Source: Rhyzopertha dominica (Eukaryota > Arthropoda > Insecta > Coleoptera > Bostrichidae). Taken from it: a stretch of 64,000 nucleotides of DNA. The first letter of the stretch is position 1, and the number at the start of each line of letters is the position of its first letter. Both the position numbers and the translations under genes were made by a program. This document shows positions 1 through 64,000 of the stretch, one piece after another. The notes below the pieces were generated by a model, which did no database searches, was not told the DNA's origin, and was given only the letters and a program-made list of their open reading frames with translations. Location: assembly GCA_025024175.1 (NCBI GenBank), contig QCXZ01000064.1:59293325-59357324 (forward strand). Reading direction: 5' to 3'.

Positions 1-517
1 ATTTTCGTGCGCATAATAATGCATGTTATGTTTGTTAACTCAACCATTATTAGAAAATGATGCTTGATCTGAGAAGCAAATGTTGTTATAAAATCTCACA
101 TTCAAATTTTGGTGTTCCCGAAAAAAGTTACAAAAAGCCAGTCTTTTAGGATAATCTGTCTCCTTTAAGGCCTGAACCAGTTGCAAGTGATACGGATCAA
201 ATTGATTACCTTTAATTATTCGGTGTATTGCAGACAGACTAATACCGGCTGCTCTTGGGACTACCCTTTGACTAATGTGAGGATTTTCGTCAATCATTTC
301 CAATACTCTAATTTCATTATCAGGGCCTGTTGCTGTTATTTCTCTTGACCTTTTTCAGTGGTGGCCAGTTTGTCTTTAAAGTTAATTCAAGTCTCTTGAA
401 AATTGTATTGGTAGGAGGTCTTCTATTTGGAAAACGTTGTCTACATAAACGGGCAGCAGCGGAAGCATTTTTCTTGCATTCACCATAAATCAAAATCATA
501 TGTTTTTTGACACATTT
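1..517 (-). pseudogene. Broken DD41D transposase (copy A), N-terminal half
   Basis: Encodes the N-terminal helix-turn-helix region and the first catalytic motif of a mariner-superfamily cut-and-paste transposase. The clean frame 303-40 runs from MIDENPHISQRVV through a second helical segment to ICFSDQASFSNNG, where the first catalytic Asp (FSD) is seen. The frame then ends at TGA where the sister copy has GGA (Gly). The usual Glu after the Asp is Gln here. Upstream of 303 the homology continues to about 517 in other frames, covering the first helix-turn-helix (ECKKNASAAARL). The C-terminal catalytic part lies outside the window. With an in-frame stop and frameshifts, this copy cannot encode active transposase. 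Confidence 0.8.
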
Positions 518-661
518 TGACTTTTAATAAATACAGTGACAGGAACCATAGCGCATAGCCGTCATGGATTCCCAATTTATTTTTAAAATAATACCATTAT
601 TATTATTTTGGGTTGCATTTTTAATTACATCAGGGTCATTATCATTCGTGAAACATNCTGT
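1..661 (-). mobile_element. DD41D mariner-like transposon, copy A, cut by window edge
   Basis: Minus-strand copy of the transposon also present at 20654. Its outer end lies near 661 and reads (minus strand) ACAGNATGTTTCACGAATG, matching the left end of the second copy. The subterminal stretch also matches, but this copy lacks about 35 bases present in the other. The far end falls outside the window, so neither target duplication nor right terminus can be checked. Confidence 0.8.
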
Positions 662-1130
662 ATTTCGTAAAATATGGAACTAAACGCAAAAATATGCAAC
701 TTAATTATTAGGTATATTCAACACTAATTAATATAATTCGTGCAAATACTAAATACGAATACATATATGCAAAAAAATATCACTTATGCAGATTTCATAA
801 AATCCGCTCTCTATTTATGATAATCTTCTCCGCTAAGTTATTATCTGGAAAAATCAGAAAACATATGGCTTGATGAGGTAGGACAAAATATAATTTATTA
901 AGTAATCGTTTAGAAGTTCAACGGGTATATTATGAGCCACATCTTTAATCTTTAAAGGATAATATACTCTTAGGCAGATGCGTCTGATCAGATTTTTCAG
1001 CCGGATGCTGGGCGGATATTCTAGATCTTGCCAAAGCAGTACCTTTCGTAGCCATCAAGTTCAGGGTGACTTCGTGGCTCCAACTCCCCAAAAAATTGTT
1101 CATGATCAGCTCTGTCACGCTTGATTTTTT
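662..1130. other. No gene seen
   Basis: AT-rich sequence between two transposon relics. I see no supported reading frame, RNA gene or repeat here. Confidence 0.6.
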
Positions 1131-1680
1131 ATGAATAACTTAATTTTATCTAATGCAAGACGAGGCTGTGGTGGCAAAACAATTTTACTTGTTGATCACT
1201 ATAAATTCAATGAATTTAACTTAAACTGGCTTCTAGGGAAGAAAAGTGGCGGTGTATTAACCAAAAATGTAGCCCTTTTTTGCACACCATTGGTGAATCC
1301 GGCGATCGAATTATAACGATCAGCAATTTAGTTCACAACCACGACAAAATTCTGGAAAATGTTATCCAACAATGTTTTGTGAGAACATCAGGAAAAGGAA
1401 AAGCAGATATTGTTTGTGGAAAAACCTTCAAAAATTGTGCAGAAATGTGTCCAAGGAGAGCATAATGAACATCGGATTCACGACCTGGATTGTGTTAGAA
1501 GATCCATATATTATTCGAGGTGTAAGAAATATCCGAAACTTCCTCCCGGAAGTGTCCTTATCAGAACAAAATCCTTACGCCATTTAGAGAACAACTTCAT
1601 GTTGATTAATTACAAGAGAGCTATTGTCAACAATATGATGCAAACTGTACATTCTTGAAGAAGGTAGTCGTCAGTTTTTA
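1131..1680 (+). pseudogene. Relic of FLYWCH zinc-finger/MULE transposase
   Basis: Fragments in several frames recall the N-terminal part of the FLYWCH-plus-MULE proteins common in insects. The first frame (1131-1316) has GGKTILLVDHYKFNEFNLNW, like the start of a FLYWCH finger. The next frame (1280-1465) supplies its HNH end (SNLVHNHDK). Near 1480-1620 the segment DCVRRSIYYSRCKKYPKLP followed by ENNFMLIN matches the linker that precedes the catalytic domain. Frame changes and stops separate the pieces, and the catalytic D-D-E region is absent. It is a dead transposon-derived gene. No terminal repeats were found around it, so its borders are approximate. Confidence 0.6.
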
Positions 1681-2739
1681 TAATAAATAATTTGAATTGA
1701 GAAAATGTGAGTTATTGATGTTATTCGCAGTCGCACTTATGAATAAGCATTGTCAATGGATATTTGTGTGTAAAATGCCAAATACATAGGAGTAAGCTTA
1801 GATAAGAGAATAACTGCTATAATCTGTTACTGCTGCTGTTAAAGGAGTAAACTATCTTCTAAAGAATCTTTTAATGCAGGAAATAAAAGTTCGTATATTT
1901 TGTGATTTTATTTACTTTATCTGTTTGAGATAAAGAAGAGGATCCTTGGTTTCTAAGCTGGTGAAACTTATATTATTGGCGTAAAAGGCTTTTCCCTTTG
2001 TAGTTTTGCTTTACAAACTAAGTCTGAAGCGATGAACAGGAAAGTAACATCTATAAAGAATAATTTTTCGTTGAACGAATTAGTGGCTGTTTGCATAATT
2101 TTATGTATGAATAGTAATCATCCTCCAGAAGAGGACGAAATTTGCAATAATTTGATAGATATCAATGACAGGCAGAAGACGAATGCTGTAAGAGAACCTG
2201 AAAAAACCAAAAGTTAAACAGTAAATTCTAGAAAACGATTGCAGACGACCATTACATGATATCCTATGACCTCCAGGATAACAGATTTTGATGAAGATCC
2301 AGTGACTATGGCGAGGAGTGGTTAAAAAATAATATAGGGCAAGTGACTACTACTGGTGGTCTATTTCAATTCCTGAAGTAGTATTCCAAAGAGTTGCTTT
2401 TCAGCTAGTTCCGAATGTTTTAGCTGATTTTGGACTACAACTATAAATCATGGAGCGTCACTTATTTACAAGTTTCTTAGAGACGCTTATGATAAAACTT
2501 ATAGTAATAAAGACATTAGTGATAATGGCACTTGTGGTTTTATTCCTGACCCTGACGGTGATGTTTCTAGATTCCAACCAGTGCGAGACAGATAGATCTG
2601 TTTTAATTAATAACGTTTGGGACATTTTGTGTTTTTGATTGGTCTTTTTTATCCTATTAATGAAGTAGCGAGCTTTATCCCTTCTTCGATCGATGAAAGA
2701 CGCAAAACTCTACGTTAGAAAGATATTACGTTTCATTAG
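1681..2739. other. No recognisable gene
   Basis: AT-rich. Two short open frames (2032-2217 and 2450-2638, plus) resemble no family I know and have no splice or homology support. They are treated as chance openings or very old relics. Confidence 0.5.
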
Positions 2740-3060
2740 CATCCAGCATTGAAACACAGCGAGTACGTACTACGCTGACCACACCTTTGCGGAGATCATA
2801 TGTTTTGCACCTGCACGCAGTCTTCAGGTAGCTCGGGGCAGCCTTGGGATGCCTTTCGCCGAACCTGCGTCTTTCTCCTTCTCTGTCCCGGGTCGTTCCG
2901 TCCCATTCTGTCAATAGCGGATAACGGTAGGCGATTTGGATTTTAAAGCCGAATATCGGGGGTAATAATGGCCGGAAAAAATCCACCGGCAGTGATTCGG
3001 TATGACGGAAGACTTGCGTCATGAGCTGCAGGTGTACGCGGCACTCTCACATTTTATGGT
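2740..3060. other. GC-rich patch, function unknown
   Basis: This roughly 320-base patch is clearly richer in G+C and CpG than its surroundings. A 98-codon open frame lies on the minus strand (3022-2726), but it is low-complexity in character and matches no known domain, so I do not call it coding. The patch could be an old exon, a regulatory element or a transposon piece. From 3061 to 3630 nothing else is seen. Confidence 0.35.
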
Positions 3061-3632
3061 GCAGGAATGGAGTTTTTCATAGGCGCGCAATAAAATAATT
3101 AACGAGTTGTTTACACCGGACAAGAGACTTTGTTGCAATTGTTCTTCGGTACATAAATTCGCGCGGACCTTTGCTTGCCGATGCATTATAATTCATGCGC
3201 ACATGGCTTAATTAACATTCTGCTTTGAGACTTGTCGTTGCGACACGCAGATGCGGCGATCTGTGTCAACATAATATTTCGTACGTATAAAGGGTAGACT
3301 GGGTGTCTTCGAAAATAATCCACGGAGCATGGGCGTAGGCTAGGGGGAAGCAACTGGGCACTCTCCCCATGTCATTTTGTGTAAAAGATTCAGTACCACT
3401 CTTGGTAAAATCCCCTGTTGTTTACCAAATATACATACAGTCCCAAGAAGTTTTATACAAATGGAAAAAAGTTTATTTTACGTTTCACAAAATAGTTATT
3501 TTTTTGTATCCTTGTATCCAATAAACTACTGTTTGAATCAATACATTTTAGGTGCAGTGGCGTTGCCTGTAATAACGATAGCAACCTAATAAACATCGTA
3601 TGTCAGAAAAAAGTAATTTCAGAATTATAATA

Positions 3633-4932
3633 CGAAGCATGTTTTTAAGTAAGTACCGCTTTGCGATTCCGCCGCCGCAGCGCTACGGTCGGTGTTCCGC
3701 GCATGCGCGCTGGTTACCTACATCTCTTGTCTACGCACTGACGCCATTACAGTTTGATTCTTCATTGTATACGTTGTTTACTGAGTGTTTAAGATGCCTC
3801 CGACAATCGTGAGTCCCGCCGATTGTGAAGTACGGGCTGTTATACGATTTCTTAGTGTTAAAGGCGTAAAACCGATCGATATTCATCGTGAGATCTGTGA
3901 AGTTTACGGACAAAACATTATAAGTGATGGAATGGTAAGGAAATGGGTGAGAGCATTTAAAGATGGCCGCACAAATGTGCACGGAGTGGGCGTCTTTCGG
4001 TCGTTAATGAAACTTTGGTGCAGAAAGTGAACGAAAAGGTGAGAGAAAACAGACGCTTTACAATTTCATCATTGTGCGACTGCTTTCCTCAATATTCTCG
4101 TAGTGTTTTGTATCGCATTGTGACCGAGAACTTGAATTACCGGAAATTGTGTTCACGTTGGGTTCCGAAAATGTTGACGGATTTGCACAAAACCCAACGT
4201 TTAGGCAGTGCATTGACTTTCCTTGAGCGGTACCACAATGAAGCTGAAGATTTTTTAGATCAAATTGTTACTGGTGACGAAACATGGGTGGCCTACGTCA
4301 CACCAGAATCGAAACAACAATCCATGGAATGGCGACATTCATCATCACCCAAAAAAGTGAAGTTTAAGCAAACAATTTCTACCAGGAAAATCATGTGCAC
4401 AGTTTTTTGGGACAGAAAAGGAGTATTGCTAGTGGAGTTTCTGCCTCGTAATCAGACAATTAATGCAGCGTCTTATTGTAAGACATTGAACAATCTGCGT
4501 CGTGCAATCCAGAACAAAAGACGTGGCAAGTTGAGTAAGGGTATCGTTTTGCTGCATGACAATGCCCGTCCACATGTGGCTAATCGGACCAAAGATCTCA
4601 TCAAATCTTTTAAATGGGAAACTCTAGATCATCCTCCATACAGCCCTGATCTGGCACCCAGCGACTACCATTTGTTCCTGTACTTGAAGAAACACCTGGG
4701 TGGTCAGCGTCTTCAAGACGATAATGAAGTCGAAACATTTGTGATACAGTGGTTAACAAGTCAGGCGGCAGAATTTTATGAGGAGGGTATTCAAAAACTG
4801 GTGACTCAATATTCACGGAAATTATGTAGAAAAGATTAAGGTACAGGCTTTCATGTAAGATAAAATTATTGCGATATCTTTGCACGTCTTTTTTTAATTC
4901 CAAAACGGTACTTACTTAAAAAACATGCCTCG
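3633..4932 (+). mobile_element. Mariner (DD34D) transposon, nearly full length
   Basis: The 1300-bp element is bounded by TA dinucleotides at 3631-3632 and 4933-4934. The inverted ends match: left CGAAGCATGTTTTTAAGTAA, and the right end on the minus strand CGAGGCATGTTTTTTAAGTA, both followed by GTACCG. This is the normal mariner layout of about 30-bp inverted repeats, TA target and one transposase gene. The ends look transposition-competent, but the gene inside is frameshifted, so this copy could move only with transposase from elsewhere. Confidence 0.93.
3794..4839 (+). pseudogene. Mariner transposase with one frameshift deletion
   Basis: DDD-type transposase that would cut and rejoin mariner DNA at TA sites. 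The ATG at 3794 starts MPPTIVSPADCEVRAV, the first helix-turn-helix, and the frame continues to NVH near 3980. There about 10 bases are missing compared with the family (which reads VH, a few charged residues, then SGRPSVVNE). The rest continues in another frame as SGRLSVVNETLVQKVNEK to the TAA at 4837. The second helix-turn-helix (FTISSLCDCFPQYSRSVLYR) and all three catalytic aspartates are intact: GDETWV, HDNARPH and SPDLAPSDYHLF, with 34 residues between the last two (DD34D). No other stop is seen, so the copy died recently or carries an assembly error. Confidence 0.92.
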
Positions 4933-4934
4933 TA

Positions 4935-6479
4935 AATAATAATAAAGCTTGCAGCGCACTCTAAATTAGTAGTAGTTGATCTATACATGTTGAAAGTTTT
5001 GAAGGTGTGGTATTCCAAATATCCATGTAATGCACTCTCGAATACCTTGGTAAAATTAGACATGGTTGGGATAGAACAGTAATTATCGATAGACGTTTTA
5101 TCCCTTTTTTAAATACTGGGCAGAATGAGACAGAAAACTTGACAAAGGTGTGTACTACGCCTCTGCCCACGAGTCGTTGAATTGCAATGCAAAAAATTGA
5201 TTTTGAAACATAAAGATTTTCGATAAATAATGAAGTCATATGTGCCGCTGAGGAATGGGTTTGCAGATCAAGATATAATAATTTTACAAGGGTTTGAAAT
5301 TACTTTATGAACGTTCTGCCTAATATTTTGAATAAAATAAATTTTGTTTTAAAACATTGATAGTCTTTGCAAAGGAAATTTTTAATAGCAGACGCTTTTG
5401 TAATACGCCAATACTCTTGACAAGCAAATTCAGCGTCAATATGCTAGGAAAGCTCCTGAAACTGAACAAAAAGAACCTCTCTAACAACACCCAAGAATTC
5501 CTTTGGCACCGAGAAAAATTGAATCATTCAAAACCACATACGAAGAAACCCACAGCACCCAATTACGATGCTGATGAGTTCACTTCTCCACACATACACA
5601 TTCCACGCTGCGCAAGTTATGTAGACTTCCCGATCACGGCAGCAAACTTGTGTAATGCCTTCATGCTCGTTATTATTAATTTTCGAGAAGCACGATGAAA
5701 ATTGTATGCCGCTCGTTATTGAAATCTGTGTTGGTATAGCAATAACGATAAACGGAAGCTGTTATTGGCCCCATGCGCAGAGGTATTCCGCGGTTTACCA
5801 GGTAATTACGCGGTTGTATACAGTGTGTTGTGACTGGAGTGACATATTAAAGATCAACGGAAGCCATTGCAGAAGCAATGATAATAATTCTTTATTCTCA
5901 AAACTGTCAAAGACATTTATGCTAAAAGCGAGGGATAATCGCCCTTATTGTTAAGGATGTTGTCAAAGATCTTCTTCACTCTTTTTGTATTTAAAGAATT
6001 AAAATTAAATTTAGTGGACAGCAGTTGTACCTGGTCAGAGCCCTGTGTAGGATAAATACTATCCTCAAAATAAATAAACTAAAAATTTTAAGAACTTTCT
6101 TTGAACCGATTCAATTAAATCTGTACGTATAAATACAGCCAAATAACCGAAAAGCCTTGATACCTTGTCAAAAGTAACACTCAATTCCTTAATACTATAA
6201 CTTGCTGACGTCTTTTGTTCAAGTGAGACTGGCACAACAGCAGCAAATGATCGAACGCTGAAATTAACGTAAATAATATCCATCCATGTTGTCCAGACTC
6301 GACAACATGCTGAAAACAGCATGCTAAATATAACGTCTTCTAAACAATATCGTCTGAACAATTTAATAAACACAAGTAGTTCTTCAAAATCAAATTTCAC
6401 AGACCAGTTCCAAAAAGATGTCCTAATTTAACTAAGTTCCTCAAAATGTCTTATATCCAAGGAAGAAAAATGCAGACTG
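4935..6479. other. No recognisable gene
   Basis: Intergenic sequence. A 113-codon plus frame (5357-5698) and a 111-codon minus frame (6400-6065) are open but match no family I recognise and show no splice context. I do not call them genes. Confidence 0.5.
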
Positions 6480-7563
6480 AAAGTAATGAATCGACAATCT
6501 GCTCCTCTATGGTTTGCCAAAAATTCATAAAAATAATGTACCAATGAGACTTACAAGTTTTGTAGATTTGCCAATAAACCTTTATTAAAATCTATTGAAT
6601 GTTATTTCAAATAAGTTGTAAATAATGCCACACAATTTGCGTTTTGAAAAATAAAATAGAAAACTTCATTCCTGTCGACTAATACACCATTCAAGTTTGT
6701 ATGGATCAAAGTTATGTTGTGCTCAATGGTTCGTTTTACAAACAAGATGAAGAATTGCCAACGGTATCGCTTTTGTCTCTAATTTTGGAAAAAAAATATA
6801 TCATGATGGAGAGAAACTATTTTCATCTAAATAATCAATAAAGTTTTATTCTGGACGAGGTATGTAGATGACATTTTTTCTATTTGGACAGGCAGAGGCA
6901 AGCAATTGTTATCTGAACACGATAAACAACAAAATTTAATGCGCAATAGGGAGAGAAATTTTCTATAAATTTCTATAAAGAATAACGAAGTCATATTTGA
7001 AATTCAAGACTGAAAAATTCAACACCAAATTAAGAACTATTAAACAAGTAGCGATTATTAATGGTTACGACACAAAAATTATAGAAATATTACTCAAAAA
7101 ACACTGTGAACAAGACATACTGTATAGAGAGTCAACAATTCACTTCATTAAATGATATCAAAAACGTCAAAAATCGACTAAGCAAGTTCGGTATAAAAGA
7201 AATAGAAGTAAATAAAATTAATTTAGCAAGCCTCTTGATAAACAACAAACCCAAAATTAATAAATTGGGGAAAAAGTGGCGTTTACGAATTGCAATATGA
7301 ACAATGCGACATGATATATAGGTCAATAGGGTAGAGCTGTCAAAAAGAGAGATAAAGAACATAAACTGGAAAAAAGTTCAACGTGGTTTGATAGTCACTG
7401 TATAAGCAACAGTCATTGTTTAGATGAAAACAACGCAAGGGTTTTGCACTGCAAAAGGAAAAGTAAAAAATTAAATCTTTTGGAACATTTAGAAATAAAA
7501 CTTGTAACAAACCCGAAAAAAGAAATTCCGACGTTGGATTCTGCCCTTTCATTTGCTAAATTA
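6480..7563 (+). pseudogene. Penelope-like retroelement relic (RT plus GIY-YIG)
   Basis: A decayed Penelope-like element readable only by changing frame. In order: YGLPKIHKNNVPMR near 6510 (the conserved GLPKIHK motif of the reverse transcriptase), LNGSFYKQDEELPTVSL near 6720, and RYVDDIFSIW near 6855, which holds the catalytic YVDD. Next come GVYELQYEQCDMIYRSIGR near 7275, matching the start of the GIY-YIG endonuclease (normally CDKIYIGQTGR), and NLLEHLEIK near 7480 from its end, finishing at the stop at 7563. The order RT then GIY-YIG is diagnostic of Penelope-like elements. Many stops and frameshifts show that it is dead and old. No target duplication was found. Confidence 0.85.
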
Positions 7564-9639
7564 TAACACTCCAAACCTTAATTCCAGACCAAAAAAGCAA
7601 TCAAATGTTTTACAACTATATTGTGAGGGTGAGGAGGCAATTTACACATGTGGCTTCGGTACAGTTTTGTGCCTTACATCCTGTTAGAATTCCCCAACTG
7701 TACTATCAATTTGTTCTTTTATATACTTTCGCTTGTCATTTCCAGATATTTTTCTTTTCTCCTTCCTACATTGCTTGTATTTTTCCATACATTGTCTATA
7801 CTTTACTGTTTCAATTTCGAATCTCGCATTCTCTACTGTTTTCTTCTTCTTTGCATTTGAATTCCAACCACTCACTTTTCTTAATCTCCTTCTTACTGCT
7901 TTCAATTTATCAGCTACATGATCTTTGATCTGCTGTCATCGCAGATACGCCATTGTCTCTTGACATTCAAATAATACCTCCTGTATCTCCGACAAGAAAA
8001 AAAACTGTAATGCATCACTTTTGCATAACAAAAGAGTAGATCCGTTATTTACAAATACGTCGCGCCGCAGATGCTTTTTGTTGGGTCGAGATGGTCGCGT
8101 AAATTCGAATATACACAGATAGCAACCCCACGTATCATCCTATTCACAGGCTTATCGCCGGTCGCCTTATGGATATTCCAATTTCCTAAACTGCTCCTGC
8201 TATCCTTTTTCGTACGCGATAATGCTTTACTAGGGCGACCTGGCGGCTGATGTAGAACTTTTATAGCGAAGTCTAGACTTTTTCGGGAATAATAACGATG
8301 CAACTGCGTGACGCTGGGTTTGCATATCTTCTATCTATGCCTTTCAAGTTATTATAGCTTTGAATTCCTCTTTATACAGCCACTTTTTAAATCCTCCTCA
8401 TATGCAAGTAATTATATCGTAAGTAAGTAAGTAAGTATATCGACAAAGTCTCAAATATGAAAATTGCTACATTATAATTTAATGTTCACGTCAATTTTTA
8501 CCTTCTACATGGATACTAAATCCAAACGAAGAAAATAATGAAAGAAGAAGCTTGAATTAAGACTTACGAATACAGGGCATCGAAAAATTGTGGCCTAAAA
8601 TGGCATAATACATAGCAGAGTCAAATGAAAACCTTAAGTGTACTGTAAAAAGTTTTTGAGATCTAGAAAGCTCTGTTAATGTCATATCGTAGGAAAAATT
8701 CAAAGCACTGTCACATTGACAGATTAAAGAATGTAACTCCAAGAAGTAGATTTATTTTTGTAGACTGTGGGCAAACTTTGATTTGAAAAATTTGAAGTTT
8801 TAATGAGATCATTTGATAGCAAATTTTTAAGGCAGGATCTCGGAATCCAACAATTCACTAATTGAAGTCTCACAATCTCTTCTATTTAAAATTACTATTG
8901 CTGAATCTTTATCTGCTCTTATAACTATGATATACGTATTTCTGTTTAAAACGTTAAAATCTTCAATTCAATTTTTGTTTTGGATTTAAAATAGACAGCT
9001 AAAATCAGTAAAAGCAGGACGAATTTTTTTGTTACTGAAGATATTCTTCAAGATGATAAACTAGGTAACTCCATATCCACTTAAAAGACATATCCAGCAT
9101 TCCTACATAATTTCAATTGCCCCTACAACGCCTTGCTCGTGCAAGGCAAAAACTTTTTACTGCTCACTATTAAATGTCTTTATTACAGCAAGCCGGGATT
9201 AGAAATATTTACGACGTGAAACTCTTTTTAACAGTAATCTTGGTGCAGGAAGACCATAAACTGTTCGAAACGGTACTGCGTATGTCCCAGTTTGGCTCTT
9301 TCTTATGATCATGCTATATAATGCAATTTGAATATTAAAGGCATCAGTATGCATAAACTGCAGAAATGTGTGTAGAGGCTAGTACGACTAAATATTATGT
9401 GGAACATGGAAAGACAGGTCGTTACTGATCGCAGAAAAAATTTGAAAGCCAAATTATCTGCTGTTACATTTTCATTTAGGATATATGGACCTGTAATATA
9501 ATAACCAGCCTACACGTTTTGTTTCTCAGAATACTGTGCCTGTTGTTTATGAAAATTATGCCACATAGAAATCTCTAAAGCTAAAAAAGAACGATCTTAT
9601 GATGATTACACACTTGAATCTATTAATAAACAGAAAGCC
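7564..9639. other. No gene seen; short GTAA microsatellite
   Basis: AT-rich intergenic DNA. A (GTAA)n microsatellite of about five units sits at 8419-8437. An 84-codon minus frame (8303-8049) lies in a slightly GC-richer patch but resembles nothing known. Short pyrimidine-rich frames near 7650-7930 are compositional artefacts. Confidence 0.55.
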
Positions 9640-10060
9640 ATGTAGGATGTAATTCAGACTAATACAAAAAGACATAATCATTTAATATGTAAACTTTCAA
9701 CAAAATTATTCATGCTTCGTAAGTTAGCTTTATGTGTTTCTAACCGAACACTAATTATTGCTTATCATGCTTTAATACACAGTCTAATTTCATATGCAAT
9801 ACCTGCATGGGATCATTTTCCTCATGGAAAAAAGGTATTCAAAATACAACGGAAATGCATGCAACGTATGTCGTGCAGTAACACCGAAAATGCTCCACAA
9901 CAGTTTGAAAATAACTTGTACTACTGTATGCACGTTGGTGGACAGTAATTCGAGCATTTACTTGACTAATAAATAAGTGTTAAAGCAAAATTGAATCGAT
10001 TTTTGCATTTTTCGTCATACATTATTGTTGGAGTTTCAACGCTCCATATTTTCTAAATAA
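9640..10060 (+). pseudogene. LINE reverse transcriptase C-terminal relic
   Basis: The frame from 9712 (MLRKLALCVSNRTLII, then YHALIHSLISYAIPAWDHF) matches the thumb/C-terminal region of insect non-LTR reverse transcriptases. There a 'LRKL' helix is followed by YYALFHSHL-like and YGI..WG-like segments. About 60 bases upstream (9655-9711) carry faint homology in the same direction. The coding match fades near 9900. The AT-rich run ending in AAATAAATAAATTG near 10060 could be the LINE 3' tail. The catalytic domain is missing. Clade assignment (Jockey/CR1-like) is tentative. Confidence 0.6.
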
Positions 10061-11199
10061 ATAAATTGAACACAATCCGCTACAAAAGCAAATACCGGTA
10101 ATGATAAATTTATCATGAATTTGGAACTACTCAAGAACAAATTATTATAAGTACAATTATATGTAACGATTTAACAACAACTAAAAGAAATGCCGCGGTC
10201 AAAATAGTCCACCGTGATTATACGAATGCATGAAACAACAGTCACACTAACAAAGAAAAATCCGACCTTAACCAGGAGCTCCAGCGATCTGGGAAGGCCA
10301 ATGGCTCCAAAAGGATAAGCAAAATGTCGCACTTATACCCAAATGTCTCATTTTTTATTTTTTGAATTTTATTTTTGAATTAAAAAGTTCAAATTTTTTT
10401 GAAAGACGAGAAGACCCTGCAATCTATCTCTGGATTCCAGGCAATAAGGCAAGTTCTAGGTAGGCAAGAACCGCACAATCGAAGATACCAAATGCAGGTA
10501 CTAGAGGCGTAATAAAAGCCCTAAAGAAAACCAAAGCTACACACGATGCGCTAACGGAAGAAAATTACTTACACAACCAGGTTGTAGTTGTAGTGGAACA
10601 GGAGAAATCCGGAAAATTCCGAAGTCAGTGAAGCTTTCCAACCCAACTGCACACTGACTCAACTAAGATACGTGTTAGCCCTTGTACCAAGCCTCAAATC
10701 CCTTTCGGATAATTATAAAAATTTGCAACAATGCCGGCTTAAGTAGTGCGTCCACATTTAACTAACTAGCGAGCAAAAGTTTACTGCTCTCGCAGAATCG
10801 CACCTGAAAAAACCCACAAAACTAACCAGAAGAAGAGCATCGAGGTGCGCCTTATCCAGAATAAAGAAACAGTAGTTGCCCATCCTGCAGGTAAAGATAT
10901 ACGAAATTATTTAAATTCATTAAAAAGTGAAAAGCGAATGTAACATTATATATCGGTGGAATATGGATGAAACTATATTACACACAGGATAAAGACAAGG
11001 ATGGTTGAAGGATGCTGAATAATAATTGCAAAAAACCTAACTACTGTCCATGTTGGTGGAAGAAAGAGAAGAGAAAGAGCTTGGAAAAATGAAGCGAAAG
11101 ATGAAATAAAGAAAAGAAACATGGAGGAAAGCAAAGGCAGCAAATAAGAAGGGCTGGAAGAAGATAACACACCAATCTTTAGGCATTATAGAACCTTTT
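10061..11199. other. Mostly featureless; possible RNase-H-like trace
   Basis: At about 10415-10450 the plus strand reads IYLWIPGNKA, which recalls the W-P-G-H-x-G-x-x-G-N motif of LINE-encoded RNase H, but nothing around it confirms this. The rest shows no gene. A 65-codon minus frame (11170-10973) is low-complexity. Confidence 0.3.
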
Positions 11200-11720
11200 A
11201 TAAGAGGTGGCCCACTTCATCTTGCAATTTCCGCCGTCAAACGTTCAGATTCTCAAGACGGAAGCGCCGTCCTCCAAAAACGGAGCAGTTACGCGTCAGT
11301 CTCCCAACAGATGTCCCCGACATAGCGTGACGCGACCGCCATCCATCGTCGCGCCGAAAAAACACAATGCGACCCGCCGTCGAAATTACCATCGTCTGCG
11401 TGTGTGCATTTCTCCGGCCCCGGAGATGAAGAGGAAGAAATTCGATATCGGAGGCGCGGTCGGTTTCGATCAAACGGCCATAGTTATGCAGGGTGATCGT
11501 ACGGTCAACAACCGGCCAAATCGTCCCGCGGAGGTGTCTTCGGATGACCCACATCGCGGAGAGTTTTTGCGCCAGTCCTAACAGTACTGAACCCAGCCTG
11601 TGTGAACGCATTCCGAAACACACACATGCGTCAGGTGCATATAGCTACGACGATTAAGAACGTCTATCGATCAACGCTGAGATGACAACTGGAAGTGACG
11701 CAATCCAGGTGTGGGATTCG
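11200..11720. other. GC-rich, CpG-rich island with open frames on both strands
   Basis: About 500 bases with much higher G+C and CpG than the flanks. Frames of 124 (plus, 11207-11581) and 128 codons (minus, 11623-11237) overlap almost completely, which is typical of GC-rich DNA poor in stop codons. Neither product resembles a known domain. A regulatory island or untranslated first exon is more likely than a protein. No TATA box or splice sites were convincingly placed. Confidence 0.35.
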
Positions 11721-12169
11721 GGAAGTTAGAGCGTTTGGAACCGTCGCGGTGCTTGCTAGAACTAGTTTCGTTCATAACCAGTCGATTTGGACATAAGAAC
11801 GAAGCATCAAATCAGGTGTTTTTGATTTTTTTATGTGTTGTTTACGTTTCAAGTTTTTGACCGCCGCAGACGACTGTCATCGTATATTATAAAAAAAACT
11901 TCGACATTTTCACCTAAAAAGACTGATTTCTCGGCAACAACTGTCTTAATAATTCTTAAACAACAGTTTCGGAGATGAAGCTTTTACAAGTTTGCGCATT
12001 TTTCAAATTTTTAACATAACTTCATCCGTTTCAGTACCATTTGAATGTCTGAAGACCTAGTTATTTGAAAACCTTCTCAACGGACTATACTGCGGTCTCA
12101 GCGTATCCAGAAGTGACATCTCTCTCACCCCACTGTGGAAGAAGGTATGAACAAAACGTAAAATGTTAA
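11721..12169. other. No gene seen
   Basis: AT-rich sequence between the GC island and the split LINE. I see no supported feature. Confidence 0.5.
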
Positions 12170-12423
12170 CAAGAGATCACAAGAGAAATGGAGGACTATC
12201 AGACAGATGTACTAGCTCTAGCTATACAAGAAATAAGATAGAAAGGAGAAGGAAGAATAGGCAACAAGTCGTTCAATTTATTTTATAATGGAGAAAGTAC
12301 AGAGGGAAAGGATGGTACGGGGTTTATAGTTATCAAAAAATAGAAAGGAAAACATAATGGAATTTGAGAGAATGAGCGGCATGACAACACACTTGAGACT
12401 ACAAGAAACAAGATAACGCAACA
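12170..12423 (+). pseudogene. LINE endonuclease, 5' part, split by the MULE insertion
   Basis: Plus-strand relic of an apurinic-type endonuclease (EEP fold) of a non-LTR retrotransposon. Translation gives DVLALAIQEIR near 12210, corresponding to the conserved 'LALQETRW' metal-binding Glu motif, then SFNLFYNGE near 12275 and GTGFIVIKK near 12320. It breaks at 12424, where the MULE target duplication begins. The continuation is at 14576: joining across one copy of the duplication gives TIINAYAPTE, the next conserved LINE motif. Stops interrupt the frame, so the LINE was probably already decaying. The family looks RTE-like, but this is an inference from motif wording only. Confidence 0.8.
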
Positions 12424-12431
12424 ATTATTAA

Positions 12432-14567
12432 GGGCGCATTATAGTTGGGCCAAAAACTTTATCGCTCTTTAATCTGCCATTGAGTTGGGCCAGAAGGATG
12501 CGGACGGTGGATTATTAACCTCCCGCTGATGAATCCTTATCAGATCCTGCTACCTGATACTACTTAGAAAAGTAGGTAATTTAAACGCAAACATTTTGTA
12601 CCTGTGGACCCAATAGATCACGAAGCACAATTAAGATGGGTGGGACTTATTTGAAAAATGTAAAATATTATTGGACACTTGTCCATAAGTCCTAAATAAT
12701 TTGTTAAAGAGGGTGGTTACCTGCTGAAATGAGTTTATAAATTCTGAAACGCACGTCAAATTAAACAGTTTTACTAAAATTTCTAGCGCACATTCATACC
12801 GGCGAAATGGAAGTTGTATTCATGCAAAGTGAAAAAGGCAAAAAAACTGTTGGTGGTGAATAACTACAAGTTTTGCATCGCAAACGTGCTGAAAAACGGA
12901 ACTGTGCGTTGGAGGTGTACAAATAAAACATCGAAATGTCCCGCAAAAATCTACACGTCGGCNNGAAATGAGATCTTGGACTCCGAATTATCTCACAATC
13001 ACAAAGAAGACATAAACCTGCACAGGCAGATTGTCAACAACAGTGTGAAAGAAAATGTACACGAAAAACCTGCCAAATTAGTGCACACGGAACTTCGGTC
13101 TAACCCTGGCATAAGCAGTAACATAACGACTTACGATATGGAACTTGTAAGGCATAATATATGGATGTGCAGGAGGAAGTTAACTCCAAATCTACCCAAA
13201 ACGCAAAAAGACGTTTTCGAAGCAGTAAACACTTTGGCACCTATGAGAGATAAAGAAGAGTCATTTGTCTTGACAAATAATGCAGACCAAGGTATCATCA
13301 TTTTTGCTCCTTATAGCAATCTTTACTTTTTATGTTGTACTGAAATTGTGTATATGGACGGCACATTTGATTTTTGTCCGAAATTTTTTACACAACTCTT
13401 TACAATTCATGAATACAAGAATGGACATTACGTTCCATTGGTATTTTGTTTGCTTCCGGATAAAAAGCAATCCACATATAAAACATGTTTGAATATGTTG
13501 TGTCAGAAGTGCAGTGAAAGTGACTTACAATTTTATCCTAAAAGTGTCGTGATTGATTTTGAAACTGCAATCCACAATGCTATTATGGATACGTGGGAGG
13601 AAGCTAGAGTAAGTGGATGCCGATTCCATCTTTCACATGCATGGTATCGAAAAATTCACTCGCTTGGACTGTCACAAGATTATAAAAACCACACGGAAGT
13701 TGGCAAAATATTAAGATATTGTTTTAGACTTCAGTTTCTTGATTGTGATGACGTGGGTGACGCATTCGCATTCGATTTAATTCCAATCATGCCAAAACAT
13801 TCGAAATTTCAAGAGTTTTGCGGCTATTTAGTGGACAATTACATCAGCGAAAATGCCAAATTTACTCCAAATATTTGAGCAAGTTCATCTGCCTCCTCTT
13901 GCAGAACAACCAATGCGTCATTTCATTCAAGATTTAATAAAAGTTTTTATTCGCCTCATCCAAATATTTTTCAATTTGTTGATAGTTTGTTGAATTTTCA
14001 AAGTGAAGTTTATGTTAAAATAAACACATCCAACAAATTCCCAAAAGTTGTTAGGCATACTGTAAAATTAAAGCAAGATTATCTTGAAGTCAACATTAAT
14101 AACTACAAACAAAATCTCATAGACAGGCTGTAAAAAGTATTTCATTTAAATACGCGCCAAATATGTAAATATTTTTTATACCTTATTGTACATACATATA
14201 TGTTAATATTGTGCTATTACGTATAAATATAGGTTCGTATTTTTGTAAATTTGTAAATATTTTTATACTTTACTGTACATACATACAAGTTATTATTGTA
14301 ACGTATAAATATAAGTTTGTATTAAAACTTGAAAATTATTTATTTTATTCCTTTAAGCGTGTTTGCTAAGAAAAAAAAAACTGTAGCAATCACATTAATA
14401 AGTTACACACATCACATAAATTAAGGTCTTTCCTAATTTGCTAATAATGGTCCATCACCCGCTGTTCGGGCAAAGCAGATTCTTGGCCCAACTATATTGG
14501 GCGATTAGTTGACCCGCTCAGTCAGAGAAGGGTTGGATAGGTAGACTGGCCCAACTATACGACTCCG
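12432..14567 (+). mobile_element. MULE DNA transposon with 8-bp target duplications
   Basis: The 2136-bp element is flanked by ATTATTAA at 12424-12431 and 14568-14575, the length expected for Mutator-like elements. Each end carries the motif TATAGTTGGGCCA close to the terminus, in opposite orientations (12439-12451 and 14547-14559). Each end also has a second related copy further in (12483-12492 left, 14484-14496 right), which suggests subterminal transposase-binding sites. Outside this motif the two ends differ. The element encodes one FLYWCH/MULE transposase, now broken. It sits inside a LINE endonuclease gene. Confidence 0.88.
12807..14133 (+). pseudogene. FLYWCH-domain MULE transposase, nearly intact pseudogene
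   Basis: Transposase of the surrounding MULE. ATG at 12807 (MEVVFMQSEKGKK) leads into a run of seven A at 12840-12846. Past it the frame shifts by one base to LLVVNNYKFCIANVL, a FLYWCH-type zinc finger ending WRCTNKTSKCPAKIY...HNHK. NN occupies 12963-12964. The MULE catalytic region follows: VYMDGTFDFCPKFFTQLFTI (first Asp), YVPLVFCLLPDK, KSVVIDFETAIHNAI (second Asp) and CRFHLSHAWYRKI. At 13876 a TGA replaces the Trp codon of the conserved PNIW motif. The same frame then continues SFHSRFNKSFYSPHPNIF to TAA at 14131-14133. With one indel and one nonsense change, it is a young relic of about 440 residues. Confidence 0.88.
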
Positions 14568-14575
14568 ATTATTAA

Positions 14576-15660
14576 CGCTTACGCACCAACAGAAGAAAGC
14601 AAAACACGATACACTGTAAGAAAGGCAGCGGGAAAACAAACGATACATGAAAAAACAAATAATAATGGCAGAAAGTTANGTAGCGAAATTTATTTGTAGT
14701 AAGTTCCAAATTTACACAAAAAAATTTGGATAATACCAGGCAAAACCACGGGTAACCAAATTGATTATATGCTCATAAGTAATGGGACAAAGAATGATAC
14801 ATGACGTAAGATCGTACAGGGGTGCAAACATAGATACCGATCAATGCGAATGATCTTCAAAAGAATAGGCCAGCTAAATAGAATAAGTAAACTGGAATGG
14901 AGAGAGGAAATATTTATATGCCGATGAAGTAAGCAGACTGCGGGGGGGGGGGTCGAAAAATAGCAATAGAAATATTGAAGAAACATGGGGCACCATAAGG
15001 AAAAGATTTGTAATTGACGCAGAGAAAGTCGCAAGTGAGATAAACTCGGCCAAAACGAGCAGCGAAGTTGTAGTAGATCAGATTTTCAAGTGGTCGAAAA
15101 CTTCAAGTATCTTGGCACATTAGTTAATAATAGAATTAACAGAAAAAACGAAATCGAATACAGAATTGAACAAGGATATACGGCATATTTCAAATACAAA
15201 CGGCTTTTACAAAATAAAAAAATTAACCACAACGTAAAGATAATGATATATAAAGTAGCGGTTAGAACAGTAGTGACGGAAAGTCATATGGTGGGAAAAA
15301 ATGAGGGAATAATAGTAGCAGAGGGGGAATATCGAAAATTAATGAATCACGAAATACAAAACATAATTCGGGATAACATAATACAAACAATAAAGGCACA
15401 AAGACTACGCTTGTATGGACATATAAAAAGAACGAAGAAAAATGATGTAAGACGAACTACTGAATGGGACCAAGTGAAAATCGAGTAAAAGGAAGACCAC
15501 TGAGTAGATGGGAAGATCAAGTGATTGAAGATATTCGAGGTTTATGAATAAAGCAAATGGACCGGAAGGCGTGGAGAAAGATAATATGAGAGCCAAAATA
15601 TGGCAAAACAAAATATAGTCAACAGAGCCAGAAATACAAGGGCGGCTACAATTTCGCCTT
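14576..15660 (+). pseudogene. LINE relic, 3' part (endonuclease end and RT C-terminus)
   Basis: Continuation of the LINE begun at 12170. INAYAPTEESKTRYT opens at 14573, followed by NQIDYMLIS near 14757, the conserved Asp-Tyr of the endonuclease. The central reverse transcriptase is deleted. From 15090 a 132-codon frame, MVENFKYLGTLVNNR through GEYRKLMNHEI and AQRLRLYGHIKRTK, matches the C-terminal region after the RT catalytic core of RTE/BovB-like and related LINEs. Ends are near 15660 in an A-rich tail. A homopolymer of G at 14942-14952 and an N at 14680 may mark assembly trouble. Confidence 0.8.
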
Positions 15661-15870
15661 ACATATATAAAATGTTAACACACAAAAATTATAATAGAAA
15701 AAAGAACAAAAGTGTTGACATAAAAACAAAAAAAAAAGAATATCTGGGAGTTACAACACAACGCAATAAAAAATAGAAGAGGAATTAAATTAAAAAGTCA
15801 ACAGTAAAACGCGTAAATAAGCACGCAAGAAGACCTTTTATTATAGACCAATATTAACACTAACGAAATT

Positions 15871-16334
15871 AAAATGCATGTCTATGCTATGCTGTCTACA
15901 CCAACTACAATACCCGTTAAGGCAGCTAGGTGGCTTCGTCATCATGTCAGTGTAATGCTGACAGATGGCGTTGCCATCCTAAATTCTTACTTTCATCATA
16001 CCATTGCTTTGGTATATAAGTTCTATGCCGTGTTGTCTACACTAGACCTAAACTGCACTGATGAGCTGTAATGACAGCGAAATAGTACTATCTGCAGTTG
16101 GTTGAGGTGTAGACAGCACAGCATATACATGCATTTTAATGTATGTTGGTTCTTGTCGCTAGCAAAAAGTGCCGTGGGGGCCTGCTGTCAAATTGAAGTA
16201 TGCAGTCGCATGCCAATTTGTCAGGCTACAGGTCACTTCCTTTAGGAAGTAGTACCCGTTGAGGCAGCTAGGTGGCTTTGTCATCATGTCAGTGTAATGC
16301 TGACAGATGGCATTGCCATCCTAAATTCTTACTA
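15871..16334 (+). mobile_element. Short non-autonomous hammerhead-bearing retroelement (Penelope-like architecture)
   Basis: This 464-bp insertion is flanked by a perfect 12-bp duplication, ACTAACGAAATT (15859-15870 and 16335-16346). Inside are three parts. Bases 15871-15910 are an inverted copy of 16098-16137. Then comes an 81-bp segment (15911-15991) that recurs 342 bp downstream (16253-16333), about 95% identical by eye, so the insertion holds one full 342-bp unit plus the truncated start of a second. Finally, the unit contains a hammerhead ribozyme (16035-16114). Target duplications of 8-15 bp, partial tandem units, inverted 5' ends and hammerhead motifs are known for Penelope-like elements, but there is no reverse transcriptase here. 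The assignment to that group is inference. Confidence 0.8.
16035..16114 (+). ncRNA. Hammerhead self-cleaving ribozyme (type I)
   Basis: All core elements are present in order. CTGATGA lies at 16058-16064. Stem II is GCTGT/ACAGC (16065-16069 with 16074-16078) around a 4-nt AATG loop, then GAAA at 16079-16082. Stem III is three pairs, ATA/TAT, around GTAC. C at 16092 precedes the predicted cleavage site. Stem I then closes with AACTGCA (16051-16057) pairing TGCAGTT (16093-16099). Beyond an internal loop, GTCTACAC (16035-16042) pairs GTGTAGAC (16107-16114). Stem I is the open stem, making it type I, and the very short stem III is typical of retroelement hammerheads. Cleavage is predicted between 16092 and 16093; activity is untested. 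Confidence 0.9.
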
Positions 16335-16346
16335 ACTAACGAAATT

Positions 16347-17559
16347 TCACTCCGATTTCAGATAAAGCTCAAATTGCTAGTAAAAAATTACCCAAAATGT
16401 TGGTAAGCAAGATAAAATCCGTTGTGACACGAAAAGCATTATTGTACCAGCTTTAGGGGTACCCGTGGGCACAATGATTACTTTGACTGACATCAGAAAC
16501 TGTACTTGATGATCTCTTGAAAACGATTTGTCTATTTGCAAAGTGAATTAATATTCATCTTAACGATTTTTTTTGGCAGTAAAATTAATTTTAAAGGCAC
16601 AGAGCACGCTTTAAATCGCAAAACATAAAACTGCATGGGCCCTCAAAAAAACTGCCATAATGTACCACTGATGTACTAGAAATGAACCTCGATCAATTAT
16701 TGTTCGGTACCTATATCCTTTTTGCCAAACAAAATTTACTTCAAAGGCTTCCCGGAAAGCCAGTTGGATCCGCATTAGTATATTAATAGAATTGAAAAGT
16801 TTGCGCGCTATATGGGGTGAGAGTAATTGGCCATCTCCAGCGACCCCCCGATGAAATTCTTTGGCTCCCCTTCCGAAGGGGTCGCTGCAAATTAACCATT
16901 CGTTTGCTCAAAAAACCTCTCCACGTCACGACGGAAATTTGTTCGTAACAGTACTCCGCGTTTTCAGGTGTCTAATATATTCAGGATCGCACTCGTAACA
17001 ACCAAACATGAACTAATCTTGACCTCAGTTTGCCCACACGCCCACGGCGATGTTGTGCATCAGCGTAATTGTGCTAATGTCGTGTGCAAACTGCGTTGTT
17101 TTCTGTTCCATTCGTTATGTATAATGCGGACGTAAACACGGTGGTTTTTGGAAATTTTACAAGTCAAATGACAATGTTGGGATGGAATCTCAGAACTTAA
17201 AATCCTTACTAATTACAGTTAATACACGTTTGTGTTGTTTTCACACCGGTGTCAAGTGGGAAAGTTGCGGGCAGGTGTTAATGTGAAAAAATAAACGTTT
17301 ACTAGATACTGGTACCGTCAGAAATCTGCGCTTATCGGAGCTCATTTTGGGACTAGCCTTTGGAGCAAACAGATACTTAGAATCTAAGGGTTGTATTCAG
17401 GTAGCTTTTCCCTTACTTTATAGAACCGCTGCCCTAAGCAGCTTAAGGCTGTTTATACGTACTACTCTAGATAGTTTATGCAGGATAAAATCGGTATTTT
17501 TCATCATATCGATTTGAGATTTTTTATCTGAGCGTTTAAATTATTTCTCTCTGGAGTTG
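16347..17559. other. No gene; GC-richer patch with hairpin at 16837-16886
   Basis: At 16800-17130 the sequence is richer in G+C than its surroundings. It includes an inverted pair AGCGACCCC and GGGGTCGCT about 35 bases apart, near 16838 and 16878, that could form a hairpin. No reading frame or homology is seen. The remainder is AT-rich and featureless. Confidence 0.4.
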
Positions 17560-18179
17560 TCATCGTACTTTTTCGAAATTCACACTGACTTTGACCGAAA
17601 AAAAATAAAAAGGTGCAAGAAAAAAAATTAAGATTAAAACAAACAAAAAATAAGACGAGAGCACCAGAGAAAATTTAATTTTGATACGCAAAACATTTGA
17701 CTTTTCTTTATCACAGCAAAAATAATGAATTTTTGTTGCATCAAATTTGAACAAGTTTAGCACCGAGTAAGTTAACCTTTAATGCTTTGCGGGGCGGAGC
17801 TTCGCGCTCGTAAACTATGCAATGTACCCCTTGTTGCAATCCTTTTATAATTTGCAGATGGATCATTGTGGTCGTAAATTATCTGTATTTATTGTCTCTT
17901 CTTAAAACTGTCACCACTTTTGTTTCTATCACTAGGGAAAACTTAGATGCTACTCGAAGGCTTTAGTTTTGAATACACACGCGGAAAGAGTACATTTGGG
18001 GGTTAAAACAGGAAAATTGCTATACATAGGTGAGTGAAATAAATTTTGCATCAATTGTGCAAAGGCAGCGAACAATCCCAGTGCAGAGCACAGATGCACA
18101 AAAATTGGAAAGGAATATCTACTTGACTGGAATCCGATATAATTGCTGAATGTTTCAAAGTATATATGCACGGACTGAA
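17560..18179. other. No gene seen
   Basis: Low-complexity minus frames here (for example 17763-17560) arise from A/T runs. I see no supported feature. Confidence 0.5.
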
Positions 18180-19155
18180 GTATGTAAAACTGACAGCGAC
18201 AGCGACAGACTTCTGACCGCAAAAACTTATGGACCACAACTAATTCACCAAATGCACAAACCATCTGCTGAGAAACTGTCTCAGAATTGCATCAAATGGC
18301 AAAAAGTCGTTTCAGTTTGACAAAAAATAAGGTTTACCTGTGAAGCTGCGGAAAAGTTTGAAATCTAACATAGAGCGAATGAGAGGAGCAATAAAGAAAG
18401 CCTTCAATTTCAGGAAAGCAGAGGATGTTTCGTTTGATGAACAATTGGCAGGATTATCCAGAGACACTGAAAATTGCTCAAGGCATGTATTTGGTGATCA
18501 TAAAAATTGTGAAAATTACTTTTGCACCGAACCAAAACCAAACGAAGAGAACTTCATTTCTAAGATGGCCGAATGTGGTTTGTTTGGCGATTAACNGACA
18601 TGCTTTAAAAGATGAGTGNAAAATGTTCATAACCTTTTATTAAACATGACTAGCAATGCAACAGAGTAAAATAATTCATGGAAAAATTGCCAAACGAACC
18701 CCCCCCCCCCGGAAAATTNACAAAAAAAAAAGATATGAGCCGTATTCCTAAGCGGAAACGAGATAAAGCTTGTAGAAGACTTTTCGCAGATGATCAACTA
18801 CAAAAAAAGAAAAACAAGTCTGTTGGTCCCGATTCAGATCGTGGCCAAGTCAACAGTGAATCTGATGAAGAAGATGTCATCGATGATGACTATAAAGAGC
18901 AGCAAATAGGAGAACTGTTTCCAAAAACTTCAATAGGACTTGATGAAATAGAAAAAGATAGCATAGGTCAATCTGCTAATCCGAGGTGGTTCCAAGAACG
19001 ATCATATAGATTAACTGCTTGCAATGTTGGTGGTGTTGTATTTCGCCGGAATCCCAATACCTATGACATTCTTGCTAGAAGTTTTTTTCATTCTCCCTTC
19101 AAAGGCAATAAATTTATGCGATGGGGCAGTGATAATGAAGACTTGGCAAAAAAAA
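18180..19155 (+). pseudogene. Mutator-like/YqaJ nuclease mobile gene, fragment
   Basis: Partial relic of the proteins, common in insects, that join a Mutator-like transposase domain to a C-terminal YqaJ-type recombinase/nuclease domain. Near 18190-18290 the frames give DSDSDRLLTAKTYGP and CTNHLLRN, the end of the transposase core. The frame 18340-18594 has KLRKSLKSNIERMRGAIKKA and RHVFGDHKNCENYFC, a conserved Cys/His motif. After a shift, 18678-19157 carries a basic, acidic linker and then IGQSANPRWFQERSYRLTAC, the start of the YqaJ domain, and SPFKGNKFMRWGSDNED. It stops in a run of A at about 19155, before the YqaJ catalytic residues. Runs of C and several Ns sit near 18597-18720. Confidence 0.75.
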
Positions 19156-19159
19156 ATTG

Positions 19160-20139
19160 AAATTTTAACTGAAGTTAAAATTAAAAACTCTTATTGACTT
19201 GTGTTATGACCAGTGTAGTCTTTAAACGTTAATAAACATTACATTACATAACACCATAGCTGGGAAGAATGGAATACAGCACATACCACTTTCCAAATCT
19301 GAAGTTTACAGGTTAATAGATCCTGAAGTTATTTTTGAAAATGGGATCTTTCTGTCAACTCTTTGAAAAGCTATATTTCTGAAACCAGGATATGTTTATA
19401 TAAACCTTTTTACTTAAAATTACTTGTTCTGTCGTACCCCAAGGTACTGACTTTCCTCTGGAATCACCATATAAAAACATTGTTAACGACCTAACATAAC
19501 TACAGATACTTGGAATTAGGTAAGCTTTAAAATGTATATACAGGAAAACACCCCTACTAAAGAAGATATAAGGTTGACAACCATAAAATGTAATGTACTT
19601 TTTCTCTTATTAAACCGAAACCACTGACAAGTGACAGTTGTTCACTATATTCTACGCTATGTTTCGACATTAAAAATTTAATTTAAGATTTAAAAAAGAT
19701 GTATGGAGAGTTTACTTATGAAGATATTTTGAACTGGCCGACGGAAAAAAATGAGAACTTATTATACAAAAGTATTTTCTATTCGCCTTGATGCAATACC
19801 AATATTTATATATCAAAAGTAATACATGTAAAATGATTTCAATTGAATTTAATACGATTTTATCTCAAAATAAAAGACCGAGGATAAGACCGAAAGAAAT
19901 GTTAACGCTGCTGATTCCTCTATAGAAGTTTTTTTGCAAATTACTCCGGGGTATCTTTTTAACACGTTCAAAATAATTATAATCTCCCGATTTCACTCAA
20001 CCAGGAAATTTGGAGATGCTTGCAACGGTCTATAATTTATTATAATGACCATTCCCACTTAAAGCAGAAAATACTGCATTTTGAAAAACACACGCTGTTT
20101 CTTGGCAGGTAGGCGGTAGAAATTTTAATTACAAAACAA
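19160..20139. other. No gene seen
   Basis: AT-rich sequence after the YqaJ relic. I found no continuation of that gene and no other frame. Confidence 0.5.
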
Positions 20140-20380
20140 CACCGGCCATAATTAGGCCCGGCCACGGCTAATCAGATCATTCTGTAATCAAAATTTCGAG
20201 CATGCAAATCCGCACCGCTCCAAACGCAAATCGCTGGCCGAAAAAATCATAGCGCTTGATTGATGTAACCGGTGCGGGGAACGTGCAAAAGTGACCCTTA
20301 AAAATTGTCGTTCCAAGGTTCATATTCCAGTACGGAAGCCACACCATATTATTAAATGGCCCCGCACGTTGAATAATGCA
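20140..20380. promoter_or_regulatory. Candidate enhancer-like patch with homeodomain/POU motifs
   Basis: About 240 bases, GC-richer than the flanks, with several recognisable transcription-factor-like sites: CATAATTAGG (homeodomain TAATTA type), GGCTAATCAG, the POU octamer ATGCAAAT near 20203, and TTGATTGATG (Pbx/Hox type) near 20256. Motif clustering alone is weak evidence in AT-rich DNA. No nearby promoter or gene is seen. Confidence 0.3.
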
Positions 20381-20653
20381 TGATGCCAGTCCGATTGCAA
20401 GGAATACCTGATTGATTTATAGAAAAGTGTAGTGATATTATATTTAACTATACTGCATAACGGTACTGGTATAAATTGTTTTACCATTCTTGGAGGTTAA
20501 TTTCGGGGAAGTATTTAGTTGTATATTGATTTAGATGAGGCATTCCGAAATTAATTATACGCTACGAAGTTTGGCAGGTAGTGCAATGTAAAAAATATTA
20601 ATGAAGAGAGATAAAGTAAAGCTTAGTTAAGTAATAATATATAATATAATATA

Positions 20654-21900
20654 CAGGATGTTTCACGAATGATAATGACCCTGAGGAAATTAAAAATGCA
20701 ACCCAAAATACATTTTCATAGCCAATGTGGTTATTTTACATAATGGTATTATTTTAAAAAATACTCGTAAATTGGGAATCCATGACGGCTATGCGCTATG
20801 GTTCCTGTCACTGTATTCATTAAAAGTCAAAATGTATTCAAATGATGAAAAAACAGATATGATTTTGATTTATGGTGAATGCAAGAAAAATGCTTCTGCT
20901 GCTGCCCGTTTATACAGAACGTTTTCCAAACAGAAGAGCTCCTACCGATACAATTTTCAAGAGACTTGAATTAACTTTAAGGATAAACTGGCCACCACTG
21001 AAAAAGTCAAGAGAAAGAACAGCGACAGGCCCTGACAATGAAATTAGAGTATTGGAAATGATTGACGAAAATCCTTATATTAGTCAAAGGGTAGTCTCAA
21101 GAGCAACCGGTATTAGTCTGGCTTCAGTACACTGAATAATTAAAGGCAATAGATTTCATCCGTATCACTTGCAATTGGTTCAGGCCTTAAAGGAGACAGA
21201 TTATCCTAAAAGACTGGCTTTTTGTAACTTTTTTCGGAAACACCAAAATTTGAATGTGAGATTTTATGACAACATTTGCTTCTCAGATGAAGCAACATTT
21301 TCTAATAATGGTGGAGTTAACAAACATAACATGCATTATTATGCGCAAGAAAATCTACGTTGGATTCGAGGACATTTTCAAACTATTTACTCGACGAATG
21401 TCTGGTGCGGAATATTGGGGAATCAAATTGTTAGGTCTTATTTCTTTCGCGATAGTTTAAACGGCAATACTTATCTAAATTTTTTAAGAAACATTTTACC
21501 GGTACTTCTCCAAAATGTAAATTTACAAGTAAGACAAGATCTATGGTTCCAACAAGATGGGGCTCCTACGCATTATCATAGAATAATGCGAAAGCATCTT
21601 AATTTGGTTTTACCTAACCGATGGATAGCAAGAGGTTCAATTAATCCTTGGCCACCGAGAAGCCCGTACCTTACTCCTTTGGATTTTTTCTGCGGGGAAT
21701 GTTAAAAGAGCAAGTATAGCAAATACCAATTGAAAGTGTAGAACATTTAGAAAATAAAATACGTGATGCATGTAGATCCATCACTCCAGAAATGTTAATG
21801 CATGTTAAGAGATCGTTTTGGGCACGAATTCAAGCTTGTGAAAACAGCGGAGGGCGACATTTTGAGCATTTATTACATTAATGTTATTGAATTTACAATA
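20654..21900 (+). mobile_element. DD41D mariner-like transposon, copy B
   Basis: The left end at 20654 reads ACAGGATGTTTCACGAATGA, preceded by TAT, and matches the outer end of copy A at 1-661. The coding part runs to 21881. The right end is uncertain. A stretch ending near 22172 (minus strand: ACAGGTTGCCCCAAGTATAA) resembles the left end in its first bases and could be the right terminus, giving about 1.5 kb, but it could also belong to another element. Confidence 0.7.
20832..21881 (+). pseudogene. DD41D mariner-like transposase, frameshifted
   Basis: DDD/E transposase of the surrounding element. ATG at 20832 (MYSNDEKTDMILIYGECKK) opens the first helix-turn-helix. A frameshift after AARLYR is followed by RAPTDTIFKRLELTLRINWP and MIDENPYISQRVVSRATGIS. 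A TGA at about 21135 interrupts the second helix-turn-helix. The catalytic region 21169-21705 is open: ICFSDEATFSNNG (first Asp), VWCGILGNQIV, QQDGAPTHY (second Asp) and LTPLDFF (third Asp), with 41 residues between the last two. After 21690 a frame change leads to SITPEMLMHVKRSFWARIQA and HFEHLLH, ending at TAA 21879-21881. At least three lesions make it inactive. It differs from copy A in where it is broken. Confidence 0.85.
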
Positions 21901-22725
21901 CCGAATTTACTTAAAGCAAATAATATTGGAAGAAATTAACAGAAACCTCATCAAAACCGTAGTAAGTCAACTTACTACAAACAAAGCAACACATGACAGA
22001 CGTATGCGATCTTTCCTGACACATATCATGAAAAGGGGTAGCCTTGTGAGCTAGAAGGATGCAAAAACAATCTCGAAACCAATTTTGTCTCTTTTCCAGC
22101 TAAAATTCACCTGCTTCGGCATTTTTTTCGAAACTTAAACAAAACGTGATATTATACTTGGGGCAACCTGTATATCTGCTATACATTTCGGTCCTTGTGT
22201 TTTTTCTTTTGCATAAAAATCCCTCTTGGCAATGAGAAAGACCCAACAGCTTCTTGCAAACTATAAATGCCAGCGCAAATAAAGTGGCATGCCTCATTGA
22301 CGTCTCATAACCGGAAAGGTGAAATTCATGGCTAACGTGATCTTAAAGTCATCACACGGTTAACATTATGACCTTACGCGTTACGAATAATCATTGAAAC
22401 GGACTGCAATGGGCCATTTATAGGAATTGAAGCGTTAGGAGCCTCATCGTCTGCATGTTTAAATAGGTTGCATCTGATCGTAACAAATAACTGCAAATTA
22501 ATTTCAGCAAAAGAAGTCTGAGATTAGATCAAAAATTGTTTATTATTACAGCAAGTTTTTTATATGCTATTTAAATTTAACTGCACTAAAAGTAGAAAAA
22601 AACTTTAGTAGAAAATCAAAAGTCTAACTTTGCAGAACCAATAAACATTTTATTTAAGTATCCACATAATCGTTTAAAATTTCAAATCCAAAGAGTCAAA
22701 GACATTTCATAAATATGCAACTTTT
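21901..22725. other. No gene seen
   Basis: AT-rich. It may include the right arm of the DD41D element up to about 22172. No supported frame. Confidence 0.4.
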
Positions 22726-22980
22726 TTAAAACGCTTTCAAAATTACTCTCCTGAACACAGACAAATTTTGCTTATAATAATCATCATCCATCCAATTTTC
22801 AAAAAAAGGTAAAAAAAAACACCCCATATGCCATCTGTTAGCTAGGTGTTTGCCATCTGGTGTTGCTTGCCCCAAGCGCCAGTCGTCGATATTGGTGTAT
22901 ACAGAACGCAGTTCATCTGGTAAGGATGGCAAGATCACTGGTCCAGCAGCATCCGGCAGAGCAAGGGCACCTCGCGGCAA
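22726..22980 (-). CDS. Hypothetical 84-codon open frame, possible exon or relic
   Basis: The minus-strand frame starts MPRGALALPDAAGPVILPSL and contains ELRSVYTNIDDWRLG and LANRWHMG. It is better than chance composition for this AT-rich region (mixed polar and hydrophobic, few Lys/Asn runs), but I do not recognise the family. It could be an old exon, a transposon fragment or a chance frame. No convincing splice signals or neighbouring frames were found. Confidence 0.25.
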   Translation of the reverse strand: MPRGALALPDAAGPVILPSLPDELRSVYTNIDDWRLGQATPDGKHLANRWHMGCFFLPFFENWMDDDYYKQNLSVFRRVILKAF

Positions 22981-24049
22981 AACGCTATACTAACATCTTA
23001 GTTTAGAACCCAGCCGAATATCCTCCCAAAAAAAAATAGGTAAAATCTTTGGGGGCATTATTTTATATAGCATTTCAATTTTTTCTACATTTTATTACAA
23101 AAAAAAATTATAAATATTATTACTAATCGTTGGTGTTTTATACAAAGAGTTTGTTTATTCTTATTTGAAAGGTTTTGATTAGTTATTGTAGTTTTTGGTT
23201 GTTTCGTTCTCGAGCGAAAATAAAAATCTTGCTTATAGGTTCGATTACGAAATTTTACAGAATAAGAGTACAAAAAAACCGTGGATTTTTCTTTAATGGA
23301 CTTGATACCTCATGAATACGAGTTTTCTGTCAACTAGAATATGAACAGTGTAGAATTTATACACGTGGAAGAACGAATTAGCAAAAGGAAAAATCATAGT
23401 AAATATAGAAGACAAAACTAATTAAAAAAAAGAGGCAGAGCGAGACTAAAGAGTACGTTGACAAAACACGTTTCCACGTTTTCCAATTCTCTACTCGACC
23501 ATACTGTTTTTTTAATCTAAAACGTACTCAATTTTAACATAAATATAAATTATCTGTTTGAACAGATTTACCTACAGCCTTCTTTTAATTAAATTCTAAA
23601 AAAAAATGTATAAAGAGTTTTAATTCCTGGAAATGCACCGGCAAACTTTCTCTAAAATATTTACCTGTGAACCTATTTAATCTCTTCTAATCTCTTGTGC
23701 TACGTCAAATTTAAAAACAATAATTTCCTTCTTGTGTGTCAGTCAGTTAAGTTCTTGTATTTTCCGTGTTTTTCGTTTGTTGCCTGTTATTAGTTGTATA
23801 ATTTCTCAACAAAACAGTTTCTTTCAAGACTATACGTTTATTTGCGTTACCAGGAGCGCCGGCTTTTAGAAAACCCCCCTCAATAGGTACATATGCAATA
23901 GGACAGAAATATGTGTGATATAAATAGGAAGCAACATAAGAGGGAAAAAAGAGATAAGTACAAAAATGCTAGATTTGTTCTAGTGCCTTTGTTGGTACCA
24001 GCATTATTAAGTCATCAACAAACTCTTTTATGAATTGAAACTGTGTTCA
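22981..24049. other. No gene seen
   Basis: AT-rich, with several A and T runs. A 62-codon minus frame (23273-23085) is low-complexity. Nothing supported. Confidence 0.5.
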
Positions 24050-24945
24050 ACGCCTATGATCAGTATATACAATTCACTATAGAACGAGAGGTAGAATGTG
24101 GAGTACCCTTTTGGACACCAAAGTCATGCGAAAAAATAATAAAATAATACTGGATTGGTACCGGAAACCAACTTCTTCATGGAGGTATATAAACTACTTG
24201 TCAGATCATTCGACACGAATTAAAATAAACTTCGTAGAACAGATGAAACGTATATCACATTCACAATTTATTAAGAAAATTTTAAAATATTTATTAATAC
24301 ACAATTCATACTCGAAAACGATGATAAATAAAATCTTATATTCTACTACTGATTTATCAACACTTCATGTAATACAAACAGAAACACGCTAACGGTGAAT
24401 AACGTGGTATGCAGGGTGACGTGGGGCAGAGGGTAAATCATGATCACAAACAGTAGAACATAGAAGGTATGGATCCCTACGAATTGACAACAAAATTAAT
24501 CAGAACGCTTAAAATGAAAACATAAAAATTACAATTAAGAACAGAAAGAATGGTTCAACCCTACTCACAACACTAAAATCAGAAATACCTACGAAATATC
24601 AAGCAAATGTGATATATTGTTTCGAACGTGGGGATTGTGAAGGTAAGTATACATAGGACAGACATCACAATGGAAGGTTAATAGTAACAGATTGGTCCTC
24701 CACAAAAGTGACATAACTAAACAAAGGAATAGATGCTCACTTTCAGAACACATAATAGTAGTCAACAATGGACATCATATTAACTAGAATAATGTCTAAA
24801 TTTTGGATAAAGAAAGTAATACAAACAAGAGATTAATACTTGAAATGGTTTACATAAATCAAAATATCAATGCAATAAATAAAAAATCAAATATACAAAA
24901 ACTGAGCAACATTTACACGTACTTGCTTTCAAAAGAAATTCTAAA
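24050..24945 (+). pseudogene. Penelope-like retroelement relic (RT end plus GIY-YIG)
   Basis: Plus-strand relic covering the end of the reverse transcriptase and the endonuclease. The frame 24084-24392 reads IQFTIEREVECGVPFLDTKV, the conserved post-YVDD motif, then WYRKPTSSWRYINYLSDH and FIKKILKYLLIHNSY. After several stops, IKNRKNGSTLLTTLKSEIPT near 24545 and QANVIY...GDCEGKY near 24600-24640 lead into the GIY-YIG start. Its IYIGQT core is broken. Weak segments matching CSLSEHI, GHHINWNN and LILEMVYINQN run to about 24945. The domain order identifies a Penelope-like element; the 5' part, with the catalytic YVDD, is missing. No target duplication or hammerhead was found here. Confidence 0.82.
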
Positions 24946-25359
24946 ATAGGGTTGGATGGGTTTGAGTAATCCAGCAGCACTGTAGACGTTATAATTTGAT
25001 AAATTTGACCAACAAGTTCGTTTTTATATCTGTGATAAAGGCAGTCTGAATTTATGGTACAAATCGATTAAGCAGTTTTTAATTTGTTTGACATGTGTAT
25101 TCTCGATCTTTTGTTATTGGTGTGACGTGTTAGTTGTTCGTTGAGTTGTATTAAATTTATTATAAATGACTAACAGGCATTCAAAATCACGTAAAGTAAA
25201 ACAGTTACATATTTTAATCAAGCTGTGGAATGTTGTCTATTTGGTCGTGGGTGCTCCGCACCCACAATTTATCTCTCGTGGGTATGTTTAAAAATAGCAA
25301 TAAATTTTGGGAAAACACTACAAATTGAAATATTCTTATAGCACTTACTTATTATAAAA
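24946..25359. other. No gene seen
   Basis: AT-rich, nothing supported. Confidence 0.5.
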
Positions 25360-25560
25360 ATGCAGAGACCGGGGTGGGTTTCCCTCCCACAAGAAGGTGA
25401 AATCAACGTAGAAGTTGTTGAAGAAGTCGAATTGGGGGAAGATGTTTTTGACAATAACGTTGAAAACGATGTACCCGAAGACTCAAATGTCATTAAACGG
25501 AATCATAATCATTTACCACCTGAAGCTAAACAAATAGTTTTGAATGTTTATGAATACTAA
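25360..25560 (+). pseudogene. Possible N-terminal fragment of a transposon or host gene
   Basis: The 66-codon frame has an acidic N-terminal part (EVVEEVELGEDVFDNNVEN) followed by HNHLPPEAKQIVLNVYEY. The latter segment resembles the opening helix of helix-turn-helix regions in some insect Tc1/mariner transposases. After the stop at 25558 no clear continuation was found. With no family match I can prove, this stays a tentative relic. Confidence 0.3.
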
Positions 25561-26916
25561 ATACTAAAGTGGAATCGTCGTAAAAACCTGTAGAACCTGA
25601 AGAAACCTGAGAAATATAGCTGTAAATGGAATTCAGGACAGAAAGGGGGAAAGAAGTTGGTTCGTTTAATACGACGTATGTTTATGAGGCATACAAAATA
25701 ATTTTGTACTGATGATCGAAAAATTTACTTAAACCAAGCTAAACAATTTCGAGATGAAAAATTTTCCAAAGTACTAATCAAATATACACTATTAAATACA
25801 ATGTTTTTCGCGTATCATTCAAATAATCATCCCTCAACATTTCCGATACTGGCACAACAGATTTTGTCAAAAAAAGAGCTATGCCCACGCATAAAACAAG
25901 AAGAACATCATCCCCAAACTTGGTATTTCTTAATCTCGTTCATTGGAACGCCTCCTTTTTTATAATATCCAGTGCTTGCTTGTTCAGGTAGTCAACAAAG
26001 AATGTACTGGAGCTCTCGTTTAATTGATGAGGTCTTCAGGAATGTAGATAATTGCCTAGCGTCGTCCAGCGAACAGGTGTACATGCGTGCTCCAGAAAAA
26101 CTCCTTTTATGTTTCTTGTTTGCATACATGCCGCAAGCTTTTGTCGAACTTTTGCTGGACCAGTTCGTTTTGGCATTTCGTCGGTATGAGTTTCGTAATA
26201 ACGGTCATCCCGGTAATGACTGTTATTATCGGACCATCCTATCAAACACAAACTAAGGCGATGGTAATTAGACGTGTAGATTGCAAAATGATTGCAAGGG
26301 CTTTGGAATTTAGAAACTTTTTTCGTATACCTTGCGAAACGTGTCGGGTCTGGCACAGTTAGAATATTTCTTGATAGCGCACATGCGTCATAACGAGAAT
26401 AAAAAAAGAGTTGTTGAATAACTAACATTTAAACAAACATGGCAATGATTTCACATTTGCTATTGAGGTGTAAAGATGCCATGTACCTCTTTGCTAACTC
26501 TTCCTTCGTAATATTACAGGTATATCGTTTAGTTGTACAGTAGCTAATTAATCAAAAAGACCAATCTAAGGTAATTATTGCGAATGTTGATATGGTTGTT
26601 CCTTTGTAAAAATCCTGGAGGGTGAGGGAGCAATGTAAGTGTCACTTTATCTAGCTTTTTGCTTATATTATATTTCCGTAACTGTCGTCACTACGTTTTC
26701 GTATTTAAAATCCTGCTCATATTTTAGGAGTCATACTTTGGAAGTCATAAGGCAGACAAAAGGCTGGCCAATTTAATAAAAAGTAATTTATAGACATTTC
26801 TTTGGTATTTTGTAATCTAACATCAACACATGAGGAAGTTTCGGAAGCACTATACAGTGCTTAACAATCCAATGAGAACAACGCAGATAATACCTACTCT
26901 GCTTTCCTGAAATCTG
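25561..26916. other. No recognisable gene
   Basis: At 25970-26430 overlapping frames of 94 (plus) and 130 codons (minus) lie in slightly GC-richer DNA. Neither shows a known domain, and their mutual overlap argues against coding. The rest is AT-rich and featureless. Confidence 0.4.
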
Positions 26917-27215
26917 CTAAACTTGACCGGTGTGAAAACAGCAGCCAAAACACAGCAGCCTAAATTTCCGAATGTAGCCGAACGTACCACAGAAGTAGTA
27001 AAAATATAGCGCTTTTCGGTCAGACCCATCATCAAAATTAAGGATAAATATATTAGGTATACAGATTCAGGCGAAATGCTGAATAACTAATACTAGCTAT
27101 AAATAAAGGCAAATAAACAAATATTATTTATATAACGGCCATTAGAGATTGTGCCACGCTAAAACCCCTCATAAAACAGCACTGACTATTTAAATATGGA
27201 TCCGTACATACAAAT

Positions 27216-30200
27216 CTAATTAAACTTTCAGAAAAAAAACAAGCACTATTAGAGAAACTAATTTCGCATAAAAAGAATTTTTGCAAAGCATGCCTTGGTT
27301 GCGAAAAAAATTAATCTTGCTTTTTGGAAAGGCACAGCGGTGAATAATAAACATGGACGCGCACATACGAATACAATAAAACTTTGAGAAAGGAACAAGC
27401 ACTGTTAAAGAAACTAACTGCGCATAAAAAGATTTTTTGCAAAGCACGCCTTGGTCGTGAAAAAAATTAATTTTGGTTTTTGGAAATAAACTGGGTTGAA
27501 TATTAAACATGGACGCGCACATACGAATCCAATGAAACTTTGAGAAAAGAACATCCACTATTAGAGAAACTAATTGCACATAAAAAGATTTTTTGCAAAG
27601 CATGCCTTGGTCTCGAAAAAAATTGATTTTGGTTTTTGGAGATATACAGGGTTGAATATTAAACATGGACGCGCACATACGAATCCAATGAAACTTTGAG
27701 AAAAGAACAACCACTATTAGAGAAACTAATTGCACATAAAGAGATTTTTTGCAAAGCATGCCTTGGTCTCGAAAAAAATTAATTTTGGTTTTTGGAGATA
27801 TAAAGGGTTGAATATTAAACATGGACGCGTACATACGAATCCAATGAAACTTTGAGAAAAGAACAACCACTATTAGAGAAACTAACTGCACATAAAAAGA
27901 TTTTTTGCAAAGCATGCCTTGGTCTCGAAAAAAATTGATTTTGGTTTTTGGAGATATACAGGGTTGAATATTAAACATGGACGCGCACATACGAATCCAA
28001 TGAAACTTTGAGAAAAGAACAACCACTATTAGAGAAACTAATTGCACATAAAAAGATTTTTTGCAAAGCATGCCTTGGTCTCGAAAAAAATTAATTTTGG
28101 TTTTGGGAGATATAAAGGGTTGAATATTAAACATGGACGCGCACATACGAATCCAATCAAACTTTGAGAAAAGAACAACCACTATTAGAGAAACTAATTG
28201 CACATAAAAAGATTTTTTGCAAAGCATGCCTTGGTCTCGAAAAAAATTAATTTTGGTTTTTGGAGATATACAGGGTTGAATATTAAACATGGACGCGCAC
28301 ATACGAATCCAATGAAACTTTGAGAAAAGAACAACCACTATTAGAGAAACTAATTGCACATAAAAAGATTTTTTGCAAAGCATGCCTTGGTCTCGAAAAA
28401 AATTAATTTTGGTTTTTGGAGATATAAAGGGTTGAATATTAAACATGGACGCGCACATACGAATCCAATGAAACTTTGAGAAAAGAACAACCACTATTAG
28501 AGAAACTAATTGCACATAAAAAGATTTTTTGCAAAGCATGCCTTGGTCTCGAAAAAAATTAATTTTGGTTTTTGGAGATATACAGGGTTGAATATTAAAC
28601 ATGGACGCACACATACGAATCCAATGAAACTTTGAGAAAAGAACAACCACTATTAGAGAAACTAATTGCACATAAAAAGATTTTTTGCAAAGCATGCCTT
28701 GGTCTCGAAAAAAATTAATTTTGGTTTTTGGAGATATAATGGGTTGAATATTAAACATGGACGCGCACATACGAATCCAATGAAACTTTGAGAAAAGAAC
28801 AACCACTATTAGAGAAACTAATTGCACATAAAAAGATTTTTTGCAAAGCATGCCTTGGTCTCGAAAAAAATTAATTTTGGTTTTTGGAGATATAAAGGGT
28901 TGAATATTAAACATGGACGCGCACATACGAATCCAATGAAACTTTGAGAAAAGAACAACCACTATTAGAGAAACTAAATGCACATAAAAAGATTTTTTGC
29001 AAAGCATGCATTGGTCTCGAAAAAAATTAATTTTGGTTTTTGGAGATATAAAGGGTTGAATATTAAACATGGACGCGCACAAACGAATCCAATGAAACTT
29101 TGAGAAAAGAACAACCACTATTAGAGAAACTAATTGCACATAAAAAGATTTTTTGCAAAGCATGCCTTGGTCTCGAAAAAAATTAATTTTGGTTTTTGGA
29201 GATATAAAGGGTTGAATATTAAACATGGACGCGCACATACGAATCCAATGAAACTTTGAGAAAAGAACAACCACTATCAGAGAAACTAATTGCACATAAA
29301 AAGATTTTTTGCAAAGCATGCCTTGGTCTCGAAAAAAATTAATTTTGGTTTTTGAAGATGTACAGGGTTGAATATTAAACATGGACGCGCACATACGAAT
29401 CCAATGAAACGTTGAGAAAAGAACAACCACTATTAGAGAAACTAATTGCACATAAAAAGATTTTTGCAAAGCATGCCTTGGTCTCGAAAAAAATTAATTT
29501 TGGTTTTTGGAGATATAAAGGGTTGAATACTAAACATGGACGCGCACATACGAATCCAATGAAACTTTGAGAAAAGAACAACCACTATTAGAGAAACTAA
29601 ATGCACATAAAAAGATTTTTTGCAAAGCATGCCTTGGTCTCGAAAAAAAACAATTTTGGTTTTTGGAGATATACAGGGTTGAATATTAAACATGGACGCG
29701 CACATACGAATACAATGAAACGTTGAGAAAAGAACAACCACTATTAGAGAAACTAATTGCACATAAAAAGATTTTTTGCAAAGCATGCCTTGGTCTCGAA
29801 AAAAATTAATTTTGGTTTTTGGAGATATAAAGGGTTGAATATTAAACATGGACGCGCACCTACGAATCCAATGAAACTTTAAGAAAAGAACGACCACTAT
29901 TAGAGAAACTAATTGCACATAGAAAGATTTTTTGCAAAGCATGCCTTGGTCTCGAAAAAAATTAATTTTGGTTTTTGGAGATATACAGGGTTGAATATTA
30001 AACATGGACGCGCACATACGAATCCAATGAAACTTTGAGAAAAGAACAACCACTATTAGAGAAACTAATTGCACATAAAAAGATTTTTTGCAAAGCATGC
30101 CTTGGTCTCAAAAAAAATTAATTTTGGTTTTTGGAGATATACAGGGTTGAATATTAAACATGGACGCGCACATACGAATCCAATGAAACTTTGAGAAAAG

Positions 30201-31504
30201 AACAACCACTATTAGAGAAACTAATTGCACATAAAGAGATTTTTTGCAAAGCATGCCTTGGTCTCGAAAAAAATTAATTTTGGTTTTTGGAGATATACAG
30301 GGTTGAATATTAAACATGGACGCGCACATACGAATCCAATGAAACTTTGAATAAAGAACAACCACTATTAGAGAAACTAATTGCACATAAAAAGATTTTT
30401 TGCAAAGCATGCCTTGGTCTCAAAAAAAATTAATTTTGGTTTTTGGAGATGTACAGGGTTGAATATTAAACATGGACGCGCACATACGAATCCAATGAAA
30501 CTTTAAGAAAAGAACGACCACTATTAGAGAAACTAATTGCACATAGAAAGATTTTTTGCAAAGCATGCCTTGGTCTCGAAAAAAATTAATTTTGGTTTTT
30601 GGAGATATAAAGGGTTGAATACTAAACATGGACGCGCACATACGAATCCAATGAAACTTTGAGAAAAGAACAACCACTATTAGAGAAACTAATTGCACAT
30701 AAAAAGATTTTTTGCAAAGCATGCCTTGGTCTCGAAAAAAAATAATTTTGGTTTTTGGAGATATACAGGGTTGAATATTAAACATGGACGCGCACATACG
30801 AATCCAATGAAACGTTGAGAAAAGAACAACCACTATTAGAGAAACTAATTGCACATAAAAAGATTTTTTGCAAAGCATGCCTTGGTCTCGAAAAAAATTA
30901 ATTTTGGTTTTTGGAGATATAAAGGGTTGAATATTAAACATGGACGCGCACCTACGAATCCAATGAAACTTTGAGAAAAGAACAACCACTATTAGAGAAA
31001 CTAATTGCACATAGAAAGATTTCTTGCAAAGCATGCCTTGGTCTCGAAAAAAATTAATTTTGGTTTTTGGAGATATACAGGGTTGAATATTAAACATGGA
31101 CGCGCTCATACGAATCCAATGAAACTTTGAGAAAAGAACAACCACTGTTAAAGAAAATAACCGCGCACAAAAAGATTTTTTGCAAAGCATGCCTTGGTCA
31201 CGAAAAAAATAATTTGGTTTTTGGAAATATACAGGGTTGAATATTAAACATGGACGCGCACATACGAATCCAATGAAACTTTGAGAAAAGAACAACCACT
31301 GTTAGAGAAACTAATTGCACATAAAAAGATTTTTTGCAAAGCATGCCTTGGTCTCGAAAAAAATTAATTTTGGTTTTTGGAAATATACTTGGTTGAATAT
31401 TAAACATGGACGCGCACATACGAATCCAATGAAATTTTGAGAAAAGAACAACCACTATTAGGGAAACTAATTGCACATAAAAAGATTTTTTGCAAAGCAT
31501 GCCT
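27216..31504. repeat. Left arm tandem array, 156-bp unit, about 27 copies
   Basis: Successive copies of the segment around CCTTGGTCTCGAAAAAAATT begin at 27605, 27761 and 27917, fixing the period at 156 bp. Inner copies are nearly identical; the one or two outermost copies differ at many positions. Because 156 is divisible by three and the unit has no stop in one minus frame, chance open frames of up to 749 codons result (29469-27220, 30098-29442 and others). Confidence 0.95.
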
Positions 31505-32644
31505 TAGTTTCTCTAATAGTGGTTGTTCTTTTCTCAAAGTTTCATTGGATTCGTATGTGCGCGTCCATGTTTAATATTCATCCCTGTATATTTCCAATAA
31601 CCAAAATTATTTTTTTTCGAGACCAAGGCACGCCTTGCAAAAAATCTTTTTATGTGCAATTAGTTTCTCTAATAGTGGTTGTTCTTTTCTCAAAGTTTCA
31701 TTGGATTCGTATGTGCGCGTCCATGTTTAATATTCAACCCTTTATATCTCCAAAAACCAAAATTAATTTTTTTCGAGACCAAGGCATGCTTTGCAAAAAA
31801 TCATTTTATGTGCAATTAGTTTCTCTAATAGTGGTTGTTCTTTTCTCAAAGTTTCATTGGATTCGTATGTGCGCGTCCATGTTTAATATTCAACCCTTTA
31901 TATCTCCAAAAACCAAAATTAATTTTTTTCGAGACCAAGGCATGCTTTGCAAAAAATCTTTTTATGTGCAATTAGTTTCTTTAATAGAGGTTGTTCTTTT
32001 CTCAAAGTTTCATTGGATTCGTATGTGCGCGTCCATGTTTAATATTCAACCCTTTATATCTCCAAAAACCAACATTAATTTTTTTCGAGATCAAGGCATG
32101 CTTTGCAAAAAATCTTTTTATGTGCAATTAGTTTCTCTAATAGTGGTTGTTCTTTTCTCAAAGTTTCATTGGATTCGTATGTGCGCGTTCATGTTTAATA
32201 TTCAACCCTGTATATCTCCAAAAACCAAAATTAATTTTTTTCGAGACCAAGGCATGCTTTGCAAAAAATCATTTTATGTGCAATTAGTTTCTCTAATAGT
32301 GGTTGTTCTTTTCTCAAAGTTTCATTGGATTCGTATGTGCGCGTCCATGTTTAATATTCAACCCAGTTTATTTCCAAAAACCAAAATTAATTTTTTTCGC
32401 GACCAAGGCGTGCTTTGCAAAAAATCTTTTTATGCGCAATTAGTTTCTTTAACAGTGCTTGTTCCTTTCTCAAAGTTTTATTGGATTCGTATGTGCGCGT
32501 CCATGTTTATTATTCACCGCTGTGCCTTTCCGAAAAGCAAGATTAATTTTTTTCGCAACCAAGGCATGCTTTGCAAAAATTCTTTTTATGCGAAATTAGT
32601 TGCTCTAATAGTGCTTGTTTTGTTTCTGAAAGTTTAATTAGATT
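31505..32644. repeat. Right arm tandem array, inverted, about 7 copies
   Basis: Same 156-bp unit in opposite orientation. The junction joins a left unit broken after GCATGCCTT to a right unit starting AGTTTCTCTAATAGTGG. Paired bases resume about 38 bases apart (CCACTATTAGGGAAACT at 31450-31466 with 31505-31521), so the apex is a short loop without spacer. The outermost right units carry the same variants as the outermost left ones (for example CACCGCTGTGCCTTTCC near 32515). Confidence 0.93.
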
Positions 32645-32940
32645 TGTATGTACGGATCAATATTTAAATAGTCAGTGCTGTTTTATGAGGGGTTTTATCG
32701 TGGCACAATCTCTAATGGCCGTTATATAAATAAAATTTGTTTATTTGGATTTATTTATAGCTAGTATTAGTTATTCAGCATTTCGCCTGAATCTGTATAC
32801 CTAATATATTTATTCTTAATTTTGATGATGGGTCTGACCGAAAAGCGCTCTATTCTTACTACTTCTGTGGTACGTTCGGCTACATTCGGAAATTTAGGCT
32901 GCTGTGTTTTGGCTGCTGTTTTCACACCGGTCTAAACTTG

Positions 32941-34734
32941 TGGCTTTACCACCTACAAGAAACTCTTCCTTCCTTCAGTTATGGTTGGGTAATGGGTTGA
33001 CACCAGAAAAGAAAAACAGGACAAATATGAAAACGAGTTTAAAAAATGCAAGATATGGTGTGTTACAAAAAAAGTTGACGGTTACCTTAAGCATTCCATA
33101 GAATTGACTGATTTCAATCAAGATTTTTTCGAGAAAATGTTTGCAGCAACCATCATTGGCTATAACCGATACAGAAGATGTTGAAATTTCAATTCTGAAT
33201 TCCATCAGTACAAGCACAATAGTATTTCTTGACTTGATGAAATTGTTTTATTTTATTCTCACATTTTGTGGTACAGTAAAGTGATGTTTTCCGTCACTGC
33301 ATTTGTTGTCATAAAATTGNTAGTTCAGGACGATTTCATTTTTTTTTATTCAATTGGCCATATTTTTGTCCGTTCTATAACTTTCAAGATATCATTTTTA
33401 CTAGAAAATTAATGTTATTAAAAATAATGTTGACGCATTCGATGATGAAATCTTAAAATTACTTACGGAATTTATTCAATATTTTATGAGCTCACTGTAT
33501 GTTAACCGTTATTCCTTCTACACAAACTTCTTGATATGTATATGGACATAACGTATTGATCATGAGTGTAAAGAAATAAGCAAGCATTAATGAAATCTGA
33601 TCTAGAAAATTATAAAAAATATATTCAACCCGTGTTTGGTTATTAACAAACCCATAACCTTGGATATGATGAGTAAAAAAGGTACATAACGTACTTCAAC
33701 TACATTAAGTAGCAGCTCTTAATAAGACTTTTTGTAGTGATATATGTACAAATCTATGATAAGAAGTAATTTTGTTTTCTGTGCCATTACAAAAAAAAAA
33801 TCCATTCGAAATATTGGAATAATCTCGTGCAACAGGTGCGAATTTGCTGCCTGAAATAACTAAAGAAAGATATCAGAAGGATATGAAGAATGTCACAAGA
33901 ACGTAGAGATGGTTAATAAAAATGTATTGCTGGCGTACGTCAAGGGAAAATCTACGTCGTTGTAGAACAAGATTTCAGTGTTGAAGTTCGTTTTAAAAGT
34001 TTATGACAATATTCAAATATCAAGGTTGGTGTTTCAGACCGCGTGGATTATTATATTAGTGCATTTCCCATTATGATAGATTACAAATTTCAAATAATCA
34101 CAGTTCCAGAGGTAGGGTTCAATTTTCACATTCGCTACAGTAAACAGATGTGTATATTACAGAAGCTTTTTACTCCAAAAGTCCTTTTTAAGTTACCTTT
34201 CACTTGTCGATTGTGTTTTATTAAACTAAAATAAGACGATTACTTGGGCTATTCTTTTTCTGCTGAACCTATCTAGCAGGTCATCATATTTTCGCAACAA
34301 ATTTTGTCATTTCAATCTAGTTGTTTACAAGTTTAGTTAGTGATAGTTGTCAATTCCATCTGATTTTTTGTAAGTTAGATGAGTTTAAAATCATGCTTTT
34401 GCCAATAAGTGATGAAAATGAATCAGGAGCATTATCAGGCAATGATTTTTACAAATTTGAAGTGTTACTTAAAGTGTAAACAATGTTTCGAGGACAACAA
34501 TCGAGTGCTTGTGGTACAATGAACTAAATGACAGTTTTCGAGCTCCGAAGCAAAAGAAGGAAGTTACAGAAAAAGAATATCGATCTTGTTCGAAACATAA
34601 CCAGGACCGACACATTACTGGCATAAATATTCAAACAACTATTTTATACAAACATTTGGAAATCCGTAATTTTTGTCTTCGGTGGATTCTCCACAACTTA
34701 ACTATACAATTCAAAAAGAAAACCCTGTGATATG
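32941..34734. other. No recognisable gene
   Basis: AT-rich. Short frames (33217-32975 minus, 34043-34234 plus and 34509-34730 plus) match nothing known. The last lies just upstream of a mariner relic and could be part of it. Confidence 0.45.
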
Positions 34735-35070
34735 GTGCAGATTACTAGATGTTTTTGACCGTGGACCGTCTAATTGGGTGTACAACCTGTGATCTCGAAA
34801 ACAAGCAACAATCGTCAGTCTGGGTCTTTGAGAATGAGTCGGCTCCAACAAAATGTGAAAAAGCAGGAACATAAAAATGTTGCTAATTTCTTTGGTATTA
34901 TACTGGCCAAGTTTCCACTTTATACGGGAGTATATTGATATGTATCTGGCTTACCAAACAAATTTACCAGAACGTTCATTATTCGTAGAAAATCTTTTAT
35001 ATGTTTTTGAGCTTTGGGACTAATAGACGTCTGATGATGCTAAATCGAGAGAATAGGGGCGAGAGTTTTG
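34735..35070 (+). pseudogene. Mariner/SETMAR-type transposase relic
   Basis: Heavily decayed catalytic region. Around 34790-34850 the translation NWVYN...DLENKQQSSVWVFENESAPTK (read in pieces) matches the segment after the first catalytic Asp of mariner transposases (DPETKQQS...WVFE..PTK). NVANFFGI follows near 34873, and NRRLMML near 35025, the approach to the second Asp motif (normally LHHDNA, here lost). Several stops are present. No terminal repeats were seen. Confidence 0.6.
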
Positions 35071-36790
35071 GTTCGTTTTTGTTTGTAGTGCAAAACCACA
35101 AATATATTATTATTATTTTCAAGTTGGTACAAGCTTTTTTTAATTTTAAAACACTTATGAGAATTTACCAGTATGTATTCTTTTGCTAAACAGAAATATT
35201 CATATTGATTTTGAACAATTTTCACTGCTATCGATTATCCCCAAAATCTAGCTAGTTAAATGCTACATGAAAACATAAAGGTTTGCATTTCATAATTTTT
35301 TACTCAAAGTGGCGTGCATTTATCCTAAAATATATTGTCTCTATTGCACGTTTGATATGATGAATTTGCTATACTATTTTATCAAAAAAAACTATGTCAT
35401 AAAATGCAACTTTGTGACAGTGTTTATGCCAACTTTTTATACGACACAGTTACCAGCCTTAATCTGCATTCTTCAAACATTACGTGAAACGCGATCACTC
35501 ATCAGTTAGATTTTTTCCAACGATATGGGAATATTTATTAACAAGACTTAAAATTTGAAGCATAATAGAAATAATTTCCTGTTGTTGCCGGAATCGAAGA
35601 AGTTAGCAAATTTCAATATACAATGTATATAACGGTTTGGACATTTGCTACTCATATTTACAATGTTTGCATTTTTTGGCGGAAATAAAGCCTAATAAAC
35701 AAATTAAATAATGTTTATTTAGACATATACCTGTTGCATGCATGTAGTCTACAGGTTTGCAAATGCGTACAATGTTTCCTGCGTATATTTAAGTAAATTT
35801 TAAGACTTTCGCAAAATATTAGATATATGTGCAAATAACGTATTCCAAATATATATTTTTTTATAATTTTTCTGTTTCCGCTTACAAGGGATTAATTTAA
35901 TATTTTGCTGAAAACCATTGATTAAACATATATCCGAGTTTTCTAAATGTTTGCAATTTTTTAAGTAAAAATGCAATAAAGTTTATAAATTCATAGCTTT
36001 GCTTAGAAAAGTGAATTTTAACAAAATTAAGCTGTAAAAATATGTTAGAAGACATTTGGAATTATTGTTAATTTATTGTCTTATGTCTATTTTCACTGGT
36101 CTAAGTTACATATTTTCTTAAAACCCACTCCCCGTCTCTATTGGTTTCTTTTCAGAGGCTTAGGTGTAACCAGTTTTTGCCATGTCTAAACGGTATAAGA
36201 GCTTCTAAGTGGAATTTTAAACGCTAACTGAACGCAAATATCGATGTTTGCGTGTCTCCTAGAAGTACCTTAATACTTTGATGATTGGTGAATGTGACAG
36301 TAACAAGATTAAAAAACTTTGACTGGCAAGATTAATAAACTATAAGTATAAATAGTACATAATTTGGGAATATACAATATAGCCAATTATGGTATGCCCT
36401 CTTCGTCACTGAAAATTCAGGCCTCTAGCTTTAACCAGTTACAGGGCAAGTCAAAAATGCTCTGAGTAACTTTGAGAAAAGGATGTGTGAAGAGAAGACC
36501 TCACGTAAGATTGCTTAATTGATATTCTCTTGTTCTCATGGATATTCATATAATTTTCCCGCATAGGTAAAAGAATTTTGCCGCATTTGCGAATAAATGT
36601 GCAATAATCGAGTTAAATCACGTTCATATCGTCACCTTGATTACGCTCGGGAAATCCTATTATACATTCTCCATTCACTCGATATTATCAACAAAGAAAC
36701 GGTCAACAATCACAAATATCCCCAATCCAATTCCTCCAGAACCAACGGACTTACTTCGTACTGCTGATAATTGGCCAACGACGAATTGGA
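35071..36790. other. No gene seen
   Basis: Very AT-rich, with many homopolymer runs. No supported frame, RNA gene or repeat. Confidence 0.55.
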
Positions 36791-36799
36791 GTTGAGATA

Positions 36800-37430
36800 G
36801 AACCGTGACATCATTCCATAACTCGGACGAAGGGCCCGGCGCCTTAAGGGTCGAACAACAAAAAACAACACCCACTAGATGTCAGATAAGACGCTTATCA
36901 CATGTGCTGATCACGCATGCGCGGCGGTTTCGAAAAAACAACTCCCGCGCGAGACTTTACTATCACAGAGCGGCCGGTGCATCGTTTCAGGCACTGCGTG
37001 TGTTTGCCGGGCCGACGGTGTCCCTCGGCCACTTCGACACCGGCCGGGGGTAACACTGGCGGCCATTGGCCGAGCACCGGAGAGGACGGCAAACGCGATT
37101 GGTGCACCGAGTTACGTGCCACGGGCGACCACGATCGCAAACCTGCAATTTCATCTCTTTGATTTACTCTCCTCGGTACCGCTGTGGGTGTATATAGTGG
37201 TACGACAACCGGCGANATGTTACACGGAATCGCTTGCTCCAGGGGCGGGCTCGCCCAAGCGCCTCCACCATTTGTCACGTCGCCCGAGCGCCGCTCCTTT
37301 CGGGGAAGCCTTACTCCGGGAAGACTTCTCGGAGAATGGACGAGGGCCCACGCGTTCGCGATTTTTCCCCGTGACAGGCGCAGAAGTGTCAAGCGAGGGA
37401 TGAATTATCACTTAAGGCGATAAGTGAGAC
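36800..37430 (+). promoter_or_regulatory. GC/CpG-rich island with promoter-like motifs
   Basis: About 630 bases of CpG-rich DNA in an AT-rich setting. On the plus strand in order: CGCATGCGCGGC (NRF1-like) at 36914-36925, inverted CCAAT boxes (ATTGG) at 37065-37069 and 37098-37102, and TATATA at 37191-37196. This spacing fits a promoter firing to the right near 37220. Open frames exist on both strands (up to 174 codons), as expected when stop codons are rare, and none shows a known domain. No downstream exon is recognised before 40 kb, so the transcript may be non-coding or distant. Confidence 0.45.
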
Positions 37431-37599
37431 GGTAACGCGAATAACATGCGCTAGATGACACCACTGATGATGCAACATTGCTTCTCGAACATAAATAACG
37501 AGCAATGGTTTGGAATGATTCATCCTTTGGATGCGCATCCCTTCCTGTTGCTTTTTCTCTGGGAAAATAAATGAAAAGATATCACAAAGTCAGTAAAAG

Positions 37600-37711
37600 T
37601 GGGGAAGAAAATAATATAAATTTAGGGAATTTTATTCTACCATACTTAAGTTGGCTAAGTGTCAATTCTGACAAGACCCATGACAGTTGCAACGTTACGA
37701 GTTTAAGTTTA
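37600..37711. repeat. Diverged direct repeat, copy 1 (with 38440-38530)
   Basis: The stretch ending GACCCATGACAGTTGCAACG...TTTAAGTTTATACA recurs in diverged form at 38483-38533 (GACCCATGACAGTAGTTGCG...TTAAATTTATACA), with weaker similarity extending about 60 bases upstream of each. The element at 37712-38387 lies between them. Confidence 0.55.
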
Positions 37712-38387
37712 TACAGGGTTTCTATAAATGATTGATTCATGGCGATGCGGGCGGCGTTGATTTCTGAATTCTTTGTGCCGCCTTTTAGAACTGGTGCCAA
37801 ACTACAATATGCACGGCGATCACGGAACATCAATGAGCACGATAGCAGATCAAGTTGTAGTCACGAAATTGATGGCTTTATAAAGATTTTCCGATAATTT
37901 ACGTTTCTAAGGTAAGAACTAACTATAATTATTGGTATAGTAGGCTTGCGGTGCACTGTGGAAGCTTTCTGTAGTGCAACTAACGTTAATGCTACTTAGT
38001 TTGTGAATTTTACCATTGTGGCAGGCTAAAAACATCTTTCAGCCCGTCGTAGTACAATTATTTAACAGGCTTACTGTAACCAAAACCTCACAAATACGAT
38101 ATAAAACCTAAAAGTTATACGAAATCGTGCCAGCCCACAGCTCTGAGATGTGAGCTTTCAGAAACCTTAAAGTTGATTATTGCACAAAACACTACAGAAT
38201 ATGTTAAAAATACAAACTCCCACACGTTTTCTCATATTAAAATATATCAAATAATTCAACGATCGACAGATGACAAGTATACGTCAAAGCAATTGTTGTG
38301 TTCACGTTCCGGAGAGGCGGCAAACTGATTTAATCGATAATTTCCATAAGCGTCCTGGATGCATGCATCATTTATAGAAACCCTGTA
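37712..38387. mobile_element. Non-coding TIR element (MITE-like), 676 bp
   Basis: Left end TACAGGGTTTCTATAAATGA and right end, on the opposite strand, TACAGGGTTTCTATAAATGA are inverted repeats of 21 bp (TACAGGGTTTCTATAAATGA plus T). The TA at each end suggests a TA target as in the Tc1/mariner group. The interior has no long frame; an 83-codon minus frame (37833-37582) crosses the border and is a chance opening. It is probably a non-autonomous DNA transposon. Confidence 0.65.
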
Positions 38388-38989
38388 CAACTTTTACTAT
38401 TTTGCGTGGTTTGCGTCTTCTACACAAGAAAATGTGATAAATTTAATAAAAAAAACAAAAATTTTGGGAATTATAACCTATCAAGCTTAAGACCCATGAC
38501 AGTAGTTGCGATCTTACGACTTAAATTTATACAATGTCCGATCAGTTATTTACTGATACCAGCAATGGAAATGGTTCTAACAATTTGCGTTTCTTAATTG
38601 CTTCATTAAAACCCAAAATAGAAAAAAGTGCAATCTTAGCTGTCTGTTTGGTTTTTTTTGCAAGAATAATGCATGATCTTGAATCATTTCTTGCAATTCA
38701 TGCAGTAAAATATAATTGATTTTAATTAAGTCGAAACATTAGGTAATACGTTGTATGATTAATGATGAGTTAGTGTTCCGCTTAAATTCCACTCAAATAC
38801 TAAAACATGGATTGCAAGACCATTTAACAATCATTTTATTATAAGCATTGTTGATTTGATTATGAAAATGCCATTGTTCACGTCACGTAAGCAATTGAAA
38901 AGTTAAAAGTAATTTTAGAATTTGCATTATATCTTGAAGACTTTTTTAGCACTTATAGAAAAGCAAAATAAAAACTTTTTTATATAAAT
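38388..38989. other. No gene; contains second copy of the 37600 repeat
   Basis: Bases 38440-38533 are the second copy of the diverged direct repeat. No supported coding sequence. Confidence 0.45.
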
Positions 38990-39830
38990 TTTATAAGCCT
39001 TTTTTGGATCACTTCCACTTCTTTTATAACTTTTCTTGTGGCTGTTCCCTATCCAATCTTTCCATATTGAATGACCGACTGTACCAGCGAGTAGTAGTGC
39101 GTAGTTACACTTAATTTAGTATTGTACTAACAACATTAAAACTGTACTTGTTAGTTTTTTACTACGAATATCCAATTTTAGGTGTTTGTCGATTTCTATT
39201 CATAAATATTTTATACTGTTGACACTTTCAAGAATGTATGTTGTTGTTCCATTGTTTATTTCTATTGCACTTTATAACATAAAAAGGGAATAAACTTTGT
39301 ATTCATTGTAAGTAGTTCGTAATCAAAATATTGTTTTATTTTAAAAAGATCCCTTTTTAAATCTGCTCAGTTTCTGTCTGTAAAAAGTATAACTGCGTCA
39401 TCAGTGTAAGATATTAAATGACCTATAGTCGGTTATTGTGAATATATCACTCATGTATAAAGTAAAGAGAATAGGACCCAATACCGTGCCTTGAGGTCTT
39501 CCATATTTAATTGTTGTGCTACTGCTTATTATTATGTATCAAATTTTACATGTTGTATTCTGTCTGAAAGGTAGTTTACGAAAAGTTTGAGGGTTGTACC
39601 ACGTATTCTAATATTGTGTAATACGTCTATAAGCTTAATGTGGCTAACAGTATCAAAAGCTTTTGCTAAATCTAGGAATGCTGCTAGTGATTTATAGTTT
39701 TCATCTAGCGATATCTGTATTTTTGTTCTCAGTTGTTCAATTGCATCTTGGGTTTTCTCTTAAACCAAACTGATTTATCTTGTTTTTGTTAAGAAATCTA
39801 TGAGCCACTGAAAGTTGAAAAAAAACAAGC
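38990..39830 (-). pseudogene. LINE reverse transcriptase relic
   Basis: The minus strand, read from 39800 downward, gives QDAIEQLRTKIQISLDENY, then FLDLAKAFDTVSH with the first catalytic Asp of the RT palm (F-x-D-x-x-x-A-F-D), and TTLKLFVNYLSDRIQHVKF. Next come TVLGPILFTLYMSDI, with frame changes, YTDDAVILF near 39400 (catalytic DD), and SLVQSVIQYGKIG near 39080 from the C-terminal part. Stops and frameshifts are frequent. The motif set is that of Jockey/CR1/Rex-like non-LTR elements. No endonuclease is seen, so the copy is 5'-truncated. Confidence 0.8.
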
Positions 39831-40099
39831 CTCATTCGTGAGACAACCTTTATGTTATAGACCCATATACTAGTACCATGTACTTCTTGGGATCAGCAAT
39901 AAAATATTCAATAAATATCCAGTAAGATTTTTCTAGATATTAACACATCTAATTACCATTACAATAAAAAAATCCCTTTAGCAAAATGTTGAAAAATAGA
40001 GAAAAGCCCATTCGTAACAGCAAACCCAGAAAATAAAGAACAGATCAATCAGCCCAATTTAATAATAACCATCACAATAAGAAACCAGAAACGTACTCT

Positions 40100-40570
40100 C
40101 CGACCGCTGGGGGCCCCCGCCCGGATAAAAAACGACCCGAGTCAGATACTGTCCGTCGATACCGGTGCGCATACCGTCTTAAGCGGCTTGATCTCTGTGA
40201 TCAAGGCACAATGTCGTGGGCGGCAAATACCCGACCAGCCCGGGGACACAACATGGCTTCTTGAGTAGTCAATATGGCCGACTACCATTGTTATAAAACA
40301 CACGAAAAGCCGTGCCACTAAAACGTGTACGAACGTGGGAAGCCGTACCGAAGAAATTGTCCCGGGGGACCAAAGAACGGGTTCAAAAATTACGACCATT
40401 TCGATGCACGAAGCGTTCCGAGCTACGTATGGGCTGTCTTCACGTAGCGGGTTCAGAATGCAACTTACATAGGGAAGGACTGTAAAGATATGCAAATAGT
40501 TGGTGAGGTTGTGGTCAAATGACGTCACGATTAGGTCATACCATAAATGGTCATTAACTATGACTTTTGA
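40100..40570. other. GC-rich patch with open minus frame
   Basis: GC- and CpG-rich. A 144-codon minus frame (40576-40142) contains hydrophobic stretches (FVHVLVARLFVCFITMVVGH) but matches no family. In such composition a chance opening is plausible. It lies just upstream of a plus-strand LINE fragment and could be that LINE's flank or a separate regulatory island. From 39831 to 40099 nothing is seen. Confidence 0.3.
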
Positions 40571-40609
40571 ACGCAATATGAGTAACTCGTTTTTATTGCC
40601 CTTATCTCG

Positions 40610-41140
40610 CTTAATTTATTTTTTACTTAGTTTAGTTCTGATAGTGGAACTATAAATCAAATAGACCATGTGTTGGTTAATAAAAGTGAGAAAGGAAACA
40701 TTAGAATGATAAGAATATATAGAGGACCCAATATAGAATCAGATCATTATCTGGTGGGTATACAAATAGCACCGATAATCCCAATGCAAAAGAACCTACA
40801 AAGTGGACAAAGAAGACCTAAAAAGTTAGTAAGACAGGAGCGGGAGGAAGAAAGATACAGCTACGCAGAAAAGTTAAGAGATGCGGAAGAGATGGAGAAT
40901 GTAGACAATATATGGGATAATATAAAAGGCACTATGAGGGAAAGTATACCGAATATGAAAGAGGTTAAGCAGTGGAAGAAAAAATGGTTTGACGAAGAAT
41001 GCAAGCAGGAGGTGGAAGCAAAAAATAAAGTTAGGTCACAAATGCTACAAAACACGAATGAATGGATGAAAAAAAGGTACAAAGAGCAAAGGATTAAATG
41101 TAAGAATTTATTGAGGAGGCGTTATAATGAACAAAGCATA
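40610..41140 (+). pseudogene. LINE endonuclease end and linker, fragment
   Basis: The open frame 40625-41140 reads INQIDHVLVNKSEKGNIRMI, RGPNIESDHYLVGIQI, and then a long charged linker (KWFDEECKQEVEAKNKVRSQ and MKKRYKEQRIKCKNLLRRR). This matches the last part of the LINE endonuclease, with the conserved Q-I-D-H and S-D-H-Y-L-V catalytic motifs, and the following linker before the reverse transcriptase. It is closely similar in wording to the LINE at 14576. No RT follows; the fragment is truncated on both sides. The frame is uninterrupted over 170 codons, so the insertion is fairly young. Confidence 0.82.
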
Positions 41141-41702
41141 GCAGAATTATTAATGCCGTCACGGGTAAATGTTGCTTCATCAGAAAAAAGTATGCGCGAT
41201 ACAACTCGACGATTGTTTCTTATCCACCTAATTTTCCGGATGTAGAAACTGTACTTTTTGTAGATGGTATGGCTATTATACCCGTCTTTGTGAAATGTCT
41301 AATTGAGTAGCGATTCTTCTGGTGTTGGTCGTTGCATAGTTTTTCACTGGATCCAAAATACTTTCCACTTCTTCGAAAGTTTATCGATCAGCTTTTTCCA
41401 GTGTTATTTTAGCACTTGGAAAAGTTCCAGTCTCGCAAAGTTTGTTAAAAACTCGAATAAACGCGTTTTTGTCACGAAGAAAATTTTTCTATAGTAGGTG
41501 TGACATTGCCATTACGGAAGCCATAAACAAAAACCATGTTAGCATATTCTAAATAAGAATAAACTTTTGGCATTTTAATTAAAAAGATACCACTGACGTT
41601 GGCAGTTACATCTATATTTTTTCAAAGAAGATTAGATATTTATTATTATTTTTAAATTTCACTATAACTTGAAAACAAATAATAATCCGTATAATGATTT
41701 AC
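41141..41702. other. No gene seen
   Basis: AT-rich gap between two LINE fragments; nothing supported. Confidence 0.45.
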
Positions 41703-43140
41703 AGTGGAGTACGACAAGAACAAAGAGCAAGTAAGGACATAGCATTGTACATACACAAAAAGTGGGAGCAGAACATAAAGAACTATGTATGTATAAACGA
41801 ACGGATTATAAATAGAGAATAAAGTCTGAAAAGGGAAATGTAACATTAATCGCCATATACGTACCTGAAGTAGGTAAACCTGACGAATCAAAAACCTTTT
41901 ACAAACAACTACAGTCTGCCATGGATAGATACAATAAAATAAAGTAATATTAATGCGTGATTTTAATGCTCGTATTGGAAATATCCGGAGAAGACATGTG
42001 CAATGAAAACGGCTAACTACACTGAGAGACTTTGCTGCTTTTGATATCCTAAAAGTAACAAATAGCTTCTTCAGAAAGAAAGTTATATATAAATACACCT
42101 AGACAGCTGAATGACAAAGTTAATTATAGCCTACATAATTACTAATAGCAAATTAGATGGGCAAGTAAACGAAACGAGATTATATAGACGATCAAACCAC
42201 TTCATAGTAATTCGACAATACAAACTTACTAAAGGTAGAAGAAAATTGCAAAGCCAACAACAGTTACATGTGAAGAAGTTTTTAAAATATATCTGCTGGA
42301 AGAACAAAGGATAAGAAAACTCTATCAAGACAGGCTAAAGAAAATACTAGAACAACAGCAAAAAAAGAAATTTGACACCATCAGTGGCGGCTTTCAAAGT
42401 TTTAGATAAAAAAACATATTTAGAAAAAAAGAAAGGACTAAAAATTTGCTCTACTGAAATGGAAAGTTCGGGAATAACAAGGATCTTATAAAAATATATT
42501 AGCAAATCAACCGAACATGATCACGAAATTTACAAACAGAAGATAAGGGCTGTATAAGAAATCTCCAGAGAAGCAAATGAAGAATCTTGGGACTGATTTA
42601 TAAGTGAGATAGAAAATGACATACATGGAAGACAAAACTTAGCGTATAAAGTAATGACATTCTTAAAGAACTAGGAAAATGTCAGAATACGAATAAATAA
42701 GATAGACGAGGAAAATTGGTGGAAAACTACCAACAACTTACTTTGGTATGATGAAAATGCAGAAAATACAACGATTCAGGAAGAAAACTTAAGAGGTTTA
42801 GACGATTCAAAGTTAACAGAGCTCACAGAAGCTCTTAAAGCTACCAAAACAGAAAAACGGCTGGTATGGATGGCATTAATGCCCAAATATAGGGGACTAA
42901 CGTTACACCTGAGACTCTTACATGTATACAACAAATGCTGAAAAATTAAACTGGAGAAGAGGAAAAGTAATATGGTTGCTTAAAAAAGGAGATAAGAAGA
43001 ATCCTCAAAACTATCGCGCAATTAGCTTACTAGATACGGCTTACAAAATATATGCCAGAATAATAAATAATAGATTAAAACCATTACAGAAGATTTATTA
43101 GAGGAAGAGCAAATGGGTTTTAGAAAATGTAGATCAAGAA
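41703..43140 (+). pseudogene. LINE relic: endonuclease plus start of reverse transcriptase
   Basis: A long but frame-broken LINE. In order: GVRQEQRASKDIALYIHKKW near 41703, VTLIAIYVPEVGKPDESKTF near 41840 (endonuclease core), a DFNARIGN-like motif near 41955, IITNSKLDGQVNETRLYRRS near 42135, linker, and KRLVWMALMP.. near 42860 (from KAGMDGI). Reverse transcriptase motifs follow: VIWLLKKGDKKNPQNYRAIS near 42970, LLDTAYKIYARIINNRLK near 43030, and EEEQMGFRK near 43105. It ends abruptly near 43140 before the catalytic F/YADD. Its truncated 3' edge lies only about 200 bases from the start codon of the host gene, so it bounds that gene's promoter region. Confidence 0.82.
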
Positions 43141-43342
43141 TAGATGGAATATTCACGATACAACTAACTTATTTGCTACTGTCGTAAGATTCCTTTGGAT
43201 ACAAGTCTAGACGTCACCATTGTCTATTTGACAGGTAGAAATCTACAGTGTATGACCTGCACGAGCAAATGTAGCTCTTCTTCTCAAAATTAGAAGTAAC
43301 CTGCGATGCTGAGTACCCATCTGGATCCAAATTCTCGTCACG

Positions 43343-46300
43343 ATGTCTTTCCAATTGTACACGAAATGGTGGATCAAAACCAAGGAGGAAATAGCCAAGT
43401 TGCACTCTCTAGACGAGCAAATTATGAAGACCACCAAGCCAACCAAGAGGAGAGACCTGGCCTTCCATTTGATCAGTGGTCTGTACGCCAGGTACTCCAT
43501 TCTGGTCCAGCAAATAGATACCTGTCTGGACCAGATGTGTCAGGTTAGATCGTGGGATTCTGCGTGGTGTTATCGGTTGAAAAAGGTGAGTTTCAGCCTC
43601 AAAAACGCTTCACCGTAAGGAAAATTATGGATGCTGCCGCGATACGTCTACATGAACTCAACGAGGAGATGAAGAAGATTGAACTTGCCGAGTACCATTA
43701 CATAGATGGGGCGCTCGTGGAGCTACGGTTGATACCACATGAAGTGGAGATACTGCATCCTTTCCTGTTCTATCCCAGACCCGTCCATATTGAGGACATG
43801 TGGAAAAAACTCAAGGGAAGTATTGGATTTTAAAGATCTAAGTTGCTCACGTCGTGTTAAACACTGCTAAGTGACGGTTGATTTTAGAACGGTTAGGTAA
43901 ATTAGCGTATTATTTTGGGTTGTAGTATTTTACAAACGTGCTCTTTTTCAACAACGAATAATAAAGAACCTGCATAATAATGCCAGAACAATGCCGTAGG
44001 TTGTATAATGGAAAAACAGGGAATACTATAATAAATGAATATATTTGACCAGGCATCAAGACTGCAAGTTATTAAACACACACAATAACTCATCTGTCAA
44101 CAGTCTCCCATCTCTATAGATATTAAAGACATCAACAAGACATTTATTAAAAAAAAACAATAAAGTGAGTGTATTTTACAGAATGGGGAGAAAATATATG
44201 TCCCTCCACCACCACCTCCACCAGAAGAGGAAGAAGCGGCAGTCCAGGTGCCTGATCAAGAAGCAACAGGAGAGAATCCACCAGACAGAACAAAATCTGT
44301 CACACTACCAGCCGAAGAAAATCCTGAAAACCAGGAGAAGCCACCAGAAGAGGAAGAAAAGAAACAGGGAGTCTTCCCGAAACCAAAGAAAAAGAAGTAG
44401 ATATTTCTCGCCACGTTTTCATCAGCTTTGCACCAGACATGCTTTTTTATAGAAAAGAAGTTAAAAAATTCGTGCCTCCAGCTCCTACCTTTACGGAGGA
44501 AGAACTGGAAGCCATGAGGATAAAGGCCATCATGAAGACCACGGCGGAGATGATACAAAAAATGGAGAGGGCGAGGCAATGTCGTTTGTATTTCAACGAC
44601 CTCAACAAGATACATCTCTTGAAGAAGAGTCTGGGCCCCGGGAAGAAACCTCCGCCTCCACCTGATCCAGAACTTCTTGCAGGATCAGCCTTGCATATCC
44701 AAAGGCTATGGAGAGGACACTGCGCTAGGGAATACGTGAGAAGGAGAGAAATAGAAAGGAGACTTCTCATAGGAAAGTTCATTTTCTATTTCGTGCTTTG
44801 ACCATCCATTTTGTTTCAGCTTTAGGTGTCCAGGTGGTATACTGATTGTCTGTGTTTGTTTTGGCTATGTACCTTCATTCTTATATCTAGCGTTCAGCCT
44901 TTAATTGAAGATGCTTTTTCTTGGTATTGTGAGAGCTATCTAATACTAAAAATTTAACAGGCACCTTTTGCCTTTCTTTAAAAAAGTAGGTATACGTCAG
45001 AATATTAACTTTTTAATAGTTTTTATTTGTTAAAGTGAGGGTAAGATATATTGATATTATTTAATTTTGACTAAACATTTCTTTCTGCTTGTAAACAAAA
45101 TTTGTAAAATAATCTTATTCCTTCGCAGGAATGACCGAGCCCAGTTGGAAATCCACGGTGGAACAGCAAAAATTCCAAGCAACCTTAGAGAAACGTCGAC
45201 AATTGAGAGACCAGCGAATCAGAGAGTACGTCCAAGCCAACTTAGACGAAAAGGACAGAGTCTTGAGAGTCATCGCACCCGGACTGATGGAAGACGTCGG
45301 TGACGAAATCAGGGCGTATTTTCTGGAGTGGTACACCGTAGCCCATGCCTTCGATCAGTATCCAGACGAAGATGCTGGAGGCAGCATCCTCATAATCAGA
45401 GGGGACACGAAGACGCCAGAGGAGTACCTGAACGAGATGGCAAAGAAAGCGGCAGAAAAGGGAAAGAAAAAAGACAAGGCAAAAATAAAGGCGGAAAAGG
45501 CGAAACAGAAGGCGCTGGAGAAGGAGCGAAAAAGGAAGGAAAAGGAACAGAAGAAAAAGGAGGCACTGGCCAAGAAGAAGCAAAGGGTTGAAGATTTCGA
45601 GTTTAAATTCGAACCCACAAACGCCCATCCGTTGTTTGAAGAAGGATTTACCGAGCACAAGAAGATATGGGACGAAATAGACGACCTACTGAACCCCGAA
45701 GAACGACACTATATGAACATGATAACCGAGGAGAAATGCTATGAAATGCAATTGGAAATCAGGCCGCAAGTGGATGAACTAATGAGGATAGAGCTCGAAC
45801 TTCTCGAAGACGCCCTTGAGAAGGATAAGTCGAAGGGTAAGAAGAAAAAGAAAAAGAAGAAGAAGAAAAAGAAAAAGAAGAAGAAAGGAAAGAAGGGAAA
45901 GAAGGATCCTACAGGCAACAGGAGCATCGAAGATCTCTTCCAGGAGCTTTACGATCATGGCATCATAAGGAAATACCCTGAAGCACATCTGCATCAGTAC
46001 ATTGGAGACTTCAGCTACAATAATTGGGAGAAAAGAGTGTTGGAGTTTGATCCACCCCCAACCTTAGGGGATGTTAGACAAGCTGTGCTAATGAGCTGTA
46101 TCCTACCACTAGGAACCGAAAAAATGCTCAAACCCAAATCAGTACTGATTGCCGGGCCTAGAAAAAGTGGAAAACACCTTCTCGCCAACGCAGTGTTCAC
46201 AGAAACCAAATGCGTACTGTTCGACATAACACCAGACGTCATCGCTGGAAAGTATCCCGGAAAGAAGGTTCTAAACCCATCTGTCGATTTAAAAAAAATG

Positions 46301-49300
46301 AGACTAGAATTATATTTTAGGGCATGACCATGTTGCTTCATCTCATCAACAAAATGTCGAGGATACTCCAGCCGTCGATAATCTTCATCGATGGAGCCGA
46401 GAAGCCATTCTACAAGAAGGTGCCGAAGGCGGAAAAGCAGTTCGAACCGAAGAAGATTGGGAAAAAGCTCTTCAAGGGAATCGTGAAGCCCATCCTACCG
46501 GAAGATCGCGTCCTCGTGTTCAGCGTTACGGGGCAACCGTGGGCGGCAAAGGCAGCTGGTTTAAAGAAGACATACGAGAGGGTAAGCGTAATGGTTTTCG
46601 AGAAAATTCTACCNTTTCNTCTACCATTCATGGTGTCTTTAACTGTCTTTATAATTAATTTCTCATTGTTGGCCTTGTGACTTCTCAAGCTGCCCTGCCC
46701 TGAGCTTATCTTTTTTTTTTTGGTTACACCCCTCACTCTTCTCCTGAATTTTCACGTTTCCTTACATCATCCAGAACTGGACGTAGACCTTCTAGTTTGC
46801 TTAACCCTAAACATATTAAAGTAATCGAAGTATCCTGCTATAGTTGATTGTATTTTATTTTTTATTTGTTGCTGGTCCTTAATCATTTGTTTTCTTCTAT
46901 CTGTCAATTATCTGATGCTCCTCTACTATTCCTTACGTTTTTTTTGTGTTTGAAAGATTTGTCTTTTTACTCGTTTTCAGTGTGTTGTAAAATGGTTTTT
47001 GGTTACCTTTACTGTTCACTTCTTTTCTACTTTATATGCTTCTTATCTTTCCGTACTTCTTTCTCGTATACAGGGCATAACAATATTTAATGAGGTAGTA
47101 GTATGGGACGAGATAAGCAGAATGCTCATTCTTAATTAACAAAATTACGCAAAGTAAACGGTTTCGGAACCATGAAAGGTTTTTTAAGCATTTATTTGCA
47201 ATTATTCATTTATTATGTTCAAACAGACAAAAGATGATTCTAGAAAAAAAGTTAAATAAGACCATTGTATTTGTGCAGAAATTTTAGGTAAGCAGCGCCT
47301 GTTAGTCGGTTTTGTAAAACAGGACCTTGAAAACTGTTACCTATCAAAAATTTTAATGAAAAACGTATTTGATGTCCATATGTCCATTAGAGCACAGGAA
47401 TTTTCGTCAGCCCAAACATGCATGTTGTGAAAATTATCAATTCCATTTCGTGTGGACCCAACCTCATCAGTAGGAATAATATTGGGAAGAAAACAGGGGT
47501 CTTCAGCATCATTACGTAGAAACCCATGTTTATTATGACTTTTTATCCATTACTTCTTTAAATATTTTACGTTCTTAACACCCGGTATATTAAAATATCG
47601 CTGTCTCTTGAAAANACTGACATTGTTTAAAATCTACTTATTTCTTATGGAACGATAATTTTTATGAACAAAAATCAGGTTGTGCAAGGGGTTCACCTCT
47701 AAGTCCTGTAGTAGCCAATTTGTTTATGGAAAATTTTGAACATGTAGCGATAAACAGTTTTCAGTTTAAGCCAAAATGTTGGTATAGGTACGTAGATGAC
47801 ATTTTGGTTATTTGGCCCCACAGTATAGAAGAGTTGGGTAGGTTTCTAAATCATTTGAACAGTCAAAATTCTGACATAAAATTTACTATGGAATTAGAAA
47901 GCAATGGTAGTTTACCTTTCTTGGATGTCCAAATTTAAAGAATAAACAATGCACAGTTAGGGCACAAGGTTTACAGAAAACCAACACACACAGACAGATA
48001 TTTGCATGCCACATCTCACCACCGTCCCTCTCAAAAGAATAGTCTTATAAGGACGTTATTTGTTCGAGCACAAAGGATCTCAAAGTTCTTTACAAAAAGA
48101 AATATATCATCTTAAATCAGCGCTAGTGAGAAATGATTATAGCACTACGAATATTTGGTCAGTTTTTAATAAAAGTGCTCATCCAAATCAAGTAAATTCT
48201 CAGCCAGGACAAAGTAAATTTAAGTTGAGCTTCCCTTATGTACAAGGCCTTTCGGCAAAAATTAAAGAGGATGCTTAGAAAACACGATATTTTAGTTGTT
48301 GATAGTACATATAATAATTTAGATAAAATTCTACTAAAGATAAAGTACATTTAGAGAGTGAAGGTGTTTACAAAATTACTTGTTCTTGCGACAAGTTTTA
48401 CATAGGTCAAACTAAAAGAAAAGTAGGTACGCGCTTGAAAGAACACATACGTGCTACTAGGCTGCAACAGATAGATAAATCTTCCGTAGCTGAACACTCA
48501 TATTTGATTAAACACGTGATTGACTTTGATAAAACGAAAATTTTACATAGAGAAAAATATTATCACAAACGTTTAATAAAAGAAGCTATAGAAATTTGTA
48601 GGAATACTAATAATTTTAATAGGGATTGTGGAAATTATGAGTTAGGTGACATTTGGAAGGCTATTTAGTAGTTATCTTTTACCAAGTAGTTCGTGTATAT
48701 CTAGTAGGGAGGGAGTTCCTTTTTCGTCGTTAGGTTCTTTTTTAACAGGTTGGCACGTTGTTTCTATGACGTCTCGCTTCCTTGGTGATTTGTTTGAACT
48801 TGTATCAGGCAAATTTTGAGGTTCTTCGTCTTTGACAAAGATTACAGGTGTAATCGAAACGTCTAACTAATAACTTTTTGTCAGTGTTTTCAAGAGACAG
48901 CGATCATTCACCCTCGTACCCGGTATATTAATTTCGCTTGCTCATCATCATTATTTTTTTAAACTTTCCGCAAAGGATTTCTTGCAAGTCTTATCTTCTT
49001 TTCGTGTTTTTGCCTATGTTTATACTGTTCTTCCTTTCTAATTGATTTTATAGCATTCTTTGACCTTGTCTTGTCTTTGATTGCATATTCTAATATTCTC
49101 AAATTCTAAGTTTTTTATTCTAATTTTTTTGTTGTATTTTTATATTTATCTCGCGTTATATTACGATAGTTCATTTGGTCATTTAAAGATAATGGCCACT
49201 TCCAATCTCTACACCCATTTTAACTCTTATACCCAATGCTATTTTCATAATGTTTGGAGAAAATTAGGAAAATCTGAGATATCAATGAGATGTCAAGTTA

Positions 49301-49826
49301 CTTAGCTCAAGTTCTACTCACTTCCTTCAGAGCAGCTTCGAAGGGTTGCCTTTACCATTCTACTTACAGAATACCTTTAGAAGCTCATTTTTGCTATTTT
49401 AGAGTTGGAGGCCAATAAACCTCAAATTATTGATTTCAGATCATCCTGATTCCCCCGCCAGACTATGGAAGTGTATTCCTCTACTGGAGGCAGTTGATTA
49501 CCCCTTTTTACGGCGTCGACAGGAATTTCGACTGCACATGTCTGGCGAAAGTGACCAAAGCCTACCCCTTACCCCTAATCAAAGACGCAGTCGACAAAGT
49601 AATGACCACCAGACGTATAATCCAGCTGAAATTCAAACCCCTCACCGCTCTCGAACTCTACGACGCGATCCTGGACGGACCCGAAGAGATAACCGAAAAA
49701 GAGTACAAAAAATTCCAGAAATGGTACAGCAAGCTGCCACTGTGCAAGCAGAGGGCGCAACTGATAGCCATAGCTGACTTGAGGAGGGAAGCAGAGGCCA
49801 AGGCGAAAGAGAAGAAAAAGAAATGA
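43343..49826 (+). CDS. IQCA1: IQ and AAA domain protein, dynein regulatory complex subunit 11
   Basis: Subunit of the ciliary nexin-dynein regulatory complex, expected in motile axonemes such as sperm. Seven coding exons: 43343-43543, 43597-43815, 44182-44396, 44453-44772, 45129-46267, 46321-46581 and 49440-49826 (TGA). Together they make 2742 bases, 913 residues (human about 820; the excess is Pro/Glu- and Lys-rich insertions). ATG 43343 starts [10 protein letters not shown], as in orthologues. Seen: an N-terminal helical region, a [11 protein letters not shown] stretch in exon 3, an IQ motif ([16 protein letters not shown], about residues 293-309), the conserved LLIGMTEPSW junction, lysine-rich coiled coil, Walker A GPRKSGKH (about 661-668), Walker B-like IIFIDG (718-723) and a C-terminal helical lid. 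Introns 2 and 4 lack GT donors. The 2.86-kb last intron holds transposon relics. Confidence 0.93.
45838..45905 (+). repeat. Lysine-codon microsatellite inside IQCA1 exon 5
   Basis: An AAG/AAA run encodes a lysine tract of about 20 residues between the coiled coil and the AAA domain, keeping frame. Such tracts expand by replication slippage. The low complexity may also hide assembly error. Confidence 0.85.
47215..47560 (-). pseudogene. DD41D-type transposase relic in IQCA1 intron
   Basis: The minus strand reads [10 protein letters not shown] near 47500, then [20 protein letters not shown] and WADEN near 47400-47460, and (frame change) [20 protein letters not shown] near 47300. This matches the first catalytic Asp region and following strands of the transposase type at 20832 (FSDEATF...HNMHYYAQEN), though from a different subfamily. 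The second and third Asp regions are missing. No terminal repeats are seen. Confidence 0.65.
47594..48918 (+). mobile_element. 5'-truncated Penelope-like element with inverted ends
   Basis: Flanked by a 13-bp direct repeat, CCCGGTATATTAA (47581-47593 and 48919-48931), interpreted as the target duplication. The first bases (47598-47622, TCGCTGTCTCTTGAAAANAC and on) are the reverse complement of 48879-48903 at the other end. An inverted copy of the 3' tail at the 5' end is a known Penelope arrangement. The insertion lies within intron 6 of IQCA1 in the same transcriptional direction. Confidence 0.82.
47640..48671 (+). pseudogene. Penelope RT fragment and GIY-YIG endonuclease
   Basis: Starts inside the reverse transcriptase: [21 protein letters not shown] near 47650, [14 protein letters not shown], then [10 protein letters not shown] near 47785 with the catalytic YVDD, and [10 protein letters not shown] ending at a stop at 47938. 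After frame changes, [15 protein letters not shown] near 47965 and [15 protein letters not shown] near 48225 follow. [20 protein letters not shown] near 48362 is the GIY-YIG core, continuing through TRLKEHI and [12 protein letters not shown] to the TAG at 48669-48671. The GIY-YIG half is nearly intact; the RT half has one stop and at least two frameshifts. No reverse transcriptase N-terminus remains. Confidence 0.9.
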
Positions 49827-49870
49827 TTAAATTAGGATTCGTTGTTGTGTCTGTTTTTGTCGTTTGATGA

Positions 49871-49876
49871 AATAAA
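49871..49876 (+). terminator. Polyadenylation signal of IQCA1
   Basis: AATAAA lies 45 bases after the stop codon and is followed by a GT-rich stretch (TTTTGTGCG...TTGTGTGGGG), the normal arrangement for mRNA 3'-end formation. Confidence 0.75.
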
Positions 49877-50089
49877 GTTTTGTGCGTCGTATTGTGTGGG
49901 GAACAGGGGTGAAGTACCCCAGATTGCAACAGTAGCCGCGGGCTTGTTTGTACATTATACTGCAGACGCCGATTCGCATCACATGTGCGCAAGATTGCAT
50001 GGGGTTGACGGTCGGATGGAGCGATTTTTTTTCTTTTTTATGCAGGTAGAAATTCTCCTTTCTGTTGATATATTGCAGGGGACCGTGGC

Positions 50090-50900
50090 GAAGGTATATC
50101 TCAAATTAAAGAAGCGGACGTACCTTAGACTGTTTCCAAATGTGGGGAATTATACGCGTCCTTGGGCATAGATTGAATAATACCATCAAAGGATGGGCAA
50201 ATATATGTGCACAGTCTTTTAACAGAAATGCAGGAATGCCATCGGCCCCTGTTGTAATCTTAGGTTTAATTCGCTTTAACGCAGCTAATACTTCATTTTC
50301 AGTGTGACCGGCGAATTTATTGACAAATGTGATGATTCTGCGTAAGATTTGCTAAAGAAATCAGCAAAAGCATTTAGAATATTATCTGGCGTATTAAGAC
50401 ACGCTGGTCGCCATAGTACATGCACTTTGAAATATTGGATTGTCTTTTTTTGTTATTAATAAATGACCAGAATTTGCCCGGATCGGTCTTTATTTTGGTT
50501 TCGGTATTCTGTACAAAACGTTTATAGGAGTCGTTGACCTCAGTTTTTATCAATCGTCGAAGTCTTCTAAATTCCACACGAGCTTGAATGTCATTGTTAT
50601 CTTTATATGTTTTCCAGTATTAAGCTTTAAGTTTAATGTGTTTTATAGTCAATGAATCAAACCACGGCGGATATTTACGAGAGCGGCGGGAAGAAAATTT
50701 GGGTACACAGATATCGAAAACGCTATTCAATTTACTATAAAAGTAATCTACAGCATTATTTAGGCCGTTGATATGTTGAAGAGAAACCCAGTCAGTGTTT
50801 AGTAGCATATCGTAAAGACTGAAAAAATTTGCTTTGCGGAAATTATAATCATAGGTACTATATTAAACAAAAATTGTGTTTTGAGTTAATGGATTTGTTT
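50090..50900 (-). pseudogene. LINE relic: linker and start of reverse transcriptase
   Basis: The minus strand from about 50870 gives DWVSLQHINGLNNAVDYFYS and KLNSVFDICVPKF, then RKYPPWFDSLTIKHIKLK near 50670, a highly conserved Jockey-type motif (YPPWF). FRRLRRLIKTEVNDSYKRF and DPGKFWSFINNKK follow near 50450-50560. After a break, ADGIPAFLLKDCAHIFAHPL near 50230 and IIPHIWKQSKVRPLL near 50130 form the first RT motifs. Both the endonuclease and the RT catalytic core are missing. One or two frame changes are seen. Confidence 0.82.
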
Positions 50901-51369
50901 ACTACAAAAGAAATATTTAATGCCGGGTGATGTGCGTCTTCGTCAACGAGAGGATCCAAGGATCTCTCCACGCTAAAATTCCCACATTTTTATCGACGAA
51001 GGCAATAAAGGAGAAACTGACAGTAATAAGAGTGAAACTGAGTAATAAATAAATATGAAATAGAAGTGTACTTTTATTTTACTCAAGACGATCCTGATAA
51101 AGCAATTGTTTGTTCGTGCATCTGTCGGTCTTTGCTAAACAGGAGATTATTTAAAGCCAAGAGTTCAGTGTATAAGCAAACGAGCAATCATTGAGCTTGA
51201 GCGGTCGGAACTTTGCAAGCGCAATAGAACCTTGTTTCATTTGGAGAAGTATACGCTTTACTATTAAGAAAATGTGGTACAACCTTTTTATCCTCGCAAA
51301 CTTCTCAAAACCGCCAGTCTGCCGAAGAAGCTGGACTCACCTGGAAAAAAGAACACCGTTAGATCCAGG
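50901..51369. other. No gene seen
   Basis: Ordinary AT-rich sequence; nothing supported. Confidence 0.45.
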
Positions 51370-51720
51370 CTCGAGTAATTGATTAATGGAGCATCTCCGG
51401 GACCCCCTCGGAACCAGGAGATCATACGCAAGTCCTCCGACTGAGACATACGTACAGATAGGGGATAATCTACCGAGTCGTGAGGTCGGGGCGTGCCATC
51501 CGCGTTACGCCCTTCAGCTCCGCCCAGCTCAAGCACACCGCACAGTCCAAGAGATATCAATGTACCCTGTGATTAGCCTAATAAATAGACACCTTGGTGG
51601 AACGGCGCCGGTCGAGATGACCGCCTAATCACAGGTCAAACGTTTAAAATTATACACAGACCGCACTGGCGAGGGTGGGCAGCCCTTGGACGTCCGCGGC
51701 CCGACCAAAACCAAAAGCGT
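51370..51720. other. GC-rich patch containing a 70-nt structured palindrome
   Basis: At 51566-51576 CCTGTGATTAG pairs perfectly with CTAATCACAGG at 51625-51635. Inside, CGGTC/GACCG encloses a 5-nt GAGAT loop (51609-51623), and ACC/GGT forms a small hairpin near 51591, so a three-way junction is possible. The surrounding 350 bases are GC-rich, with short overlapping frames on both strands that match nothing. It could be a structured RNA, the end of a repeat or regulatory DNA. Confidence 0.4.
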
Positions 51721-52079
51721 GTTATTATTAGTTCAAATCTCGAGTTATGAGTGTGTGCGCCTTTCTTGTGGGAGTACATCGTCGTTTAGGATATAAATGA
51801 TGATTCGGATGGGGTAAAGGTTATCATTAACGAATTTCATAGAATTTTTGAGCGACGGGACCACGGGTACGTACGCTAATCGATCATCGTGTTGCAAGTG
51901 CTTATTAGTGGTGAAAAAGATGCTTTGGATGGGCTGTTCTAAAGTAAACACTTCTTGGTGAACTTCGTGTCTCTGGACAATATTAGTGTATATATTTTAT
52001 CTTATTTCCTTTAGAGAATATGAAGCTGAAAATTGGAATTTCCAAACAAAACTCAATTACATATCTATATAATCAGTTT
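51721..52079. other. No gene seen
   Basis: Nothing supported between the GC-rich patch and the next LINE relic. Confidence 0.4.
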
Positions 52080-53045
52080 CGTTCTTTACCCATTGAGTGT
52101 AAAGGTATGTGGTGTCTCACTCGCTTACTGTCTTTTGCACTATTTTCTTCAACTTATTCCTGTCCCTCTCTTTCAACGCCTCGACCACATGTTCCATCTT
52201 CTGCGGTCTTCTTCTTCTTTTCGTTCCTTGTTTCTTCCATAGTTTGTTTATTCGACTCTATTTTTAGTTCTTCTTTCTGTCGTTTCTTATTTTGTCCCTT
52301 CTAGCCACTCCTTTAACACATCATAAGTATTTCATTTCTGTTGCTTGCTGTCTACTTAAAAGTGTATCACTAAACACTCAACTTTCACTACCATATGTCA
52401 ATATTGGTATATAAATGGTCTTGCATACTGTCATTTTAGTCTTCTCACTTACTTCCTTTTTGCTTATTAACGCCCTGTTTAGTGAGTGATACACCTTTAT
52501 TGCACTAGTAATTCTTTCATTTACTTCTTCATCCATACTTCCATTACTTTGCATTGTAACTCCTAGGTACTTAAAACTTTTAACATGTTCTATTTGTTTC
52601 CCATTTATTATGTCTATTCTTTTGTCCTCCTTTCCCATGCCCATTGCATTTTGTTGTAACTTCTCTTCGTTTTCTGCACAGATCATCAGGTCATCTGCAA
52701 ATGCGCATTCTGCTAACTTCACCACCTTTAATTTTCTATACCCTAATTTAACTTCGCTTACCTTGTTGTGTAGTTCGCACAATATATTGTCCATTACCAT
52801 GATAAACAGTGTTGGTCTTATTCCATCCACTACTTGAGAAATCTGGTGATTACATGTTACTTGATCTGACCTATTCTTTGTGTTACTGTATATCTCTCTA
52901 TGCTTTTTCTGAGCTTGTTATTTATACCCATTTTCTTCGTACGTTCTTAGACCACTTTTCTAAGAATGTTATCAAATGCTTTCTCCTCTAAGTCCAAGAA
53001 TGCTAAACAAATTCCTTTTTATTTGCCTATTTTTTCAGCCATTCG
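52080..53045 (-). pseudogene. LINE reverse transcriptase relic (RT core and C-terminus)
   Basis: Read on the minus strand: CLAFLDLEEKAFDNILRK near 53000 (first RT Asp), GINNKLRKSIERYT near 52910, and then the clean frame 52830-52378. That frame has RPTLFIMVMDNIL, CAFADDLMICAENEEKLQQN with the catalytic ADD, VKSFKYLGVTMQSNGSMDEE and IYIPILTYGSES. Beyond the frame end, VLSDTLLSRQQATEMKYL and GVARRDKIRND near 52300 continue the C-terminal domain. A few frameshifts are present; the endonuclease is absent. The 'FKYLG' and 'R.D.IRN' motifs are shared with RTE/BovB-like and related LINEs. Confidence 0.85.
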
Positions 53046-53239
53046 TTTAATCGTAAATGAGTTCGTAACGCAATTAAATGTTAAGAAATCGTAAAAGTAA
53101 ACGAAAATATAGGTAAATGATAAACTCCTGTCTCAATATACTTAATTGCTGCAGAGCTACTAGAGTTCTTGTAAACATACGGAAGTGTGATTATCAGTTC
53201 TCACTAAGCCTGATTTTATTGAGTAAAGAATTAACATTA

Positions 53240-53530
53240 AACATAAACCCCTTATGAACAGACAACGATTGGTTTTTCCATCATGATAATGCACCAGCTC
53301 ATATAGCATTGATGATTCGAGGCCATTTCGCCATATTCAATTCATATCGTTGCGTAACCACCGTATTCGCCTGACTTGGCACCTAGTGACTTCGCTGGAC
53401 TATTCAATATGACTAAAAACCATATCGGAAAAGGACTTTTCAGACTGTCCCGAAAGTGTATTTGTATCGTGTGATTTTTAAGGAATAAATAAAGATTTTT
53501 TAATTGTTTAAACAAATTCACCTTACTTTT
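53240..53530 (+). pseudogene. Mariner transposase C-terminal relic
   Basis: WFFHHDNAPAHIALMIRGHF near 53268 holds the second catalytic Asp (HDNA). After a frameshift, PPYSPDLAPSDFAGLF near 53356-53405 holds the third (SPDLAPSD), followed by KNHIGKGLF. This is the SETMAR-like mariner type also seen at 34735. The N-terminal two-thirds is absent. TGTCCCGAAAGTG downstream may be part of its terminal region. Confidence 0.75.
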
Positions 53531-54039
53531 TGAACACACTACTATTCATTTCTACACAATTTACAGTTGATATTCTGCCAGATCGCCTCCTTTCAGAACT
53601 GTATATACAGTACATACATACAGTAAATGNAGATGACACTATTTCAATGGATTTGAATTTATTTAGAATAGAACAATCGAGAAGATTTTTGCAAGGTAGG
53701 TACCTACATTTTGAATAATTATTACATTTCGTATACCTGCAGAGCAATGGCAAACATCGTTAAAAAATAACGTGTAAAAAATATTTTTTAATCATGATTT
53801 AAGTGTTATTTCAAGATTCTACAATACAGTTTGTCAATGTAATATAATTTTCAAACTTCGACGCGTGTTTAGTAATTCTGTAACGAGAAAGAATGAGAAA
53901 AGAATTTCAGTACCACAACATTGTAAATTATTATCAAATAAAATTTTACAATAAAAAGTGAATATAAAATCAAACGTTTCAGCAGCTTTTAAAACGTATT
54001 GCATACGTTATATAAAACCGATTCACATTCCCGAATCGT
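53531..54039. other. No gene seen
   Basis: AT-rich; nothing supported. One N at 53630. Confidence 0.45.
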
Positions 54040-54370
54040 CTTAAGACGAAATCGATTCCATCATCAAAAATTGAGCTTTTCTCATGCAACGGAATTCTCA
54101 CCAGATATGCCTCACACGGGAAACCCGGATTCCCGATGTTTATCCGAAAATTATCGGCAATAGAAAATCGACCGATCACGATAAACGCATGCTCGCTCGC
54201 GTTTTTAAAATAAACCATGTGTATAATTAGGTATGTTAATGCTCGACGGGCGGCGAGGGCGAAGCCCTAATGAGGGGGCCAGATATTTTGGCCGCGGGCC
54301 CTCTAGCCAAGCGCAGCACGCTACGGATTCTGAAAAATCGGTCCAAGAGGAGCCGTATGGTTCGCTGTTG
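54040..54370. promoter_or_regulatory. GC-richer patch, possibly conserved non-coding DNA
   Basis: Contains CpG-rich segments (GGGCGGCGAGGGCGAAGCCC and GGCCGCGGGCCCTC) ending in TTTCGTTTAATTAATGGGC. A 79-codon minus frame (54218-53979) overlaps it and matches nothing. The composition contrasts with the AT-rich flanks on both sides. Confidence 0.3.
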
Positions 54371-55345
54371 TGATTTGGATCGAAATTTCGTTTAATTAAT
54401 GGGCAATCTATTAGATCGTGGAAATACGTTATTTTAAAAGTTGGTATTAAAACAAAAATATATAAAATACAGAATATTAAAGAATTGGTTCAGTCAAAAG
54501 ACCGTTCGAAAGGCCAGTTCGAAATAATTTTACTGCAACGTTGAAAACAGCAACCCAAAATCTTAAAAATCAATTATTTTTTCTACTAGAGATATCAGAA
54601 AGCATAATTCGTGAATGTGGGGTTCAGTTTAAAAACTGGATGATACAATAGTATTTAAAATTACTAAAAATCAAATTGCACTTTACTACAGATGATAATC
54701 ACAACTTAATATTTTCCTCTGTATGGAGATAACCCTGCTAAATGGATGACAACTACTATGCTAGTCCACAACTCTAGCATATACACTGCCACAAAACATT
54801 TACGTTTTTGCCTTTTTCACGGACCTTATGAAGAAGAACAAGATATAGCTCACAATTCTTAAGATATACCCACTATGTTTCCATTAAACACAGCTAATAT
54901 TTAGAAATAAACCTCTTTATGATACAACTGACGTAGAAAATGAAAATAAATTAGATATTCAAATAACACAAACACAATAGTTAATTTAGCTAAAGTAGAA
55001 TAATATTCCTAATAATGAGGAACTTTATACTTCACTTTAGTAAAATTCTGCTGGTTGTTTCCTAAATATTTGGTTCCACCAATTTTTAATTATTATTAAT
55101 TCAACACAGTTAAAAGCAGCCCATATTAAGCTATTAAATAACTTTCATTCGATTAAGCTAAATACTTATAAAAGTATATTACTGTCTAATCTTTATGATT
55201 ATTTCAAGTAAGTATTCAAACAGATAATGGTTTACATTTACAGGAAATAAAATGGTTAATATAATATAAAAAGCAATTAAAAACAAAAAAAAAACAATAA
55301 ATTAAATTACGAAAATTAACAATCTGGTATCCATTGCTAGTCGTA
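54371..55345. other. No gene seen
   Basis: Very AT-rich; no supported frame. Confidence 0.5.
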
Positions 55346-56190
55346 TTACCCAAATATGCCGGTTTCAGAACGTCCGACGCCTAACTTCCATCCTCTTCGG
55401 TTCTCACAGTCCTGGTCAATCAAGTTCCTCTCGCTCATAGTTTTGTACACCTCCCTTTGCCATTCCAATTTAGGTCTTCCTCTCCTTCGTCTCTCCATTG
55501 GCAGCCACTCTAGGATTTGTTTGGGCAGTCGGCCATTAGGCATTAGGATTACGTTGAATGTGACCTGCTTTTGTTCAATGTCTTTCATAATGCCACCTTC
55601 GATACCCATACGTTGTTTAATTGCCTCGTTAGTGATATGATCTCTTCTCGAAATACATAATGATCTCCGTATTGCGTCCATCCTATATATCCTATACATC
55701 CTATACATAAATATTGTGTTTCTCTATATTCACTGATAATCCCCACTGAGTATATTCTTCTATTAGCTTGCGAATCATGTACTGCATATCGTCCTTGTCG
55801 TTAGCAATTACTACCTGGTCGTCGGCAAATTGCAATGAATAGACATGTGTGTTATCAATTGCAATTCCCATAGCATGTATTTTATTCTTCCATTTTTTCG
55901 GTGCTCCCGCTACGTATATTTTAAAAAGAGTGGGTGAGTTCCTTGGTGACTTTAAATTCTTCAGTGAGGTATTTACCAATTTTAACATTAGACTTTGTGT
56001 TGTCATACAATTCCTGTAGTGCTGTTATATGTGTGGCTGATATTCGATTGCTGAAGGCCTTCCCATAGTTTACATACTGGGATCGTGTCATATGCCTTCT
56101 GAAGATCTACAAATGTAATATGTGTAAAATACACTCGTATTTGCTGGATGTCCTAAATGAAATTGCACCGCCTACGATCTGCAATCTTGT
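55346..56190 (-). pseudogene. LINE reverse transcriptase relic with internal deletion
   Basis: The minus strand near 56130 gives TFVDLQKAYDTIP (first RT Asp). The frame 56006-55701 has SPTLFKIYVAGAPKKWKNKI, YSLQFADDQVVIANDKDDMQ with the catalytic ADD, and EEYTQWGLSVNIEK. The next frame (55708-55346) jumps directly to DHITNEAIKQRMGI, NGRLPKQILEWLPMERRRRG and RPKLEWQREV, the far C-terminal region, so roughly 100 codons between them are deleted. A short (TATACATCC-like) repeat, ATCCTATATATCCTATACAT, sits at the junction near 55680-55705. Endonuclease not seen. Confidence 0.85.
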
Positions 56191-58439
56191 CTAAATCTAA
56201 AGTTATTACTACATTGCTCTAGCACTCAGAACCTGGTTTCATTGACCATGCAACCACGTCTTTGGAAACACTGCCAAGACTACGCCGAATGAAAACAAAT
56301 AATCCCACCAATATAGCCACAATTACAAACGTTTGTTTGATACAAGAAAATAATTAATCTTTGATAAATTTATTTACTGCGAGAGTGACAATGATATTTA
56401 TTTGTTCATGGCATAACAGTTTGATTTTTACAAACCAAATTCTATTTTAGAGATTTTTATTATCTCTTGGAGACAAAATAAAATTTGATTTTGAATTGTA
56501 TATCTTATATTTAATATTTTTAGACCTCGTACACCAGTCCGCTCGCTGCGGTTGAAGTGACGGTCTGCTTTGGTCAATTTATTCTGTACCTTTACCTGAT
56601 AAGCGAAACTAGTCGTAGGGTCAGAATGGACTGACCAGGGCAAATGATTTGTTTAAAAAAATAATAAAGCTTTAAATCAGTATAAAGCCGAAAGCCCTGT
56701 AGAAGGTGCCACAAACGAGTAGCAGTCAATATATTTGAATTACTTGACCTAAAAAAATTACCGAATACAAAATTTTCTTCTGATACTTCAATGCCTGTAA
56801 AAATTATTGAAGAATGTCAAAAACAAAATTTTTAACGTTAACACCCTGTATCTTTCTTAGTATCAAGTTTTGGAAACATTCTGTTCCTTATTATTATAGT
56901 TAGATCTGGGTGCCAGTCTCAAAAATTCCTTATTAAATAACAATTGTAGGAATAAAAAATATTTGTTTTTGATTGATCGATGGAACCAGCGTACAGTAGG
57001 CATTTCTGTCTCTTCCAGATACCAACTACGTCTACGCTGGGTTGGAGGGGTGACACGCTTGTCACTAGTGGGCTCCAAAGTATCGCATGTTATAAGACTT
57101 TGGGGGTTGGATGGGGAGGTTTTAGGATGTGTCCAATTAGCGGGTACTTTTTTATTAGCCTCCGTGTTGGATGGTAACTTATTTCGGCTGCATTATTCTT
57201 GTCCTTCCTCGGACGAGCTGCTGTCTGAGATCGTATACAGCTTTAGGGCTTCTTTATTTATTGCTTTCTTATCTTTTGCGATTTCTGACCACTATTCTTC
57301 AATTATGTTTAATTTTCAATAATTTCGACTAATGGATAAAGCTGGAATCACACCGTTTATTATCAATGAAGCTAAGGATATCATTGAAGATTGCGAACAA
57401 TGTAATATATTGAAGTAACCAGGTATGCCATCTTCAAATTTCTGTATTTTATTCGTACTGCCTCTCAAATTGTTCAGTTTATATTTCGTATCGGTTTTGG
57501 GAATGGGGCATATTTGCGACGTTCGAGGGGGTAGGTTCTTAAAAGGACGAGAAACAGATGCGCTTCAGTTTGAGTGTATTCCTTCAACTGTTCACAGGTT
57601 AGTAACTATGCTGCTGTTGTAGTCTTCTTTTTAAACTATTTATGTCATTTTCTTAACTGTGTTCTAGTATTTTTTGATTAGCTCTATCCCCGCAGAAAGT
57701 GTGATGTTAGAGCCTTAATGTATGAACTAATATTTTCTCCCATGCTGGGCAAACGTCTGGTAAAAGAAAAACCAAGATTTTTGCACCAAACCATTCAACT
57801 ATATAGCTGAGTTGCCTCCCGCATGGGACCTCAGTACCTGCTGACCATAGTCGGCTATGCTAACAAAAATCTCTTCAGTTTTGAATCTTGAGAGTGAAAG
57901 TGATATCGAACACAGATCTAGAATTGGCAGTTCATTCATTGTTTTAAATAACAATTTTCAGCAGCATTGCTACATTTTGTTAACCCTCCAAATTTGATCT
58001 GGTTTAGTAATAAACTAGTTGTTTTGAGATTGTTTCGTATTATTTATGATTACATCAAATCTCCCTATTTACGTGAGTAACCAATGCATCGAAGGTACGT
58101 TTAATTAAAATAACGCAACGTAGGTAAGTACTAGACGANCACTNTTCAATCTAAATCTCTACGAACCTGGGTATGTTACATTACAATATGTATAATAAAT
58201 ANCACTAGCTTCTATAAAAAATGCATCTGTTACATATTCGTATCGTATATACTAAGAGTCTGTCTCAAACTGTTTTTGAGGTTGCTGTTGGACCTTCAAA
58301 CGTATTAATGAAAAATTAGTTAGATATTAAAATAGGATGCAGTTTCGGTCAAATAACATATAAAAGCAAAGTACACACAGCTAAAAAAATCTATCCCCTT
58401 TTTTACTTCAAAGAACTGGCTACCAACCCAGAAATCCAT
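56191..58439. other. No recognisable gene
   Basis: Frames such as 56963-57322 (119 codons, plus) and 57425-57622 show no known domain. Ns occur at 58139-58144 and 58202. Nothing is supported over this 2.2-kb stretch. Confidence 0.45.
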
Positions 58440-58900
58440 CACCTCAAAGCGTTCCGAATTTCCGACGCACATACCAATAAAGTTTGGGCACGCATTTGCG
58501 CCGTTCCCGTCGCAATAAAAAAAAACCGAGAAAAAAGCCCGCCGTTCGATATCACACAGGAATATGGGAACATAAAACAGATCGGCAGAGAGGCAAAAAG
58601 AAGAGGACATGACAAATCGGGAATAGGAGATATTGTGAATGTGTCGACCATTTTGTGGCAGGAGGGGTGCGCTGCGCCCCGGGGAACGATCGATGCGGTG
58701 TCGCATCAGCAGGGGTCGCCACTGTCGCAGCGGGGCCTCTCCGCAGGATTCACGACTCCCACTGGGTTTGATGCTACCGCGTGATTTTTTTCGGCTTTCC
58801 GAAGGCGAACGCGATGATTTTATTAACGCTCCCCGTAATGCATTTATTAAGGAGCGGTTTTCCTTCTTCCTTACTCCTTAGATGCATTTCTTCAGTATCC
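58440..58900. other. GC-rich patch, function unknown
   Basis: CpG-rich relative to its surroundings. Overlapping frames occur on both strands (58706-58320 minus, 58639-58881 plus), neither with a recognisable domain. As with the islands at 2740, 11200 and 36800, it could be regulatory or an untranslated exon. Confidence 0.3.
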
Positions 58901-59469
58901 AGCTGTTTCTTGCACTTACAGGTTCAGAACGAGCTTAATCTTTATTGGATTCTTTTACCTGTCGAAATGTTCTCCACCAGTGCCAAATTATTGTTGGACA
59001 GATTTTCAATTATTCAGCAACAAAGCGTAAAAAGACCCAAGTATTTTTAATGGATACTAATCTTTAAATAAACAAGAATCAAAGAGCAAATGTGTGTCAT
59101 GGACATGTAAACCAAAGAATACAGAATACTCCTAATTTTTCCCGTCATCTATCATCACCAAAGGTTGCAGTGATGTCAAGTATTGTTCTTTTTGCTTCCA
59201 AATTTCCTTCAACTCATTTCACACATGCCCCAGTCTGTATGTTCTATAATTACAGTTTGTGACGGAGAGCTTTCACGCTTTAATACAATTTTCTAATCTG
59301 TGGGAACGTACGTAGCAGCTGGTATTGATATTGTTTAATAATACAGGTTTTTACTCCATTTTTATCTTCCTAATCACAAGCATCATCCATTATAAAAGAT
59401 TAAAAGTATATATCAAATGTTTATTTAGTAGTGTACAAAAATCCAGCCAGACTGGTCGTATGAGTTGCT
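58901..59469. other. No gene seen
   Basis: AT-rich; nothing supported. Confidence 0.45.
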
Positions 59470-59700
59470 CTCTGGAATTGCGTGCTAACTTAGAACCTCT
59501 TAATTTACTATTTCCTTGTCTTTTGCGTGTGGTTTAACGTGACGTTCACGAAATAACATTAAACAAAAGCTCTCGCAATTGATCCCAGGTTAAAGATTCC
59601 GCGCGAATATTTGGAGGTAATTGAGTGCCTCTCTAGCTCTGTGAAGACGGGTCGGGGTTATCAAGAAATTAACCAAATTATTCCGCTAGAAATGTGAGCG
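59470..59700 (-). pseudogene. Possible retroelement Gag fragment
   Basis: The minus strand reads EALNYLPPNIRAESLTWDQL then RELLFNVISRTS around 59520-59630. The pattern 'L..LP...A.SLTWD.L...L' recalls the capsid-like Gag region of LTR retrotransposons. The fragment is about 60 codons, and no protease, reverse transcriptase or LTR was found nearby, so the call is weak. Confidence 0.3.
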
Positions 59701-59875
59701 CCACTTGGTTTATTTACCTCCAGAATATTTATAAATAACAAAACCAAGAAAGTTGAGCGGAAATTCAATCACTAGAAGAGCTGAACTGCCTAAGTGTCGC
59801 TAATTTACCAACAAACATCACTAAAATTCCCAAAACACCACCCTAAGTGATTCAACCGCAACTGTAAGAGACGAG

Positions 59876-60184
59876 TATAAAAAAAAACGTACGGTTTCAC
59901 ACAAAAGCAACACAAGATTTATTGCCAGAAGTGTGAATACAAAATTAGAAATGAATTTAATATATTAAAATGCAAGAGGATTATTAAATCACATATACGC
60001 TATTAAATAACAAGGGAAGTATCCAAAAAAATAAAGCTTATTGGATTAATAAGGTAAGTTCGCGATAATATGAATACATTTTTTTTAATATATATATACC
60101 TTTTCTTTTGTTTCAGGGATAGCGATGGAATACCGTTAGTGTGCACACGTACGTTTACAAGTCCTTCCCTTTACAAATTGGCCT
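59876..60184 (+). other. Possible small transcript with promoter and 65-nt intron
   Basis: TATAAAAAAA at 59876 could serve as a TATA box. A textbook intron follows: AATAAG then GTAAGT at 60053, ending TTTTCTTTTGTTTCAG at 60117, 65 bases. One frame stays open across the splice (KLIGLIRDSDGIPLVCTRTF) but is short and matches nothing. NN at 60187-60188 lies just beyond. The sites are strong, but expression and coding status are unknown. Confidence 0.35.
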
Positions 60185-60571
60185 TTNNGAAATAAAAAAA
60201 AAAACAAGTGAACAATTGAGATGTACAACTGGCGAATTATAAGTTAAGTCTGATTTAAATGTTATATAATATTAAATTATATATGCATTTTACACTTAAA
60301 CAATATGTAATATTAATTAAAATTGCAATTACTGTACTTTATCAAACGAAATCTTAATAAACAATGATTGAATGACGTTGACCTAGAGTAAGTTAATTTA
60401 TGATCTAAATGTTGGAAAGATTAAGCTATAAAATCTCGGGAAAACCGCATAAAACCGTCAATTTGAACTAGAAACTAGTGTCGACTTATCTGTTACGCAA
60501 GCAGTGGGTTGAATCCTAGGGGACGTTGAAAATCCCTCGATTCAGGACTGAGCTGGTTCAGTTCTGGTAAG

Positions 60572-60775
60572 ATGACCTCCGGAATCCCTGGCGTGTTCGA
60601 TAGAATGTTCGGGAAAACGTGGTATGATCAGCGGCCTCCAAAGAATCCAGAAACCAGTCAAGGGAAGCGATCGTTTACAAAAGCAGTTCGAACAATCGAT
60701 CACACTCAAGGACGTGAAAAGGACCCTACAGTTACAAATTCGTCTTACAACAAAGCCAAAAAGAATCGATTATAA
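60572..60775 (+). CDS. Hypothetical 67-codon open frame
   Basis: The plus frame, MTSGIPGVFDRMFGKTWYDQ onward, is Lys/Arg/Pro/Ser/Thr-rich with no hydrophobic core, signal peptide or known domain. The DNA here is less AT-rich than its flanks. A donor-like CTG|GTAAGA sits immediately before the ATG, so the ATG may lie in an intron rather than start a gene. It could belong to the same unit as the intron at 60053, but nothing proves this. Confidence 0.2.
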   Translation: MTSGIPGVFDRMFGKTWYDQRPPKNPETSQGKRSFTKAVRTIDHTQGREKDPTVTNSSYNKAKKNRL

Positions 60776-61108
60776 CACTCACCTCTGAAGAGGGTTCTTA
60801 CAAGGAGCAATATCGAGCGAAACGTGTGGCGTTGTGATTTAAATCCCGCAAAAGCGGCTTGGACGAAGCTCAAACGAAACAACCAATAGCTTCTAGCGTC
60901 CAAATAGAATTTGTTGGTCGGATAATCCCAAAACTTTTGGATGAACGTTGCACAATATGTTCATAGACCGATCAGCGAATTTTCACAACACACCTGTTTC
61001 AAATGCTACCAAATACGAATCTAACGGCTCGTGGAAACCACACTGATTCGCATTAATCTCTCGCGGTTTTTGTCGACGGCGCGGTAAAAAGTGGTCCACA
61101 AGAAGCAT

Positions 61109-61330
61109 ATTCCACTGGAAATGCAGGTGCGAAAGGAAAAATACTTTGAAGAGAATTCTGGCAATACGGGGGAAGTTAAGAATACTAAATCGAAACATTA
61201 GAAATATTTACGTTGCGAAGGTATTCCACTGGAAATGCCGACGTGATTAAACGATGGAAAATGCAAAGAAGACAACTCTAACAATACGGGGAAAGTTGAA
61301 AATGTTATTTGGAAATATTTCAAAAAATTA
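61109..61330. repeat. Diverged tandem duplication, 113-bp offset
   Basis: TATTCCACTGGAAATGC occurs at 61109 and 61222. Downstream blocks also correspond in order: a GAAGA/AATACGGGG(G)AAGTT segment and a GAAATATTT segment. The two copies are diverged, so the duplication is old. No function is apparent. Confidence 0.6.
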
Positions 61331-62345
61331 TATTAACAGTGGTCATTGTGATTCTTGTGTCTTGCTTATTTTGCTGTTGCGTAATGGTGTCGACGCTTCT
61401 TTGGGTGCATCTTGTGTCTTCAATTGTCTTCCATTTGTTCCCCTTGACCACAGGAATGCAAAATCCAATGTAAGGACACCACACATTATTCATTCTCCAT
61501 TTAGCCTTACAAATTACTTAATTTGATAACCACAGTTAACGGTTAATCCTAATTGTTTGGGCGTGTTAGACCTTATCCCTACGGCGACTCTGAATAAATA
61601 CTGATGAATGAGACCGAAATACAGTAATAAAAACAATCTGATAGATGATGGAAAGAAATGTAGGCTAGCCTAAAGCATTCACCAAGCGAACTGAATTAGG
61701 GAGTCGTATATGACCACCTGGTCAGGTTGATTTAAATAGCAGCAGTGTTGCCATGACGTCACTCTGCAAACGGCAGTATACTATATGCAAATAACGGCTA
61801 TAAATTGTTACTATTGGGTTAGGTTACAGAAACGACCATATTTCTAAAGTTAGAATTTTCTTAAATATACAAATTGATAAAAGTGAGCAGTTAAATTTCT
61901 ACAAGGTTTCCAAAAAAGGTGCTTGTTCAGTCAAAACTTGATTTTCCTTGTTAACAAAGTCGTTAAATAATGTTTTACGTATAGTCTTAAATTTGCAAAA
62001 AATTCTTTTAGAGATATCATAGAATTCCACGGTTTCTCTCGATGTTACGAACCCAGTGCTTACTATCATCCCTCACAGCGAGTGCATCATTTATTCTAAT
62101 TTTAATTTAATTTATTTTAAACACACGTATTTAATAATTCAAAACAGACAATAAAATCATAATAACATGGGTCCGAAAACAAAAGATGATATCGACAAAA
62201 TTTATGTGGGGCTATCTATTAGAAAAGCACTTCATAAAAGAGATATTAGAAAGGAAAGAGATCGATGTTCATTAGCATTTTAGAGAGAGAGAGCAGTATT
62301 TATTTTCCAAAGCATTTGTATTCTCGTATGTTTTATAAACACAAG
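61331..62345. other. No gene seen
   Basis: AT-rich; a 90-codon frame at 61254-61526 lacks any recognisable domain. Nothing supported. Confidence 0.45.
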
Positions 62346-62375
62346 TTTATTTATTTATTTATTTATTTATTTATT
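62346..62375. repeat. (TTTA)n microsatellite, likely LINE 3' tail
   Basis: About seven TTTA units. On the minus strand this is (TAAA)n lying about 200 bases downstream of the LINE coding end at 62570, where a 3'-terminal simple repeat of a LINE is expected. Confidence 0.8.
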
Positions 62376-62569
62376 ACAGAGTGCGCGAACAGGCAAGCCC
62401 AAAATGGCACCCACTAAAAAAAACATAGTTATGCTAAACCTGAGAATAACCAAACGTGAATGTTACAATTTAGTGTGTACAAAACTAATAAGTCTATCTA
62501 TATTAGCAAGAAAAAACAGTTATTGATGATAAGCAAAATAGCATAATTAAGTGATAATAATATAAGTAT

Positions 62570-64000
62570 AATATACAGAAAAAAGAAGAAAAAAATATAT
62601 ACGTATTTTTTCAAAGAGTTATGGAAAATGTCGACGTCAGAACAGTGCGAATTATATGATCTAGTAATGCGGGCTAAAGGTTCATTACGACCTAAATTGG
62701 TTCGTAAGAGATATTCGCGAAATGAAGGTAAAAAACGACTGTTGTACACGGGAACACTTAAGAAGATACTAGAGAGCAAAGAGGGTGAATCAACTGAGCT
62801 ATTGATTATATGGGGAGAAAAAGCAAATTCGCTACTAATCTCTTTTCTAGGCTCATTATGTTGTACATTCGGGTCAGTGTTGTGGCATTTATTAACTCAT
62901 AGGAACCCACAACTTTAAAATGAAGATACCTTAAAAATTTGTTTTGTACCGACTGCAGTCTTAATTTGTATATGTCATACTGTGGAGACCACACAACAGA
63001 TGCAAAATTGAGTCTGCTATAAACAAATGCGAAGTACAGGTTTTTTATAACTTCAATAGAACTAAAATTTTTAGTTGTTCGAATTATAAAGCCCAACATT
63101 CTATTTGTCTGAAAAGCTATATTATCTATATGCACAGAGAAGGTCATTTTCTGGTCGAAAGTGACTCCCAAATCTTTCACATGAGAAACGGCCTTTATCT
63201 TATTGTTGTCAAAGTTATAGTCAAAGGAAAATAGTCTAATGTTTCTAGAAAATGTAATAGTACAGCACTTACTGAAATTTAAATAAAGTTTGTTAATTTT
63301 ACAGTAATTATAGAATTGACATAGGTCGTTTTGAAATAGTATACAGTCGGCAATATTTCTTATGGGAGCGAAGACTTTTAGGTCATCAGCATAAAGAAGA
63401 AAATTGCAGAATTTAAAACAATGCTTAATATTATTAATATAAATTAAGAACAGCAGAGGCCCCAAAACCGAACCTTGTGGTATACCTGAAGTGACCGAGT
63501 AAGGTTATGATTTAAAACCATTTATCGATATTACATGAGTTCTGCCGCTGACATATAATGATAACCATCTTAACAAAGTTCCGTGCACGTGACAGTTTGT
63601 GAATTAAAATACAGAGGTCAATTTTATCAAAAGCCTTGCTGAAATCTGTATAAACAGAATCTACTTGAATCTGATGATCCATGGAATTTAAAATAAAGTT
63701 GCAATATTCTGTAAGATTTGTTTCGACTGGCTTAACCAGTACATCTTCAGTAAGCTCATGTAGTTCTTGTGACGATCTTCCATAACAAATACCAGTAAAT
63801 TTCAGTCAGAATTTTCCTGCATATTCCCTGATCGGTGCGAATTCTGTTTATATTTCACCATTCTCTTCTTTTAAGGGAAAAGCCAGCGACCTTAATGGTG
63901 GGGTCTTTTATAATGTTGCGATTCTTCTTCCAATGTTCCTTAATAGTAAAGTTAAATAACTTAATGGCAATTAAATAATATAGAAGGTTTTCTTGACTGT
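62570..64000 (-). pseudogene. LINE reverse transcriptase, runs off window end
   Basis: Minus-strand relic, the best preserved LINE in the window. From the window edge downward: VYTDFSKAFDKIDL near 63640 (first RT Asp), SGIPQGSVLGPLLFLIYINN at about 63430-63490, and FLLYADDLKVFAP near 63395 with the catalytic ADD. VKDLGVTFDQKMTFSVHIDN near 63150 and NLYFAFVYSRLNFASVVWSP near 63010 follow. The frame 63465-62806 stays open for 219 codons. After a frameshift near 62790 the C-terminal end SVPVYNSRFLPSFREYLLRT...RSYNSHCSDVDIFHNSLKKY follows. Motifs are of Jockey/CR1-like type. A stop near 63510 and a frameshift near 63570 interrupt the upstream half. The endonuclease, if present, lies outside. Confidence 0.9.

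Follow-up and report, generated by a model that had tools for sequence, protein, structure and literature searches.

The insertion at positions 15871–16334 of the DNA analysed here, a stretch of 64,000 nucleotides from the beetle Rhyzopertha dominica that we refer to as the window, is assigned here to the animal non-LTR retrozymes. The class itself is known, with insects included among its hosts (PMC7229834), and the novelty implied by the original prediction for this insertion was too high in that respect. What appears to be new is the rule by which the element inserts: in our sample, copies with two head-to-head arms and a target duplication have one outer end at each of two internal sites of the unit, A and B. 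We put at about three in four the probability that the copy was mobilised in trans by the machinery of a putative Penelope-type helper, using these two sites as reserved positions on the retrozyme RNA.

The observations behind the original prediction were confirmed: insertion, target duplication, repeats and hammerhead are all present (Table 1). The insertion is flanked on both sides by an exact 12-bp target duplication. Inside it lie 1.2 direct units with a single complete type I hammerhead, together with an inverted piece of 35 nt; as anticipated it is protein-free, no stop-to-stop frame of at least 110 aa overlapping it. The direct repeat (15911–15991 and 16253–16333) is 81 nt long and 96% identical with a spacing of 342, and two of the three positions at which its copies differ are CpG-type transitions. 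The inverted repeat (15868–15902 and 16106–16140; 35 nt, 94%) has its first 3 nt inside the target duplication, the last three nucleotides of which on the left (ATT) also fit the unit at 16138–16140. Extension of the inverted arm as far as the ribozyme cut is unsupported by the alignment. Two earlier readings required revision. The 342-bp unit followed by 81 bp of a second is indeed there, but it is a short variant of a unit of ~352 bp, differing by a 9-nt and a 1-nt gap from that of a tandem array elsewhere in the genome (352 bp). Likewise, the inverted partial copy is real, but it represents the other arm of a bidirectional insertion, in which the left end lies at A and the right end at B.

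Table 1. Features of the retrozyme insertion and its flanks (u, position on the unit).
Feature	Positions	Strand	Basis
Left target-site duplication, ACTAACGAAATT	15859–15870		Exact 12-bp identity to 16335–16346; swapped-flank control, exact match of at least 12 nt in 0/400
A-arm, short inverted cDNA piece, unit copied from start site A down to 16106	15871–15902	-	35-nt inverted repeat, 94%; site A recurs in other insertions
Junction filler, 8 nt, between A-arm and B-arm	15903–15910		Outside unit alignments
B-arm, 1.2 units (342 + 81 nt), end at start site B (u81)	15911–16333	+	Direct repeat; unit comparison
Type I hammerhead ribozyme, extended stem I; predicted cut 16092/16093	16036–16114	+	Motif scan, pair table, Rfam HH9 28 bits at 16042–16112
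RNA start site A, window copy (u236–239)	16137–16140	+	A-arm outer end; exact base ambiguous, 3 nt of homology with target
Start site B end, window copy (u79–81), plus one extra A at 16334	16331–16334	+	Repeat comparison; end-site annotation
Right target-site duplication, ACTAACGAAATT	16335–16346		Exact identity to left duplication

The hammerhead core is complete, comprising CTGATGA (16058–16064), a 5-bp stem II (16065–16078), GAAA (16079–16082), a 3-bp stem III closed by a GTAC loop (16082–16091) and the C at 16092, after which the cut had been predicted. In stem I, an inner part of 7 bp is separated by an internal loop from a long outer helix. A motif descriptor requiring at least 5 bp of inner stem I matched exactly once in the window; among 300 shuffled windows there was one such match, and there were eight under a looser rule of at least 3 bp. 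In the Rfam scan no family reached its gathering score anywhere in the window. The covariance check proposed earlier gave a weak result: HH9 (RF02275) was the best match of the hammerhead (E 0.0081 for the whole window), but its 28 bits fall short of the gathering score of 52, and the hammerhead is not a member of that family by this measure. The catalytic fold lies 3.7 kcal/mol above the minimum fold, both alone and within the circular unit. The unit, with a GC content of 44%, is strongly folded as a circle (z −7.8 against 150 shuffles). Since it carries one hammerhead only, the window copy by itself presumably cannot release unit-length RNA. A Pol III scan found no strict A box or B box; a TATA-like GGTATATAAG precedes the ribozyme, and no cluster of inner ends was seen near the start that it predicts.

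The window also contains other repeats. A tandem array of a 156-bp repeat (27190–32651, 27.7 copies) flips its orientation at ~31504, with 7.4 copies inverted, and a MIR529-like Rfam score below gathering (31426–31548) probably reflects the palindrome created by this flip. Remnants were found of a mariner-type transposase (Transposase_1; 3961–4839) and of a MULE transposase with a FLYWCH finger (12787–13878), for which Aphis, Callosobruchus and Caenorhabditis are named among 48 listed relatives. The left flank of the insertion (15400–15640) resembles, by eye only, the end of a LINE frame; Pfam gave no match for the frame at 15039–15488 in the same flank.

We also searched the beetle's own genome (479 Mb). 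A hammerhead core pattern of 35 positions, one of them free, gave 1411 matches (748 + 663), and its reversed control none. The unit was matched at no fewer than 215 places (40 of 2220 candidates scored), including a tandem array of 4.96 units (L020); further copies, tandem copies and copies with target duplications of their own, all of which had been proposed as checks, were thus found. For annotation, 48 insertions at 47 loci were used: 23 distinct insertions from 30 genome-search loci, biased to the best and longest matches, 22 loci of contig 1, and two loci from the Penelope search described below (L062 and L067). The contig-1 loci represent the first 24 of the 79 clusters in 100 listed core matches, minus one array and L079, which is the same as L040; one further piece in L097, clipped by the locus edge, was excluded before counting. 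The windows defining the end sites (A, u228–252; B, u70–104) were set after the first 23 loci had been inspected. Beyond this genome, IMG/VR scans with ribozyme or unit words gave no match or only short ones of 16–33 nt. Five IMG/VR contigs (L008–L012) have the GCTG/CAGC stem II of the element in their hammerhead cores, two of them being identical in sequence there; their similarity to the element is confined to the surroundings of the core. One scan of GTDB contigs, a set from which records of this or near genomes were possibly excluded, found nothing.

Head-to-head insertions, with minus-strand units at the left and plus-strand units at the right, account for 29 of the 48, and a target duplication is present in 25 of these. 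All 25 of them have A at one outer end and B at the opposite one; the left end is A in 15 and B in 10. Fourteen come from the loci in which the sites were first read, ten from the later contig-1 sample, where taken alone the rule also holds without exception (10/10), and one from L067. If 25 A and 25 B ends were paired at random, the chance of obtaining mixed pairs only would be 2.7e-7. The last templated base could be placed exactly at u235–238 for 19 A ends and at u75–84 for 18 B ends, exact anchoring being impossible for 13 of the 50 outer ends; the two sites are 154 nt apart on the unit. The duplications, called with one mismatch allowed, measure 13 bp in eleven cases, 14 bp in six, 12 bp in three and 15 bp in two, with single cases of 11, 17 and 20 bp, and no two are alike. 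A duplication call of any kind, or one of at least 11 nt, was obtained for 25 of the 29 insertions, and an exact one of at least 12 nt for 21; with swapped flanks (n = 400) the corresponding numbers were 9, 5 and 0. The four insertions without a duplication have ends at B and B (L016), B and u105 (L033), B and u300 (L037), and u267 and B (L101). Among 100 listed core matches, all nine opposite-strand neighbours within 1.5 kb stand in the minus-then-plus order (judged by eye; one pair, at L085, spans two insertions). For most two-armed insertions, the sequences together suggest synthesis from both strands of the cut DNA, begun on each at a different fixed position of the RNA.

Among the 19 one-armed insertions, the 3' end is at A in 16 and at B in 3; a duplication of 8–15 bp was called in 7 and, by the same test, none in 12. 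Five of them have inner ends at u286–293, and when every arm is counted, the stretch u284–293 holds 10 of 77 inner (5') ends (p 0.012 by simulation). This cluster might mark the 5' end of the RNA, a transcript start or a processing site; a circular template gives no explanation of it. As for the arms of the 25 A/B pairs, 9 of the A-arms and 14 of the B-arms are longer than one unit, and 22 of the 25 A-arms extend past the ribozyme cut site. A linear ribozyme-cut monomer is ruled out as template for those 22 arms, and the arm structure is therefore consistent with either a circular or an uncut multimeric RNA as the usual template.

Rare variants tie the two arms of an insertion to each other. 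Of 10422 positions compared between opposite arms, 35 have such a variant in common, against 3 of 32304 in random pairs from different insertions (n = 400; pieces of one arm were compared repeatedly, so that positions are non-independent). Such variants occur in 13 of the 29 head-to-head insertions and are lacking in 16; as some of the latter are rich in variants confined to a single arm (21 in L014, 20 in L016, 18 in L037), mutation after insertion, too little overlap or a mixture of templates may explain them. Median divergence between unit copies is 1.2% within insertions and 2.4% between them, which fits one template per insertion and does not separate a circle from a multimer.

The junctions bear on how synthesis may begin and end. 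Homology between target and RNA next to the start averages 2.4 nt over 19 A ends and 1.5 nt over 18 B ends, compared with 0.8 and 0.5 nt, respectively, when flanks of other insertions are used; in the window copy the target terminates in ATT, a match to the RNA at site A. At the 29 inner junctions the arms overlap by at least 1 nt in 23 (22 nt once, otherwise 1–9 nt), are flush in one and are separated by a gap in five. On the reading that we prefer, an endonuclease would nick both target strands, mostly 12–15 bp apart, and the two target 3' ends would anneal over a few bases, one to site A and the other to site B of the retrozyme RNA, both sites probably lying on one RNA held by a protein dimer. 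Reverse transcription would then proceed from both sites, often beyond one unit, the two cDNAs would be joined head to head, usually with an overlap of a few bases, and gap filling would generate the target duplication. The ribozyme would presumably be active, and the template may be either circular or multimeric.

A GIY-YIG search of the same genome found at least 144 places over the cut-off (150 of 2080 candidates scored), many of them at 33.5 bits. One Penelope-like family recovered in this way, family K, has a frame of 864 aa with at least one unread base; relatives of its protein, including one from Drosophila virilis, carry PF00078 (RVT_1), and Pfam gave no significant match for two family K frames. 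Its head-to-head insertions with a duplication follow the same geometry, all 11 having one end with a tail of ~38 nt and one end without, and duplications of 10–18 bp, three of them with one mismatch. These come from 30 annotated K rows, of which 13 are two-armed with a duplication (11 distinct, L070, L071 and L076 being the same), 9 are clipped at the locus edge and 8 are one-armed or fragments without duplication. The Penelope partner that had been expected to share the unit was therefore found in its geometry but not in its sequence: in the one K locus compared, only 11-nt words are common to K and the retrozyme unit, for which reason K need not be the actual helper. No hammerhead was seen inside family K, the loose core matches in L075, L076 and L078 being located outside the K element.

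A second retrozyme family in the genome, with a 273-bp unit and 227 core matches, behaves similarly. All 4 of its insertions that carry a duplication end at two different sites, and 3 of them at the same two (L102–L104; duplications of 12–15 bp, two with one mismatch; aligned ends v41 and v182, numbered on the second unit). The fourth, L077 (copy at 6610–7206), has a 13-bp duplication with one mismatch, and its ends align at v128 and v60; L105 has no duplication. L102–L105 were picked as close opposite-strand pairs, so that their head-to-head order is a product of selection, and L077 was a chance find; among 100 listed matches of this family, opposite-strand neighbours within 1.5 kb are in the minus-then-plus order in 13 of 13 cases (by eye). 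The best local alignment between the units of the two families falls at site B in each (u54–82, v160–187), its score of 27 being inside the range of 300 shuffles (maximum 28), and the families are otherwise unrelated. At site B both have a short hairpin followed by a TCCTATTCTTACTT-like sequence, which could be a recognition signal, the argument being its position and not its score. We advance only tentatively, and at somewhat less than even odds, the wider proposal that Penelope-type retrotransposition generally follows a two-site, two-strand rule, in which a dimeric reverse transcriptase would engage two reserved sites of one RNA, one for each target strand, and which hammerhead elements would exploit with a site pair of their own.

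The insertion geometry common to the unit and family K could also mean that the unit is no retrozyme and instead a deletion derivative (pseudo-LTR) of a Penelope element, some of which carry hammerheads (PMC11167929). The original prediction had offered Penelope descent and a retrozyme-like agent as alternatives; of these the second fits. Only 11-nt words are common to the unit and family K, which speaks against the first in the one K locus compared, other Penelope families having been sampled in fetched loci only. The long stem I also differs from the Penelope hammerheads, described as minimal variants (PMC7229834), and we consider such a derivation unlikely. Alternatively, a LINE-type element might mobilise the retrozyme, the inversions then being ordinary twin priming. 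Target duplications of similar length and inverted 5' pieces also occur with LINEs, in favour of this explanation. The 15-bp duplications of hammerhead repeats in Nematostella have moreover been compared with those of LINEs (PMC4918200). Against it stand the outer ends at two internal RNA sites, one each, and the recurrence of this geometry in a resident Penelope-like family (11/11), which make it quite improbable. Snap-back or self-priming of a single cDNA, proposed to account for the head-to-head order of Adineta Penelope elements (PMC3846280), would also fit the rare variants common to both arms; copying back one cDNA should not yield an A end and a B end each time (25/25), and we disfavour it as very unlikely. 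Amplification of a satellite by recombination, without retrotransposition, finds some support in the tandem arrays and is contradicted by the dispersed copies with their recurring ends and 25 different target duplications.

Mobilisation by Penelope-type machinery, the reading retained here, agrees with the suggestion that Penelope elements are a strong candidate helper of animal retrozymes (PMC7229834). Against this reading count the near absence of sequence common to family K and the unit, the absence of a hammerhead or a significant Pfam match in K, the differences from the PAc protein set out below, the insertions without a duplication (one of them B/B), the arms that share no rare variant, the low Rfam score and the cluster of inner ends at u284–293. 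That a retrozyme and a Penelope-like family of one genome insert in the same two-site fashion is structural evidence for such a helper, the rule yields an exact prediction for a reconstituted reaction, and the arm structure constrains the RNA intermediate of retrozymes. Our literature search, with most subscription papers beyond its reach, did not find head-to-head retrozymes or the rule of one end at each site stated, and the words inverted, head-to-head, opposite orientation and antisense are absent from the main text of PMC7229834.

Animal non-LTR retrozymes are described as having a type I hammerhead, a tandem unit of 170–400 nt with a GC content below 45–50% and a strong fold, no protein, and target duplications of more than 4 bp, insects being named as hosts (PMC7229834; Cervera and de la Pena 2020). 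The present element resembles them in all these features: its type I core is complete, if below the Rfam gathering score; its non-coding unit of 342/352 bp lies within ~150–450 bp, has a GC content under 50% and forms arrays; its fold is stable; and its copies are dispersed with duplications of more than 4 bp (in 25/29 head-to-head and 7/19 one-armed insertions). It differs in its head-to-head insertions (29/48) with two fixed RNA starts. Plant LTR retrozymes are likewise hammerhead-processed non-autonomous retroelements with a proposed circular RNA intermediate, but have a type III hammerhead, LTRs, a tRNA primer site and 4-bp duplications (PMC4918200, PMC7761336, PMC7229834).

The window element lacks the reverse transcriptase and GIY-YIG frame of Penelope-like elements, and its resemblance to them is one of integration mechanism, not of membership: head-to-head arms, target duplications, and extension of both target strands from two internal starts (PMC11167929, PMC3846280). 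In Penelope-like elements a tail is optional on one inverted pseudo-LTR, as at one end of the Adineta insertions, and a strict rule of one end per site is not stated in the available text of either source. A parallel is the PAc Penelope protein, which cleaves both target strands and extends them from two adjacent internal sites of its RNA, hammerhead activity being dispensable in vitro (PMC11167929). Whereas the PAc start sites are adjacent and initiation there is reported not to be homologous to the target, the sites used by the retrozyme, which encodes no protein, are 154 nt apart and show short homology to it.
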